From the NCBI GenBank assembly GCA_034003325.1, contig JAVEYW010000002.1, forward strand, positions 124,001 through 188,000: DNA of 64,000 nucleotides, written 5' to 3'. This document shows positions 1-64,000 of the stretch, one piece after another (the stretch's first letter is position 1; each line of letters starts with the position of its first letter). Below the pieces are notes generated by a model that had not been told where the DNA came from, did not search any database, and saw only the letters and a list, made by a program, of their open reading frames with translations. The translations under genes and the position numbers were made by a program. Origin of the DNA: Desulfobacterales bacterium (lineage in GTDB: Bacteria > Desulfobacterota > Desulfobacteria > Desulfobacterales > JAFDDL01).

Positions 1-1267
1 AAAAATAGCCGTTTAATTGATTCTTAAAAATAAGCGGCACTGCCAGTTCCACCTGATTTTCCGTCATGTCCCTGAAAACGGCAGCCATACCCTTTTCGCT
101 CAGTCTCCGGTACAACTTTTGTTTTTCAACCGGATTTTGTTCTTTGAATAAACACCGGAGCAGGGGATGGCTTTGATCCAATAATTGGATGCACGACTGG
201 GGATCCTCCGGATAGCTGAAACAAATCGGGGCCCTACCATCCGCAGGAGTGACCACCAGCCGGCAGGCACGAACCCGCATCGTATCGACCACAGTTTGAA
301 TCAGCGTGTTCCCGATGGCATCCATATTCAGAACGGACACGATCGTTTTACTGATACGCTTGAGCGCTTGCTGATAATCGTACTTTTTCCTGAAAAAAAA
401 CCGGTCGATCAGATGCTGTATCTGTAATTTTAATGGCCCGAAAACTATCGCCACCAAGAGAAAGAAAAAAAAGGGGAACGCAACGGAGTTGAACACATCT
501 GCTCGGCTGAACAGCTTGGTCATCAGTGTCACAATAAGCGCATATAAGCAGGTCAGGCTCGCCGTTAAAACGGAGTAAACCAACCCCCTGTTGATAAAAG
601 TGTCCGTATGCAACAGGTTATGCTTAGAAAGGCCGTAGGCAAACAATGCCATGGGGATAAACGCAAAATTGCCCGGCGGATAAACGCAAACACCGTGAAT
701 GGGAAAAAAATTCAGCCCGTTTAAAACGCCAAGCCCGCCAAACCCGGCAAACACAAACCAAAGCTGCTTTTTCCGAAACGCCTCCGGCTCTTTTCGAACT
801 ACCCGGTAAACCAGCATGGACACATACGCGGTCGCCGCAACCCCGATAATGCCGAACAAAGGGTAAAGCGGCCCCGCTTTTGCAAAAAAGCCGAACGCAT
901 ACCGTGCCATATCAGAAATATACCAAGGCGTTAACGCCAGGCACATAAACAGAAACGCTATCCCGTGCGCAGCGGGAATTAAGAACCGCGGGGGTTTTTC
1001 CCCAAGGTAGGAATGAAAAAAATCAAGATAAAGCGGCACCAAAAAAGCGACAAAGAGATGATCCATCCGGCTGATCCACAGCGCCGCGATCCGGTTGCCG
1101 GTATTAAACGCATACAGGATATCCAGATACAGCAAGCTGGACAGAAGGCAGATCCATATGAATAATTTATTGGTTCTGTTCCTCGGAGCCTTAAAGTTTA
1201 TCAAAAGGCCCAGCCCGAAAAATCCCGACAACGACAAAAGCGGCGGCAAACTAAAATAAAGATCCAT
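1..1267 (-). CDS. Membrane sensor histidine kinase-like protein, C-terminal part outside window
   Basis: I translated this gene by hand because it runs off the left edge without a stop. The reading frame is open for 422 codons from an ATG at 1267 (MDLYFSLPPLLSLSGFF). The first ~290 residues hold about eight hydrophobic segments, like the 7TM-type sensor domain at the N-terminus of some histidine kinases. A charged linker follows (FFFRKKYDYQQALKRISK), then a region resembling a GAF domain (VLNMDAIGNTLIQTVVDTMR). The kinase core is not in the window, so the kinase assignment is an inference from this architecture. The gene lies 36 bp downstream of recN on the same strand, so co-transcription is possible. 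The Shine-Dalgarno (SD) sequence AAAGGAC is weak. Confidence 0.6.
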   Translation of the reverse strand, partial: MDLYFSLPPLLSLSGFFGLGLLINFKAPRNRTNKLFIWICLLSSLLYLDILYAFNTGNRIAALWISRMDHLFVAFLVPLYLDFFHSYLGEKPPRFLIPAAHGIAFLFMCLALTPWYISDMARYAFGFFAKAGPLYPLFGIIGVAATAYVSMLVYRVVRKEPEAFRKKQLWFVFAGFGGLGVLNGLNFFPIHGVCVYPPGNFAFIPMALFAYGLSKHNLLHTDTFINRGLVYSVLTASLTCLYALIVTLMTKLFSRADVFNSVAFPFFFFLLVAIVFGPLKLQIQHLIDRFFFRKKYDYQQALKRISKTIVSVLNMDAIGNTLIQTVVDTMRVRACRLVVTPADGRAPICFSYPEDPQSCIQLLDQSHPLLRCLFKEQNPVEKQKLYRRLSEKGMAAVFRDMTENQVELAVPLIFKNQLNGYF

Positions 1268-1303
1268 GGGCCCGGTCCTTTACTTGAGTGCAACTGGGGC
1301 TTT

Positions 1304-3010
1304 TTAAGTAGATCCTTTCGTGAGCATTTCCCGGGCGTGGGAGAGGGTCGCCGCAGTGATGGTAACCCCTCCGAGCATTCTGGCGATTTCTTGCATTCTC
1401 GCCGGCTCATCCAGGGGCAAAATCGTGGTGTGTGTACGGCCTTTGGACACCTGCTTGGCAATGTAATAATGATGGTTTCCGAACCTGGCAATCTGCGGCA
1501 AATGCGTAATGCAGAGAACCTGATGATACTTGGCCAGTTTCACCATTTTTTCCCCCACCATCTCCGCCACATCCCCGCCGATGCCGGCATCGACCTCATC
1601 AAAAACAACGAGTCCGACCGATTCGCTTTGCGCCGATATCGCCATCAACGCCAGCATTACACGAGAGAGTTCCCCACCCGATGCAATTTTGGACAACGGT
1701 TTTAAGGCCTCGCCCACATTCGGTGCGATCATGAAGGTCGCCCGATCCATGCCGCTTTCATCCATTAAGGCCTCGCCGAGCTTCAGGTACGCGTCCACAT
1801 TCTTTCCGGCCGGCACCTGCGTTAGGGAAACCTCAAATGTCGTATCCCTCATTTTCAAATCGGCCAGCTCTTTTTCCACCTGAACGGCAAACCCGACAGC
1901 CGCTTGCGTCCGTTTTTCAGAAAGCGACCTTGCTAAGGTGGCGGTCCGAGCGTACTTTTCATCCAGTTGGACGCGGATGGCGGCTATGTCCTCTGTAAGG
2001 GTTTCCATACCGGCCAACTCCGCCTCAATCGCTTCTCTGTGAGAAAAAACCGCGCCCAGATTTCCCCCATATTTTCTTTTGAGTTTATTCAGCACATCGA
2101 TTCGTGCTTCCACATTCTCAAGCAAACGCTCATCCATCTGCAATCGATCAGCATATGCCCTCAAGGCGGCAACGGCATCCTCTATTTGAAACTGGGTGTC
2201 GGTCAGCGTGGTGATCATGGGGGTAAGGTCCGAATCGATCCGGCCCGCGCTGGAAAGCGCTTTTAAGACGCCCGCCAGTTGCTCGACTACGGCACCCTGT
2301 TCGCCGTAGAGGGCTTGAATGCTGCCGTGCACTGCCTGATACAGCGCCTCGGCATGTTTTAACCGGGCACGCTCTTTTTCAAGCACGGTATCCTCTTCCG
2401 GGGCCGGTGCGATTTTATCGATCTCATTTTTTTGAAATTCAAGCAACGCCGCCTGCTCCTGACTGTGATTTTGAGAACGTTGCAGGGCCTTAAGCTTTTC
2501 CATCAACGGCAACATTTCCCGATAACAACTCGTCATCTGCTCTCTAAGCGGCACCAGTCCGCCGAACCGATCCAGTATCAGAAGATGCGTTTCTTCCCTT
2601 AAAAGGCCCTGATGAGCGTGCTGCCCGGATACGCATGCTAAATTTTCCGCAACTGCCGCAAGCAGTTGTGCGGTTGCCAGCCGCCCATTAATGTAAATTC
2701 GATGCTTATCGTGCCGGGAGATGATTCGGCGAATCAACAACCCCTCGGAAAATTCCAGGTTATACTCGGCCATAACCCTTGCCGTCGGTGTTTCGGGCTT
2801 AATGCGGAACAGGGCTTCCAGTTCCGCGCTATCAGCGCCGGTACGAACCAGTTCCGTGGACGCTCGGCCACCCAACAATAGATTGACGGCGTTGATGATG
2901 ATGGATTTTCCGGCACCCGTTTCACCGGTTAAAATTGTCAATCCTTCGGAAAAACGGATCGTCAAATCATCAATAATTGCAATGTTGCGTATGGTAAGTT
3001 CCTGAAGCAT
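1304..3010 (-). CDS. recN: DNA repair protein RecN
   Basis: RecN is an SMC-like ATPase that acts in double-strand-break repair. The 568-aa length is normal for the family. The N-terminus (MLQELTIRNIAIIDDLTIRF) leads into a Walker A motif GETGAGKS at residues 29-36. The middle (~150-350) is a long charged coiled-coil region. The C-terminal half has the ABC signature (IASGGELSRVMLAL) and a Walker B motif (VVFDEVDAGIGG), followed by the switch histidine context CITHLPQIARF. It is divergent from sat and upstream of the partial histidine kinase. Nothing in the gene looks broken. Confidence 0.96.
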   Translation of the reverse strand: MLQELTIRNIAIIDDLTIRFSEGLTILTGETGAGKSIIINAVNLLLGGRASTELVRTGADSAELEALFRIKPETPTARVMAEYNLEFSEGLLIRRIISRHDKHRIYINGRLATAQLLAAVAENLACVSGQHAHQGLLREETHLLILDRFGGLVPLREQMTSCYREMLPLMEKLKALQRSQNHSQEQAALLEFQKNEIDKIAPAPEEDTVLEKERARLKHAEALYQAVHGSIQALYGEQGAVVEQLAGVLKALSSAGRIDSDLTPMITTLTDTQFQIEDAVAALRAYADRLQMDERLLENVEARIDVLNKLKRKYGGNLGAVFSHREAIEAELAGMETLTEDIAAIRVQLDEKYARTATLARSLSEKRTQAAVGFAVQVEKELADLKMRDTTFEVSLTQVPAGKNVDAYLKLGEALMDESGMDRATFMIAPNVGEALKPLSKIASGGELSRVMLALMAISAQSESVGLVVFDEVDAGIGGDVAEMVGEKMVKLAKYHQVLCITHLPQIARFGNHHYYIAKQVSKGRTHTTILPLDEPARMQEIARMLGGVTITAATLSHAREMLTKGST

Positions 3011-3145
3011 GGCCTTAGTCAGACTCGAGCATGATGATGGGGATGGGGGTTTTCGATTACCGCTTTATGGCATACTGAACCGGGTTTGTAAAGCAAAGGG
3101 TGAAAACCGTTCCCCCAACATTCGCGAACACAATCGCGAAATCTC

Positions 3146-3172
3146 TTGACAAGTAGCCCTTTCCTTTATAAT
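3146..3172 (+). promoter_or_regulatory. Predicted sigma70-type promoter of sat
   Basis: A perfect -35 TTGACA at 3146-3151 is followed after 15 bp by a perfect -10 TATAAT at 3167-3172. The spacer is shorter than the usual 16-18 bp. It sits 73 bp upstream of the sat start, in the divergent recN-sat interval, and fits the high expression expected for sat. A clear SD (GGAAAGGAG, 3229-3237) precedes the gene. Confidence 0.6.
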
Positions 3173-3244
3173 CTCGTTACCTTTGGGCATATAGGTCGTG
3201 TTAAGCCTATCACATAAAATAAACGATTGGAAAGGAGACAAAAC

Positions 3245-4522
3245 ATGTCAAATTTGATTCCCCCGCATGGTGGAAAAGGCCTTACTTGCTGCCTTCTTGA
3301 AGGCGCGGAACTCGCGGCTGAAAAGAAAAAGGCCGAAGGCCTGAAACAAGTAGCGATCTCTCCCCGGGTCAAGGGTGACCTGATCATGATCGGTATCGGT
3401 GGGTTCAGCCCGCTTACGGGGTTTATGACCCGCGCCGACTGGAAAGGGGTTTGCGAAAACTTTCTGCTGCAAGACGGCACCTTCTGGCCCGTTCCGGTGA
3501 CGCTTGATGCCTCCAAGGCGGAAGCCGATGCGATCAAAGAAGGCGATGAAATCGCGTTGTATGATCCGGAAGGAAAAGAAATCATGGGCACCATGAAAGT
3601 GACCGAAAAATGGGCCATGAGCGCGGACGACAAAAAATGGGAATGTGAAAAAGTCTTCATGGGCGAAGGCACCAAAACCGCTGAGGATTTCTGGAAGATC
3701 GCCAAAGAAGACCATCCCGGCGTACAGATGGTGATGAATCAGAAAGATGTTTGCCTGGCCGGAACCGTAAAGGTGTTGAGCGAAGGCGAATATCCCGTTA
3801 AGTATAAAGGAATCTATCAGCGGCCAGCTGAATCCCGAAAGATTTTCGAAGACAGAGGCTGGAAAGAGGTTGCCGCGCTTCAGTTGAGAAACCCGATGCA
3901 TCGCTCCCATGAGTATCTGGCCAAAATCGCTGTTGAAGTCTGTGACGGCGTATTCATTCACTCTCTGGTCGGAAACCTGAAACCGGGCGACATTCCCGCA
4001 GAAGTTCGCGTTAAGTGTATTGATGTGCTCGTAAAAAATTACTTTGTGGAAGACAAGGTCGTTCAGGGCGGTTATCCGCTGGACATGCGCTATGCCGGAC
4101 CGCGTGAAGGCCTGTTGCATGCCACCTTCCGCCAGAACTACGGATGCTCCCGCATGATTATCGGCCGGGATCACGCCGGCGTGGGCGATTTCTACGGGAT
4201 GTTCGAAGCACAGACCATTTTTGATAAAATCCCGACCCCTGCCGAGCCCGGCAAGGCGTTGCTGTGCACCCCGCTGAAGATTGACTGGACTTTCTATTGT
4301 GTCAAATGTGACGGAATGGCCTCTCTTAGAACCTGCCCACACGGAAAAGAAGATCGCGTGCTTCTGTCCGGCACCATGCTGCGCAAGGGCTTATCCGAAG
4401 GCACCCCCATTGCGGATCACTTCGGCCGTGAAGAAGTTCTCGACATTCTTCGCGAGTACTATGCCGGCCTGACGGAAAAAGTAGCCATTAAAACACATGC
4501 GGCCGCTACCGGCCAAAAATAA
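3245..4522 (+). CDS. sat: Dissimilatory ATP sulfurylase (sulfate adenylyltransferase)
   Basis: Sat activates sulfate: ATP + sulfate gives APS + pyrophosphate, the first cytoplasmic step of sulfate respiration. The 425-aa protein has the active-site motif [13 protein letters not shown] (~residues 211-223, the Q-x-R-N-P-x-H-x-x-H signature) and [12 protein letters not shown] (~306-317). Near residue 350 it has the Cys cluster [16 protein letters not shown], typical of metal-binding sulfurylases in sulfate reducers. I chose ATG 3245 because GGAAAGGAG lies just upstream; an in-frame start at 3227 would sit before this SD. The gene is monocistronic and faces qmoC, the last gene of the aprBA-qmoABC series. 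Confidence 0.97.
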
Positions 4523-4546
4523 TCGCGTTTATATCATTCGTTAAAA

Positions 4547-4580
4547 GAAAGGGGCTTTTTACAAAGCCCCTTTCTTTTTT
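4547..4580 (+). terminator. Rho-independent terminator of sat
   Basis: A perfect 12-bp stem (GAAAGGGGCTTT / AAAGCCCCTTTC, 4547-4558 and 4563-4574) with a 4-nt loop is followed by a run of T. It starts 24 bp after the sat stop codon. Confidence 0.92.
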
Positions 4581-4596
4581 CTTTTATGGCCCACAA

Positions 4597-4633
4597 TCAA
4601 AAAGGGGCGATGCACAGCATCGCCCCTTTTTGA
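4597..4633. terminator. Second hairpin, probable terminator of qmoC (bidirectional)
   Basis: A perfect 17-bp inverted repeat (4597-4613 and 4617-4633, core AAAAAGGGGCGATGC) has a 3-nt loop. The A-tract on one arm and T-tract on the other give a U-run on either strand, so it can end qmoC transcription from the right and back up the sat terminator from the left. Confidence 0.85.
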
Positions 4634-4655
4634 TTAACTTAAAAACCCGCGCGAA

Positions 4656-5804
4656 TTATTTTCTGCCGGCGTATTCCATATAGGTCATGGCCACGGTTCG
4701 GTAAACCAGGTGCGCCAATTTAGAAAACGGCGTATAGGCGAACAGACTCCAGACAAAAATCAGATGCAAAAAATACACGATTGCGGACAGATCGTAAAGA
4801 CCGCCTAGTCGGAGCATTTCCGTGAGCATACCGGTGACGCCCAACCCCAGCACCAGTCCCACCAGCGACCAGTCCCAATAGCTGTTAACGCTTTTCGTGT
4901 TTGCAAGGCGGTTTTTCAGCAGCAAAAAGCCGCCGATCACGAGTGCGATACCCGCCACGTTCGCCAGCCACTTGATGGGATTGATCTGGCTGTAAGGCCC
5001 ATCAATGTGAAAGATCCATTCGGCCGCAAAAAAGCAACCCGTAACGATAAACAGGCCGATAAAGCCAAAGAGCACCATCATGTGAGCCGTTGAACGCTCT
5101 ACATTTTCCGTACACTCGTTAAATTTTTTATGGGTTGCGATCGTTGGCAGAATACGAAGGAAGGCTTGCCCGAACCCTTTCGGATCGATGGTTTCTTTAT
5201 CCGTTTTTCCTTCCGCCAGGGCATTGGCATGAATATCCGCCAAAAACCGCTTAAGGCCAAGGGCAAAAACAACGATCGCCGCCATAAAGGTGGGCACCAT
5301 AATGATATCCACCAGCAAATTGCCGATATAATCGGCCTGCCAGAGATGATCGCCAGTAGGCGCAAAATTGAGCCAATCCACGCCGAACATCTTAAGAATC
5401 AACCCGACCACGAGAATAATCACCGCCGGTATAGCCAGCAGAATCGGCAGCTTTTTAGGATCCTGTACCGCTTTGGCGATCACCTTCGGCGTTGCATAGT
5501 CCGAAACAGCATATGCCCGCACGGCCGCCAGCACATCACCCGGTTTAGCCCCTCGGGGGCAACGCGTGGTGCAATCCCCACAATTATGGCACAGCCAAAT
5601 GTCCGCATTACCGATCAGTTTGTCCTTTAATCCCCAGGCTGTGGCGATCATTTCTTTTCTGGGAAACGGCTTGTTTTCCGGCGAAATGGGGCACGCCACG
5701 GAGCAGGTCGCACACTGAAAACATTTTTTCACGTCCGCCCCGCCCAGCCGGATCACATCCTGAATAAAACTGATATCAGGATCCGCAAGGTATCTCTCCG
5801 CCAT
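4656..5804 (-). CDS. qmoC: Quinone-interacting membrane-bound oxidoreductase subunit QmoC
   Basis: QmoC is the membrane subunit that takes electrons from menaquinol and passes them through QmoAB to APS reductase. The 382-aa protein resembles an HdrC-HdrE fusion. The N-terminal iron-sulfur part has two 4Fe-4S motifs, CFQCATCSVACP (Cys28, 31, 34, 38) and CHNCGDCTTRCP (~83-94). The rest is a NarI-like membrane domain with about six hydrophobic segments from residue ~120 on and several His residues that could bind haem b. It is the last gene of the aprBA-qmoABC series, 58 bp after qmoB, and ends in the hairpin at 4597-4633. Confidence 0.95.
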   Translation of the reverse strand: MAERYLADPDISFIQDVIRLGGADVKKCFQCATCSVACPISPENKPFPRKEMIATAWGLKDKLIGNADIWLCHNCGDCTTRCPRGAKPGDVLAAVRAYAVSDYATPKVIAKAVQDPKKLPILLAIPAVIILVVGLILKMFGVDWLNFAPTGDHLWQADYIGNLLVDIIMVPTFMAAIVVFALGLKRFLADIHANALAEGKTDKETIDPKGFGQAFLRILPTIATHKKFNECTENVERSTAHMMVLFGFIGLFIVTGCFFAAEWIFHIDGPYSQINPIKWLANVAGIALVIGGFLLLKNRLANTKSVNSYWDWSLVGLVLGLGVTGMLTEMLRLGGLYDLSAIVYFLHLIFVWSLFAYTPFSKLAHLVYRTVAMTYMEYAGRK

Positions 5805-5862
5805 TGTGTTACCTCCTTATCATACCGAAGCCAGAAAACCGGCTTCGGATATCCGCTTAGAA

Positions 5863-8196
5863 TTAGAAGCCCTTAAAGGGGTTCGGTCCCAGTCCTTCGA
5901 TCACTTCAACAAAATCATTGATGATCTTCGGAATTTTGTCGTATTCATCAATGGCCAGGTTAAACTGGGCCACCCGCTCATTTTCAAGCGCCAAGCTTGC
6001 CAGCGCATCCCCGATTTTCTTCATTCGAATATCCGCCAGCTCACTGCCCTTGATAAAATGGCACTGATAATCATCCCCATGTTTGCATCCCAGAAGGAAC
6101 ACGCCATCCATCCCCTGACTTAAGGCGTCCTTGATCCAGATCACATTCATGGACCCCAGGCAGCGAATCGGAATAAGCCGAACATCGGCGGAATAGCTCA
6201 GTCCGTTCATTGCGGCAATGTCCAGGGCGGGCAACGCGTCGTTTTCACAGACAAGGCCGAGAATACGCATCGGGGGTTCACTGTAATCATCCTCGGAAGG
6301 AACGCCGACGGCCTTTACCATGGAACCGATACTATCGATGTTGTAATCGGCAAACCCGATAATCCGTTCCGGGCAAGCACCCATACAGGTGCCGCATCGT
6401 CGACATCGGGCCGGATTCGGTTTGGGCGTTCCCTTTTCATCATCATCCAGAGCGCCGAAAGGGCACTCTTCCGTACAACGCTTGCACTGCGTGCATCGTT
6501 GAAAAAAGAAGTCCGGAAAGGTCATGTCCCCGGATCTGGGATGAACAGCCACCCCGCGGTTGACAGATTCAATGCACTGAATCGCTTTTAAAGCGGCGCC
6601 GGCCGCATCTTCCATGGACTCTTCCACGGTCATGCTGCGACGAATACAACCCGCGGCATAAATACCAGTCCGTTGCGTTTCATAGGGAAAGCAGACATAG
6701 TTGGAGTCGACATATCCGTTAAAAAGGCCGATATCCCGGAAGCCGGGGCCTTGCCGATAAGCCAGGTTTACAACGGGATCATCCACGGTCACCGGCACCA
6801 TGCCGGTGGCAAGGACCACGAGATCCGCCTTGACCTGAATCTTTTCGCCCAACAGCGTGTTGTCCGCTTCCACAACCAAGCCGGCACCGTTTTGCGCAAC
6901 GTTGATCACTTCCCCCTTGGTCATAAAAATTCCCGGATCCTGCTGAATGCTTTTGTAGAAATTTTCGGAAAGACCGGGGGTCCGCATATGCTGATAGAAA
7001 ATATAGGCTTTTCCGTCCGGATAATCGGTTCGGACATATTTGGCCTGTTTCAGCGCCACCATGCTGGTAACCGAACCACAATAATCAAAATCTTTGTCGT
7101 CACCTTGCCCCGGGCTCTGAATAAACACCACGGATTTGGCTTCTTTTCCATCGGACGGCCTAATCAATTTTCCTTTGGCGGCTATTTCTTCAAACTGGGT
7201 GTTGGTGATGACATTCGGGTTGGATCCGAAGCCCAGATGCGCCAGCTCATCTGCCTTCGGCAGCCAGGGCCGCCAGCCGGCAGCCAGCACCACAGCGCCA
7301 AATTTTTCGCCGTTGGGGTCGAATTTCAGAATGTCGACCTTTCCCTGATTGTATTCCAAATATTTTTTATGAAGATTTTCAGCATCAAGTTCTTTGCCGC
7401 TCTCATCCACTCTCATTTCAGCCGGGAGCGGAAACGGCACGTCGAACTCGATCTTTTCATTCGGATTTTTCAATGTAACGGTAAAATTTCCGGGTTCGCC
7501 GGCGATACGGGCAACCACGGTGTTGGTTCGCACCGTGATGTTGGCATTGGACTGAACCTCGGCAACCTTGGCGGCTACAACCGGTGGAATCAGTTTATCA
7601 AAGGGCGCCGCCACCGGCAGCTGGCTGCGCCAGCCCTTGGCTTTTCCGCCCAGTGTGGCCTCTTTTTCCACGATTGTGACTTCATAGCCCGTTTTGGCCG
7701 CATCCAGCGCCGCCGCAATGCCGGCCATACCGCCACCGATAACCAATATCTTTTTCGACAGGCTTTCGACCTGATACGGTTCCGGCAGTTTGCATTTGGC
7801 CACCCGGGCAATCCCCATCTTCACATAATCTTCAGCCATCATCTGGACCCGATCGAATTTGTCGCTGTCCTGTTTTTCTTCTTCGGTCAGGGCTGGGAAT
7901 GCTGATCGGGGATGGCTCCATACCACGCCTTCCCGAAGGTTCACCCGGTCTACAATGCAGCCGTCGAACCGGAATACGTCAAAATTGACCCGGCGAGAAC
8001 AAGCACCGATGACCAGACCGTTGACGCCTTCAGCAATGTCTTTTTTCAACAACGCCACACCGTCCGTACCGCAAAGCATCTCGTGGGTTTTGCAGCTGAG
8101 CCCTTCTTCTTCTGCTACGCCGCATAGCGCCTCCACATTCAGAGATTCGCCGATGCCGCACCCTTTGCAGATATATACACCACTCTTTATATTCAT
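5863..8196 (-). CDS. qmoB: Quinone-interacting oxidoreductase subunit QmoB (HdrA/MvhD-like)
   Basis: QmoB is a cytoplasmic flavoprotein of the Qmo complex. At 777 aa it has an N-terminal CKGCGIGESL segment, then an HdrA-like FAD-binding fold (KILVIGGGMAGIAAALDAAK, ~150-170) and two ferredoxin-type clusters (CTQCKRCTEECPFG and CRRCGTCMGACPE, ~575-625). The C-terminal domain is MvhD-like (LIPIRCLGSMNV, LLGCKHGDDYQCHF). It starts 10 bp after qmoA with the SD TAGGAGG, so the pair is probably co-translated. The order qmoA-qmoB-qmoC is the standard one in sulfate reducers. Confidence 0.95.
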   Translation of the reverse strand: MNIKSGVYICKGCGIGESLNVEALCGVAEEEGLSCKTHEMLCGTDGVALLKKDIAEGVNGLVIGACSRRVNFDVFRFDGCIVDRVNLREGVVWSHPRSAFPALTEEEKQDSDKFDRVQMMAEDYVKMGIARVAKCKLPEPYQVESLSKKILVIGGGMAGIAAALDAAKTGYEVTIVEKEATLGGKAKGWRSQLPVAAPFDKLIPPVVAAKVAEVQSNANITVRTNTVVARIAGEPGNFTVTLKNPNEKIEFDVPFPLPAEMRVDESGKELDAENLHKKYLEYNQGKVDILKFDPNGEKFGAVVLAAGWRPWLPKADELAHLGFGSNPNVITNTQFEEIAAKGKLIRPSDGKEAKSVVFIQSPGQGDDKDFDYCGSVTSMVALKQAKYVRTDYPDGKAYIFYQHMRTPGLSENFYKSIQQDPGIFMTKGEVINVAQNGAGLVVEADNTLLGEKIQVKADLVVLATGMVPVTVDDPVVNLAYRQGPGFRDIGLFNGYVDSNYVCFPYETQRTGIYAAGCIRRSMTVEESMEDAAGAALKAIQCIESVNRGVAVHPRSGDMTFPDFFFQRCTQCKRCTEECPFGALDDDEKGTPKPNPARCRRCGTCMGACPERIIGFADYNIDSIGSMVKAVGVPSEDDYSEPPMRILGLVCENDALPALDIAAMNGLSYSADVRLIPIRCLGSMNVIWIKDALSQGMDGVFLLGCKHGDDYQCHFIKGSELADIRMKKIGDALASLALENERVAQFNLAIDEYDKIPKIINDFVEVIEGLGPNPFKGF

Positions 8197-8206
8197 GGAT
8201 TTCCTC

Positions 8207-9484
8207 CTACTTCCTCACCAGGGTTTGAATCGCCTTCAGCGCCATTCCGGTTGCATTCTGGTTGGACGACACCACATCCGCCGGTTTATTGGCGCAGCCT
8301 GCCGCAAACATACCGCCTTTATCGAAGTCGTTAATGATAAACCCGTCTTCGGTGTAGGTCAGATCGGCCGGCAATTTGGCGACGGATGCCGTGGGCTGCA
8401 TTCCCGTGGCTAACACAACCATGTCCACCGTCTGCCGGATCTTCTCTCCGGTAACCGCATTTTCAGCCACCACTGTAATCTGTTTGGTGCTTGAATCCTC
8501 ACCGACTTCCGCAACCTTGCCCTTGATGAAAAAGACATTCTTGTCGGCTTTGATTTGCTGATAGAATTTTTCGTATCGTTGCCCCGGTGCGCGCAGATCG
8601 ATGTAAAAAATGTATATCTTGGCATCCGGATATTGGGCCCGAATATAGGTGGCCTGCTTCAAAGAGGCCATACAGCAGATATAGGAGCAATAGGGAAGAT
8701 GGTTCTCATCCCGGGAACCGGCACATTGCACAAACGCAACGCTTTCAGGCGCCTTATTGTCCGAAGGCCGGGAAATAACCCCTTTGCTCGGTCCATTGGG
8801 AGCCGCCATGCGCTCCATCATCATGTTCGTGATAATATTGGAATACATGCCGAATCCCAGATTGTCGATGCGAGAGGCATCATAGGGCTGCCAGCCCGTG
8901 GCCCAAACGACCGCGCCCACCTTCAGATCAATCGTTTTTTCAGTCATGTCCAAATCAACGGCATCATACTTACAGGCGGCTTTACAGCGCCTGCCATCCT
9001 CGGTGCCGACAATCTGGGGGGAAATGACGTATCGGGACGGAAACGCCATTTCAAAGGGAAGATAGGCACCCTTGACTTTTTTCATGCCGAAGTCAAAATC
9101 GCTGGAAATTTCCGTTTCACAGGCGGCCGCACAATCCCCGCAGGCCGTACAATTTTCATTGACATACCGAGGATTCAATTTAATGCGAACATCGTAATTG
9201 CCCGGGGCTCCCGAGACTTTTTCCACTTCCGCCAAGGTGAACACTTTCACCCTGGGGTTGTCTTTAATCCTTCTAAAATTGATTTCAAGGCCACAGGTCG
9301 GAGGACATAGCTTGGGAAAATACTGATTCAGCTGCGCCACTCTTCCACCCAGGTAAGGATTCTTTTCGACCAAAAACACTTCGTACCCCACTTCAGCGGC
9401 TTCCAGGGCGGTGGTCAACCCGCTGATTCCGCCGCCAACAACCAAGATACTGCCACTTGCAGGGGCTCCTTTGTTTTCTGTCAT
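8207..9484 (-). CDS. qmoA: Quinone-interacting oxidoreductase subunit QmoA (HdrA-like)
   Basis: QmoA is an HdrA-like flavoprotein of the Qmo complex that delivers electrons to AprBA. The 425-aa protein opens with a Rossmann FAD motif (ILVVGGGISGLTTALEAAE, ~13-31), followed by the HdrA-type segment FPKLCPPTCGLE (~54-65). A single ferredoxin-like cluster CTACGDCAAACE lies near residue 114. A second FAD-binding segment (GMFAAGCANKPADV) is near the C-terminus. A good SD (GGAGGG) precedes the ATG. It is separated from aprA by a 343-bp interval containing a hairpin. Confidence 0.95.
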   Translation of the reverse strand: MTENKGAPASGSILVVGGGISGLTTALEAAEVGYEVFLVEKNPYLGGRVAQLNQYFPKLCPPTCGLEINFRRIKDNPRVKVFTLAEVEKVSGAPGNYDVRIKLNPRYVNENCTACGDCAAACETEISSDFDFGMKKVKGAYLPFEMAFPSRYVISPQIVGTEDGRRCKAACKYDAVDLDMTEKTIDLKVGAVVWATGWQPYDASRIDNLGFGMYSNIITNMMMERMAAPNGPSKGVISRPSDNKAPESVAFVQCAGSRDENHLPYCSYICCMASLKQATYIRAQYPDAKIYIFYIDLRAPGQRYEKFYQQIKADKNVFFIKGKVAEVGEDSSTKQITVVAENAVTGEKIRQTVDMVVLATGMQPTASVAKLPADLTYTEDGFIINDFDKGGMFAAGCANKPADVVSSNQNATGMALKAIQTLVRK

Positions 9485-9827
9485 GCTATCCCTCCGTACA
9501 TAAATATCGGTATTCGATTCGTTGGGTTATTTTCCATTCGGATCTTGCGTTTTCGATTGGTGCGGACCTGTTCCGCTCCTTCAGGCAATATCCTTTGCAA
9601 ACCTGATCAAAGTCAAAGCTGGACACTCTAAACCACTGCAGGTCCGTTGGTTTCAGAATTTCCAGTTTTACCCTTCATAAGGCCATAAGGATATCGCCCA
9701 AAGCCGGTGCCTGATTCGCGCTTCGGTCCGCCGATTATTAATAAGATGCCCCCAGGGCGTCCCATGGACGCCTGGAGGCATGGTCTTGCATTTCGTTATC
9801 GGCCGGATAGCGCCGAAACGTCATTCA
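9485..9827 (-). other. aprA-qmoA intergenic region with a hairpin downstream of aprA
   Basis: There is no gene in this 343-bp interval. On the minus strand, just after aprA, an inverted repeat at 9747-9780 (GCCTCCAGGCGTCC / GGACGCCCTGGGGGC around ATG) forms a GC-rich stem with one mismatch and one bulge and no U-run. It may stabilise the aprBA message or attenuate read-through into qmo. A smaller repeat (GCGGA-N5-TCCGC) lies at 9562-9576. I saw no convincing promoter for qmoA here. Confidence 0.45.
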
Positions 9828-11804
9828 TTAGGAAACAATCTTGATGTAATCTTTCTTGAATACATCCCAGGCTTTTGCTTTGGGATCATATTTGGAGTTC
9901 ACAAAGCAGAACCAGTTCTGATCATCCTGTCCGGGATAATCGGCCTGATAGTAGAAGCCCGGATAACGGGTTTCTTTCCGGAACTGAATGTGACGCAGAT
10001 GCGATTCAACCGTCCAGATACGATGATAAATTTCCCAAGCTCTCATGAGTTCATGCAGATCGCCGGCAGCCATTTTTTCGCAATCTTCGCGCATGGTCTG
10101 CAGCAGATCCATTACCACCTCAAGCGATTTGCTGGAGGTCTGATAATACGTGGCCGTACCGGCGCCGTATTCATGGGTGGCTTTCATGAGACGATACATC
10201 ATGCCGTTGGGTTTGATGTAGTTGGGGTTGATATCAACCGCGGTGGTATAGTTGCAATTGTCCAAGAAGACACGAACCGGTTTGTAAACCAGGTCCACCA
10301 ATGCTTCCTTGCTCTCGGCCAGGGTCGGTTTGAAATCCGCATGGTCAACTGCGTAACGGACCATCTGCTTGGCAGCGATGCGGCCTTCGGCATGGGAACC
10401 GGAAGAGAACTTGTGACCGGAGCAACCGACGCCGTCACCGGAGGTGAAGAGGCCGTTAACCGTGGTCATTCTGTTATAGACCTTGCCGTTATCGGCTTTG
10501 ATCTTGTAAGCATCCGGCACCCAGTCAAGATCCGGACCGGAGGTCCACAGACCGCAGCAGCCGGAGTGAGATCCCAGCAGGTACGGTTCGGTCGGCATAA
10601 TTTCGGAATTCTTCTTTTCGGGCTCACAATCCTGCGCACACCACAAGTTGGCTTGGCCGCAGGTCATGTCCAAGAAATCTTCCCAGGCTTCGGACTCAAG
10701 ATGCTTGAGTTCTTTCTTGTCCAGGGTCGCGCCCAGTGTCGCCAGCGCCGTGACGGTATCCATCAGTATCGGGCCGCGGCCTTCTTTCATTTCAAACAGC
10801 ATCAGGTGGTTCCGCAGACAGGTCGGGGTAATGGCGGCGGTTCCATAAGGTGCATATTTCTGCAACTCGGCTTTCGCAGCATCGCTGGCGTTGAAGTTTT
10901 CACCCAAGCCGTTGAGCAATTTGGCTTTGAAGAGCAAGAACCAAGCGCCGACCGGGCCATAACCGTCTTTGAAACGAGCCGGCGTGAATCGGTTCTCCAT
11001 CATTGAAAGTTCCGCACCGACCTTCATGCACATGGTGTAGGTGGAGCCCGCATTCCATACCGGATACCAAGCACGACCTTTTCCTTCACCTACCGAACGC
11101 GGCTGATAAATGTTTACCGCGCCGCCGCAGGCGACCATCATGGTTTTGCATTTAATGATATAAACTTTGTTTTCGCGAACAGAGAAACCAACCGCGCCAG
11201 CAATCGTGTTGGGCTTATTGGCATCCAGCAGCAGCTCAACGATAAAGACGCGCTCCAGAATGTTTTCTTCGCCCAGGGCTTTCTTGGCGGCTTCAGCGAC
11301 AACGCGTTTGTAAGATTCGCCGTTGATCATGATCTGCCATTTGCCGGTACGAACCGGTTTGGCACCGCTTTTCAAGGTACCCATTGCCTGGCCTTTTTTA
11401 CCATCCAGGTTTTTTCCCTCTTTGGATAATTTCCAGATCGGAAGGCCCCATTCTTCAAACAAATGGACGGAATCATCCACATAACAGCCCAAGTCAAAAA
11501 TCAGGTCTTCACGAACCAAACCCATCAGGTCGTTACGAACCATGCGGACATAATCATCCGGCGAATTTTCGCCGACATAGGTATTGATGGCGGAAAGCCC
11601 CTGCGCAACGGCGCCGCTTCGTTCCATGGCGGCCTTGTCACACAGCAATACGGTTTGACCATCCTTCATCCATTTTTTAATTTCAAACGCCGTACCGCAA
11701 GCAGCCATACCACCGCCAACGATAAGGATGTCAACTTCGCGCTCAACGACTTCAGGGTCTCTTACCGCTTTGATTTCGCCCGTCGGTTTATTCGGTAATG
11801 CCAT
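9828..11804 (-). CDS. aprA: Adenylylsulfate (APS) reductase alpha subunit
   Basis: AprA carries the FAD that reduces APS to sulfite and AMP in the cytoplasm, the second step of sulfate respiration. At 658 aa it has the expected length. The FAD-binding motif EVDILIVGGGMAACGTAFEI is at ~23-42, with AMERSGAVAQGLSAIN close behind and FRKETRYPGFYYQADY near the C-terminus, all typical of AprA. It has a strong SD (AAGGAGG) and follows aprB after 81 bp. Electrons arrive from the AprB clusters, which in turn are supplied by the Qmo complex encoded downstream. Confidence 0.97.
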   Translation of the reverse strand: MALPNKPTGEIKAVRDPEVVEREVDILIVGGGMAACGTAFEIKKWMKDGQTVLLCDKAAMERSGAVAQGLSAINTYVGENSPDDYVRMVRNDLMGLVREDLIFDLGCYVDDSVHLFEEWGLPIWKLSKEGKNLDGKKGQAMGTLKSGAKPVRTGKWQIMINGESYKRVVAEAAKKALGEENILERVFIVELLLDANKPNTIAGAVGFSVRENKVYIIKCKTMMVACGGAVNIYQPRSVGEGKGRAWYPVWNAGSTYTMCMKVGAELSMMENRFTPARFKDGYGPVGAWFLLFKAKLLNGLGENFNASDAAKAELQKYAPYGTAAITPTCLRNHLMLFEMKEGRGPILMDTVTALATLGATLDKKELKHLESEAWEDFLDMTCGQANLWCAQDCEPEKKNSEIMPTEPYLLGSHSGCCGLWTSGPDLDWVPDAYKIKADNGKVYNRMTTVNGLFTSGDGVGCSGHKFSSGSHAEGRIAAKQMVRYAVDHADFKPTLAESKEALVDLVYKPVRVFLDNCNYTTAVDINPNYIKPNGMMYRLMKATHEYGAGTATYYQTSSKSLEVVMDLLQTMREDCEKMAAGDLHELMRAWEIYHRIWTVESHLRHIQFRKETRYPGFYYQADYPGQDDQNWFCFVNSKYDPKAKAWDVFKKDYIKIVS

Positions 11805-11885
11805 ATTATTTCCTCCTTCAAATTAGAAAGATAGCTTTTTCAAATTCGCTTCTAAAAGGATCTTGCCAATGGTCTTCGACCGTTC

Positions 11886-12317
11886 TTATGCTTTGGGTAC
11901 CGGCAAAACAACGCCGTCCGCTTCCTGTGTCGAAAGCAGCGGGCTGTTAAGATCCTTACCTTTTAGGTCCGCATACGCATTGGCGGCGCCTTCGGGGGTA
12001 GTCCGAATGGGGAATTTAAAGCGTTTGATGAGGCCGTTTCTAAATTTGCATGTCCACATCACATCTTCGGTTCCAAGCATCGGCATGATGCTACTTCCCA
12101 GGGGTACGAAATCGGCATAGCCGCGAACTTCAATCGCCTGGGTCGGACAAATCTTTACGCAGGAAAAGCATTCCCAGCACTGATCCGGTTCTTGGTTATA
12201 GGCCTTCATGGCGTTGGGATCCAACACCATCAGGTCGTTGGGGCAAATATACATACATGCTGTTTTATCGCCGCCTTTGCAACCATCACATTTTTCCTGA
12301 ATTACATAACTTGGCAT
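11886..12317 (-). CDS. aprB: Adenylylsulfate (APS) reductase beta subunit
   Basis: AprB is the ferredoxin-like partner of AprA with two 4Fe-4S clusters. The 143-aa protein starts MPSYVIQEKCDGCKGGD, with the first cluster ligands spaced as in AprB (CDGC...CMYICP). The second cluster is CWECFSCVKICP (~49-60). The C-terminal tail (FKFPIRTTPEGAANAY) is the part that wraps AprA in known structures. Its SD is GAGGAGG. It is the first gene of the aprBA-qmoABC series; the 559-bp upstream interval holds its probable promoter and several palindromes. Confidence 0.97.
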   Translation of the reverse strand: MPSYVIQEKCDGCKGGDKTACMYICPNDLMVLDPNAMKAYNQEPDQCWECFSCVKICPTQAIEVRGYADFVPLGSSIMPMLGTEDVMWTCKFRNGLIKRFKFPIRTTPEGAANAYADLKGKDLNSPLLSTQEADGVVLPVPKA

Positions 12318-12588
12318 TTAACATACCTCCTCAATTAAGTTCATGGGTTCCAAATTGAACATCCCTAAAAAAAGACTCACCTCGTTAAGTCTTAAGCGTT
12401 TCGACACCTCCCTTCATCTTTTGCCCTTAAGCGTCTTATGGTGGGCTATTTTATCTTTTTTTCCTCTTAATACAGTCCATTGACTGATTTATCCTGAATG
12501 CCGAAGCGGCTCATTCGCGCCGCCCCCTTGTGCCATTCCTATGAATATATCCTTTAAAAGCAACAAGATAGATTCTATTCGTACAAGA

Positions 12589-12622
12589 ATATTCGAATAT
12601 CACCCACGCCAATAGTTGTCAA
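12589..12622 (-). promoter_or_regulatory. Possible aprBA promoter overlapped by a 12-bp palindrome
   Basis: On the minus strand a perfect -35 TTGACA lies at 12622-12617. The -10 position about 17 bp further holds only a poor hexamer (TATTCG) and coincides with a perfect palindrome ATATTCGAATAT (12589-12600). A palindrome at this position would suit a repressor or activator site. An 11-bp direct repeat AGATTCTATTC (12570-12580 and 12667-12677) brackets the -35. The start of transcription is not known. Confidence 0.4.
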
Positions 12623-12715
12623 GAATTTTTGGCGGGCAATTAATTATAATTATGTGAGCTGAATCAAGATTCTATTCATTAATTGCAAGATCTGGCGGGA
12701 AAAACCCGTTTTGAG

Positions 12716-12729
12716 CACTATATATAGTG
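12716..12729. promoter_or_regulatory. 14-bp perfect palindrome, possible operator
   Basis: CACTATATATAGTG reads identically on both strands. It lies 29 bp upstream of the predicted -35 of the plus-strand ykgJ-SDR pair and about 95 bp upstream of the apr -35, so it could serve either divergent unit. No matching regulator gene adjoins it. Confidence 0.4.
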
Positions 12730-12757
12730 GCGTTCGGGGGCATCGCCATTAAAAGGG

Positions 12758-12786
12758 TTGACGCGCACAAAAAGCGTTTCTATTTA
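12758..12786 (+). promoter_or_regulatory. Predicted promoter of the YkgJ-SDR pair
   Basis: TTGACG (12758-12763) and TATTTA (12781-12786) are spaced by 17 bp, 91 bp upstream of the gene at 12877. That gene has an SD AAGGAAG at 12860-12866. Confidence 0.45.
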
Positions 12787-12876
12787 AAGGATGACTGGTT
12801 CACCGATGATGATGGCGTCGTCCTCGCGCACCGGCGAACTACAACCATGACACTATCACAAGGAAGCGATTGAACC

Positions 12877-13614
12877 ATGGATGACCCTATCTTTCCCATT
12901 TCCAAAAACGACCGGTTTACCTTTTCATGCAACCACCGGGTTGCCTGTTTTAACGACTGTTGCCAGGATTTGAATCAATACCTGACCCCCTACGATATTC
13001 TGCGGGCCAAGCAGCACTTGGGTTTGCCTTCCTCTGAATTTTTATCCCGATACACGTGCAGTCACACAGGACAGGCGTCCGGTTTGCCCGTGATTACATT
13101 GAAGACGAGCCCCGGCGCCGGCGTTACATGCCCATTCGTGAAGAAAGAAGGGTGTCTGATATACAACAACCGGCCAGCCTCCTGTCGCCTGTATCCCCTG
13201 GCCAGAGCGCTTTCCCGCGATCGAAAAAGCGGGCAGGTAACCGAGCAGTATTTCCTTATAAAAGAAGACCATTGCGGGGGATTCGGTTCGGGAAAATCTT
13301 GGACGGTTACCGAATGGCTCGATGATCAGGGCCTTCACATCTACAATGAGATGAATGACAAGATGATGGAAATCATCCATCTGAAAAATTGCCTGATGCC
13401 CGGCCCCCTGGATACCAAGTCGGCCCATTTATGTCACATGGCGTTATATGATCTAGATTCTTTTCGGCATCAAATAGTTGAAAAGGGGATTCTCGGTGAT
13501 AATCTCCCCGCTTCTGATATTCTGGAACCGGTTCGCTCGGATGACACAGCATTGCTGAACTTTGCCATGACCTGGATTCAACAGGTTCTTTTCTCAAAAG
13601 GCGGAAGGGAATAA
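12877..13614 (+). CDS. YkgJ family Cys-cluster protein
   Basis: This 245-aa protein belongs to the YkgJ (UPF0153) family, thought to bind zinc or iron through a conserved cysteine set; its biochemical role is not established. The visible ligands are FSCNHRVACFNDCC (~residues 20-33), CPFVKKEGC (~88-96) and RPASCRLYPLAR (~102-113). A stretch LNQYLTPYDILRAK between them is typical of the family. The SDR gene follows after 2 bp, so the two form a transcription unit. Two further YkgJ-like genes lie convergently just beyond the SDR. Confidence 0.85.
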   Translation: MDDPIFPISKNDRFTFSCNHRVACFNDCCQDLNQYLTPYDILRAKQHLGLPSSEFLSRYTCSHTGQASGLPVITLKTSPGAGVTCPFVKKEGCLIYNNRPASCRLYPLARALSRDRKSGQVTEQYFLIKEDHCGGFGSGKSWTVTEWLDDQGLHIYNEMNDKMMEIIHLKNCLMPGPLDTKSAHLCHMALYDLDSFRHQIVEKGILGDNLPASDILEPVRSDDTALLNFAMTWIQQVLFSKGGRE

Positions 13615-13616
13615 CA

Positions 13617-14432
13617 ATGCAACTATCCGGCAAAGTCGCTCTGGTTTTAGGGGCGATCAAGGGGATCGGAAAGGGGATCGCACTGGCACTGGCAACAGAC
13701 AGCGCCAAGGTGGCTGTTACCTACCACGACTGGCAAGAACATCTGCCGCAACTAGAATCAGATCTTTGCGCCACCCGGGAAGAGCACCTTATTATTAGGG
13801 CGAATCTGTTGGAAACCGAAACCATCGCTGAAGTCATTCAACGCGTTTTAAATCGATTCGGTCGGCTTGATATTCTGATCAATAATATTGAACGGGGCGG
13901 ATGGCCGGTGGTTCACGGATCTTATGTGCAAGAGCAATGGGATCTGGAACTTGCCACCACCTTACGCGCCAAAAGGTGGGTGTTTGATGCCGCGCTGCCG
14001 CACTTAAAGGCGTCGGGAGACGGCTGCGTCATCAATTTTTCCTCCATCGCCGGTATTGTCGGCCGCAGCGGCCCGGCCCGGTATATTTTTAACGATGGGT
14101 ACGCCGCAGCAAACCGGGGCGTTTCGCTATTAACCGAAACATGGGCCCGCATGGGGGCGCCGGAGGTTCGGGTTAACGAAATTATGCTCGGTTTTATGGA
14201 AACGCGTCATGCCGGGCATACCCGGGGATGGGGTCTTTTGACCGATGTCCAAAAACAGGCGCTGCTGGATCACACCCTGCTAGCACGCACCGGTTCCATT
14301 TCGGATGTCATCAAGGCGGTGATGTTTATGATCAAGGAGGCCCCCTTCATGACAGGTAGCGTATTGCGAATAGACGGTGGCTATCCGCTGGGCGGAGAGA
14401 AAATGGGCCCAATGCCCGACGGGGTGGTCTAA
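13617..14432 (+). CDS. SDR-family protein lacking the catalytic lysine
   Basis: This 271-aa protein has the fold pattern of short-chain dehydrogenases/reductases: a Gly-rich cofactor loop (LVLGAIKGIGKGIALAL, ~10-26), LDILINNIERGG where NNAG is usual, the Ser strand VINFSSIAGIVG, and a C-terminal FMTGSVLRIDGGYPLGG. The catalytic Y-x-x-x-K is altered: the segment reads GYAAANRG, so Lys is replaced by Asn. The Asn of NNAG is kept but AG is IE. The protein may bind NAD(P) without normal turnover or use a different mechanism. The substrate is unknown. It starts 2 bp after the YkgJ stop. Confidence 0.8.
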   Translation: MQLSGKVALVLGAIKGIGKGIALALATDSAKVAVTYHDWQEHLPQLESDLCATREEHLIIRANLLETETIAEVIQRVLNRFGRLDILINNIERGGWPVVHGSYVQEQWDLELATTLRAKRWVFDAALPHLKASGDGCVINFSSIAGIVGRSGPARYIFNDGYAAANRGVSLLTETWARMGAPEVRVNEIMLGFMETRHAGHTRGWGLLTDVQKQALLDHTLLARTGSISDVIKAVMFMIKEAPFMTGSVLRIDGGYPLGGEKMGPMPDGVV

Positions 14433-14453
14433 GCGTTAATTTTTGTGTTCAGG

Positions 14454-15239
14454 CTATTTTTTAAGTTTGATATCGGGAGACGATTGCCCCCAAATAAATA
14501 GCGTTATCCATGAAAACCCCAGCAGCAGCAACGCCGAATCGCTGCGGCGAACATGTTTTAATAGGGTTGCTTCAACCTTATACCGCTTTAGGAAGCTGCT
14601 GCCGAATACAAACTCCCGAAATTTATCCACGTTATAAGCAGCCATGAAGGCCATTTTCGCTTTGGGATTTTCCATGCCGGCCGTTCCCCAGGGATTGACC
14701 TGAAACCGTTGCTTCAATTCCGCCCATCGGGCCGTCATGCGATGGTAGGGGTCGGCCTGTTGGTCTGTTACCCAGGCATCTATCGTCCAGGGCGTTGTTT
14801 CATTAGGTCCCAAACAAAACGCCGGTGGCCTTAAAAAGCAGACCCTTTGCGGTTTTTGATACCCTTCTCCGTAAATCACGCCGAATTCAAGGGGAAAACT
14901 TCGGCAGGCATCCGGGCGATCCGGATAAACCGCGCATCCCGAGTCAAGAAGAAAGGGGCAGGTTTTTTCTTCATTATCAGACATTCTCAGCAATACGTCC
15001 GGAAAATAGTTCCCCTCGCGCATGACCACATCCACATGCTGTTCGATAAACGCATCAGAGGAAATCCCCCTGTTTTTTTTTAGACGGAGCACATCATAGG
15101 GATACAGAAACAGATTCAGGTTTCGGCAACACCGATTGAAACAACCGATCCCGGGATGGCATCGAAAAGAAAACGTGTCCTTCGGCCCGAGCCGCCGGCC
15201 GGGCAATGCATCTATTTCCTCGAAATCGATTCGCTTCAC
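14454..15239 (-). CDS. YkgJ family Cys-cluster protein
   Basis: A second YkgJ-type protein, 261 aa. The Cys pattern FRCHPGIGCFNRCCRNLN (~25-42) is close to that of the gene at 12877, followed by FLYPYDVLRLKK, CPFLLDSGCAVYPDRP and ACRSFPLEF. The likeness suggests the two are paralogues. It is translationally coupled to the upstream gene by a 4-bp ATGA overlap (15236-15239). It ends 21 bp from the convergent SDR gene, with no clear terminator between them. Confidence 0.83.
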   Translation of the reverse strand: MKRIDFEEIDALPGRRLGPKDTFSFRCHPGIGCFNRCCRNLNLFLYPYDVLRLKKNRGISSDAFIEQHVDVVMREGNYFPDVLLRMSDNEEKTCPFLLDSGCAVYPDRPDACRSFPLEFGVIYGEGYQKPQRVCFLRPPAFCLGPNETTPWTIDAWVTDQQADPYHRMTARWAELKQRFQVNPWGTAGMENPKAKMAFMAAYNVDKFREFVFGSSFLKRYKVEATLLKHVRRSDSALLLLGFSWITLFIWGQSSPDIKLKK

Positions 15240-15865
15240 GGAGGGGAGTCCTTCCTGGTAATCCGATGTTGCGCCATCAGCATGTCTGCGACGGTCATTT
15301 TTATCTTGTGTGTCATTCCAGTAATCAAGCGCGCCTCCTGTTCCAGGATAGCCATTTCCCGATAGAACGGGGTTCGGTCAAATCGAAAATAAGGCTTTCC
15401 CTGAGCACAGGCGTCAAATTGCCGGCACCCTTGCCCCCGCAAAATGCCGCCATTGGGCGAGTGTAGCTCGTGAGCGATGCCGTGCAGCCGGCATATCATA
15501 GGGCGATACGCATAGGCTATGCACCGTTGGTTTCGGTTAAGCGGGCACATGATGCGAATTTTTCGGCCTGCCTTATCCGCCGCGAGGGTTTTATCAACAA
15601 CCGCCACCGCTTGAGTGAGCACGCTCTCTCGTATCTCCTGAGCAAGGGTTTCCACGCCCTGCGCTAAAAAGGCATATTCAATCAGCGTGTGGTGGTAAAA
15701 CCGGGTTTCACAACAGTTTTCCGCGCAGCCGTCACAATGAAACCCATATGCGCGCGCGGCCTCATCGTATTTTTGTTCCATACGTAAAAACAGGCCGCCA
15801 AGCCGGCCGAGAATCGCTGCAAGCGCTTTTTGTGTCCGTAAATCGGCATCAGGAAAAAAATGCAT
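15236..15865 (-). CDS. YkgJ-like Cys-cluster protein
   Basis: This 209-aa protein also carries a YkgJ-type cysteine set: GFHCDGCAENCCETRFYHHT (~42-61), CPLNRNQRCIAYAYRPMICR (~109-128), and C-terminal GQGCRQFDAC. It differs from the two neighbours in lacking the NLN.YL.PYD segment. Function unknown; metal binding is an inference from the Cys spacing. It lies 11 bp after dgt on the same strand, so dgt and the two ykgJ genes probably share a transcript. Confidence 0.75.
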   Translation of the reverse strand: MHFFPDADLRTQKALAAILGRLGGLFLRMEQKYDEAARAYGFHCDGCAENCCETRFYHHTLIEYAFLAQGVETLAQEIRESVLTQAVAVVDKTLAADKAGRKIRIMCPLNRNQRCIAYAYRPMICRLHGIAHELHSPNGGILRGQGCRQFDACAQGKPYFRFDRTPFYREMAILEQEARLITGMTHKIKMTVADMLMAQHRITRKDSPP

Positions 15866-15876
15866 TCACGCTCCGG

Positions 15877-16938
15877 TCATACCTGAGGGGTGGGAAAAAA
15901 TATTTTTTCATAAAGGTCCAGCGCATACCGATCCGTCATGCTGGCGATAAAATCACAAACCACGCGCTCTTTGGGCTGAAAATCCAACGGGCGTTTATCC
16001 ATTTCCATCTTGGCGAGTTCTTCGCGAAGGCATGATTCTTCTTCGAGAAAATAATAATAAAGGTCCGATAATATCTTTTTGGCCTTCACGAACTGATTAT
16101 GGACGCGTGGGGATCGATAGACCTCCGTGTATAGAAATTCTCTTAACCGGCACATTTCCGTATATATCGCGTCACTCATGGTGAGCGTGACGCTCCCGTT
16201 GGGCCCCTGGCTCGAATAAATCAGATCATGAATCATGGTGGTGGCACGCTCGGAATGGTTTCGGCCAAGCGTGGTCACGATGGAAGTCGGAATCTGCTCC
16301 CGCCGGATCACGCCACTTCGTATCGCATCATCCAGGTCATGGTTTAAATACGCAATGATGTCGGATACCCGAACAATCCGACCCTCCAGAGTGACCGCCA
16401 TCTCACCGGGTTTGCTCGAAATAATCGAGCCATAGCCTTTGGCGTGCTTTAATATGCCGTCGCGAACCTCATAGGTTAGGTTCAGCCCCTCGCCTTTATT
16501 TTCCAGTTTGTCGACCACCCGCAGGCTTTGTTTCTGGTGAGAAAAGTGGCGGGAATAAATCTCCTGCAAAACGGTTTCGCCGCTGTGCCCGAAGGGGGTG
16601 TGCCCCAAATCATGACCGAGGGAGATAGCTTCTACCAGGTCCTCGTTTAACCGGAGCGCCCTGGCTATTGTTCGAGCGGTTTCAGAGACTTCCAGTGTAT
16701 GCGTCAACCGGGTTCGGTAGTGATCACCCAAGCCCAATGGCGCCAGGAAGACCTGCGTTTTTTGCTTTAACCGTCTAAACGCATTCGAATAAACAATTCT
16801 ATCCCGGTCCTGCTGAAAAACGGTTCGAATGGGACAAAGAGGCTCTTTTTTTACGCGGCCCCGCGATTGAGCGCTTAGGCATCCGCAGGGAGAGACAAAG
16901 CTTTTTTCCCTTTTTTCAAATTCTTCTCGTATCGACAT
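15877..16938 (-). CDS. dgt: Deoxyguanosinetriphosphate triphosphohydrolase (HD family)
   Basis: This enzyme hydrolyses dNTPs (classically dGTP) to the deoxynucleoside and triphosphate. The 353-aa protein has RDRIVYSNAFRRLKQKTQVF (~45-64), typical of dGTPase-like proteins. The metal-binding HD motif is intact: HTLEVSETARTIARAL (~79-94), then GHDLGHTPFGHSGE (~108-121). A later DIIAYLNHDLDDAI supplies the last metal ligands. It leads a minus-strand unit with the two ykgJ genes. Substrate range cannot be read from the sequence. Confidence 0.9.
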   Translation of the reverse strand: MSIREEFEKREKSFVSPCGCLSAQSRGRVKKEPLCPIRTVFQQDRDRIVYSNAFRRLKQKTQVFLAPLGLGDHYRTRLTHTLEVSETARTIARALRLNEDLVEAISLGHDLGHTPFGHSGETVLQEIYSRHFSHQKQSLRVVDKLENKGEGLNLTYEVRDGILKHAKGYGSIISSKPGEMAVTLEGRIVRVSDIIAYLNHDLDDAIRSGVIRREQIPTSIVTTLGRNHSERATTMIHDLIYSSQGPNGSVTLTMSDAIYTEMCRLREFLYTEVYRSPRVHNQFVKAKKILSDLYYYFLEEESCLREELAKMEMDKRPLDFQPKERVVCDFIASMTDRYALDLYEKIFFPTPQV

Positions 16939-17147
16939 GGAATATATGCATCAACACAAAGACGATGTCCTTCGGAAACAACCGCTTTGCAAAGGGCTCC
17001 AGATAATTTTAGGCCTTTCATTCTTTTCATAAATCGTTATACTTGTAAAGGAATAATCGAACTGGACATTTCCCTGAAACAAGCGAAAAACAGTGAGGGT
17101 TGCTCTAATTTTTATTTTATAATTTCAGAAACATGAAAGATTAAAGG

Positions 17148-17711
17148 ATGGGGGGTCATCATCTCACACTCGGAAGGCTTTCCGACTTTCTCACCGGCGA
17201 GACGCTGGACGACACGCTCGACGAGAGGGACCGGCAGCAGCTGGCAACGTTCCTCGTTGAGCAAAAAGGATATCAAAAAAGCGACATTCTGCCGCGTCAA
17301 CGCATCCTTGTTTCTGCCGGAGCGTGTCGGGCGCACATTCCGCTCGATTTTACGATACATCTTTCCTCGATTATCGGCATGATCATAAAATATGGGCCGG
17401 GCTCCATTGTCACCCGACGCCGATCGACATTATCCCTGTCCCGAATCTGCGCGCCTTACCAAGTGCCGATCGTAGTTGTCACCAATGGTAAATCCGCGGA
17501 AATTCTTGACGGCGAGTCCGGAAACATTCTATCCGAAGGCCTTGAAACCATACCCTCCAGGCGCCAGCTTGAAAAAACGTTAAGCGCGGCAACGATGACC
17601 AAGATCGACGAAAAACGGTTTGAAATGGAATCTCGAATTCTCTATGCGTTTGAAGTCGACGGTGCCTGCCCATGCGATGATACCATCTGCAGATTACAGG
17701 GAGACCCGTGA
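17148..17711 (+). CDS. Stand-alone HsdR N-terminal-like domain protein
   Basis: This 187-aa protein resembles the N-terminal nuclease domain of type I restriction subunit R, but no hsdM, hsdS or helicase domain is nearby. The fold core is RQQLATFLVEQKGYQKSDIL (~25-44) followed by HIPLDFTIHL (~63-72), whose Asp corresponds to the first acidic residue of PD-(D/E)xK. The next strand reads GMIIKYGPGS, so the Glu of ExK appears to be Ile. Nuclease activity is therefore doubtful. In sulfate reducers this domain is often annotated alone. The ATG at 17148 has no ideal SD (AAAGG abuts it), and an in-frame stop lies 6 bp before it. A -10-like TATAAT is at 17118-17123. The deaminase gene follows after 3 bp. 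Confidence 0.6.
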   Translation: MGGHHLTLGRLSDFLTGETLDDTLDERDRQQLATFLVEQKGYQKSDILPRQRILVSAGACRAHIPLDFTIHLSSIIGMIIKYGPGSIVTRRRSTLSLSRICAPYQVPIVVVTNGKSAEILDGESGNILSEGLETIPSRRQLEKTLSAATMTKIDEKRFEMESRILYAFEVDGACPCDDTICRLQGDP

Positions 17712-17714
17712 GTC

Positions 17715-18275
17715 ATGTGGCGAACCGTTTCTGAAAACCCGCATCATGAACTTTTTATGAGAAAAGCGCTGGTTGAAGCGCAAACCGCTCTTCTGGCCGG
17801 AGAGTTTCCGGTTGGCTGTGTGTTGGTCTGTGAGGATCGGGTGGTTGCTTCAGGCGCGCGAAAAGGCACCGCCTCACATGCGCCCAATGAAACCGATCAC
17901 GCGGAAATATTGGCACTTAACCGCCTGAGCCGACGAAAGCCGGCTATCGACACAAGGCGTATCACGGCCTACTGCACACTTGAACCCTGCCTGATGTGCT
18001 ACGGCGCACTTCTTATCTCGGGCATCTCCCATATCGTTTATGCATACGAGGATGCGATGGGCGGCGGCACGCGATGTGATTTGGACGCCATGCCCCCTTT
18101 GTATCGGAAAGCCGCCATCTCGCTGATTCCCCATGTGCTGCGCCATGAAAGCCTGTTGTTGTTTAAAGCCTATTTTGAAAACCCTGCCAACGGTTATCTG
18201 AAAAACACCTTTCTGGCCGAGTATACCCTTGCCCAACCGTCTGCTATTCCCGCCGCTGTTACACCGAATACGTAA
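17715..18275 (+). CDS. Nucleoside deaminase (TadA-like)
   Basis: This 186-aa cytidine/deoxycytidylate-deaminase-fold protein has the zinc-site motifs of tRNA-adenosine deaminase TadA: DHAEILALNRL (~residues 75-85) and TLEPCLMCYGALL (~101-113). The catalytic Glu of HAE and both Cys ligands are present. The segment GGGTRCDLDAMPPLYRK and the C-terminus differ from typical TadA, so a deaminase acting on a free nucleoside or base is possible. It begins 3 bp after the HsdR-N-like gene and ends 19 bp before the MITE-like element. Confidence 0.75.
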   Translation: MWRTVSENPHHELFMRKALVEAQTALLAGEFPVGCVLVCEDRVVASGARKGTASHAPNETDHAEILALNRLSRRKPAIDTRRITAYCTLEPCLMCYGALLISGISHIVYAYEDAMGGGTRCDLDAMPPLYRKAAISLIPHVLRHESLLLFKAYFENPANGYLKNTFLAEYTLAQPSAIPAAVTPNT

Positions 18276-18293
18276 CGCCATCGATACCGCCCC

Positions 18294-18476
18294 GCGTTAT
18301 CCCCAGGGCAATCGCATGTAACCCATAGCCCGCTTCAGCCTTGAGAAAAATCGGATTCCAGCTGCGGCAAACTCACGCGGAACGCGTTCAAACAGTGCCG
18401 CAGCTTCCATCCGATCCCCCTCAAGGCTTTCGCTCCCAGCTGTTCATTTCTACATAGATTGCCCTGGCGTTATCCC
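18294..18476. mobile_element. MITE-like element: long imperfect hairpin flanked by 10-bp direct repeats
   Basis: The element at 18304-18466 (163 bp) has perfect 10-bp terminal inverted repeats, CAGGGCAATC and GATTGCCCTG, extended inward by ATGTA / TACAT. Three inner paired blocks follow: CCTTGAG (18339) with CTCAAGG (18420), ATCGGAT with ATCCGAT, and AGCTGCGGCA (18360) with TGCCGCAGCT (18396). An apical ACGCG-gaa-CGCGT hairpin closes the structure. The sequence GCGTTATCCC occurs once on each side (18294-18303 and 18467-18476), as expected of a 10-bp target-site duplication. No transposase is encoded. I infer a miniature inverted-repeat element; a structured RNA or the remains of a gene are alternatives. 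Confidence 0.6.
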
Positions 18477-18485
18477 GAATATCGG

Positions 18486-18514
18486 TTGACTTTTTGTTAC
18501 GGTTCAATTAATTT
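18486..18514 (+). promoter_or_regulatory. Predicted promoter of the formate dehydrogenase gene
   Basis: TTGACT (18486-18491) and TAATTT (18509-18514) are 17 bp apart, directly upstream of the ModE-type operator. I saw no sigma54 (GG-N10-GC) motif in the interval. Confidence 0.45.
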
Positions 18515-18520
18515 TTCTCT

Positions 18521-18546
18521 TCGTTATGACGTTATTGTCATAACGA
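18521..18546. promoter_or_regulatory. ModE-type operator upstream of the formate dehydrogenase
   Basis: TCGTTATGAC and GTCATAACGA form a perfect 10-bp inverted repeat with a 6-bp centre. The half-sites CGTTAT and ATAACG are 12 bp apart, which matches the E. coli modA operator as I remember it. The site would cover the transcription start predicted from the promoter at 18486-18514, a position suited to repression. A ModE-like regulator is encoded directly after the formate dehydrogenase. Confidence 0.65.
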
Positions 18547-18671
18547 GATGCCCCTGATTCCGCTGCGCGGGAAACTCTAATGGCAACGGAGGCAACTCAC
18601 GGGCATGGCCGGCTTTATAAAAAATTGTTGTTCGATGAACATTCATTGGAAAAAAACAGGAGGGTGTGGGC

Positions 18672-21446
18672 ATGGCGGCAGGAGAGATGATTATCAACGG
18701 CGCGTCGTATCGGGTTAGCGCGAATCAGACCATTCTCGATGTGGCAACGGAAAACGGTATTCGGATTCCGACCTTGTGCCATTTGAAAGGCGCTTCTTCC
18801 ACCGGCACCTGCGGCATCTGTGTGGTGGCGGTTGAGGACCGCGCGGAGCTGGTACCCGCATGTACGACGCCTGCCGCCAATAACATGGTCGTCCTGACGG
18901 AATCGAAACGGGTGGTGGCGGCAAGAAAACAGACTTTATCCAGATTACTCTCCTCCGGCAATCACAACTGTGCCATCGGCTCATCTGCGGAGAAGGACTG
19001 GGCGGCGTTCCAGGTGAGCACGTTTTCAAATGAGGGCGAGGAGGCCCTTTGTCCTGCCTGGGGAGACTGTCGGCTTCAGGACTTGGCCTATCAATACCAG
19101 GTGGCGGGTGGCATCGGCAGAAAAGGCGATCCGCTTTCCTTTCCCCGACCGGTAACGAATATTCCCATGATTGTGCGCGATTTTTCCCGATGCATTCGCT
19201 GTGGTCGCTGCGTCAAGGCGTGCAATGAAATTCAGGTGAATGGCGCTATCCGGTTTGATTTTCCAGACATAGATACGGACGGCGCCTTTTCAGGAGAATA
19301 CCCTGCTGTCGATGAGAACTGTGTGTATTGCGGGGAGTGTGTTCAGGCTTGCCCGGTCGGCGCCCTGGTGGATAAAAAAGCCCGTTATCAACTTCGAACG
19401 CTCGAAACCCAAACCATCCGCACCACCTGCCCGTATTGCGGAGTGGGCTGCCAGCAGTTACTCCATGTCCGTGAGGGGAAAATCGTGAAAGTCACCGGTG
19501 TCGAGGACGCGCAGCCGAACAAGGGCCGACTGTGTGTCAAGGGGCGTTTCGGATATGATTTCATTTATTCACCCGAACGCCTCACCGATCCACTGATCAA
19601 GGACAACGGCGTGTTTCGAAAGGCCTCCTGGGATGAAGCCCTCGATCTGGTTGCCAACACCATTAAAAAGATCATCGCGGAAGACGGTCCGTCGGCTGTG
19701 GCCGGCGTTAGCTGTGCCAGAAGCATCAACGAAGATTCCTATCAAATGCAAAAATTGTTTCGATCGGTGTTCAAGACCAATAATATCGATCATTGCGCCC
19801 GTACCTGACATGCCCCCACAGTCGCCGGTCTGGCGACATCTTTCGGTTCGGGTGCCATGACCAATTCCTTTGATGAATTTCAAAAAGCCCGAATGTTCCT
19901 GGTGATTGGGTCAAACATGACCGAGGCGCATCCGGTGGCCGCGACCTTTCTTAAAAATGCGGTTCGATCCGGTGCCAAACTGATTCTAGTCGATCCGAGA
20001 AAGCACCGGTTGGCGGACTACGCCGACATTCACGTACCAATCAAGGTCGGCAGCGACATCGCCTTTTTAAACGGGGTGATGCATGTCCTGATAGCAGAGG
20101 ATCTTTACGATAAAGCCTTTGTCGCAGCGCACACACAAGGGTTTGAACCACTAAGGGAAAAGGTCCTGGAATTTCCGCCCGAACGTGCTGCGAATATCGC
20201 TGGTATTGATCCGGCGGTCATTTATGAGGTGGCCCGTTTGCTTGCGAAAGTCAAACCGGCCATGCTGTGTTACACCCTTGGCATCACCGAGCACACCTGC
20301 GGCAGAAACAATGTCATGTCCACGGCCAATCTTCAGATGCTTCTGGGGAATATGGGCATGGCCTGCGGCGGCGTGAATCCCCTTCGCGGGCAAAACAATG
20401 TTCAGGGAGCCTGCGACATGGGCGCATTGCCCAATGTCTATCCGGGCTATCAACCGGTGACAGACCCCAAAGCAAAGGAAAAATTTGAACGCGCATGGGG
20501 GGTTGAAAATCTTTCAAACACCATCGGCCTCATGATGCCAAAAATGATGGACGGGTTGGTGTCGGGTGCGGTCCGGGGGTTTTACATCTTCGGGGAAAAT
20601 CTTGCCTGCACCGAGCCGGACATTAAAAAGGTCGAGCATGAACTCGCGTCGGCCGAGTTCCTCGTGGTGCAGGATATCTTTCTGAACGAAACCACGAAAT
20701 TTGCGGATGTGGTGCTGCCTGCGGCGGCCTGGAGTGAAAATGACGGCACCTTTGCCAGCAGTGAACGCCGGGTAAGCCGGGTGAGAACCGCCAGCCAACC
20801 GCCCGGAAACGCAAAGCCGAACTGGTGGATTTTTAGAGAAATCGCCAAAAGAATGGGGCATGAGTGGGCATCCGAAAGCGCCAGGGAAATTTGGGATAAT
20901 GAGGTCTCGGTTCTTGCACCCCCGCTTTCGGGTATCAAATATTATCGTATCGAGCACGACGGCCTTCAGTGGCCCTGTCCCGATGAAGCCCACCCGGGAA
21001 CCCGGTTTTTGCACAAGGATGGTAATTTCACTGCTGGAAAGGGAGCCTTCATCCCGGTAGACTGGACGCCGGCGGCAGAAGTTCCGGATGCCGAATACCC
21101 CATGGTACTGAGTACCGGCCGGCGCCTGTATCATTATCATACCCGTACGCAGACGGGGAGGTGCGAGGGACTCAATGATCTTCTGTCGGAGGAAACCGCC
21201 GATATTTCCCCCATGGACGCCGAAAAATACCGGATTGCCCAGGGTGAAAGAATTCGGGTTCGCTCCAGAAGGGGGGCGGTAGAGGTCAAAGCCCGCGTCA
21301 CCCAAGAAGTTCAGGCCGGTCTTGTCTGGATGGCTTTTCATTTTCGTGAGAACAACGCAAACTGGCTGACCAATCCCGCCTTTGATCCGGTCACCCTGAC
21401 GGCCGAATACAAGGCTTGTGCCGTAAGGCTTGAAAAAATCGATTAA
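18672..21446 (+). CDS. fdhA: Selenocysteine-containing formate dehydrogenase alpha subunit (in-frame UGA = Sec)
   Basis: The enzyme oxidises formate to CO2 at a Mo or W bis-MGD centre. The reading frame is continuous across one UGA at 19806-19808: the context CART-U-HAPTVAGLATSFGSGAM matches the Sec site of known formate dehydrogenases (CARV-U-HGP). With Sec379 the protein is 924 aa. Domains in order: a 2Fe-2S ferredoxin (1-80, CHLKGASSTGTCGICVV), a His-Cys3 cluster segment (NHNC...C...C, ~95-135), two 4Fe-4S motifs (CIRCGRCVKACNE, CVYCGECVQACP), the CPYCGVGC cluster of the molybdopterin domain, then the MGD-binding C-terminus (YPMVLSTGRRLYHYHTRTQTG). ATG 18672 has AGGAGGG 7 nt upstream; GTG 18666 is too close. 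No beta or gamma subunit adjoins. Confidence 0.95.
19806..19840 (+). promoter_or_regulatory. Bacterial SECIS element
   Basis: Immediately after the UGA, GTCGCC (19821-19826) pairs with GGCGAC (19832-19837) around a GGTCT loop. The GGUCU apical loop and its distance of 18 nt from the UGA match my recollection of the E. coli fdhF SECIS, the SelB-binding hairpin. This supports UGA decoding as selenocysteine rather than termination. Confidence 0.88.
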
Positions 21447-21622
21447 GCCGCTCATCTCTTGATTAGGAATTCCCAACGCCCTCTTTACCGATGATAGCGC
21501 TGCGGTCTTGTTATTTATCCGCGATCGGTTTATGTTGTGGGTAATTGCGACATATAAATCCGGGTATGCGGAACAATAGATTTAACCTTGTCAACACATG
21601 CTCATTCGTATGGCTTGCCGAT

Positions 21623-22003
21623 ATGACCCGAAAACCAACAACATTTTACACCCGCTCCAATGTCTGGATTCAAGATGCCGAAGGCAACATCGTCTTTGGA
21701 TTGGGTCGCTGCAAAATCCTGCGCGCCATCCAACGCCACGGTTCCATTCATGCTGCAGCCAAGGAGCTGAAGATCGGGTACCGGGCCATTTGGGCCAGAA
21801 TAAAGGCCACGGAAGATCGGCTCGGGGAAAAGCTGCTGATAAAAACCATCGGCGGCGCTACCGGTGGTGGTTCCCGGTTGACGCCTCTAGCGGAGACGCT
21901 ATTGTCCGAATTTGACAAGGTCCAAAAACATATCGAAAAAGAAACCGACCGCCAGCTTGAAAAGCATCTGGGGGCTTATTTGCCCTTGAATAGGAACGGA
22001 TGA
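21623..22003 (+). CDS. ModE-like winged-helix transcriptional regulator (DNA-binding domain only)
   Basis: This ~126-aa protein matches the N-terminal DNA-binding domain of the molybdate regulator ModE: GLGRCKILRAIQRHGSIHAAAKELKIGYRAIWARIKATEDRLG is the expected LysR-like helix-turn-helix, followed by the wing KTIGGATGGGSRLTPLAETLL. The molbindin (molybdate-binding) domains of full ModE are absent, so any molybdate response must come from elsewhere. It follows the molybdoenzyme gene by 176 bp and a ModE-type operator precedes that gene. The start is uncertain: ATG 21623 lacks an SD, and ATG 21566 or TTG 21545 would add 19 or 26 residues. Confidence 0.75.
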   Translation: MTRKPTTFYTRSNVWIQDAEGNIVFGLGRCKILRAIQRHGSIHAAAKELKIGYRAIWARIKATEDRLGEKLLIKTIGGATGGGSRLTPLAETLLSEFDKVQKHIEKETDRQLEKHLGAYLPLNRNG

Positions 22004-22234
22004 CCGTTGACGCTTCTTTGAGCGCAGGTTAACCGATACGATCATCGGAAGTTATCTTCCACATTTTTCTTGAATTTTTCCCTTGAATCTCTTAGTGATT
22101 TCGGATATGGGTTTCTGCTGTTTAATAGCATTCCCTTTTTTGTTCATGGGCACTGAATGAATTGGGACGGGTTTCCGGTGCAAATCAAGAACGCCGGGGG
22201 GCCCTTAATAATAACGACGGTCGGAGGTGATAGC

Positions 22235-22780
22235 ATAGCTATAAAACGCACCAACAAGGACAACAGGTCAAGCGATTCCGGTGTCAGCATAAACAGGGAA
22301 ATACGCGCGAGGGAGGTTCGGGTTATCGACCCGGACGGCAATCAAATCGGCATCATTCCAACCCATCAGGCCCTTGCTGCGGCAGGTGATTTCGGTTTGG
22401 ATTTGGTTGAAGTGTCCCCGAACGCAAACCCACCGGTTTGTAAGATCATGGATTATGGCCGATATAAATATGAACAGACCAAAAAGCTTCAGGAAGCCAA
22501 AAAGAAGCAAAGCAGCTTCCAGCTTAAAGAAATAAAAGTGCGCCCTAAAACGGGTGAGCATGATTTAGAAACAAAAATTGGTCATATTATCAAGTTCATC
22601 GGGAAAAAGGATCGGGTCAAGGTAACCGTCGTTTTCAGGGGCCGAGAAATCACCCTTGCCCAACTCGGCCGGGAATTGCTGAAAAAAATTGTCGAAGCGA
22701 CTGAAGACGTGGCCGTCGTTGAGCAAGAACCTAAATTTGAAGGCAAAACGATGATAATGGTTTTATCACCGAAATCATAA
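22235..22780 (+). CDS. infC: Translation initiation factor IF-3, apparent AUA start
   Basis: IF-3 prevents premature subunit joining and checks the start codon. From ATA 22235 the protein is 181 aa, the normal family length, with the N-terminal domain (SINREIRAREVRVID), the linker LDLVEVSPNANPPVCKIMDYG, and a C-terminal domain ending MIMVLSPK. I prefer ATA because a strong SD, GGAGGTGA (22223-22230), lies 7 nt upstream and no ATG/GTG/TTG is at the family's usual start. ATG 22157 is in frame but lacks an SD and would add 26 unrelated residues. Rare start codons on infC (AUU in E. coli) allow IF-3 to repress itself. It leads infC-rpmI-rplT-pheS-pheT. Confidence 0.93.
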   Translation: MAIKRTNKDNRSSDSGVSINREIRAREVRVIDPDGNQIGIIPTHQALAAAGDFGLDLVEVSPNANPPVCKIMDYGRYKYEQTKKLQEAKKKQSSFQLKEIKVRPKTGEHDLETKIGHIIKFIGKKDRVKVTVVFRGREITLAQLGRELLKKIVEATEDVAVVEQEPKFEGKTMIMVLSPKS

Positions 22781-22857
22781 CACCATACCGAATCAATGAC
22801 CGATTCTTCCCTATACCCTAAGGGAGGAATAGCACCTATAAAAATGAGTCGTTAGCT

Positions 22858-22902
22858 GTGGCGTGGGCGTTTTTAAGCGGTTGCTCGCGCCACCTGTTTT
22901 TT
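22858..22902 (+). terminator. Attenuator-like hairpin between infC and rpmI
   Basis: GTGGCGTGGGC (22858-22868) pairs with GCTCGCGCCAC (22883-22893) over 11 bp with two G-U pairs, followed 3 nt later by six T. It sits in the 217-bp infC-rpmI spacer. A second stem (CCGGGGAGA with TTCTCCGG, 22905-22923) follows directly. Ribosomal protein L20 commonly regulates this operon through a leader RNA, so this may be an L20-controlled attenuator; that link is inferred. Confidence 0.55.
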
Positions 22903-22997
22903 ATCCGGGGAGATCTTCTCCGGCCGAATATTCATGATAACCACCCGCTATTGCGGCGGAATAATTTTAAAGATTAATCTCCGGGAGAGGATATCTC

Positions 22998-23195
22998 ATG
23001 CCAAAAATTAAAACCAACAGGGCCGCCGCGAAGCGGTTTAAAATGACCGGTACGGGAAAGGTCGTATTTAAAAAATCCCACCATAGCCATATTCTGACGA
23101 AGAAAAGCACCAAGCGCAAACGGTCCTTGCGGCTTGGTCAGATTGTGGACAAAACGAATATGCGGGAAATAAGACAACTTCTGCCAAACGGATAA
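22998..23195 (+). CDS. rpmI: 50S ribosomal protein L35
   Basis: This 65-aa, highly basic protein of the large ribosomal subunit starts [20 protein letters not shown] and continues [20 protein letters not shown], the standard L35 pattern. The SD is GGGAGAGG. rplT follows after 26 bp. Confidence 0.97.
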
Positions 23196-23221
23196 CCGAG
23201 AGTTTTTTAAGGAGACATCAT

Positions 23222-23575
23222 ATGCGAGTCAAAAGAGGCTTTAAAGCCAGAAGACGAAGAAACAAAATATTGACCCTTGCCAAGGGGTTTCGTGGCGGCC
23301 ACAGCAAACTCTTCAGGACCGCTGCTGATACCGTGGATAGAGCGCTCAACTATTCCTATCGGGACCGCCGAACCCGAAAACGTGATTTTCGCCGTTTATG
23401 GATCGCCCGCATTAATGCGGCCTCTCGCATGAGTAATTTGTCCTACAGCAAATTCATACACGGTTTAAAATTGGCCCATATCGATTTGGATCGGAAAGTA
23501 CTTGCCGAATTGGCCATTTCCGACCCCCAGGGATTTGCTCATATTGCCGGTCTGGCGGCCCAACGGCTTCAGTAG
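23222..23575 (+). CDS. rplT: 50S ribosomal protein L20
   Basis: This 117-aa protein has the L20 opening [20 protein letters not shown], then [15 protein letters not shown] and [20 protein letters not shown]. It binds 23S rRNA early in assembly and in several bacteria represses its own operon. The SD is AAGGAGA. The attenuator-like hairpin upstream of rpmI is a candidate for its control. Confidence 0.97.
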
Positions 23576-23656
23576 GGCTAACCGGGAACCGATTCAATAG
23601 AAATTCGTTGGGTTCGGCCAAAAAGATAGCAGCATACGGATAGAGCAGAGTAACCA

Positions 23657-24664
23657 GTGGACAAATCGATTGATCAGATTCACGATGAAGGGCTGAGAGA
23701 AATTACCGCCGCAACCGATAGGGACGGCGTCGAAGCGGTCATTGTTCGATATTTGGGACGAAAGGGTATTGTCACCCAGTTTCTTCGAAACATATCCTCT
23801 CTTCCCGTTGAAGAACGGCCGAACGCCGGTAAACGGGCCAATGAGGTCAAGATCAGCTTGGATCAAGCGTCCGCAAGCGCGATGAAGGCCTTTGAAACCA
23901 AGCCCTTCCATATTGTGGACAGAATAGATGTTTCTCTTCCCGGCAGAGGGGTTACCTTAGGCTCGTTGCACCCCCTGACACAAGTCACACAACAAATCTG
24001 CGACATTTTCACGGGATTGGGGTTTGCGGTGGCTGAGGGCCCGGAAGTGGAACTTGATTATTATAATTTTGAAGCGCTCAATATACCTAAAAATCATCCG
24101 GCCCGAGATATGCAGGACACCTTTTATGTCTCTGATAACATTGTTCTGCGTACACACACCTCGCCGATTCAGATTCGAACCATGAAAAAACATAAGCCCC
24201 CGTTGCGTATCATCGCACCAGGGAAAGTCTATCGGTGCGACTCCGATTTGACGCACACCCCGATGTTCCACCAGATCGAGGGGCTGATGGTGGGCGAAAA
24301 CATTTCTTTTGGCGATCTTAAGGGCATCCTTACCTACTTCATTCATAAGTTCTTTGATGACCAAACCGCATTAAAGTTCCGGCCCAGTTTTTTCCCTTTT
24401 ACCGAACCGAGCGCCGAAGTGGATATTCTCTGTGTCATGTGCCGCGGAAGAGGGTGCCGCGTCTGTTCTCAAACCGGATGGCTTGAAGTGCTTGGCGCCG
24501 GAATGGTGCATCCAGCCGTGTTTGAAAATGTGGGCTATGATACGAGCAAAATCACTGGTTTTGCCTTTGGCATGGGTATTGAGCGGTTGACAATGCTCAA
24601 ATACGGTGTTGATGATATTCGGTTGTTTTTCGAAAATGACCTCAGACTCCTCCGTCAATTCTGA
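23657..24664 (+). CDS. pheS: Phenylalanyl-tRNA synthetase alpha subunit
   Basis: PheS forms the catalytic part of the alpha2-beta2 PheRS that charges tRNA-Phe. The 335-aa protein has a short N-terminal coiled-coil region, then class II aaRS motifs: [43 protein letters not shown] (motif 2 region) and [19 protein letters not shown] (motif 3). A small Cys-rich stretch [17 protein letters not shown] precedes motif 3, as in many PheS. The start is GTG 23657. pheT follows after 33 bp. Confidence 0.96.
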
Positions 24665-24697
24665 CGGGCGCCGAAAAAATTCAGAGGGTGCCTCTCC

Positions 24698-27121
24698 ATG
24701 AAGGTTAGTTTACGCTGGCTAAAAGAATACGTTCCTATTCAAATGGCGGTTAAGGAGCTCGCAGATGCGTTAACCATGACCGGGTTGGAGGTTGAATCGA
24801 TTACGGATCGATTTGCCTGTCTTCAGTCGGTTCTTGTCGGAAGAATCTTGACGGTCGCGCCCCACCCTAACGCCGATAGACTGTCAATTTGCAATGTCGA
24901 CACGTCTGGTGCCCGACACATAGTTGTTTGCGGCGCACCAAATGCCGCACCCGGTATTCTCGTTCCCGTCGCCCTTCCGGGAACGGTGTTACCGAATGGA
25001 ATGGAAATCAACTCATCAGTCATCCGCGGCCAGCGCTCAGACGGTATGCTGTGTGGTGAATCCGAGCTGGGGCTCGGACCAGACAGCGGCGGATTGATGA
25101 TCCTCAATGAAAAAACGCCCGTGGGCCAACCCCTTCCCCTTGCACTTGGGCTTTCCGACGTGGTGTTTGAAATTGGTCTTACGCCCAATCGGCCTGACTG
25201 TTTGAGCATGATCGGTATCGCCCGCGAAGTTGCCGCCATTCAAAAGCTTCAGGTTCGATATCCGGAAACGATCATTTCTGATCGTGGCGCGGAAATGTTA
25301 AATTTGACCTCTGTTACGATCGAGGCGCCTGCGCATTGCCCGCGATATGCCGCCCGACTGATCCAAGACATTCAGGTCGCTCCTTCTCCTTTTTGGCTTC
25401 AGGACCGCCTACTTTCCATTGGCCTGCGCCCCATCAACAATATTGTGGATATCACCAACTTTGTCATGATGGAAACCGGACAACCATTGCATGCCTTTGA
25501 TTTCGATCTGCTGGCTGAAAACAGAATCGTGGTTCGGACAGCCTCGGATGGAGAAACCTTTGTCACCCTGGACGGAAAAGAGCGACGGCTTACTTCAGAG
25601 ATGCTGATGATCTGCGATGGAAAAAAACCGGTGGCCCTAGCCGGAGTCATGGGCGGGCTCAATTCGGAAATCGTGCCCAACACCACCCGCGTTCTTCTGG
25701 AGAGCGCCTGTTTTTCGCCCCAAAGCATACGAAAAACAGCGAAACTACTTGGGCTCGCCACCGACGCGTCTCATCGCTTCGAGCGGGGTGTCGATCCTCA
25801 TGGGACGATTAATGCGATGAATCGCGCAGCGCAACTCATGGTGGACATTACCGGCGGCTGTATGGTCAGCGGCTATATCGATGACCATCCGGGACCCAAC
25901 AAGGCGCCGACGATAACACTCAGCGTAGCGGCCACCAATCGGCTGTTGGGCACCGCTTTTAATCCACATGAGATTCTCGATTTTCTTTCCCTGGTGGAAA
26001 TTGCAGCCAAGACAAAGCCAGAAACCGCCTCGGATCTTATTCAGGCGACACCCCCATCCTACCGAGTCGACATTAGTCGGCCCGAAGATTTGATCGAGGA
26101 AGTCGCCCGGCTTTCAGGTTACAACAAAATCCCCACAACATTACCGGCAATGCCTGCAGAAACGGTTTTGCTGCATAGTGGAACCGGCTTGAGATCTGCC
26201 ATTCGAACGATTCTGACCGGTATCGGTTTTTTTGAGGCCATCAATTACAGCTTCATTCATCCGGATGCTTGCGACCGGCTTCAGCTAAAAACCGATGACA
26301 CCAGAAGAAACATCGTCCGAATTTTAAATCCTTTAAGTGAAGATCAGGCGGTCATGAGAAGCTCCTTGATTCCCGGGCTTTTAGAAACGATGCGTCGAAA
26401 TAACAGTAAACAAATTAGAGAGTTGAAGCTTTTTGAAATCGGACAGACCTTTACCGCCGCCGCTGAAGAGGATCTTCCCGAAGAAACCGAAATAGCGGCT
26501 GCATTATGGACCGGACTGCGATCCGCACCCGTCTGGCATGAGGCGCCGGCAAACAGCGACTTTTACGACATAAAGGGGGCTTTGGAAAGCCTGCTCTCAG
26601 GGCTCGGCATCAAAGATGCCTGCTTCACACGGCTGGCCGATGATGATTGCACATATACCAAACCCGGGTATACGGCCGGCGTGTATATCGGAGATTTGCT
26701 TATCGGCCTTGTCGGAGAGGTGCACCCACAAACCCTTCGCCATTTTGATTTAAGACAGACCGCTTATATTTTTGAGCTGGACATTGCCAAAATATCCCGG
26801 TTCATTCCGACGGAAAAAACATTTGCCGCCCTATCCAAATTCCCGGCCACCTCCCGGGATGTCACGCTTATTATCGATAAGGAAATCGAAACACAGCGTA
26901 TTCTTGAAAAAACAAAAGCCGGGAAGGATGCGCTGCTTGAAAGCGTTCACCTGTTTGACGTTTTTGAAGGAAAGCCAATCCCCGAGGGCAAAAAGAGTGT
27001 TTCGTTCAGAATCACTTATCGCTCAACAACGGAGACGCTGGCGGATGAATTAATTAATAACCGTCATCAGAAAATATCCGAACAGTTGATTCGGGAGTTT
27101 AAGGCTGACTTGCCTGCCTGA
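24698..27121 (+). CDS. pheT: Phenylalanyl-tRNA synthetase beta subunit
   Basis: PheT is the editing and tRNA-binding subunit. The 807-aa length is normal. It starts MKVSLRWLKEYVPIQM, has an EMAP/OB-like tRNA-binding domain (VLVGRILTVAPHPNADRLSICNVD, ~46-69), the B3/B4 editing region (MLICDGKKPVALAGVMGG), the B5 domain, and the C-terminal ferredoxin-fold anticodon-binding domain (FPATSRDVTLIIDKEI ... VSFRITYRS). Confidence 0.96.
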   Translation: MKVSLRWLKEYVPIQMAVKELADALTMTGLEVESITDRFACLQSVLVGRILTVAPHPNADRLSICNVDTSGARHIVVCGAPNAAPGILVPVALPGTVLPNGMEINSSVIRGQRSDGMLCGESELGLGPDSGGLMILNEKTPVGQPLPLALGLSDVVFEIGLTPNRPDCLSMIGIAREVAAIQKLQVRYPETIISDRGAEMLNLTSVTIEAPAHCPRYAARLIQDIQVAPSPFWLQDRLLSIGLRPINNIVDITNFVMMETGQPLHAFDFDLLAENRIVVRTASDGETFVTLDGKERRLTSEMLMICDGKKPVALAGVMGGLNSEIVPNTTRVLLESACFSPQSIRKTAKLLGLATDASHRFERGVDPHGTINAMNRAAQLMVDITGGCMVSGYIDDHPGPNKAPTITLSVAATNRLLGTAFNPHEILDFLSLVEIAAKTKPETASDLIQATPPSYRVDISRPEDLIEEVARLSGYNKIPTTLPAMPAETVLLHSGTGLRSAIRTILTGIGFFEAINYSFIHPDACDRLQLKTDDTRRNIVRILNPLSEDQAVMRSSLIPGLLETMRRNNSKQIRELKLFEIGQTFTAAAEEDLPEETEIAAALWTGLRSAPVWHEAPANSDFYDIKGALESLLSGLGIKDACFTRLADDDCTYTKPGYTAGVYIGDLLIGLVGEVHPQTLRHFDLRQTAYIFELDIAKISRFIPTEKTFAALSKFPATSRDVTLIIDKEIETQRILEKTKAGKDALLESVHLFDVFEGKPIPEGKKSVSFRITYRSTTETLADELINNRHQKISEQLIREFKADLPA

Positions 27122-27167
27122 CAACCCGTGGCTTGTCCGGATGTTTTTGTTTATGCGGGCTATATCC

Positions 27168-27515
27168 ATGGAAAACAGCAATGACCCCGAGGGGGTTATT
27201 CCCGACAAGTTTTATTTTAAAATCGGCGAGGTCAGTTCCGTTGTTGGGCTTCCCACCCATGTTCTTCGGTTCTGGGAATCCGAATTCAAGCAGATTCGGC
27301 CCAAAAGAACTGCATCCGGCCAACGCCTTTACAGAAAAAAAGATGTTTTGCTGATTCTGAAAATTAAAGATCTGTTGTATAATAAAAAGTTTACCATCGC
27401 GGGAGCCAAGCGTTGTATTCAATCGGATTCGGAAACCCCGAACAATCTGTTTTCCAGAACCCTTCTTGACGAAATTCGAACCGAGTTGATTTCCATTCGA
27501 GACTTTCTCGACTAG
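27168..27515 (+). CDS. MerR family transcriptional regulator
   Basis: This ~115-aa protein has a MerR-type helix-turn-helix: YFKIGEVSSVVGLPTHVLRFWESEFKQIRPKRTASGQRLYRKKDVLLI (~14-61). The C-terminal part is short with no recognisable effector domain. A small MerR protein next to pheT is common in related bacteria; its target is not known. The start is uncertain among ATG 27141, 27153 and 27168; none has a clear SD. Confidence 0.78.
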   Translation: MENSNDPEGVIPDKFYFKIGEVSSVVGLPTHVLRFWESEFKQIRPKRTASGQRLYRKKDVLLILKIKDLLYNKKFTIAGAKRCIQSDSETPNNLFSRTLLDEIRTELISIRDFLD

Positions 27516-27633
27516 CGACGAATTTGTACCCTCGTGGCCGTTTGCCGCCTCTAAAACACAACCGAACCGAATTAAGCGCTTTTTTCACCAAGGATAAATC
27601 TCTTTAGAAACAAGAGACTATCCTAAAATGTGA

Positions 27634-27663
27634 TTGAAAACGTCCTTGAATGCGTGCTATAAA
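27634..27663 (+). promoter_or_regulatory. Predicted promoter of the RSH gene
   Basis: TTGAAA (27634-27639) and TATAAA (27658-27663) are 18 bp apart, 38 bp upstream of the RSH start codon. Confidence 0.5.
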
Positions 27664-27700
27664 AAAGGTTCTCTTAACCATCCTGGCAACATAAAGACCT

Positions 27701-29887
27701 ATGGAATCCAAACCACTGAGGAAATCAAAAAAAAATCATTTGGAATTGCCGTTAGAACATTATAGCGGCATTTTGTCCCGGTATTTCCCTGAAAAAGGGG
27801 AAGAAGAAAATAAAATTCTCTTCGAAGCTCTCGCCTATGCCTACAAACACCATGCCGGTTATTTTAGAAAATCCGGAGAGCCCTATCTGAATCATCCGGT
27901 TGCCGTTGCTGAAAGCCTGATTCGAGATTTAAGTATCAAAGATCCGTTATTGATATCTGCCGCCCTGCTGCACGATGTCGTGGAAGATGTGGCCTCCGTC
28001 ACCATCAGAGATATTGAATCCATTTTCGGCACCACTGTGGCCAACTTGGTAGATGGGTGTACCAAGCTGCAATTGCAACAAAAAGACCGTGCCGTACAAA
28101 GCGATCTGACGCATAGTAAAATTTTTCTCAGTGCCAGCCGTCAACTCGGCGTACTTCTTATCAAATTGGCCGACCGGTTGCATAATATGCAAACCCTTTC
28201 AAGTCTTCCGGAATCCAAACGAAGACGGATTGCGCTTGAAACCCTTCGGGTCTATGCGCCCATTGCTGCAAAACTGAATCTTTACGCCATCAAGCGAAAT
28301 TTATATAATTTGGCATTATCTTATCTTTTTCCAAGAAAAAGCAAAAAAATACATAATATCACCAAAGAGCTTTTTCTTTCCGAAGAAGTAAAAAACATTC
28401 ATGAAACATTGTGCCATATTCTCTCTTTATCTCCGCATGAATATTCACTTCGTCCGCGCACCAAGGGTCTATGCAGTTTTTATTCCCATCTAAGACAGAC
28501 CATCGATATTAATAACGCTGAAAACATGGTGGATTTCACTATTGTTCTGCACACGGATGATCCCATTGCATGCTACGTTATTCTGGGTGAAATTAATCGG
28601 CATTTAAAACCGATTCCAAAATCGATTCGAGATTATATCGCCAACCAAAAACCCAATGGTTATCAAAGTTTGCATGTCAGAATCAACCAGGGTGGTCGAG
28701 ATTATTTGATTAAAATTCGAACACGTGAAATGGATCTGCTGTCCAACTCCGGATTACGTTACCAGTGGAATGCCATTCACTTACAAGAATCCTACTGGGG
28801 GGAAATCAGCGATCTGTTGCGAAATATAGGCGAATACGGCGGCGCCAGCTCCCAGCGGAAAAATTTAATTCAGATGGCCTATTCCGCTGAAGTTTTCGTA
28901 TATACGCCCAAAGGAGATATCCATTATTTACCCCGTGGAAGCATTGTGCTTGATTTTGCCTATAAAATTCACTCGGACCTGGGAGATTATTGCGATGGCG
29001 CGGAAATCTCCGGTCGCCGCGTCAGCCCCACCACGCGACTTAACGACGGGGATACGGTTAAAATAATCCAATCCGAAGAGCTTCTTGATGTCGACTCGGA
29101 TTTAGAAAAACTGTGCATGACACCAAAAGCACGAAGCGCGGTCAATAAGCTTCTGCAAAAACGGCGGCAGTCCGCAGCTAAAAAAATCGGGAGGGAAATT
29201 CTGTTTCAGGAGATAATTCGCCATGGGCTTTCGCCGGAACTTCTAAAAGAAGAAACCATGTCCCTTATCCTGAATATTCATCATATCAAAGATTTTTCAC
29301 AAATGTACGTTCGCATCGGCCAGGATATTCTGTCGAGCAAGTTGATCCTTTATTATTTTGATCAATTCTCGGATATAAAACCCGAATTCCGCAGCCGGAA
29401 AGAGGCGACTGAAACCCGAAATACATTAATTGTATCAGACATTGAAAAAGCGGTGCATAAATTTTCTAAATGCTGCAAGCCGTTTCCGGGCCAATCCGGT
29501 GTGGTGGCGTCACTGAGTGAGCGGGGGGTGGCCTTTCATTTGGAATCGTGCAGAAATCTAATGGACGCCAACAGCTCGGGCTCTCAGCAGATTCTGAATG
29601 TTACCTGGGATCTGGAAACGAAATGGCCGTTTCCGATGGTATTCAACCTTCGCGCCAAGGGGATTTCCCTTCAGGAATTTATCCGGCTCATCTCACCAAT
29701 CACCTTTCAATTTCAACTTCATAGACTTGAGAAGGGTCCGGCCAGAAGAACAGGACCTTCCGTCTTTGTTACTATCTCCATTCAAAGCTTTAAAGAGGCT
29801 GTCTCTTTTTTTCAATGTTTCGCACCAGGATCGGTCTCTGTACGTTCCTTTAGCCGAAAGGATCAAACAGAAAGCTTTTCCGCCTGA
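27701..29887 (+). CDS. RelA/SpoT-homologue (p)ppGpp enzyme, synthetase site degraded
   Basis: The 728-aa protein has the long RSH layout: HD hydrolase (~40-200), synthetase domain (~240-370), TGS domain (EVFVYTPKGDIHYLPRGSIVLDFAYKIHSDLG, ~404-435) and a C-terminal region. The hydrolase looks intact (YLNHPVAVAE, ALLHDVVEDV, KLADRLHNMQTL). The synthetase does not: the usual GRFKDYI reads KSIRDYI, the E-[VF]-QIRT motif reads YLIKIRT so its catalytic Glu is missing, and D-L-I-A-I-R reads DFTIVLH. NGYQSLH is kept. I infer a mainly hydrolytic, SpoT-like enzyme, which would require a separate synthetase elsewhere. It has its own predicted promoter. Confidence 0.85.
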   Translation: MESKPLRKSKKNHLELPLEHYSGILSRYFPEKGEEENKILFEALAYAYKHHAGYFRKSGEPYLNHPVAVAESLIRDLSIKDPLLISAALLHDVVEDVASVTIRDIESIFGTTVANLVDGCTKLQLQQKDRAVQSDLTHSKIFLSASRQLGVLLIKLADRLHNMQTLSSLPESKRRRIALETLRVYAPIAAKLNLYAIKRNLYNLALSYLFPRKSKKIHNITKELFLSEEVKNIHETLCHILSLSPHEYSLRPRTKGLCSFYSHLRQTIDINNAENMVDFTIVLHTDDPIACYVILGEINRHLKPIPKSIRDYIANQKPNGYQSLHVRINQGGRDYLIKIRTREMDLLSNSGLRYQWNAIHLQESYWGEISDLLRNIGEYGGASSQRKNLIQMAYSAEVFVYTPKGDIHYLPRGSIVLDFAYKIHSDLGDYCDGAEISGRRVSPTTRLNDGDTVKIIQSEELLDVDSDLEKLCMTPKARSAVNKLLQKRRQSAAKKIGREILFQEIIRHGLSPELLKEETMSLILNIHHIKDFSQMYVRIGQDILSSKLILYYFDQFSDIKPEFRSRKEATETRNTLIVSDIEKAVHKFSKCCKPFPGQSGVVASLSERGVAFHLESCRNLMDANSSGSQQILNVTWDLETKWPFPMVFNLRAKGISLQEFIRLISPITFQFQLHRLEKGPARRTGPSVFVTISIQSFKEAVSFFQCFAPGSVSVRSFSRKDQTESFSA

Positions 29888-29973
29888 TTTTCAACGGTTA
29901 AATATAATCCATCATCGCCACCCCGTTTCTTCTTCGCACGGCGTCCAAAAGACCCACGGTTTCAGTCATCCTA

Positions 29974-31261
29974 TTATTGCCCCAATAAGTGCAGTCGCTC
30001 CTGATCGTTAAAGATTCGAATGCGTCCGAATTCACCGTCAAAACCCGGAATAATCGTTAACTTACGGCGCCGCATTCGATCAATGGCTTCCGCCAACAGC
30101 GGAATTCCCATACTGTCTATGTGTTCGATGGATAACCCGGTAAGAACATCGAATTCACAGCCGAGTTTTTCGGTTATATTTTTGTATTGCCGTGTTACTC
30201 TTTTCGTGTCGGGTCCGACCCCGTATATTTCTGAGAGGATATCGATTAGAGGGACTATCTTCACATACGGAATTGTCTTTGCCGGCGTTATGCCGTTCGG
30301 CCTGTCGGAAAGAGCTTCCACGCGATAGAGCACACCGAGGGTTAGCGGTTTTTCCACAAACGGAACATACGCCGTTAGTGGCATCCGTTTCCGACGGGTA
30401 ACAGGATATATTGCATTTTCGGTGACCATCGAGATGATATTTTCCCCCCTCCGGATAGAATTCAAATGTACCGAGAAACTGGTCCGGATCTCCTGAGGCG
30501 ATGGCTGAGCGAATACCCTCATAGGAAAGCGTCGTCTCAAGCAGATTGGCCTCACGTCCCAGTTTTTGGGGCGAATGCGCATCCGAATTAGACACCAACG
30601 TCAATCGGTCCAGTCCGGAAATCCGCCGGTTCATGGCCGGATCCGAGCTGAGGCCGGTTTCCACCGCAATAATATGCGGGGTCAACTCCTCAAAGCATTC
30701 CTCCATACTATCAAAACCGGATTTTGATCCGAAAAGGGAAAACCAGGGGGTCCAAATGTGTGCGGGAATGAAAAAAGAAGAATCTGAAATATCAAGCGAT
30801 AGCTCAAGAAGATGTTTGGCATCAAGGCCCAATATAGGCCTTCCGTCCGCCCTAACATTTCCGATCGCCCCCAACCGTGCATTAAACCGCTCGGCTGCCG
30901 CGAGATTTGGAAGAAAAACTAAATTGTGATTTTTTCGTGTCCGTCCGTTCTTTTTATATATATTGCTAATTTCACAGGAAAGAATAAATCTTACCGGTTT
31001 TCGGCAGGCGATCGGCACCTGGTTATCGGCCATTCTCGCGGCTGCCTCATTGAGTTTGAATAAACCGGGTTCAGCCGGCACAAGCTTTTCCTTTATTTCC
31101 AAAAACCACCCAGGGTGAGTGAAATCGCCGGTTCCCACCACGGTGATGCCTTTCAGTTGGGCGTAAATATAAAGATGTTCAAAATCAAGATTTCGAGCCG
31201 TTGCCATCGAAAATCGGGAATGAATATGCAAATCTGCGATGAATCTCATTCGATGAGACAC
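29974..31261 (-). pseudogene. Endonuclease Q-family PHP protein interrupted by a +1 frameshift
   Basis: Two overlapping frames together make one EndoQ-like protein of ~428 aa. The first frame (from GTG 31261) carries the PHP metal motifs MRFIADLHIHSRFS, GTGDFTHPGW, KNHNLVFLP, AVETGLSSDP and SNSDAHSP, then the start of a zinc ribbon (GKYHLDGHRKCN, CSVCGK). The second frame continues with PLTLGVLYRVEALSDRP and a helix-hairpin-helix-like C-terminus. The switch falls at an A5 run on the coding strand (30349-30353); one A fewer would restore the frame. It is either a real mutation, an assembly error, or recoding. EndoQ cleaves DNA 5' of deaminated bases. ATG 31249 is an alternative start. Confidence 0.75.
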
Positions 31262-31807
31262 CCATCCTTATTGGCAACGTTGGCGTATTCGCCTTCAGGC
31301 AGAAAACCTTTTATATGTGCAGGAACTATATTATCAACAGGTAATCCGATATGTCCCTTTGGTCTTTCGAGGGTTTAACAAATGTTTAAAACAAGTGAGT
31401 TATAAACGAAAATGAACACTTTGTCCTTTTCCAATGAATTCCCGTGAAATTTCAACATGCGTTTTAAACCCCTATCTGATAGCGATTATAATATAAATTC
31501 AAATAAATAATAAATTATAAACACTGTGAACACCCCTTATTATGATTAGTGTTCTTTATTAAAAAGAAACTAATATAACAACCATCAAAAAGGGAATGTC
31601 AATATCGCAGAGGTATCAATGATACTATTCAGCATTAAACTCATAAAAAACATATCATATTAGTTTGTTAAGTCCATTTTTCATCAAAATATTTTCGACA
31701 AAATTCCCTTGTGTTTACCTTTTTAAAAAGTTATATGTTCAGGCTAATAATTCATTTTTTTCAAGACCTTTCAGCATATCATAAAAAACGGGATATAAAG
31801 CCGGCCT
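31262..31807. other. AT-rich intergenic region upstream of rdgC-dnaN-gyrB; possible origin-like or regulatory zone
   Basis: This 546-bp interval has no gene and is markedly AT-rich, especially 31480-31580. It contains near-matches to DnaA boxes (TTATCAACA 31331-31339, TTATAAACG 31400-31408, TTATAAACA 31515-31523) and several copies of RAACAC in both orientations, including an inverted pair GAACAC-N15-GTGTTC (31528-31554). No perfect TTATCCACA was seen. It may hold an origin or just the promoter of the dnaN operon. Confidence 0.35.
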
Positions 31808-32422
31808 ATGGGGTTATTGTCATCAAGTGTTTCCATCACGCGCTATAGAGTGGACGGCCAACCGGCTGACCCGATCATCGAAGCCGTTGAGAGCGGATTA
31901 AAACAAAATACCATCTATGAGATCGATAATGAAGAAACCGACAAGGCGGTTGGATGGACCGCGTTTGATACGCCATACCGACCAATGTTTGAAGGATCGT
32001 CATTTATCATCGGACCTCACTTTGTTTTTTCATTGAGAATCGATAAAAAAAGTATTTCCGCCAAGATTGTCAATAAACACCATGCGATCGAGATGGCGAA
32101 AAAATTAGCAGAAAGTAGGCGGGAATATTTATCAAAGGAGGAAAAAAAGCTGATCAAGGATGCGGTGGTTCATGCACTGCACCGAAGAATTCCCGCCACG
32201 CCGAATCTCTATGATGTCCTATGGAAATATGAAGCGCGCGAGCTTTGGTTTTTTTCAAATCAGAAAGCGGCGAACGAGGCGTTGGAAAGCCTTTTTTCAA
32301 AATCCTTCAAACTGAACCTGATTCGTCTTTTTCCATATACCGCGGCCACGCTGACCGCCGGTCTTTCCGATTCTCAAGTCGACAGCCTATCGACGTTATC
32401 ACCAGTCGGGTTTACGGAGTAG
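31808..32422 (+). CDS. RdgC-like protein, N-terminal half
   Basis: This 204-aa protein resembles the N-terminal half of RdgC, a ring-shaped DNA-binding protein that limits RecA in E. coli. The shared features are the opening segment, GWTAFDTPYRPMF, and REYLSKEEKKLIKDAVVHALHRRIPATPNLYDVLW followed by a strand pair (ELWFFSNQKAANEALESLF). RdgC is normally one chain; here the second half follows as a separate gene after 4 bp in another frame. No strong SD is visible. Confidence 0.65.
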   Translation: MGLLSSSVSITRYRVDGQPADPIIEAVESGLKQNTIYEIDNEETDKAVGWTAFDTPYRPMFEGSSFIIGPHFVFSLRIDKKSISAKIVNKHHAIEMAKKLAESRREYLSKEEKKLIKDAVVHALHRRIPATPNLYDVLWKYEARELWFFSNQKAANEALESLFSKSFKLNLIRLFPYTAATLTAGLSDSQVDSLSTLSPVGFTE

Positions 32423-32426
32423 AGCC

Positions 32427-32957
32427 ATGCTGGATGTTGCCGTTGCATATAACCGATATAAATTTTTGGGATTTGAGTTTCTGACCTGGGTATGGTTTTG
32501 TATTGAAAATAACCCATCAGAGCTGATAACGCTTCAGAAAGACTTGGTTTCTATTAATATTGGCAATCACATGGTGTTGGAAAACAGGCAAAGCAATGCC
32601 ATGGAAACCATCAGCATCAAAGGAGACGATGCCGGTCTTGAAGAAGGTCGGCTGGCGCTGCAAAAAGGAGCGATGGTGACGGAAATCAATTTATTGCAGA
32701 AATCAGGCGACCAGCGATGGCAGTTTACGATAAAAGGGGAGAGTTTAAGCCTTTGTAATCTGAAAATACCGGAAACGGGTCCCGTGGAATCCCGGGAGGA
32801 TATAGAAGGGGTCGTACTTGAAAGATCCTATCTTTATGACAAAGCGGTGGATTTGGTAACCCTTCTTTTCAATGAGTTTATCAAACGCCGCATATCGGAC
32901 AAATGGCACCATCAAGAAATGCCGAAAATAAAAAAATGGATAACTGCGGAAGGATGA
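32427..32957 (+). CDS. RdgC-like protein, C-terminal half
   Basis: This 176-aa protein continues the RdgC pattern: FLGFEFLTWVWFCIENN, LEEGRLALQKGAMVTEINLL and WQFTIKGESLSLCNLKIPE resemble the C-terminal half of long RdgC proteins. It has its own SD (GGAG, 7 nt before ATG), which favours a genuine two-gene arrangement over a recent break. dnaN begins 3 bp after its stop, so it is in the replication operon. Confidence 0.6.
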   Translation: MLDVAVAYNRYKFLGFEFLTWVWFCIENNPSELITLQKDLVSINIGNHMVLENRQSNAMETISIKGDDAGLEEGRLALQKGAMVTEINLLQKSGDQRWQFTIKGESLSLCNLKIPETGPVESREDIEGVVLERSYLYDKAVDLVTLLFNEFIKRRISDKWHHQEMPKIKKWITAEG

Positions 32958-32960
32958 GAA

Positions 32961-36502
<3,542 letters not shown>

Positions 36503-36507
36503 GAACG

Positions 36508-37890
36508 CTAAAACGCAATACTGTTCGGCGTTCTCGGAAAAGGGATAACATCGCGAATGTTATTAATACCGGTGACGAGCATCATCAACCGCTCAAATCC
36601 AAGACCGAATCCGCTGTGTTCAACACTGCCAAACCGCCTGGAATCAAGGTACCACTCGTAATTTTGCTTTGATAAATGGGTCTCATCCATTCTGGCTTCC
36701 AATACGTCCAGGCGCTCTTCGCGTTGACTGCCACCGATGATCTCGCCGATCCCCGGAACCAGCACATCCATGGCGGCAACCGTTTGTCCGTCGTCATTGA
36801 CCCGCATATAAAACGGTTTGATGTGTTTGGGGTAATTATAAACAATTACTGGCCGTTTGAAATGCTGTTCGGTCAGATAGCGCTCATGTTCCGTCTGAAG
36901 ATCCGTTCCGAAGCGCACGGGGTAATCAAAAGAAAGATCTGATTTTTCGAGAATATGAATGGCTTCTTGGTACGGCAGCCGAATAAAATCATGTTCTATA
37001 ATATTCTTCAATGAGGACAGGAGCGTTTTATCGACAAACTCCGCGAACAGACCGATATCTTCCCGACAGGTATCCAGGGCAAAGGCAATTAGATATTTTA
37101 TCATTTCTTCGGCCAGATTCATATCCCCGGTTAAATCGCAAAAAGCCATCTCCGGCTCAATCATCCAAAATTCGGCCGCATGGCGCCGGGTGTTTGAGTT
37201 CTCAGCTCGAAACGTGGGCCCGAAGGTATAAACATCACCGAGAGCCAGGGCAAACATTTCGGCGTTCAACTGGCCCGAAACAGTCAAATTCGATTCGGTG
37301 CCGAAAAAATCTTTTGAATAATCCGTTCGCCCGTCTATTTTGGGAATGTTGTCCGTGTTAAGGGTGGTGACCTGAAACATTTCTCCGGCACCCTCGCAGT
37401 CCGACGCCGTAATGATGGGCGTGTGAAGGTAATGAAATCCCCGGTCTCTGAAAAAGCGATGAATAGCCCAGGAAAGATCGGCGCGAATGCGAAAGGTGGC
37501 GCCGTATTTGTTGGTTCTGGGTCTTAGATGCGCGATGCCGCGTAAAAATTCGTCGGAATGCCGTTTTTTTTGCAACGGATACGACTCCGAAGCCACACCC
37601 AGTATATCAATTCGATTCGCTGTTAATTCCCATTGTTGACCTTTTCCCTGAGAGGGCAACAGAGAGCCGGTGACCGATAAAGCAGACCCGACGGTAAGCG
37701 TTCGAACGTCCTCATAGTTGGGTAAGGTGGGCGGGGCGATGAGTTGTAAATTTTTCAGGCATGAACCGTCGTTTATTTCGATAAAAGAAAATGCTTTGGC
37801 ATCTCTTCGGGTTCGCATCCAGCCCTTTACCAAGATCTCATCCATGGGCGCTGTTGCGGTTAAGGCCTGTTTCACCCTTGTTCTTTTCAT
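36508..37890 (-). CDS. asnS: Asparaginyl-tRNA synthetase
   Basis: This class IIb synthetase charges tRNA-Asn. The 460-aa protein has an N-terminal OB-fold anticodon-binding domain (ILVKGWMRTRRDAKAFSFIEINDG, ~19-42), then the catalytic core: GFHYLHTPIITASDCEGAGEMF, FGTESNLTVSGQLNAE, FGPTFRAENSNTRRHAAEFWMIEPEMAF (motif 2), and GFGLGFERLMMLVTGINNIRD (motif 3). The core segments fit AsnRS better than AspRS. It lies 35 bp downstream of the HtrA gene on the same strand. Confidence 0.94.
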   Translation of the reverse strand: MKRTRVKQALTATAPMDEILVKGWMRTRRDAKAFSFIEINDGSCLKNLQLIAPPTLPNYEDVRTLTVGSALSVTGSLLPSQGKGQQWELTANRIDILGVASESYPLQKKRHSDEFLRGIAHLRPRTNKYGATFRIRADLSWAIHRFFRDRGFHYLHTPIITASDCEGAGEMFQVTTLNTDNIPKIDGRTDYSKDFFGTESNLTVSGQLNAEMFALALGDVYTFGPTFRAENSNTRRHAAEFWMIEPEMAFCDLTGDMNLAEEMIKYLIAFALDTCREDIGLFAEFVDKTLLSSLKNIIEHDFIRLPYQEAIHILEKSDLSFDYPVRFGTDLQTEHERYLTEQHFKRPVIVYNYPKHIKPFYMRVNDDGQTVAAMDVLVPGIGEIIGGSQREERLDVLEARMDETHLSKQNYEWYLDSRRFGSVEHSGFGLGFERLMMLVTGINNIRDVIPFPRTPNSIAF

Positions 37891-37925
37891 TTGATTTTTC
37901 TCCGGTCTAAGAAATACGGCATCCG

Positions 37926-39353
37926 CTATAGTTTGATGGTGATATGATACAGCGCGTCTTCGCGCTGAAGCAAAATAACCAAAGATGGTTTTAAATGATA
38001 TCGAGCAATCGCCTTTTTAAAGTCCTCAATCGAATGAATGGTGATATCATCTATTTTTCTGATGATGTCCCCCGGCCTTGCGCCGATATGCGCCAGATAA
38101 GAACGATTGGAAATCTCCGTAATCATAACGCCGTCCATGTTCCGGCGGGCAGACGATTTCCCGCCGGTTCGAGAGAGATTCTCGACCTTTATACCGAGCA
38201 GTTCATACGCATGGGCTAATGCTTCAGCCAAAGGAAACAGAGCGGCCCGGACTTGAACGCTTTTTATTTTGCCGTCTCGTATCAATTTTACCGGAATCTG
38301 ATCCCCCTCCCCATAGGCATGCAACGCCGATTGAAAGTCCCCGGAAGAAGACAGTTTCCTTTGTCCCAGGGCAATAAGGACATCCCCGACGTTAATCCCC
38401 GCGGAATCGGCTGGACCTTTTGACGCAACACTGCGGACCATGACACCCGACACCTCGGAGAGGTGCAGGTACTGGGCTATTTTTTCATCCACCGGCTGAA
38501 CCATCACACCAATCCAGGATTGAATCACTTCGCCGTGTTTAATTAAATCAAAAACGATTCGCCTGGCCCTGTTAATGGGTAGGGCAAATCCGATGCCTTG
38601 TGCCTTGGCATAAATCGCCGTGTTGATGCCGATCAGTGCGCCGTTGATGTTCAGCAGCGGGCCGCCGCTGTTGCCGGGGTTGATGGATGCGTCTGTTTGA
38701 ATAAAATTGTGAAATTCGCTGTTTTCTACGCGGAGGCTTCTATCAAGGGCACTGATCACACCCGTGGTGACCGTATTGGAAAAACCAAACGGGTTTCCGA
38801 TAGCGATGACGGTTTCTCCGATCATCAGATCGTCCGAATTCCCCATTTTAACATCCGGCAGCGGCGTATCGGATATAATTTTTAGAACCGCCAGATCCGA
38901 ATCCGAATCGGCGCCGACAATTTGGGCTTCAAACTCCCGCTCATCCTTAAGAATCACTTTAATGGCGCCAGTCTCTGCAATCACATGGGCATTGGTAAGT
39001 ACAAACCCGCGTTCGCCATCAATGATAACCCCCGACCCCAGGCTGGATCGTTGATATTTTTGTTCCATTTCCGGATCGAAAAAATCCTTGAAAAAGGAAT
39101 CGAAAAAGGGATTGGCGCGGTATCCCGAAAAAGGATTGGTGCGAGCCCGAACCTCGTATTCCGTACTGATGTTGACAACCGCGGGGCTTACCCGTTTAAC
39201 GGCGCGGACCACCGGCGTTTCCCGCGCATCTTCAACGGCACTTGCCCGTTGAGCGAATAGCGATAGTTGAAACAGAATCAAGAATAAAAGAATCCGTACG
39301 AAAACGCGGGTGTGCGGGACGCGGCATGATCGCGAGTTTTTTAACGGGGCCAT
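37926..39353 (-). CDS. Periplasmic serine protease, DegP/HtrA family
   Basis: This 475-aa protein has an N-terminal signal segment (RILLFLILFQLSLFAQRASA), so it is exported. The trypsin-like domain has the complete triad: His in LTNAHVI, Asp in DSDSDLAVL and Ser in INPGNSGGPLL. Two PDZ domains follow (~290-380 and ~390-470, each with a GVMV/GVMI start and a DSAGI / IGARPGD core). HtrA proteins degrade or refold damaged envelope proteins. It is divergent from the radical SAM gene and upstream of asnS. Confidence 0.93.
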   Translation of the reverse strand: MAPLKNSRSCRVPHTRVFVRILLFLILFQLSLFAQRASAVEDARETPVVRAVKRVSPAVVNISTEYEVRARTNPFSGYRANPFFDSFFKDFFDPEMEQKYQRSSLGSGVIIDGERGFVLTNAHVIAETGAIKVILKDEREFEAQIVGADSDSDLAVLKIISDTPLPDVKMGNSDDLMIGETVIAIGNPFGFSNTVTTGVISALDRSLRVENSEFHNFIQTDASINPGNSGGPLLNINGALIGINTAIYAKAQGIGFALPINRARRIVFDLIKHGEVIQSWIGVMVQPVDEKIAQYLHLSEVSGVMVRSVASKGPADSAGINVGDVLIALGQRKLSSSGDFQSALHAYGEGDQIPVKLIRDGKIKSVQVRAALFPLAEALAHAYELLGIKVENLSRTGGKSSARRNMDGVMITEISNRSYLAHIGARPGDIIRKIDDITIHSIEDFKKAIARYHLKPSLVILLQREDALYHITIKL

Positions 39354-39488
39354 TTTCTTTTCACCAGATTTAGGCTATGAATCGAACGTATTAATAAAAC
39401 CAAGTCGCGATACAGCGGGTGTCACATCCATTTTCGGACGGACATTCGCGTATCGTAATCGATACATACGGATGAAAAAGAATATATC

Positions 39489-42011
39489 ATGGGCATCAAG
39501 ACCATTCAAGATATGCTGCCGTTGGTGGAACAACCCAGCCGATATCTCGGCACGGAGATAAACAGCATTCATAAGGACCCCCGAAAGGTTAAACTTAATT
39601 TTTTATTCGCATTTCCGGATCGTTATGAGATCGGCACCTCCCATTTCGGTATTCAAATTCTATATCATTCGCTCAATAGTGATAAAGAGATGCTTGCTGA
39701 GCGCGTTTTTGCACCGGCCATCGACATGGCTGCTCAAATGCGGGCATATAACATCCCACTGAGCGCCCTAGAGTCCGGCCGGCCGGCAAGGGAATTTGAT
39801 ATCATTGGGTTTTCCCTTCTCTATGAGCTTAACTATACCAATATTTTGTATATGCTCGATCTTGCCGGCATACCCTTTCGGGCGAATCAGCGCGGAAAAA
39901 GTGATCCACTTATCATTGGCGGCGGCCCTTGCACCAGCAATCCGGAACCATTGGCGGATTTTTTTGACGCGATGCTGATCGGTGATGGAGAAACCGCCCT
40001 GCCGGAGATGGCAAAAAGCTGGATTCAATGGCGGGAAAGTGGAGAGACGAATCGAGAATCACTTTTTTTAAGATGGTCCAAAATTACAGGCGTTTATATC
40101 CCGGCATATTACACACCGACCTTTGATTCGGACGGCTTTCAGCACATGTTGCCGACGCGGGCGGATATACCGCCCGTGCGACGAGCCATTATCGGCGATC
40201 TGGATTCCGCAGCATTTCCGGAAGCACCGATATTGCCTTTCGGCCGACCGGTTCATGACCGCCTGCGGTTGGAGGTGAGCCGCGGCTGCACCCGTGGCTG
40301 CCGATTTTGCCAGGCGGGCATGATCTACAGGCCTGTAAGGGAAAGGGCCATGGGCACACTGTTGCGTTTATCCGAAAACGCGTTGGCCAATACGGGATAT
40401 GAAGACCTTTCCTTGTTGTCTTTGAGTACCAGTGATTACGGTTGTATCGGGCCGCTTTTGGCGAACCTGATGGCTCGGGGAGAGGCCGATCGCGTGGCGG
40501 TTTCTCTACCCTCTTTTCGTGCCGGCACCCTGAACACGGAAATGATGGCCCTGGTAAAAAAAGTGCGGAAAACCGGGTTTACAATCGCTGCCGAAGCCGG
40601 GAGCCAACGGCTTCGGAATGTCATCAATAAAAACATTCAGCAAGAAGATATTATCCAAACGGTTCAAGATGCGTTTAAGCTGGGCTGGCAGGTCATCAAG
40701 CTTTATTTTATGATTGGCTTGCCGACGGAGAGGGCGTCAGATCTTGAGGCAATGGTTGCATTGATCAACGAACTTCGAAAAATTCCGGGTGCCGCGGGTC
40801 GAAAAGGAAAAATTAATATCAGTGTCAATACGTTTATCCCCAAATCGCACACGCCGTTCCAATGGGCCGCGCAACTATCGATTGACGAGTCCGAACAGCG
40901 ATTTTCGTGGCTGCAGGATCGAATGAAAAGACACCGGATTCAATTCAAATGGCAAGCACCGGAAGCCAGTTTTTTAGAGGGGCTTTGGGCGCGCGGCGAC
41001 CGACGCCTATCGGAATTGCTGGAAGCGGCCTATCAGCAGGGATGCCTTTTTGATGGATGGTCGGACCAGTTTCGATATGATCGATGGCAAAGAGCGCTTG
41101 AGCAAACAGGACTGAATGCGGATTTTTACATCACGCGGAACCGGAATCCTTTGGAGCCGCTCCCTTGGGATCATATTGATATGCGGATAAACAAGGCCTA
41201 TTTGATCGGAGAGCTGGAAAAATCGTTGACGGGCGCTGAAACACCGGACTGTCGTTACGGCAATTGCCAAGGCTGTGGCGTGTGTGATTTTGAGCAAATT
41301 GAACCCAAGGTTTTTTCAGGTTGCCCAAGTGACAGCGAGCCGGCGCGGCCGGCAACCGAAAAAAAAGAGATTCCGATCATTTATCAAAAGCTTTATCTTC
41401 GTTATAAAAAGATAGGTGAGGCGCGGTTTTTGGGACACCTGGAACTGGTGAACATGCTGTTAAGGGCGATTCGAAGGGCCGGCATACCACTGAAATATAC
41501 CGAGGGGTTTCATCCCATGCCCAAGGTTTCTTTTGATGATCCCCCGCCGCTGGGAATGGCCAGCGAGGATGAAAGCTTTACCATCATTGTGCCAAGCCAC
41601 ATATCCACCGGCGTGGTGATGGAAAAGATTAACGCCCATCTTGCAAACGGGCTCTCTGTTTTTGATGTGCAATTGATCCCGATGAAAACCAAACCATCGG
41701 GTATTCGGAAAACAACCTATACCATAATGTTGACCGATGGGCTTTTTGACCCGGCACGGTTGGCGCGATTTGAGGAACAACCGTCGGTGGTGGTTTCGCG
41801 AACCAATGCCAAGGGAAAAGTTAAAACGATCGACTTAAAGCAGGCGATAGGCCAAATTCATATTCAGGCCCCTGAAAGACTGACCCTCACGCTTCAAAAA
41901 GACGGCGGCGGCAGCGCGCGGCCGGCGGATGTTCTCGCTAGCGTGTTTGAGTTGTCCGATGAAACCATAAAGCGGGCGCTTGTCACAAAAACAGGAACCG
42001 CTGATATTTAA
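39489..42011 (+). CDS. Radical SAM protein fused to a DUF2344 domain (TIGR03960/TIGR03936 type)
   Basis: This 840-aa protein has an N-terminal region like a B12-binding domain, then a radical SAM core with the cluster motif CTRGCRFC (in SRGCTRGCRFCQAGMIYRPVRE, ~264-285). A Cys-rich stretch CRYGNCQGCGVCDF (~583) precedes a DUF2344 domain (~625-830: LYLRYKKIGEARFLGHLELV, YTEGFHPMPKVSF). Proteins of this make-up are regularly next to the RNase E/G gene, as here (15 bp upstream of rng). The reaction is not known; a role in RNA or ribosome modification is often guessed from that neighbour. The start codon has no strong SD. Confidence 0.88.
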   Translation: MGIKTIQDMLPLVEQPSRYLGTEINSIHKDPRKVKLNFLFAFPDRYEIGTSHFGIQILYHSLNSDKEMLAERVFAPAIDMAAQMRAYNIPLSALESGRPAREFDIIGFSLLYELNYTNILYMLDLAGIPFRANQRGKSDPLIIGGGPCTSNPEPLADFFDAMLIGDGETALPEMAKSWIQWRESGETNRESLFLRWSKITGVYIPAYYTPTFDSDGFQHMLPTRADIPPVRRAIIGDLDSAAFPEAPILPFGRPVHDRLRLEVSRGCTRGCRFCQAGMIYRPVRERAMGTLLRLSENALANTGYEDLSLLSLSTSDYGCIGPLLANLMARGEADRVAVSLPSFRAGTLNTEMMALVKKVRKTGFTIAAEAGSQRLRNVINKNIQQEDIIQTVQDAFKLGWQVIKLYFMIGLPTERASDLEAMVALINELRKIPGAAGRKGKINISVNTFIPKSHTPFQWAAQLSIDESEQRFSWLQDRMKRHRIQFKWQAPEASFLEGLWARGDRRLSELLEAAYQQGCLFDGWSDQFRYDRWQRALEQTGLNADFYITRNRNPLEPLPWDHIDMRINKAYLIGELEKSLTGAETPDCRYGNCQGCGVCDFEQIEPKVFSGCPSDSEPARPATEKKEIPIIYQKLYLRYKKIGEARFLGHLELVNMLLRAIRRAGIPLKYTEGFHPMPKVSFDDPPPLGMASEDESFTIIVPSHISTGVVMEKINAHLANGLSVFDVQLIPMKTKPSGIRKTTYTIMLTDGLFDPARLARFEEQPSVVVSRTNAKGKVKTIDLKQAIGQIHIQAPERLTLTLQKDGGGSARPADVLASVFELSDETIKRALVTKTGTADI

Positions 42012-42026
42012 ATAAGGGGGAAGACC

Positions 42027-43568
42027 ATGTACAGAAAGTTGGTCATTAATGTCACAGAGCCGGAAACCCGTGTGGCGCTGTTGGAAGACGGTACCATGGT
42101 CGAGCTTATGATCGAACGCCGGGAAGACGCCAATATCGCCGGAAATGTCTATAAAGGCAAGGTGTGCCGGGTACTTCCGGGCATGCAAGCGGCCTTTTTG
42201 GATATCGGGCTAAATCAATCGGCTTTTATTCATGTCAATGATTTGAATACGAACAACTACAAAGAAACTCAGGATATTTTTTCAGAGCCGAAGGATGCGG
42301 CGGTAATGTTGCCTGAAGTCGGCGCGAGCAGCGGGGACGAACCTGTATTGAGCGCGTACCAATCCATTGAGGACATCATCAGAGAGGGCGAAGAAATTCT
42401 GGTTCAAGTGGCCAAGAGCCCGCTTGGATCCAAAGGCGCTCGAGTTACCTCACACATTTCGCTTCCCGGTCGATTTCTTGTATTGATGCCGGGTTCAGAT
42501 CGCATCGGTGTGTCCAGGCGCATCGAGGACGAGCATGAGCGGGAGCGGTTAAAAGAGCAGGTATTGTCTCTTAGCCAGGGGCAAATGGGCTATATTGTGC
42601 GAACCGCCACAGAGGGGATTGGCGCTGAAAAACTGGCCTACGAAATGGGCTTTTTAAAAAATCTATGGGAAAATATTCAGATAAAATTTAAGACGAGCAC
42701 CGCTCCGGCGTTGCTTCATAAGGAGCTAAGTGTCAGCCTCAGGGCGGTGCGAGATCTTTTAACGCACGAGGCCGACAAGGTCATTATCGATAGTTGCTCG
42801 GAATACGAAACGGTTCTGGCTTTTCTGGAAGGGATCATGCCGAGTTTAAAAAGCTCTGTTGAACTCTACGAGGGACACGAGGCCATATTTGACGCCTTTA
42901 ACCTGATGGGTGACATTTCCAGAGCGCTCAACAGAAAGGTGTGGTTGAAATCGGGCGGGTATATCGTTTTGGAGCATACCGAGGCCTTGATGGCCATAGA
43001 CGTCAATACAGGAAGATATGTCGGAAAACATAATTTAGAGGAGACGATTCTCAAAACCAATCTGGAAGCGGTCAAGGAAATAGCTTATCAGATAAGGCTT
43101 CGGGATATCGGGGGGATTATCATTATTGATTTTATTGATATGGAGAAGAAGGCAAACCAGGAAAAGGTCTTTAATGCACTCAAAGGCGAAATGAAAAAGG
43201 ATAAAAGCAAAACCCATATTCTTCCTATTTCCGAGATGGGCCTGGTTCAGATGACCCGGAAACGAATTCGGGAGCCGTTGCCGAGAGTGCTTTGCGAGCC
43301 CTGTTATTATTGCGAAGGACAGGGTTATCTGCTGTCCAAAAGGACGATTTGTTATAACATTTACCGGGATATCATTCGTGAAGGCAGAGATAGTATGGGG
43401 GGGCGGATTGCGCTTCGCGTTAATCCGCTAATCGCCGACCTGCTTCACGGTGAGGAAAATTATTTAATTGGTTCCTTAGAAAGAACCGTTGGAAAACAAA
43501 TAGTGATCTATCCGGATGAGAAATTTCATCTGGAACAATACGATATTCTGGAAATTCTGAAACAATAA
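42027..43568 (+). CDS. rng: Ribonuclease G/E family endoribonuclease
   Basis: This 513-aa RNase G/E protein cleaves single-stranded RNA in rRNA maturation and mRNA decay. It has an N-terminal S1 domain (AGNVYKGKVCRVLPGMQAAFLDIGLNQSAFIHV, ~36-68) with an acidic insertion (~80-115), the DNase I-like catalytic part with MAIDVNTGRYVG and IIIIDFIDM, and the zinc-link Cys pair CEPCYYCEGQGYL (~420). It lacks the long C-terminal scaffold of E. coli RNase E, so RNase G-like is the better name. The SD is GGGGGA. It pairs with the radical SAM gene. Confidence 0.92.
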   Translation: MYRKLVINVTEPETRVALLEDGTMVELMIERREDANIAGNVYKGKVCRVLPGMQAAFLDIGLNQSAFIHVNDLNTNNYKETQDIFSEPKDAAVMLPEVGASSGDEPVLSAYQSIEDIIREGEEILVQVAKSPLGSKGARVTSHISLPGRFLVLMPGSDRIGVSRRIEDEHERERLKEQVLSLSQGQMGYIVRTATEGIGAEKLAYEMGFLKNLWENIQIKFKTSTAPALLHKELSVSLRAVRDLLTHEADKVIIDSCSEYETVLAFLEGIMPSLKSSVELYEGHEAIFDAFNLMGDISRALNRKVWLKSGGYIVLEHTEALMAIDVNTGRYVGKHNLEETILKTNLEAVKEIAYQIRLRDIGGIIIIDFIDMEKKANQEKVFNALKGEMKKDKSKTHILPISEMGLVQMTRKRIREPLPRVLCEPCYYCEGQGYLLSKRTICYNIYRDIIREGRDSMGGRIALRVNPLIADLLHGEENYLIGSLERTVGKQIVIYPDEKFHLEQYDILEILKQ

Positions 43569-43799
43569 CGGAGTGTTTTTAATTTTTGTTCCAGCTGGTT
43601 ATGTGCGTATTTGATGGGGGTGAAATTGATAACGCAATGGGGGTTGCAATTTAGGAGGCAACGAGCGATCGGCCTGTTTTCGAATAAAAAGTATATTGAC
43701 TTGGAAAAAAAATTATGTTTCATTTACAAGATTAATTTTTGGCTCGATGACGGAAAACCCTGGGTAGAAAGCAACATATTGTAATGAAAGAGGGATTAT

Positions 43800-43934
43800 A
43801 TGAAGAGAACATATCAACCAAGCAAACTGAAAAAAGCGCGTAATCATGGGTTCTTAAAAAGAATGTCCACCAAAGGGGGGCAAAGGATAATCAAACGCAG
43901 ACGTGCCAAGGGGAGAAAGAGACTGGCGCTGTAG
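43800..43934 (+). CDS. rpmH: 50S ribosomal protein L34
   Basis: I found this 44-aa gene by direct translation. It reads [20 protein letters not shown] then [24 protein letters not shown], the complete L34 sequence pattern. The ATG follows AGAGGGAT. It starts the conserved rpmH-rnpA-yidD-yidC-jag block. A -35-like TTGACT lies at 43696 without a good -10. Confidence 0.97.
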
Positions 43935-43977
43935 GTAGGCATATTCCGGTGATGATCGAGGGAACCGGGGGTAATAA

Positions 43978-44328
43978 TTGACTCGAAACAGCTTTTCCAA
44001 GGCGGACCGAATTTTAAAACGGCACGAGTATATCCGGTTGTCTGCTTCGGGGAAGCGGATATATACAACTAATTTTATTGCGATTTATGCGTCTGGCGAG
44101 AGCGACCGAACGCGTCTGGGGATCACGGTCACTAAAAAAATCGGATGTGCGGTCGTCCGAAATAAAATTAAGCGGCGCGTGCGAGAATACTTTCGAACGA
44201 ACAAAGATTCTTTTCAGGGTGTATTGGATATCAACATTATCGCAAAAAAGGGCGCCGATGCGCTATCGCCGGAGGCAAGTTTAAGCGCGCTCGGGCATTT
44301 ATTCAGCAAAGTATCCTTGCGAAGATGA
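43978..44328 (+). CDS. rnpA: Ribonuclease P protein component
   Basis: RnpA is the protein subunit of RNase P, which trims the 5' ends of tRNAs. The 116-aa protein has [46 protein letters not shown] (the RNR motif region) and a C-terminal [11 protein letters not shown]. The start is TTG 43978 with GGGGG upstream. It overlaps yidD by 4 bp (ATGA). Confidence 0.94.
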
Positions 44329-44555
44329 TCAATCCAAGCCGTCTAGATCAAAGGGTGGCCTTGTGGCTGATCCGATCATACCAATTATTCATTTCACCGT
44401 TGATCGGTCCCGCATGCAGATTCTACCCGTCTTGTTCAAGTTACGCTTATCAGGCGATTGAGCGATACGGTTTTTTGAGAGGGGCGTGGCTTGCCGGGAA
44501 AAGAGTGCTTAAATGCCACCCGTTCCACCCGGGAGGCGTTGATCCTGTGCCATAG
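44325..44555 (+). CDS. yidD: Membrane protein insertion efficiency factor YidD
   Basis: This 76-aa protein assists YidC-dependent membrane insertion. The family pattern is complete: [62 protein letters not shown]. The three Cys are conserved in place. It is coupled to rnpA by an ATGA overlap; yidC follows after 216 bp. Confidence 0.95.
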
Positions 44556-44771
44556 CGGTAAAGAAACAACATTGAATATCGATCCCTTTCAAATCAAAAC
44601 ATCCGTACGGTGAAAGTGTTTTTATCGCGACTTCGGCTCAACCGGATTCTGTTGTTACACAGGCCGGTTATCCTGCCTCAAACAGTTACCCCCCAGCCGC
44701 TATTCCCATAACGGAACTGACGTATGGTATATTTTCATCATAATAGGCGCAGGTACCGATAGGAGAACAAT

Positions 44772-46430
44772 ATGGAACAGTTCCGAATGTTTATAGCTAT
44801 TACACTTTCCCTGCTTGTGTTTCTTGCATGGAATTATTTTTTCTCTGAAAAAAGAGACCCCGTTGCCGGGGGAAAAGACTCGGTGCTTCAGGATGTGGCT
44901 AAAGAGACACGGCCGGATTCGAAAACGGCAACATCATCCGTTGCCGAGAAAACCGTCATGGCACCGGCCATGGCCGTGGAGAAGCAGGTCCCCGCAAAAA
45001 CGATTTCTGTAGGAAGCCCGCTTTATACGGTGGAAATTGATACAAGAGGCGCGATTTTTAAGAGTTTTCGTCTAAAGCAATATAAGGAAACGGTGGCTGC
45101 CGACGCGATGGATAAGGAATTAATATCCAAAACAAATCAAAATGGTACCATTCATATGGGGCTTAACGGAAACACGATTCCTGGACTTCAAGGGGCTGTT
45201 TTTTCCGTGGACAAAACACCGGATCAGTTCGTCGTAAAAGATCAAACGGTCAGCATTCCCTTTGTATGGGTGTCACCGGAGGGTGTGATAGTCGAAAAGC
45301 GGTACACCTTTAATCCGAACTCTTATCTGATTGGCCTTGATATAACAATTCAAAACAACTCCGAGGTGTCTTTTAACAGCCGTCTGGCGGTCTCTCTTGA
45401 AAATCATCGGCCGCCGGAAAGTTCGCAATATGGTTTTGAAGGGCCGGCTGCGTTTATCAATGGGAAGCTACAACAGATCGAAACAGACAGTATAAAGGAT
45501 AAAAATTTATACCACGGCGACATCAAATGGTTTACGCTTCAGGACAGATACTTTATGACGAGCATTATTCCGAAGCAAAACGGAGAAGCGGGTTTGCAGC
45601 TTTTATTGAAAGGGGAAGAAACCCTCTCTATCGGTTGGATTGGTAAAGAAGCCATCATCGCACCTCATGACGTAAAAAATGCGTCCTTTGATCTTTACCT
45701 CGGACCCAACAAGATTTCAATTCTGAAGACATTTGGAACCGGATTGGAGAAAGCCATCGATTTTGGCTGGTTTGATTTTATTGCGCGGCCCTGTTTATGG
45801 ATCATGAACAAAATTTATACCATTATACCGAACTATGGGTTCGCAATCATAATTCTTACCATTCTGATTAAAATCATTCTCTGGCCACTGGGTCAAAAAA
45901 GTTATAGCTCGATGAATCAAATGAAACGGATGCAACCGCTGATGGCCGAAATTCGTGAAAAATATAAAGACGATAAAAAGCGGATTAACGAGGAAATGAT
46001 GAGGCTCTACAAGACGTATAAGGTGAACCCCATGGGGGGGTGCTTGCCGATGATTGCACAAATACCTGTATTCTTTGCTTTTTATAGAATGTTGTACGAA
46101 GCGGTGGAGTTAAGACACGCCCCGTTTTTGGGTTGGATTAATGATTTGTCCGCACCGGATCGACTCTTTCACTTTAACATTACGATTCCTTTTATGGAGC
46201 CGCCGTATGGTATTCCGGTACTAACTATTATCATGGGCGCCACCATGTTTATTCAACAAAAGATGCAGCCGCCCATGGGAGATCCTGCCCAAGCGAAAAT
46301 GATGATGTTTATGCCGATTATTTTTACCGTTATTTTTATCAACTTTTCGTCGGGACTGGTACTCTACTGGCTGGTGAACAACATTCTTTCAATTGCGCAA
46401 CAGTACGTTGTCAGCAAAAAAAATGCTTAA
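44772..46430 (+). CDS. yidC: Membrane protein insertase YidC
   Basis: YidC inserts proteins into the inner membrane, alone or with Sec. The 552-aa length is that of Gram-negative YidC. It has an N-terminal membrane anchor (FRMFIAITLSLLVFLAWNYFF, ~4-24), a periplasmic beta domain (~75-330), and the C-terminal 60KD_IMP core with several membrane segments (YGFAIIILTILIKIILWPL, MNQMKRMQPLMAEIREKYKDD, GGCLPMIAQIPVFFAFYRML). The SD is AGGAGAA. jag follows after 15 bp. Confidence 0.96.
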   Translation: MEQFRMFIAITLSLLVFLAWNYFFSEKRDPVAGGKDSVLQDVAKETRPDSKTATSSVAEKTVMAPAMAVEKQVPAKTISVGSPLYTVEIDTRGAIFKSFRLKQYKETVAADAMDKELISKTNQNGTIHMGLNGNTIPGLQGAVFSVDKTPDQFVVKDQTVSIPFVWVSPEGVIVEKRYTFNPNSYLIGLDITIQNNSEVSFNSRLAVSLENHRPPESSQYGFEGPAAFINGKLQQIETDSIKDKNLYHGDIKWFTLQDRYFMTSIIPKQNGEAGLQLLLKGEETLSIGWIGKEAIIAPHDVKNASFDLYLGPNKISILKTFGTGLEKAIDFGWFDFIARPCLWIMNKIYTIIPNYGFAIIILTILIKIILWPLGQKSYSSMNQMKRMQPLMAEIREKYKDDKKRINEEMMRLYKTYKVNPMGGCLPMIAQIPVFFAFYRMLYEAVELRHAPFLGWINDLSAPDRLFHFNITIPFMEPPYGIPVLTIIMGATMFIQQKMQPPMGDPAQAKMMMFMPIIFTVIFINFSSGLVLYWLVNNILSIAQQYVVSKKNA

Positions 46431-46445
46431 TGACGGAGGGGTTAG

Positions 46446-47294
46446 ATGATGGCCGAAAAAGTGATAGAAGGAAAAAATGTTGAACAGGCCCTCAAAATAG
46501 CAGCGGAAAAATACAAACTGCCAATTGGAAAAATTAGATATGAGGTCATATCCTATGGGTCAACCGGTATTTTCGGTCTGGTTGGGGCCAAAAAAGCCAA
46601 AATAAAAATTTCTCTGCCGGAAGAAAAGCGATCGCGAAAAGAAGCAGAGAAAAGTCCGGTTACAGAGGCTGAAACACCGCCGGTTTCGATTCAACAACCT
46701 GTGAAAAGGGAGATTCAAGAAGAGCGGACAACCTCCATTGAGCAGGAAACGCTATCCGAAGAAATTAAAACGACCATTAACAGCCGGAGCAACCAAAGCT
46801 CCGAAGAGGCGATAGAAGCGGGAAAAGCCGCGTTGCAAAAGATTTTAGACATGATCACCACCGAGGCGAGCATCGAGGTGGAAGAGAGTGATGAAAGGGT
46901 TTTGTTTAATGTGATTGGCGGAAAATCCGCGGTTGTTATCGGAAAAAGAGGACAAACACTAGAAGCGATTCAATACATTATTGAAAAAATTATCAACCGT
47001 AGCAGCGAAAAAAGAATTCGGCTTCAAATCGATGTGCAGGGATATTTAAAAAACAGAAAAGCCAATCTTGAAGAAATGGCGGCCCGACTTGCAGAAAAGG
47101 CGGTTCGTGTCGGAAAACCCGTGACGGTTGGGGAGATGAACGTTCATGATCGCAAGATTGTACATATGGCGCTTAAAGATCACAAGGATGTAAGAACTCA
47201 AAGCATGGGTAGCGGATTTTACCGCAAATTAATGATATTTCCAAAGAAAAATGGCGGGAAGAAGCGAGAGGAACAAACTGTCGAGGCACAATAA
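46446..47294 (+). CDS. jag: RNA-binding protein KhpB/Jag (Jag-N, KH, R3H)
   Basis: This 282-aa protein binds RNA; in Gram-positives the family affects cell division and envelope growth. The Jag-N domain (VIEGKNVEQALKIAAEKYKL, ISYGSTGIFGLVGAKKAKIKI, 1-55) is followed by a charged linker (~58-130), a KH domain (LFNVIGGKSAVVIGKRGQTLEAIQYIIEKI, ~155-185) and an R3H domain (MNVHDRKIVHMALKDHKDVRTQSMG, ~230-255). The SD GGAGGGG precedes ATG 46446; ATG 46449 is equally possible. Confidence 0.93.
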   Translation: MMAEKVIEGKNVEQALKIAAEKYKLPIGKIRYEVISYGSTGIFGLVGAKKAKIKISLPEEKRSRKEAEKSPVTEAETPPVSIQQPVKREIQEERTTSIEQETLSEEIKTTINSRSNQSSEEAIEAGKAALQKILDMITTEASIEVEESDERVLFNVIGGKSAVVIGKRGQTLEAIQYIIEKIINRSSEKRIRLQIDVQGYLKNRKANLEEMAARLAEKAVRVGKPVTVGEMNVHDRKIVHMALKDHKDVRTQSMGSGFYRKLMIFPKKNGGKKREEQTVEAQ

Positions 47295-47617
47295 AAGGGA
47301 AACCTCGCCCGGTCTCATTCACCACAAATCGAACTGGTTTTATTCCTTAAAGAGGCTTTTTTAATTTGCACCCATTGTTCGCATCCCGTCGTTAGCCCAC
47401 CCTCTTTTCCCATAATGTTTGCGTCGCCCGGCATTACGATGAAAGTCATCGGTCCCATGGACAGCGGCCGGAAATGAGGCCTACATGAAAAACGATAAAC
47501 AGGGAAAGCGGGCCGGCAGTTTTGCGAAAAGCGGTAACACGCCTGTACGATTGCATATTAAAAGAAAACTAGGAGCGGGTGAAACTTTTTGAGACGATTT
47601 GCTGAAGATAAGCAGAG
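47295..47617 (+). other. jag-mnmE interval with a possible 35-aa ORF
   Basis: No established gene lies in these 323 bp. A small basic ORF at 47485-47592 (MKNDKQGKRAGSFAKSGNTP..., 35 aa) has a GAGG 5 nt upstream of its ATG, but there is no family to support it. I saw no clear terminator or promoter. Confidence 0.3.
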
Positions 47618-49048
47618 ATGGAAAATAAGGGTATAGAAATGGATACCATTGCCGCGATGGCCACCCCGATCGGGGCCGGGGGTGTCGGTATTATTAGAAT
47701 TTCAGGTCCTGCTGCCAGGGAAATCGGCGAAAAAATCTTTCGGCATCGGCACGCGACTCGGTATGAAAGGCGTGAAAACGGAAATCAAGGGGGCGCTGCG
47801 CACTTTACGCCCAGAAGACTTCAAATTGGCCTTATCGTGAATCCGAAAAGCGGTTTTATTTTAGACGAAGCGCTTTTCGCTTATATGCCGGCGCCACATT
47901 CTTATACCTGCGAAGATGTGGTTGAAATTCAAGCGCACGGCGGTGCGGTTGGACTCAATAGCATCTTAAATTTGGTGATAAAAGAAGGCGCCCGGCTTGC
48001 AGAGCCTGGTGAATTCACAAAGAGAGCTTTTTTAAACGGACGAATAGACTTGACGCAAGCAGAGGCTATTATCGATGTGATCAATGCAAAAACGGAAAGA
48101 TCGCTTCAACTGGCCTCAGAGCAGCTAAACGGTTCTCTAAGAGAAATTGTTGAAAATGTTCGTGGCGGGGTCACCCAGTTGCTCACCGAGTTGGAGGCCG
48201 CTATAGATTTTCCAGATGATTGCGAAGACATAAGTTATGGTGCGTGCGGCGAGCATTTAAAGAAAGTCGTTATCACGCCGCTGGAAATCCTTTTGAAAAA
48301 TTATGAGCAGGGGCATCTCATTAGAGAGGGCATTCGGATCATTATTATGGGGCGACCGAATGTCGGAAAATCAAGTTTAATGAACCGCCTGCTTAAAAAG
48401 GATCGCGCCATTGTTACCGAGGTTCCCGGAACGACTCGTGATAGCCTTGAGGAAACGCTTAACATAAACGGTGTGCCGGTCGTGCTTGTGGATACCGCAG
48501 GTGTGCGCGAATCGGTGGATCCCGTTGAATCGGTCGGAATTCTAAGAGCGGAGCGACTAGCCGGAGAGGCCGATCTTGTTCTCTTTATGATTGATGCCGG
48601 CGCGGGCGTGACGGATGAGGATATTGCCGTTTATCATAAAATAGCGAAAAAATCCGGGCTTCTGGTGATTAATAAGATTGATCTGGAAGAGAAGGATCGA
48701 CCGGTTGAAATACCGGGGAGGTGGTTTTTAAAAGAAGATATTATCAGAATATCGGTGCGTTATGAAAAAGGAATCGACCGTCTCAAGGAAAGAATATATC
48801 ACTATGTGATCGGAAAAGAAGGGCTTGAAGAAAGTCGAATTGTTCCAAACCTGAGACAAAAGAGCTTGATTGAAAAGGGGCTTCACGCCGCATGTCGTGC
48901 GCGAAAAGGACTTGCGGGGGAATTACCCCCCGAACTTTTGGCCATTGATCTAAAAGAAACGCAGAGCGCCCTTAATCAGGTTGTTGGAAAAGAACCAAGA
49001 TATGATATTTTGGAGCATATTTTTGGACGGTTTTGCATTGGCAAGTAA
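47618..49048 (+). CDS. mnmE: tRNA modification GTPase MnmE
   Basis: MnmE, with MnmG, modifies the wobble uridine of certain tRNAs. The 476-aa protein has the N-terminal folate-binding domain (DTIAAMATPIGAGGVGIIRISG), the helical domain with LTQAEAIIDVINAKTERS, an inserted G domain (GRPNVGKSSLMNRLLKKDRAIV, TEVPGTTRD, LVDTAGVRE, NKID) and the conserved C-terminal CIGK motif (FGRFCIGK). ATG 47639 is an alternative start with an AAGGG upstream. mnmG is not adjacent; an exact parS site follows 38 bp after the stop. Confidence 0.95.
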   Translation: MENKGIEMDTIAAMATPIGAGGVGIIRISGPAAREIGEKIFRHRHATRYERRENGNQGGAAHFTPRRLQIGLIVNPKSGFILDEALFAYMPAPHSYTCEDVVEIQAHGGAVGLNSILNLVIKEGARLAEPGEFTKRAFLNGRIDLTQAEAIIDVINAKTERSLQLASEQLNGSLREIVENVRGGVTQLLTELEAAIDFPDDCEDISYGACGEHLKKVVITPLEILLKNYEQGHLIREGIRIIIMGRPNVGKSSLMNRLLKKDRAIVTEVPGTTRDSLEETLNINGVPVVLVDTAGVRESVDPVESVGILRAERLAGEADLVLFMIDAGAGVTDEDIAVYHKIAKKSGLLVINKIDLEEKDRPVEIPGRWFLKEDIIRISVRYEKGIDRLKERIYHYVIGKEGLEESRIVPNLRQKSLIEKGLHAACRARKGLAGELPPELLAIDLKETQSALNQVVGKEPRYDILEHIFGRFCIGK

Positions 49049-49086
49049 ACTATAAAAAAAGCAGCGAGTAATTGTTGCTGTCGGAA

Positions 49087-49102
49087 TGTTTCACGTGAAA
49101 CA
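49087..49102. promoter_or_regulatory. parS chromosome-partitioning site
   Basis: TGTTTCACGTGAAACA is a perfect 16-bp palindrome and an exact match to the parS consensus bound by ParB. parS sites cluster near the chromosome origin, and the flanking genes (rpmH to mnmE, dnaN-gyrB) agree with that. parA and parB are not in the window. I noticed no second copy. Confidence 0.93.
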
Positions 49103-49161
49103 ACCGTCTCCGAGCGAAGAGGTTGGGGCTGAGGAGACAATAGAATGGAGGGGTGGTGGCG

Positions 49162-49863
49162 ATGTCTTTGGACTTTGGTCCTTTTTTTGAACGATACGAA
49201 GTTTTGGCAAAAGCAGCAGACCTGGTTTTTGAGCAGGTACAAGCGCAGTTTCCAAAGGAAATCGAGTGTAAGCTTGAGTGCGCGGATTGTTGCCATGCCA
49301 TGTTTGATGTAACATTGGTAGAGGCGTTGTACTTGAATTATTATTTTAACAAACTGTTTTCCGGCCGGGAGCGCGAAGATATTCTCGAGAAGGCAAACCG
49401 GGCGGACCGAAAAGCCTATAAGCTGAAGCGGGAGGCCTTTCGACAACTTCAGGAAGGAAAGACCGAAACACAAATCATTTTAGAGATGGCGGGGGAACGG
49501 GTACGTTGTCCGCTGCTCAATGAAAAGAACCGCTGTGACCTCTATTCCCATCGACCGATAACATGCCGTTTCTATGGCGTGCCGACGGAAATTGCCGGAG
49601 TGTCTCATACCTGCGGAAAATCAGGGTTTATAAAGGGTAAAACCTATCCAACCGTTCACCTTGAAAAAATGCAACGAAATCTATTTGCGTTGTCTCATGA
49701 ATTGGCGGTGACCATTAAGTCTCGCTATACAGCGATAGGCGAGTTGCTGGTGCCGGTATCTATGGTGTTGTTGACGGACTATAATGAGGAGTATCTAGGA
49801 CTTAAACCGTTACAAAACCCGGACCAAGAGGGGGCCGACAATGAAGGAAGAAAAGACAAATAA
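49162..49863 (+). CDS. YkgJ family Cys-cluster protein
   Basis: The fourth YkgJ-type protein of the window, about 233 aa from ATG 49162 (SD GGAGGGG at 49147). The Cys set is CKLECADCCHAMF (~44-56), CPLLNEKNRCDLYSHRPITCRFYG (~116-139) and HTCGKSGF. It has a long helical insert (~70-110) between the first two groups, unlike the three genes at 12.9-15.9 kb. The role is unknown. It overlaps the next gene by 23 bp, so the two are probably co-translated. The parS site lies about 60 bp upstream. Confidence 0.8.
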   Translation: MSLDFGPFFERYEVLAKAADLVFEQVQAQFPKEIECKLECADCCHAMFDVTLVEALYLNYYFNKLFSGREREDILEKANRADRKAYKLKREAFRQLQEGKTETQIILEMAGERVRCPLLNEKNRCDLYSHRPITCRFYGVPTEIAGVSHTCGKSGFIKGKTYPTVHLEKMQRNLFALSHELAVTIKSRYTAIGELLVPVSMVLLTDYNEEYLGLKPLQNPDQEGADNEGRKDK

Positions 49864-50206
49864 GCTTTCTCCCGAAGAAGAAGAGAGAAAAAAAGCTATT
49901 TTTGACAGCATGTCTTCAAGGGGGCAGAAGCGGGTCTTGAGAATCGGCTATGAGGAATGGGACCCTTTTCAGATTCCGAAAGATCCCATCGATATCCGCG
50001 GAGATAAAAATAAGAGAACAACGCATATGCTGGTTCGGGAATTTCTGCAAACGGCAGCCAGTGAAAAATATGGGAATGATTACGCCCGAGGCGTGCTGGA
50101 TCTGTGCTTGGGTATTATCAACAATGATGAGCGCTATGTCGGAATGTATGAATTTTCCTGCTGGTATCAGTCGTTGCAAAAAAAAGATGAAACCGAAGGG
50201 GCATAG
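49841..50206 (+). CDS. Hypothetical protein, 121 aa
   Basis: I do not recognise this protein. It is hydrophilic and mostly helical with a charged N-terminus (MKEEKTNKLSPEEEERKKAI), then RVLRIGYEEWDPFQIPKDPIDIRGDK, THMLVREFLQTAASEKYGNDYARGV and a C-terminal MYEFSCWYQSLQKKDE. There is no signal peptide or membrane segment. Its start lies within the 3' end of the ykgJ gene (23-bp overlap), so the two may work together. Confidence 0.7.
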   Translation: MKEEKTNKLSPEEEERKKAIFDSMSSRGQKRVLRIGYEEWDPFQIPKDPIDIRGDKNKRTTHMLVREFLQTAASEKYGNDYARGVLDLCLGIINNDERYVGMYEFSCWYQSLQKKDETEGA

Positions 50207-50233
50207 CGGGTTCAAGATGAGCGTGTCTGCCCC

Positions 50234-52279
50234 CTATATTTTTTTTAGTACGATAGCGGTTCGCGCCGGCAAATATAAGCTAAGATGGGCGGAGGCATTA
50301 GAGCCTTTATCCGATTGGGACAAGGTGTGATGGGTTTGATCGGCGAGACGACGATTGTGCCCACCAAACCGGTTGGCGTCACTGTCCAAAACCATTTGAT
50401 ATGATCCGGGCGTTGCTTGAATATGATAATCGGGAAAAGAGAGATTGGGATGAAAATTAAAAACAAACAGTAATGGCCCCCGTTCAAAAGCAATCACTTT
50501 GTCGTCGTTATGTTCATGGCGCAACACGATATTGGCATACTCAAGAATTAGAAAACTTTTGGATAGGCGGATCATTTCTCGATCAAACACGCATAGTTGA
50601 TGGTATTTTAATTCGGGATCATCCACCAAATGCCATTGTCGCCGGGCATATCGGTAAGACCAGCCATTTCCGCTTCTGGGAAAATCGATCCATTCCGGGT
50701 GTCCGAATTCATTTCCCATAAAATTTAAATATCCGTTTCCGGCAGTGGCCAGCGTGATGAGCCGTATCATCTTATGGAGCGCTACCGCCCGGTCAATCCC
50801 TATGTGCGTGTCTTCGATTCGCATGTGCGCATATATGGCTTCTCCGGCAAGGCGAAATATGAGGCTTTGGTCACCAACCAGGGCCTGATCGTGCGCTTCC
50901 GCATAGCTGATTGTTTTTTCATCGCGTCGACGATTGGTTAATTCATGCCACAACCGGCCCATGTGCCAGTCTTCGTCTGGTTGCTCTTTAACCAGGCGAA
51001 TCCAGAAGTCTGGCAAGCCCATGGCGAATCGATAATCAAACCCGATACCACCTTGCGCCTCGGGTGCCGCGAGTCCGGGCATGCCGCTAACATCTTCGGC
51101 AATGGTGATCGCATTTGGCCGAACATTGTGAATAATGCGATTTGCCAACGCCAAATAGATAAGCGCATCCAAATCCACATCAGGATTAAAATAATCGTCA
51201 TAGCACGTAAACGCTTTGCTGAGGCCGTGATGCGTATAGATCATGCTGGTCACACCATCAAACCGGAATCCGTCCACATGGTATTCATCCAACCAGAAAC
51301 GGCAATTTGACAGCAAAAAATGAAGCACCTGAGGCTTTCCGTAGTCAAAACATCTCGAATCCCATGCGTGGTGATAGCCGCGAGGGCCTTCATGAAAATA
51401 TTGGTATTCGCTGCCGTCGAAACGGCTCAAGCCCTCTATCTCATTAGATACCGCATGTGAATGCACCAGATCGATCAGCACATAAAGCCCGAGGCCATGC
51501 GCTTTATCGATAAGGGCCTTAAGTTCATCCGGAGTTCCGAAGCGCGAGGATGCGGCAAAAAAACTGGAAACATGATATCCGAAAGAGCCATAATACGGGT
51601 GATGCTGTATGGCCATGAGCTGAAGCGTGTTGTAACCGGCAGAAACAATTCTTGGAAGAATGTGCTCGGCAAACTCCGCATAGGTGCCGATGCCCTCCTT
51701 TTCCTGGGCCATTCCCACATGCGCTTCATATATGAGTGGGACTGCGGGCTTCTCGGGCGCAGGGTGCTGCCATAGATAGGGTGTTTCAGGATGCCATATC
51801 TGCGCATTGAAAATATTTGTTTCCATGTCCTGGTGTATTCTGCGGGCATAGGCGGGAATTCGATTCCCGTTTCCGCCGGGCCAAAAAACGTTAAGCCGAT
51901 AAAGAGCCAGATGCCTAATTGATTCCAATGGCAATTGAATTTCCCAAACACCGGTATTTGTAACGGGTTTCAGCGCAAATCGCGCGTCCGGTTGCCAGTC
52001 GGAAAAGTCGCCGACTAAAAAAACCGCCTCGGCATAGGGGGCCCATTCTCTAAAGACCCATGATTGCGTTTTTCGATGAAGCCCGAAAAATTCATGGCCG
52101 GATGCAAAGTCTTGAATACTGGTATTCCCCCGTGTGAGTGCGATTGCTGTTGTTTCAATGGCGCGAAGCCGTTGTTGAAGGTGCTGTCGATAGGGAATTA
52201 GAAAGGCATCCTTTAAAAGAAGTTGTGAAATCTTTTTCTCGATGGTTTTCGTTTGAGTCTTTGAGAGTGATTCAATCAT
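50234..52279 (-). CDS. 1,4-alpha-glucan branching enzyme, eukaryote-like GH13 type
   Basis: The enzyme makes alpha-1,6 branches in glycogen. The 681-aa protein has a CBM48 domain (EFFGLHRKTQSWVFREWAPYAEAVFLVGDFSDW, ~64-98), a GH13 barrel with the nucleophile in GFRFDGVTSMIYTHHGL, the acid/base in TIAEDVSGMP and the third Asp in EAHDQALVGDQ, and a C-terminal beta domain. RGYHHAWDSRCFDYGK and GNEFGHPEWIDFPR are hallmarks of the eukaryotic (GH13_8) subgroup rather than bacterial GlgB. ATG 52279 lies 1 nt after the phosphorylase stop (TGAAATG), indicating translational coupling. Extending the start to 52414 would only read through the phosphorylase end. Confidence 0.9.
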   Translation of the reverse strand: MIESLSKTQTKTIEKKISQLLLKDAFLIPYRQHLQQRLRAIETTAIALTRGNTSIQDFASGHEFFGLHRKTQSWVFREWAPYAEAVFLVGDFSDWQPDARFALKPVTNTGVWEIQLPLESIRHLALYRLNVFWPGGNGNRIPAYARRIHQDMETNIFNAQIWHPETPYLWQHPAPEKPAVPLIYEAHVGMAQEKEGIGTYAEFAEHILPRIVSAGYNTLQLMAIQHHPYYGSFGYHVSSFFAASSRFGTPDELKALIDKAHGLGLYVLIDLVHSHAVSNEIEGLSRFDGSEYQYFHEGPRGYHHAWDSRCFDYGKPQVLHFLLSNCRFWLDEYHVDGFRFDGVTSMIYTHHGLSKAFTCYDDYFNPDVDLDALIYLALANRIIHNVRPNAITIAEDVSGMPGLAAPEAQGGIGFDYRFAMGLPDFWIRLVKEQPDEDWHMGRLWHELTNRRRDEKTISYAEAHDQALVGDQSLIFRLAGEAIYAHMRIEDTHIGIDRAVALHKMIRLITLATAGNGYLNFMGNEFGHPEWIDFPRSGNGWSYRYARRQWHLVDDPELKYHQLCVFDREMIRLSKSFLILEYANIVLRHEHNDDKVIAFERGPLLFVFNFHPNLSFPDYHIQATPGSYQMVLDSDANRFGGHNRRLADQTHHTLSQSDKGSNASAHLSLYLPARTAIVLKKI

Positions 52280-52280
52280 T

Positions 52281-54833
52281 TCAGTCGGCCCAAGTGATAA
52301 ATCCCGGTGTGTTTTTAATCCAACCGTCCGCTCGCGGTCGAACCCGCGCGGTAAACCCGAAACGGCCGGAACGCCGAAAGGTAATATTGCAGACGTAACG
52401 GTAAGCACCGTCACCCAAATCTTGTTCCGGTTGCATTTTCATAATTTGGCCGAGGGCCAGAGAGTCAATCGTCTTAAACAGGCCGTAGTAGACTTCCACA
52501 TCGACTTCTTCGGGCTTAATGGCTCCTAGTTGAACGTGGGCGGTTACTCTAAATTCGTTCCCGACACGAAACGGCCCCTCGGACTCCTGTTGCGGTGTTT
52601 TGATGCGAATATCCTTCCATAATAGAAGAAACCGTTCGTGAAGTTGAAGTTGTGCCTTGGCCGATTCGCAATCGTTTAGAAATAGATCCCGATAGCGCTT
52701 GGCTGCCGGAAGATAGAACCGGGATTCGTATTCGGAAACCATGCGCTGCCCGGAAAACTCGGAAAGCGCCATTTTCATGCTCGCCTTCATCATTGTTAGC
52801 CAGCGTTCCGGCGCATCTCCTTCTTTTCGGTCATAAAAACAAGGAATCACATTGTTTTCTAACACATTGTAAAGCGCCTGGCTCTCGACGGCATCCTGGT
52901 AAATGTGATCATTATAATCTTCCCCATTTCCGATTCGCCATCCATTTCCAGCGGAATACCCCTCACACCACCACCCATCCAGAATGCTGACGTTCAAAAC
53001 ACCGTTTAAGGCGGCCTTCATGCCGGAGGTGCCGCAGGCTTCCAACGGCCGCCTGGGGGTATTAAGCCAGACATCGGCGCCCTGAACAAGATAGCGGGCA
53101 AGTTGCATGTCGTAGTCTTCAAGAAAAATCACGCGATGCCGCAGCCCTTCGTTTCGAACGAACTGAATGAGTTGCTGAATCACCATCTTTCCTTCATTGT
53201 CCTTGGGGTGCGCTTTTCCCGCAAAAATAATCTGAATCGGATGAATTTCAGAGTTGAGTAATGCCCGAAGCCGGTCGGGATCCTGCAGAAGCAGGTGGGC
53301 TCGTTTATAGGTGGCGAACCTGCGGGCAAAACCGATTGTCAGCACGCCTTGGTCAAGAACCGATTCTGCGCTCTCAATTTCAGCCTTTGAAGCGTTCCGT
53401 TTGCTATATTGTCGAGCCATCATTTTTCGACAGGTTCGAATCAGACGGGTGCGACCCACTTCATGGGCGCGCCACAATTCTTCATTATATATTTCATCGA
53501 TGCGATTGGTGATATCCGGCTGATCGGCTTTCAAACTCCAGTCAGATCCCAGGTATTGCTCAAAAAGATCGGCATTTTCCGGAGATATCCACGTGGCGGC
53601 ATGAATCCCGTTGGTGACGTGGGAAATCGGCACTTCATCTTCGGGGTGCCCGGGCCAGACATGCGACCACATTTTGCGGGCGACGCTGCCATGCAGCTTG
53701 CTGACCCCGTTGCAGTACTGAGACATTCTAAGTCCTAAAATAAACATGGAAAAGGGCGCATCAAGGCCGGAACCGGCATGTTGCCCCATGGCTAAAATTT
53801 CGTCCGTGGTTACTTTGAGCTGTTTTGCGAGAGGCGCTATATACGGCCGAACGAGAGAGGGTGGAAACTCGTCATGCCCGGCTGAGACCGGCGTATGCGT
53901 GGTGAAGACGGTGGCTCGGGGAATAATTTGAAGCGCGGTTTTAAAGTCCAGATTTTTACGAACCATGGTTTGCGAGAGGCGTTCCAAGTTTGCAAAAGCG
54001 GAATGTCCCTCGTTCATGTGGGTGACGATCGGGTCAATGCCCAAGGTGTATAACGCGCGCATACCGCCGATACCCAACACCATTTCCTGAGCCAGCCGCA
54101 CTCTGAAATCTCCACCATACAGCCGTGCCGTGATATCACGGGCCTCCTGAGTGTTTTCAATGAGGTTGGTATCTAGAAGGAAAAGCGGTACCCTGCCGAT
54201 TCGGGCAACCCAGACCGCAAAATGGATCGGGCCTTCGGGTCCGGTGATACTGATGCGCAGGGAGTTGCGATTCGAGTCTTTCACGCGTTTTATGGGAAGT
54301 TGAAACAAGTCCGAATCCGGGTAGGCTTCCTGTTGCCAGGCATCCGGGCTCAAATATTGCTGAAAATAACCCTGTCGGTAGAGCAATCCCACACCGACCA
54401 TCGGCAGATTCAGGTCGGACGAGGATTTAAGGTGGTCGCCGGCCAACACACCGAGTCCCCCGGCAAAAAGCGGCAGGCTTTCATGAACACCGAATTCCAT
54501 CGAAAAATAAGCAATAGCGCCGCGTTGTTCAAAGATATCCGTATGGCGTGTATGGTCGGCGAGCACTTGCTGCTCAAACCGAACCTTGACGCGTTCCTGG
54601 TGGGCGAGAAAACTGTTGTCCCGGGATAATTCCTCGAGTCGACGCTGGCTGAGGAAAGTCGAAAAAACGATGGGGTTTTGCTTCGCGTTTTCCCACCCTT
54701 TGGGATCAATGCGTCTAAAAAGTTCGATGGCGTCCGGCTGCCAGCACCACCACAGATTTCTAGACAATTTTTCAAGAAAGAGCAACGGCTCCGGAATCAT
54801 GGGAAAAACCTGAAAGGTTTGCAAATAGCTCAT
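52281..54833 (-). CDS. glgP: Alpha-glucan (glycogen) phosphorylase
   Basis: The enzyme releases glucose-1-phosphate from glycogen. At 850 aa it belongs to the shorter bacterial/archaeal type (TIGR02094) with an N-terminal DUF3417 segment (PLLFLEKLSRNLWWCWQPDAIELF, ~17-40). The GT35 core has IAYFSMEFGVHESLPLFAGGLGVLAGDHLKSSSDL, VTHMNEGHSAFANLERL, GFARRFATYKRAHLLL, and the PLP lysine in GTSGMKAALNGVLNVSILDGWWCEGY. It is between the debranching enzyme (37 bp upstream) and the branching enzyme (1 nt downstream), so synthesis and breakdown enzymes are made together. Confidence 0.95.
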   Translation of the reverse strand: MSYLQTFQVFPMIPEPLLFLEKLSRNLWWCWQPDAIELFRRIDPKGWENAKQNPIVFSTFLSQRRLEELSRDNSFLAHQERVKVRFEQQVLADHTRHTDIFEQRGAIAYFSMEFGVHESLPLFAGGLGVLAGDHLKSSSDLNLPMVGVGLLYRQGYFQQYLSPDAWQQEAYPDSDLFQLPIKRVKDSNRNSLRISITGPEGPIHFAVWVARIGRVPLFLLDTNLIENTQEARDITARLYGGDFRVRLAQEMVLGIGGMRALYTLGIDPIVTHMNEGHSAFANLERLSQTMVRKNLDFKTALQIIPRATVFTTHTPVSAGHDEFPPSLVRPYIAPLAKQLKVTTDEILAMGQHAGSGLDAPFSMFILGLRMSQYCNGVSKLHGSVARKMWSHVWPGHPEDEVPISHVTNGIHAATWISPENADLFEQYLGSDWSLKADQPDITNRIDEIYNEELWRAHEVGRTRLIRTCRKMMARQYSKRNASKAEIESAESVLDQGVLTIGFARRFATYKRAHLLLQDPDRLRALLNSEIHPIQIIFAGKAHPKDNEGKMVIQQLIQFVRNEGLRHRVIFLEDYDMQLARYLVQGADVWLNTPRRPLEACGTSGMKAALNGVLNVSILDGWWCEGYSAGNGWRIGNGEDYNDHIYQDAVESQALYNVLENNVIPCFYDRKEGDAPERWLTMMKASMKMALSEFSGQRMVSEYESRFYLPAAKRYRDLFLNDCESAKAQLQLHERFLLLWKDIRIKTPQQESEGPFRVGNEFRVTAHVQLGAIKPEEVDVEVYYGLFKTIDSLALGQIMKMQPEQDLGDGAYRYVCNITFRRSGRFGFTARVRPRADGWIKNTPGFITWAD

Positions 54834-54870
54834 ATCCGTATCCTTTGTTGAACAGTATAAAAAGGCGGTG

Positions 54871-57800
54871 TTACGGGGATAAGACCGTTAATTTATGCCA
54901 AACCCGTATCCATTCGCTGTCGCTCCACGCCTGAGCATCGCAGCCTCTTTCGGTATGCGGTGCATCCCCATCAAGAATTTCAGGCAAATGCCCGATGCAC
55001 CCGTCCATCAAAAGACGGGATGAGCTGCCGAGCCACGCCAATGCGGTGGGAACGGCTTCTTTTCCATAGACCATTGACCAGGCCTCACAAAAGGCCGGAA
55101 ACGGCCATGTCCAGGCGGTGCCGTTATGATAAGCGGGCTTGCGGCGCGTGTCTTCATCTCCTGTATAATTTCCCATATATGGTCGATGAGGATTGTTAAG
55201 CGGTTGACCCATAAGAAGGATAGGCAGCGCCCGTTTCACAGGTCTATCCGCTAAACTTCGAATCGCTCCGGGTACTAGAAGCGTTTCACAGGCGCTGAGT
55301 GTCTTGTGACATATCTCTTCATCCGTAACGGCGCCTAAAGTTATGGTCAGTAGTTGATTGGGCCTAAGCGCATCATCCGGCTCAGCAACATCGGCGGAAA
55401 CACCGGGCGCTGCATGTAAACAATCCGAGAAGAACCCCTCGTTTTTCATGAAAAAAAGTCTTAAAATAGCCGTGCGCGCCTGTTTGGCAATGGCACGCCA
55501 ACGATTTTTCTTGGTTGCGGGGTCTACACGGGCCAGCAATTCAAGCGCATGATACCAGAGGGCTTGAATTTCAATGGGATACCCTTCGCGAGGGGTGCCA
55601 GCGGGATGATTGGTGTCCATCCAGGTAAAATGCGCCGGAGAGAAGATAAGCCCAGTGCCTTTATCCATGCAAATCCCATTGGGTGTTCCGGAAACATAGG
55701 CGTTCGCAATGGAGACAAGAACGGTCGCCATCGTTCGATTCCCGCAGCGGGAAGCAAGAAAAGATTTGTTGTTTTCGGCTCGCAGCAGATCCGCCACGGC
55801 CACGATAAACCATAACGGCGCATCGGAGGTGTCACGGTTGGCCGCTTGAGCACCTGAAATCATGTTGGGCAAGGTGCCGTTTTCCTCAAATCGGCCGAAC
55901 TGAATCAGTATATTCTTCGCTTCTTGAAGCTTGCCGATAGAAATCAATCCCCGAGCGAAAATCAACGCATCCCTGCCCCAATCGAGAAACCAGGGATATC
56001 CGGCGATAACACTTTTAAGCTTTTCCCGTGTTACGACAAAATCAGATAAGGCGTCTTTCAGTATGGAAGCGCAATCCGCTGGTTTGGCGACGGCATGAAT
56101 CGTATCGTTGATAATGGGTTCCGGAGAGGCACGCCGGGGAGCGAGCGGCTGTTCCGAGGCAAAAGGGGCTTTGGCAGTGAGCACAATCGCCGTATCTCCG
56201 GCCAACTCGCTCTGAAAATATCCCGGACTGAATAAGTCCGAGTCCGGGTCGAAGCCGCGCTCCGCATCCTTTGGCCGGTTTACCATATATTGCCATTCCG
56301 GTTCAGGTTTGAATTCTCCTCGTGAGATTTCCATTAAAAGCGGTTTTGCCTGGTCCGGCGTAAAAGAAAAGCCATTGACTCGGGCGTAGACGGCGGCGGG
56401 CCATGCGGTTTCAGGCCCCATATAGGCTTTGGTCGTCGCATGAAAGTTGCGATGTTCCAAGTCAGGTCGTAAAATGAGCCGGACGGGCCGGTCATCCGTC
56501 AATCGCTGAAAACGTTTGGCGGACGGGTGCCGATAAAAGGTGAGCGTGACCTCATTTGAGCCGGTTGTCATTTGCAGTTCGATGGTCAGTCGAATGTGCT
56601 CTCCCTGCCCGGTGGGGACATGAAACCGCCAAACACCACGGCGGTGATCATCCACATAAAAGGAGTGAAAGCAGTTAAAGGTTATTTCCTGAGAAAATCC
56701 TTGAAATACCACCCATGCGCGACAGCGGCTGAACAGAACCCACCGGTCCACGGGGTGGTCGGGGGCCGAATTGGCGGCCAGTAAGCCGTCGTAACGGCTT
56801 TGAAGCCGGCCCCATAATACCGGCGCGCGGCTCATGCCGCCGATGCCGTTGGTAAGCAGCAGCATTCGTGGGGAAAGCTGTAAATCGGACCGAATAAATG
56901 ATCGCTGAACAAAGAGGTGTTCCGGGCGTGATAGGATAAGCAGTTGACTTTTAGTATGTACCGCAGGATTCTCGAATACCGTCATCTGTAGCGTACGGGG
57001 CAAATGTTCGCCGGAAGTCGCTTGGGGAAGAAACAAGGCAAACCAGCGATGATCCATAGCGGGCAGGCTTTCTTCCCGGGCAAGCGTCCGGTGGTTATCC
57101 ATAATTTGGGCGCAAAATGGGACGTCGCACAGTACGAGCAAAAAATGCGCCGGCGGCACCATCACGACCCGTCGATTATCCCGTGGCCATTGCCAGGAAA
57201 CGACCCGGGGCATTCCCCCTTGTGGATAAAGGCTTTGGCAAAAGGACTCAGGATGTTCGGCCAATCGTTGCGCTGCGGCACTCGGATCAAAATCCCCCAG
57301 ATCCCCTCTCCCGAATAGGGCGCAAAAAACCTCAAGCGCCTTTGCCCGGAGTCTCTGGTGAATAATCCTCGGTACGGGGGCGATCTTGCCGCTGGGTATC
57401 GCATCAAGGGCTGACAGTTCCGATCGAATCGGTGAGAGACAGACCACTTGGCCTGCTTCCAACCGGCAGGACGGGCTTCCGTGATCCAGCGCAACCGCCA
57501 CAAGCGCCCCTGTCAGCAAGTCCGTCAATGGGGGCTTAAAGGCCATGGCGGAGGATTGCCATGTCGCCCGGGAGGCCTGTTCAGAATCGAGGTTGGCGAT
57601 AATCAGCAGTTTCTTACCGCTTGGCCGATGATGGCGCAACATGGCCACATGGTTTCCCGGACCCGTCTGGACCAAGGTCAATTCGGTTTGATCATGAAAT
57701 GCAGGGTGATGCTTCAGCAGCGCTGTCAGGCGGGCGATGTTTTCCACCTGATTTTCCCCGGCGCCCCAGTTAAGGGAGTTGGCCTGGTGTACGACAAGCT

Positions 57801-59178
57801 TTTCCGTGGCAAACCATTCCACTCCATTGGCAAAACCGAACGCGCCGTTTGGGCTGAACAGTGCGCACATATCCGTGCGAAGTCGAGCGTAAGCCTTTGA
57901 CGTTGCTGCCAGCCGCAGATTGTCATGCGTTTCCGCATAGTGGACGGTGAGGCCTTCATCACGGGATATTTGAAGCGCCTCCGGCAAGTAGGATTCAATC
58001 TGCTCCCGCGTGTAATTTTGAAACAGTTCGGAGTAAGCCCAGTTAAAGTTGCCGAAGTTCAGCAGCTCCCGGGTGACCGAAATTTTTCCCCCGAGCCCTT
58101 CCAAAAAAAAGAGGGTGTCGGGGTATTGCGTTCGCACCTTGGCAATAAGGTATTTCCAGGTTTGAACCGGAATCATGTATCCGGCATCACATCGAAAGCC
58201 ATCCGCGCCGCGCCGGCACCACGTCAGAAACATATCCGCCATGTATTGCCACAGGGCTGAATGCCGATAGTCCAGCTTGGTCAAATCTTCCCACTGGACA
58301 CCCCACGCGCCCGGCACATTGATGCGGCCGTCCGGCCCACGATCCAGCCATTCGGGATGGGTATAGTGGAGTTCGGCCGCCCAGCCGGTGTGGTTTATGG
58401 CAATATCCAGAATCAGCTTGCCGTGGCGCCGATGCACGGCATCGACAAGCTCCGTGAACTGTTCCATGGGGGTGGCGTGGGGGTCAAATTGGGCCAGAGA
58501 GGGGTCGACACCGGTAAAACTCAATGCCGCATAGGGACTGCCGAACCGGCCCATGCGAGCGTAGGTGGTGGGGGTGGGGTGTATCGGCAGCAGCTGAATA
58601 AACCGGCAGCCCAATGTCCCTAAAATAAAATCGAGTTCGCCGATGAGGTCTCTGAAGGTTCCGGAAGGCGGAATAACCGTGTATCCGATATCATCCAGGC
58701 GCTGAATTTCATTTTTCAATGCATCGGTTTCCGCAACCTTACCCGCCTTGTTCGGGCCGAATTGTCGCACAAAGGCGTTGTATAGAATATTTGCGCAGCA
58801 GGTGTCCGCTGGTTCTACATTGACCTCGGTATTTGGGCCCGGCGGCCAGATCGGGTCGGACTGCTCTGTGCAAAGAAAAAAACACTTGGCTTCAAAATGC
58901 CCGATCTCGCATAAAGGGAGTGTAATTTCAAAACTATCTCCGTTCCTGCGGTGCATGGGAAAATCAAACCAGTCCCGACTCAGGGGGGGAAGGTTTTCCT
59001 GAACACTGCGGATGGTTTCTTCCCGGGTGATATCGGCGCGGCCGATATTGGTACGCAGCCACGCGCTCCCGTTTTTGCCGTCGGGCGGCGTTAGTCGGAA
59101 CGTGAGGACATCTCCCCGAAAAAGGAGTATCCGTTGCCCGGGGCTCGGACGTTGCTGAATGCTGTTAGAGATAGTCAT
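54871..59178 (-). CDS. Large two-domain glycogen debranching enzyme (GH13 amylase-like + amylo-1,6-glucosidase)
   Basis: This 1435-aa protein joins two glycosidase modules. The N-terminal GH13 barrel (~150-600) has FIQLLPIHPTPTTYARMG, DIAINHTGW, the nucleophile in RRGADGFRCDAGYM, acid/base in FFLEGLGG and AETHDN. The C-terminal GDE/GH133 (alpha/alpha)6 part (~1010-1430) has YPWFLDWGRDALIFARGL, NGTLPNMISG, YPIEIQALWYHAL and YHNGTAWTWPFPAFCEAW. This matches the glucanotransferase plus 1,6-glucosidase split of eukaryotic debranching enzyme in concept. The ~400-residue middle (600-1000) is not a domain I recognise; it is beta-rich in places. Confidence 0.88.
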   Translation of the reverse strand: MTISNSIQQRPSPGQRILLFRGDVLTFRLTPPDGKNGSAWLRTNIGRADITREETIRSVQENLPPLSRDWFDFPMHRRNGDSFEITLPLCEIGHFEAKCFFLCTEQSDPIWPPGPNTEVNVEPADTCCANILYNAFVRQFGPNKAGKVAETDALKNEIQRLDDIGYTVIPPSGTFRDLIGELDFILGTLGCRFIQLLPIHPTPTTYARMGRFGSPYAALSFTGVDPSLAQFDPHATPMEQFTELVDAVHRRHGKLILDIAINHTGWAAELHYTHPEWLDRGPDGRINVPGAWGVQWEDLTKLDYRHSALWQYMADMFLTWCRRGADGFRCDAGYMIPVQTWKYLIAKVRTQYPDTLFFLEGLGGKISVTRELLNFGNFNWAYSELFQNYTREQIESYLPEALQISRDEGLTVHYAETHDNLRLAATSKAYARLRTDMCALFSPNGAFGFANGVEWFATEKLVVHQANSLNWGAGENQVENIARLTALLKHHPAFHDQTELTLVQTGPGNHVAMLRHHRPSGKKLLIIANLDSEQASRATWQSSAMAFKPPLTDLLTGALVAVALDHGSPSCRLEAGQVVCLSPIRSELSALDAIPSGKIAPVPRIIHQRLRAKALEVFCALFGRGDLGDFDPSAAAQRLAEHPESFCQSLYPQGGMPRVVSWQWPRDNRRVVMVPPAHFLLVLCDVPFCAQIMDNHRTLAREESLPAMDHRWFALFLPQATSGEHLPRTLQMTVFENPAVHTKSQLLILSRPEHLFVQRSFIRSDLQLSPRMLLLTNGIGGMSRAPVLWGRLQSRYDGLLAANSAPDHPVDRWVLFSRCRAWVVFQGFSQEITFNCFHSFYVDDHRRGVWRFHVPTGQGEHIRLTIELQMTTGSNEVTLTFYRHPSAKRFQRLTDDRPVRLILRPDLEHRNFHATTKAYMGPETAWPAAVYARVNGFSFTPDQAKPLLMEISRGEFKPEPEWQYMVNRPKDAERGFDPDSDLFSPGYFQSELAGDTAIVLTAKAPFASEQPLAPRRASPEPIINDTIHAVAKPADCASILKDALSDFVVTREKLKSVIAGYPWFLDWGRDALIFARGLISIGKLQEAKNILIQFGRFEENGTLPNMISGAQAANRDTSDAPLWFIVAVADLLRAENNKSFLASRCGNRTMATVLVSIANAYVSGTPNGICMDKGTGLIFSPAHFTWMDTNHPAGTPREGYPIEIQALWYHALELLARVDPATKKNRWRAIAKQARTAILRLFFMKNEGFFSDCLHAAPGVSADVAEPDDALRPNQLLTITLGAVTDEEICHKTLSACETLLVPGAIRSLADRPVKRALPILLMGQPLNNPHRPYMGNYTGDEDTRRKPAYHNGTAWTWPFPAFCEAWSMVYGKEAVPTALAWLGSSSRLLMDGCIGHLPEILDGDAPHTERGCDAQAWSDSEWIRVWHKLTVLSP

Positions 59179-59290
59179 CGTTTCGATATAAACGCCACCG
59201 AAAGTCGGCGGACATTAAAAAATGGAAAATAGTTTAAAGAGAATACCGTTGCCGGTCGGTATTTGCAATTCGAAAAATAAAACCGGAGCG

Positions 59291-60685
59291 CTATTGAATC
59301 AACTCGTTTTCCAGAATGGTGTCATCCGGAATAACAAACGGAGTCGGACCGGGATTATTTATGGCAACCGTTCCGATAATGGTGACATTCTTGCCGAATG
59401 AAACATCGCCGGTGATGCTCAGGGCATCACACGCGAGCAGCGACGGCGTGCCCCGACCGAGCCGTCGGTTAAAGTCGTCGATTCGACCGAAAAAACGGGG
59501 ATCGAGGTCAATTTGAATCGACTCGGTTTGCACGTTTGGATTTTGGACCAGGCTTTTTTCCGATGTGAGCAAATAGCGATCTGAACGAATGGCGAGTAAA
59601 TCATTACAGGATTTCACCGGCAGAAAGCGGGATCTGGGTACGCAGACCGCTGTAGCGCCTTCAAAAAGAAAGATCGCCGACCCCATAGCCGTTTCCACCT
59701 GATATACAGGCGGGCTGGTCTCATCCCGGGGATCAAGGGGCTTTGAATTTAAAATGAGCGGCAAAGGAACGATCCCCTCTTTTTCAATCAGCGTCTTTAA
59801 AAAGGACAAATTGATCCAGATGTTGTTGGTATTAAAAAATCGATACCGGTTAATATCTTGAAATAATGATTTTTCCGTGGGCGGGCACTGGGCGGTTTCG
59901 CGTAAAATCATTCGCCCGTTCCGGTGGCGGGCTAGATGTCCCCCCTTTGCGTCGGACGGTTTTCGACGGGCCACTTCGAGCATGAACGGCACCTCATGTT
60001 GAGAGAAGTACCCCAACATTCTAAGATTAAGGGCGGCCCCCAGATTATCCGAGTTGGAAATAAACGCATATTCAATGCCCTCATCCAGTAGTTGCTGCAG
60101 TAATCCGGACGAGTAAAGGCTGATATAGACATCCCCGTGCCCGGGAGGGTTCCATTCCAGCCTGGTATCCAGCGGCCATTTGGCCGGTCGAAAATCTTTT
60201 TGTGAAATTTTCGGAAATTTGTGTTGAAGAAACGTCCGCGGTTTTCGGGCCGGCTTTATCCGCATGATTTCCGCGCATGTATCTTCATGGGTGCTGAAGC
60301 TGTTCATAAAACAAAGCGCGGTATGACCGAGATCTGCCTGCGCCAGCAAAATTTCCAGAAAAGAAAGCCCCTCTTTGGCATGAATCAGGGACTTGGCGCG
60401 GGTTAACCCCATGGTGGTTCCCAGACCACCGTTTAAAACAATACGAACAGTCCGTGGCATGACCTGTGCCCCCACCTCTTTGCATCCCGCCAGGCAATCA
60501 TCTTCCTCAATTTCATCAATGTGTAAGGGCTCAATATCTTTTTCATACAACAAACCGTCGGCGCCGTTGACCACTTGCAGGTAATAAAAGGAGAAGGTGT
60601 TGATGATTCGGTCCGAAAGGCCTTCCGCCTTCATTTTTTCAATACATTCGGTTAGATAATTCGGGACAGCATCTGCAACAGGCAT
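59291..60685 (-). CDS. UTP-glucose-1-phosphate uridylyltransferase, eukaryote-like UDPGP family
   Basis: The enzyme makes UDP-glucose from UTP and glucose-1-phosphate. The 464-aa protein has the UDPGP-family nucleotide loop RIVLNGGLGTTMGLTRAKSLI (~82-102), then PPGHGDVYISLYSSGLLQQLL and FISNSDNLGAALNLRMLGYF (~177-227), and a C-terminal left-handed beta-helix-like end (VSFGKNVTIIGTVAINNPG). Bacterial GalU belongs to a different subgroup. It is first in the minus-strand glycogen cluster, 112 bp before the debranching enzyme, which suggests UDP-glucose feeds storage glucan. Another sugar-1-phosphate or nucleotide cannot be ruled out. Confidence 0.85.
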   Translation of the reverse strand: MPVADAVPNYLTECIEKMKAEGLSDRIINTFSFYYLQVVNGADGLLYEKDIEPLHIDEIEEDDCLAGCKEVGAQVMPRTVRIVLNGGLGTTMGLTRAKSLIHAKEGLSFLEILLAQADLGHTALCFMNSFSTHEDTCAEIMRIKPARKPRTFLQHKFPKISQKDFRPAKWPLDTRLEWNPPGHGDVYISLYSSGLLQQLLDEGIEYAFISNSDNLGAALNLRMLGYFSQHEVPFMLEVARRKPSDAKGGHLARHRNGRMILRETAQCPPTEKSLFQDINRYRFFNTNNIWINLSFLKTLIEKEGIVPLPLILNSKPLDPRDETSPPVYQVETAMGSAIFLFEGATAVCVPRSRFLPVKSCNDLLAIRSDRYLLTSEKSLVQNPNVQTESIQIDLDPRFFGRIDDFNRRLGRGTPSLLACDALSITGDVSFGKNVTIIGTVAINNPGPTPFVIPDDTILENELIQ

Positions 60686-60745
60686 GATTTTGCTATTTCC
60701 TTCCTTCAGGTATGCACAATGGGAGGGGTTATTTCTGTTCGTCTA

Positions 60746-60774
60746 ACTTAATTCAAAAAAAGAGGGCATGTCAA
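60746..60774 (-). promoter_or_regulatory. Predicted promoter of the glycogen cluster
   Basis: On the minus strand TTGACA (60774-60769) and TTAAGT (60751-60746) are 17 bp apart, 61 bp upstream of the UDPGP gene. The -10 is weak. Confidence 0.4.
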
Positions 60775-60848
60775 ACAGGAACTTAATTTCACGGCTGACG
60801 GGTAAAAACCGTTTTTTTACGTTTTTTTCAGCGCACAACAGAATGAAA

Positions 60849-62069
60849 CTATAGGTTTTTCGCCATGGCCAATTGATTCTTGTTTACAGCCAGATTCATT
60901 CGGGGTTGAACGAATTCATAATGCGTCTCCTGAAACGGCAGATATGCCAAACAATAGCTTTGCGGTGCAACATGAATCCGGTTCAAATTTTCCGTAAAGG
61001 TCCGATGGGGTTTTATTAGGCCGGCCAGAGCAACCATAAGGCTGTCGAGGGTTTGGGAAAGCGGTGCCCCAACGGGATAAATCGTCCCTTCCGGCATACC
61101 CCGAGAGAGGGCGTCAAGGGGTTGGGCCAGGGTAGTGTTTGTAAGCAAGCGCAGATAAGTTTGAGGCAGCACCTTAAACGCTGGTCCCCAAAAATAAAAT
61201 GGCAGCGTTTCCCACCGCGCCTTTACAACTGCTGGTAGATTGGCCAATCGGGCCAGGTCTGCATAAGAGTCGAGCGCAATGCCCGAAACCGCAGCGTTAA
61301 TTCTCCAGAAAGGCAAGTAGACAGCGTTATCCCCTTGCCACGGAAGAAAAGAAACGGTAATTTTTTCAAACTTGCGGCCTTTGGCTTGCCAGATCGTTCG
61401 ACAGTTGTAACAGGCGATAGCCAGTGACTCCGGATGCCCAACCAAGTCCAACCCGCATTGCGGGCACAAGGCAGGAATAAAATGATAATTTCCAGCGGGA
61501 TGTTTGCCGATCAGGGCTGAAACGTCGAACCCTTTCGGTGTGGCGATCGGTTCATTAAGGACCGCATCAAAGAGTTTGTCTTCCAAATAAAAAGGCGCAT
61601 AAATCAGACTGGTTGTGTCACCGATTCCGACCCGGTATATTGCGCGGTGCGCATGCCCGGCATCGAACCGGATATTTAGAAGGTTCATGGACGCTTTAAG
61701 CGTTAAGGTGGGCGCTATGAATTTTCCGAGAGTTTCCATTGTCACAAACCGCAACCGCAATGCTTGGCTTCGAAGGCCCAAAGAGATTGGGAAGGCCTCG
61801 GCCGGCACGGCCTGATGACTCACATCAACAAAACGATTTTGAATTCCTTCCGGAAGACACCAGAACACCATCCCCTTAAATCGCCAGTACGGAAAATAAA
61901 GCAGTTCCTTTTCCGCGGGTGCGGCATGGGGCAAGGCATACCGGAAGTATCCGGTTGTGGTTAAATATGATTTCACCCGGCAGTAGTCACACTGAAACAA
62001 CCGCTCCGCATCGCTAAGTATAGCCGGAGCGCCGCACTGGGGGCATTGATGTTCGATAAAAAGACTAAT
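60849..62069 (-). CDS. Double zinc-ribbon protein of unknown function, apparent AUU start
   Basis: I do not know the function. From the likely start the protein is 406 aa with two Cys4 zinc ribbons: CPQCGAPAIL...FQCDYCRVKSYL (~9-32) and CPQCGLDLV...ACYNCRTIW (~209-236). Each is followed by a similar stretch (LLYFPYWRFKGMVF; AVYLPFWRINAAVS), so the protein looks like an internal duplication. No ATG, GTG or TTG lies near the first ribbon. ATT 62069 has GGAGAG 4 nt upstream and overlaps the SPFH stop codon (62067-62065). An upstream ATG at 62252 would force a 61-residue read through the SPFH zinc-ribbon end. Confidence 0.65.
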   Translation of the reverse strand: MSLFIEHQCPQCGAPAILSDAERLFQCDYCRVKSYLTTTGYFRYALPHAAPAEKELLYFPYWRFKGMVFWCLPEGIQNRFVDVSHQAVPAEAFPISLGLRSQALRLRFVTMETLGKFIAPTLTLKASMNLLNIRFDAGHAHRAIYRVGIGDTTSLIYAPFYLEDKLFDAVLNEPIATPKGFDVSALIGKHPAGNYHFIPALCPQCGLDLVGHPESLAIACYNCRTIWQAKGRKFEKITVSFLPWQGDNAVYLPFWRINAAVSGIALDSYADLARLANLPAVVKARWETLPFYFWGPAFKVLPQTYLRLLTNTTLAQPLDALSRGMPEGTIYPVGAPLSQTLDSLMVALAGLIKPHRTFTENLNRIHVAPQSYCLAYLPFQETHYEFVQPRMNLAVNKNQLAMAKNL

Positions 62070-63174
62070 TCTTCTCTCCGCACTGACCGCAATAAACCGT
62101 GTTAGGCAAGAGTTCGGCGCTGCAATGCACGCAATGTTTCGGGGGCAATTTTTCTTCTGCCGAATGACCGCAACGGGAACAGAACCGGGCCGTGGGGGTG
62201 AGATTTTTACCGCATCTCGGACATTGCCGGAACACCACAATCTGATGCCCACAGGCGGGGCAGAACTTGGCGTCCCCGGGCACCGAATGGTTGCATTCGG
62301 GACAGTGAAAACCCGCGGCGGCGTCCGGTGTCGTAGTCCCTTCGAAATACCGGCTGAACATGGCGGGCATCATAAACCCCATGGCCATTCCCATGCCGCC
62401 GCCCTCGGTTTCGGACGCCTTTTCCATCGCCATGGCGGCTTTCATCTTCATCAGCTTGTCCATGTCCTGAAAGACGCCCATACGGCTGCGGTCGTCAATG
62501 GCTTTTTGCACGTCCGGTGGCGGCGTGACAGCATTGATGTAGAGGTGCGTCAATCGAAGGCCGAAATGGACAAAATCTTCGGATAGGCGTTGTTGAAGGC
62601 CTTCTGAAAGTTCATCATACCGGGCCGGCAGGTTCAAAATGGAGTCGATTTTTTCTCCCATAAAATCGTTAAACCGTGAAAGAATAACCCGGCTTAGATA
62701 TTCCTCGACGGCATCCGTGGTAAAGAGACCTTGGGTTCCCACCATGGTGTTGATAAACAAAACGGGTTGAAACACCTGAAAGTTAAACAAACCAAAGGCG
62801 CGGAGCCGTATCAGTCCCAGCTGCGAATCCTTGAAAGCGACCGGATCCCTGGTTCCCCAGGTGTAATTGGTGAACACCTTCAAGTTTACGAAATACACTT
62901 CTGCCCGCAAGGGGCTGCTCATGGCCCAGGGAAGACTGGCTATTTTGGTCAATATGGGAATATTGGCTGTTTTAAGCGTATGCCGGCCCCGTCCAAACAC
63001 GCCCATCGCTTTGCCCTGATAGAAAAAAACGGCTGATTGGCTTTCCCGAACGGTTAACTGCGCGCCATACTTAATCTCCCCAGAGCCTTTTTCCGGAAAC
63101 CGTTGAACCAGGGTGCGGCCCGAGTCATCCAGCCATTCGATATTCTCAAGAAACACAAGGTGGTTACTATTCAT
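62065..63174 (-). CDS. SPFH-domain protein with C-terminal zinc ribbons (YdjI/virion-core-like)
   Basis: This 369-aa protein begins with an SPFH/band-7-like domain (~1-240: VFLENIEWLDDSGRTLVQRFPEKGSGEI, VNLKVFTNYTWGTRDPVAFKDSQL, LNLPARYDELSEGLQQRLSEDF). A Met-rich hydrophobic stretch follows (GMGMAMGFMMPAMF, ~280). The C-terminus has three zinc ribbons (CPECNHSVPGDAKFCPACG, CPRCGKNLTPTARFCSRCG, CVHCSAELLPNTVYCGQCG). Such proteins resemble B. subtilis YdjI, linked to membrane organisation, but the function is unknown. The second zinc-ribbon gene overlaps its stop, so the two probably act as a pair. Confidence 0.78.
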   Translation of the reverse strand: MNSNHLVFLENIEWLDDSGRTLVQRFPEKGSGEIKYGAQLTVRESQSAVFFYQGKAMGVFGRGRHTLKTANIPILTKIASLPWAMSSPLRAEVYFVNLKVFTNYTWGTRDPVAFKDSQLGLIRLRAFGLFNFQVFQPVLFINTMVGTQGLFTTDAVEEYLSRVILSRFNDFMGEKIDSILNLPARYDELSEGLQQRLSEDFVHFGLRLTHLYINAVTPPPDVQKAIDDRSRMGVFQDMDKLMKMKAAMAMEKASETEGGGMGMAMGFMMPAMFSRYFEGTTTPDAAAGFHCPECNHSVPGDAKFCPACGHQIVVFRQCPRCGKNLTPTARFCSRCGHSAEEKLPPKHCVHCSAELLPNTVYCGQCGEKN

Positions 63175-63453
63175 GGAAGGTCATCCTCTGCAGGTTGGTG
63201 ATATCAGACAGCCCACATCTGGTGAAATCCTTTGAAATATAAAAGACAAAGTGGTCATTTCAGGATGAATTGGCTGCGATCATTACAAATACGGCCGGGC
63301 ATGTCAAGCTGGTGTACCCCTTATTCGGCATAAGGTTTGATTTTTGCGATTAGGGCGAGTAAAAAATAGGAAGCGTGATGGCATAAAAGTCGGCTAACGG
63401 GCATTACCCAAAGGGGTGATGGCTTCAATCATTTGATTATTGCGGGTGAGCCA

Positions 63454-63948
63454 ATGAAGACCGTATTTTTTCTCATGTTAAGCGGATGGTTATGGGTGGC
63501 GTTTCCTGCGGCTGCTGAAATGTACCGATATGTTGATGATAACGGAGTGATGCATTACACCAATGATCTGACAACGGTTCCGGAAAACAAGCGTTTGGAG
63601 GTCATGGAACAAAACGAATATCAATATGCCGCTCCGGCGGATAACAGTGCCCAACCCACAACAGAATCTGATTATCAGCAACGGGAAGCCGAGGATGCAA
63701 TTCAAAAAGAGCAAATTGCTCGGAAAAAGGAACTCAAAAAAAGAAAAGACGCGCTTGAAAAGGAATATCAGAGGTTATTAACGCAAAAGCAGGCGATAGA
63801 TGACGATGAAGGGTTTCAGTCAAGAAGAAATAAAAGAAAATATAAAAACCGCCCTTACATAAAGGCGTTGATAGAAAAGGAACAAACGATTCACACCCGA
63901 ATGGTTGAGATAGAAGCGGAAATTAAACGTCTTGAATTGCAGCCTTAG
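63454..63948 (+). CDS. Exported DUF4124 domain protein
   Basis: This 164-aa protein starts with a signal peptide (MKTVFFLMLSGWLWVAFPAAA) and a DUF4124 domain (MYRYVDDNGVMHYTNDLTTVP, ~23-43). The rest is a charged coiled coil (QQREAEDAIQKEQIARKKEL ... KEQTIHTRMVEIEAEIKRL). The domain is common in envelope proteins of Gram-negatives and has no known activity. ATG 63454 fits the signal peptide; TTG 63433 would add 7 residues before it. GGTGAG lies just upstream. The last 52 bp of the window show no gene. Confidence 0.8.
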   Translation: MKTVFFLMLSGWLWVAFPAAAEMYRYVDDNGVMHYTNDLTTVPENKRLEVMEQNEYQYAAPADNSAQPTTESDYQQREAEDAIQKEQIARKKELKKRKDALEKEYQRLLTQKQAIDDDEGFQSRRNKRKYKNRPYIKALIEKEQTIHTRMVEIEAEIKRLELQP

Positions 63949-64000
63949 ATACCGACGGCGTTATGCCGGTCGCCACGGTTGTCCGCCCAAATCGCCGAAG

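What the first reader, a model, noticed from the sequence alone, without database searches (positions are those of the whole stretch)
18294..18476. 163-bp MITE-like element with 10-bp target duplication upstream of the formate dehydrogenase
Perfect 10-bp terminal inverted repeats (CAGGGCAATC / GATTGCCCTG), several further paired blocks along both arms, an apical hairpin, and an exact 10-bp direct repeat GCGTTATCCC on each side. No transposase is encoded. Together these are the marks of a recent non-autonomous insertion, placed just upstream of the fdhA promoter, where it may alter expression. Pieces of readable frame in the arms leave a decayed gene as an alternative.
Basis: seen in the sequence. 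Interest (0 to 1): 0.6.

Follow-up and report, generated by a model that had tools for sequence, protein, structure and literature searches.

The report
Miniature mobile element before formate dehydrogenase
A 163-base "jumping" DNA hairpin with no genes of its own, present in about 17 copies in this bacterium, landed just upstream of a formate dehydrogenase gene; it carries the end sequences of a known transposon family (ISAs1), whose enzyme presumably moved it, so it is a new example of a familiar kind of element.

Summary
Window 18304-18466 is a 163-bp MITE flanked by a perfect 10-bp target duplication (GCGTTATCCC). The same genome carries 17 copies covering at least 146 of the 163 bases (86-98% identical), plus partial ones. 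Of 16 fully delimited copies, 13 have their own 10-bp duplication with at most 2 mismatches; 0 of 240 mis-paired flank comparisons do as well. The true terminal repeat is 17 bp (CAGGGCAATCGCATGTA). The window copy has lost one base and changed another at its right end.

The repeat identifies the mobiliser. ISAs1-family insertion sequences in the same order carry it, or close variants, at both ends, encode an ISAs1 transposase (NF033564, 420-449 bits) and make 10-bp duplications. One, in a Desulfobacula MAG, matches 17/17 and 15/17. No such IS is in the assembled window genome, so movement in trans is inferred.

At least 15 other MITE families with unrelated foldback interiors carry the same 17-bp end and mostly 10-bp duplications, chiefly in Desulfobacterota and Planctomycetota. 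"Recent" is only partly right (1.8% from consensus). An effect on fdhA is undemonstrated: the element ends 199 bp before the gene and leaves a putative operator intact. New member of a known kind.

The parts
18294..18303 (.). left copy of the 10-bp target-site duplication GCGTTATCCC
18304..18466 (+). 163-bp MITE (ISAs1-type ends), foldback, no ORF
18304..18320 (+). left terminal inverted repeat, CAGGGCAATCGCATGTA (17 bp, family consensus)
18451..18466 (-). right terminal inverted repeat, reads CAGGGCAATCTATGTA: one base deleted and one changed against the family TIR
18337..18369 (+). left inner arm of the foldback
18396..18428 (+). right inner arm of the foldback (79% complementary to the left arm)
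18467..18476 (.). right copy of the 10-bp target-site duplication GCGTTATCCC

Best explanation
The element is a non-autonomous miniature transposon (MITE). SHOWN: it is a dispersed repeat of about 163 bp with 17-bp terminal inverted repeats of a type found on ISAs1-family insertion sequences, and each insertion is bracketed by a 10-bp direct repeat of the local sequence. INFERRED: an ISAs1-family DDE transposase, encoded elsewhere, binds the 17-bp ends, cuts the element out or copies it, and joins it to target strands 10 bp apart; repair of the gaps makes the 10-bp duplication. The interior is a long imperfect palindrome that encodes nothing. In this genome the element amplified to about 17 near-full copies, mostly between genes. 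The matching transposase is not in the assembled genome, so the copies are probably stranded now, or were moved by an IS since lost or unassembled. The copy upstream of fdhA is a chance intergenic landing with no demonstrated effect.
For: Copies in the own genome: 17 covering at least 146 of 163 bases at 86-98% identity, plus partial ones. Copy-specific 10-bp TSDs: 13 of 16, 6 of them perfect; control pairings never below 3 mismatches. Autonomous partners: Desulfobacula sp. LigF6_bin14 (L207 = L222, contained in named locus L182) has a 1294-bp IS with left TIR 17/17, right TIR 15/17 and TSD CCCCATTATT. Eight complete IS copies of this group have perfect 10-bp TSDs: L222, L224, L225, L226, L227, L234, L244, L250. 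Transposase identity: NF033564 ISAs1 equivalog 440.5 bits, cut-off 70; PF13808 + PF01609. TIR distribution: exact CAGGGCAATCGCAT in 64 of 291 genomes of the order, with 0 in the listed reversed-pattern controls. Same TIR with 10-bp TSD on other short elements: 16 of 32 perfect, 5 with 1-2 mismatches, 2 with a perfect 9 bp.
Against: No ISAs1 IS with this TIR was found in the 46-contig assembly. A search with the cognate transposase found none in G000 at E<=1e-30. The own genome's three PF13808 genes carry other ends or none recognisable. Transposition was not observed, and no syntenic empty site is available.
Confidence: 0.95

Rival explanations
1. The copies are kept because they work as RNA hairpins: a structured RNA, attenuator or mRNA-stability element placed before genes, with mobility only incidental.
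For: Very stable fold (z = -9.4). Copies lie mostly between genes. Two base pairs show a change on both sides.
Against: The covariation term is slightly unfavourable (+0.57) and only 2 of 49 pairs covary. No Rfam match. No terminator-like U tract in or after the element. Copies lie in both orientations relative to neighbours. Other MITEs with these ends have unrelated foldback interiors, so the palindrome is not one conserved RNA.
Confidence: 0.06
2. The element changes fdhA expression, by supplying or blocking a promoter or by insulating fdhA from read-through from the deaminase gene, and this insertion was selected.
For: It lies in the same-strand intergenic gap between the deaminase gene (ends 18275) and fdhA (starts 18666); a strong hairpin in a read-through transcript could block it.
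Against: No sigma-70-like promoter or terminator-like site found in 18250-18700. 199 bp remain between the element and fdhA, including an intact palindrome that looks like the regulator site. The family has many other landings with no common gene partner noted.
Confidence: 0.12
3. A decayed gene: the readable pieces in the arms are a gene remnant.
For: One frame on the minus strand is open across much of the element (read from the sequence). A 27-bp stretch matches a coding region in genome G010 at 26 of 27 bases.
Against: 16 copies share the same ends, length and TSD size. No ORF of 80 aa. The 27-bp match is isolated, and it is the only hit in 57 relatives.
Confidence: 0.02
4. Another transposase family (for example IS4 or IS231-like, which also make duplications of about 10 bp) moves it.
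For: Other DDE families make duplications of similar length (own knowledge). The genome holds several DDE_Tnp_1 genes.
Against: The only insertion sequences found carrying this TIR at their ends encode ISAs1 transposases. The other DDE_Tnp_1 loci in the genome show no such ends.
Confidence: 0.04

Closest known systems
ISAs1 family of insertion sequences (NF033564; L207/L222 in Desulfobacula sp. LigF6_bin14)
   Same: Terminal inverted repeat CAGGGCAATCGCATGTA (17/17 at one end, 15/17 at the other) and exact 10-bp target duplication.
   Different: The MITE has no transposase and shares only the terminal 17 bp or so with the IS; its interior is an unrelated palindrome.
Bacterial MITEs in general (definition as in PMC4133298)
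   Same: Small (about 30-300 bp), multicopy, terminal inverted repeats similar to an IS, no transposase gene, foldback, flanked by direct repeats.
   Different: Duplication is 10 bp rather than the TA often seen; the ends are ISAs1-type.
Other MITEs with the same 17-bp ends, found here in Desulfobacterota and Planctomycetota (L094, L096, L113, L135, L137, L141, L151 and others)
   Same: Same TIR, 10-bp duplication, foldback interior.
   Different: Interiors fall into 15 clusters, none related to the window element.

Membership tests
MITE | short, multicopy, dispersed | tested here: met
   17 copies over at least 146 of 163 bases, plus partial ones, in one genome
MITE | terminal inverted repeats shared with an autonomous element | tested here: met
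   17-bp TIR also on ISAs1 insertion sequences
MITE | no transposase encoded | tested here: met
   no ORF of at least 80 aa inside
MITE | target-site duplication differing from copy to copy | tested here: met
   13 of 16 copies at exactly 10 bp with at most 2 mismatches; control never below 3
MITE | mobilised in trans by the partner transposase | not testable with these tools
   needs a transposition assay
ISAs1-derived or ISAs1-mobilised element | ends match ISAs1 insertion sequences | tested here: met
   L222 17/17 and 15/17; L228 17/17 and 16/17
ISAs1-derived or ISAs1-mobilised element | TSD length equals that of the autonomous partner | tested here: met
   eight IS copies with perfect 10-bp TSD
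ISAs1-derived or ISAs1-mobilised element | interior derived from the IS by internal deletion | tested here: not met
   subterminal sequence differs from L207 beyond the TIR; so it is ISAs1-mobilised by its ends, not shown to descend from an ISAs1 IS
ISAs1-derived or ISAs1-mobilised element | cognate IS present in the same genome | tested here: not met
   no L207-type transposase in G000 at E<=1e-30; assembly of 46 contigs, 97.6% complete
structured RNA family | match to a known RNA family or covariation | tested here: not met
   no Rfam match; 2 of 49 pairs covary, covariation term +0.57

The most novel reading that the evidence does not exclude
One 17-bp end sequence, read by one ISAs1 subgroup, defines a common class of MITEs across Desulfobacterota and Planctomycetota, in which unrelated palindromes have repeatedly been captured between the same ends. 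That would suggest the foldback body itself favours transposition by this transposase.
Probability: 0.25. Interest if true: 0.45.

Novelty: new member of a known kind. Interest (0 to 1): 0.3.

Why it matters
It assigns an otherwise anonymous repeat to a mobiliser family, gives a 17-bp search key that finds many related MITEs in sulfate reducers and planctomycetes, and provides a ready system (ISAs1 transposase plus many different short substrates) for asking why MITE interiors are palindromic. For annotation it shows that the intergenic sequence before this fdhA is an insertion, not a conserved regulatory leader.

Tried and rejected
(1) Own-genome DDE_Tnp_1 and PF13808 loci as mobiliser: none shows this TIR. 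The C3 and C11 elements have other ends, CAGGGTCAGGTCAAAGT / CAGGGCTCCGTCAAAGT. (2) Isolated TIR-like sites in the own genome (C6, C13, C20, C4, C25): no transposase beside them. (3) Two IMG/VR contigs with the exact 17-mer: no second end and no further similarity, chance. (4) PLSDB plasmids: no match. (5) ORFs beside TIR hits in other genomes: ordinary genes among those read. (6) Empty-site test: fdhA does not follow the HSDR_N/deaminase pair in relatives. (7) RNA-gene reading: no Rfam hit, little covariation. (8) Literature: no paper found on ISAs1-linked MITEs in these phyla; the library lacks most subscription journals. The textbook TSD range of ISAs1 (8-10 bp) is from my own knowledge. 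(9) Notebook entry miscounts TSDs (17 + 6); the right counts are 16 perfect, 5 with 1-2 mismatches, 2 with a perfect 9 bp.

Full report
WHAT IS THERE. The sequence at 18294-18476 is as described: a 10-bp direct repeat GCGTTATCCC on both sides of a 163-bp segment that begins CAGGGCAATC and ends GATTGCCCTG. The segment folds at -73.2 kcal/mol, 9.4 standard deviations below shuffled sequence, with inner arms at 18337-18369 and 18396-18428. No ORF of 80 aa or more lies in it and no Rfam family matches.

IT IS A DISPERSED REPEAT. The window lies in a 4.62-Mb, 46-contig genome. That genome holds 17 copies covering at least 146 of the 163 bases at 86-98% identity, five partial copies and two weaker core matches. 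I delimited 16 copies and compared flanks. At exactly 10 bp, 6 are perfect, 4 have one mismatch and 3 have two. Reading L003 by eye gives a further perfect repeat if its damaged left end is allowed three extra bases. Among 240 pairings of one copy's left flank with another's right flank the smallest mismatch count was 3. Lengths other than 10 show no such agreement, apart from L013, which matches best at 8-9 bp because its right end is damaged. Most copies differ from the consensus by 1.8-5%; two (L016, L017) differ by about 12% yet keep perfect 10-bp duplications. The window copy differs by 1.8%: fairly young, not brand new. Copies are almost all between genes.

THE REAL TERMINAL REPEAT IS 17 BP. 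The family ends are CAGGGCAATCGCATGTA. The window copy appears to have 10 bp only because its right end has lost a base and changed another.

WHO MOVES IT. In a sample of the order, 64 of 291 genomes hold the 14-mer CAGGGCAATCGCAT, and every listed reversed-pattern control count is 0. Genomes rich in these ends were searched for the ISAs1-associated domain PF13808. In G274 the domain starts about 135 bp inside such an end. The element (L207, the same DNA as L222) is 1294 bp, with left TIR 17/17, right TIR 15/17 and duplication CCCCATTATT. It is contained in named locus L182, Desulfobacula sp. LigF6_bin14. Its protein is an ISAs1 transposase by NCBIfam (NF033564, 440.5 bits, cut-off 70) and carries PF13808 and PF01609. 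A search with this protein found relatives in 22 of 291 genomes. Eight complete copies end in CAGGG- or TAGGG-type relatives of the same repeat and all eight have perfect 10-bp duplications; another (L228) matches 17/17 and 16/17 at its two ends but shows no duplication. So end sequence and duplication length both point to ISAs1. Mobilisation itself is inferred. The window genome has no such transposase at E<=1e-30; its own PF13808 genes carry other ends or none recognisable.

A WIDER SET. In the fetched genome-contig loci, 32 short segments of 91-403 bp are bounded by this end and its inverted copy. Sixteen have a perfect 10-bp duplication, five have 1-2 mismatches and two have a perfect 9 bp. 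Their interiors form 15 clusters with no relation to one another or to the window element, and nearly all fold strongly. The hosts named in the record titles are chiefly Desulfobacterota and Planctomycetota, with single cases elsewhere. The window's own interior was not found in 57 relatives of the same order, apart from one isolated 27-bp match, nor in plasmids.

MECHANISM, MOST LIKELY. An ISAs1 transposase recognises the 17-bp ends and inserts the element with a 10-bp stagger. The element contributes only ends and a palindrome. With no cognate IS in the assembly, the family is probably dormant here, or depends on an IS that was lost or not assembled.

EFFECT ON THE NEIGHBOUR. The element lies between a deaminase gene (17715-18275) and a formate dehydrogenase gene starting at 18666. 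No promoter-like or terminator-like site was found in the region. A perfect palindrome at 18521-18546 lies beyond the element and is intact. I found no evidence that the insertion alters fdhA. The upstream pair (HSDR_N-like gene and deaminase) is conserved across the order, but fdhA does not follow it in the relatives examined, so the empty site cannot be compared.

RNA FUNCTION. The consensus structure is conserved mostly by descent: 2 of 49 pairs have changes on both sides and the covariation term is +0.57. This does not support selection for an RNA.

NOVELTY. The kind is known: bacterial MITEs with IS-like ends (definition in PMC4133298). My searches of the open-access library found no report of ISAs1-type MITEs in these groups, but ISfinder and subscription journals were not available. 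I class it as a new member of a known kind.

Noticed in passing
window 18666-21446: The formate dehydrogenase is one selenoprotein gene, not two ORFs: an in-frame TGA at 19806-19808 (...NNIDHCART-U-HAPTVAGL...) with a SECIS_3 match at 19803-19861 (36.5 bits, below the gathering score of 63, E 4.5e-6).
   Followed up: yes
window 18521-18546 and 21545-22003: Perfect palindrome TCGTTATGAC-GTTATT-GTCATAACGA upstream of fdhA, and a LysR-type HTH (ModE N-domain-like) gene just downstream of fdhA: possibly a molybdate/tungstate-responsive operator and regulator (the ModE reading is from memory).
   Followed up: partly
L085 (G000:C11:80000-87000) and L084 (G000:C3:1500-8500): Two 98.7%-identical own-genome elements encode a DruA domain (PF14236) fused to the N-terminal part of an ISAs1 transposase, with ends CAGGG...TCAAAGT; the C-terminal DDE part appears frameshifted.
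   Followed up: partly
L066 about 5355-5542 and L067 about 5296-5485: Two longer hairpins in the own genome share the MITE's inner core (GATTCCAGC...CAAACTCAC / TTCAAACAGTGCC...CCATC-GATC) but not its outer arms or ends; perhaps relatives that kept the core with other termini.
   Followed up: partly
L070 1501-1527 (G010): 27 bp of the MITE arm match a coding region in another genome at 26 of 27 bases; the local translation looks like an outer-membrane phospholipase A. Chance or a captured gene fragment.
   Followed up: no
L178 and L190 (Mesorhizobium alhagi; Burkholderiaceae MAG): Very strong foldback elements with the same type of ends occur outside Desulfobacterota and Planctomycetota; L190 has a perfect 10-bp duplication.
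   Followed up: no
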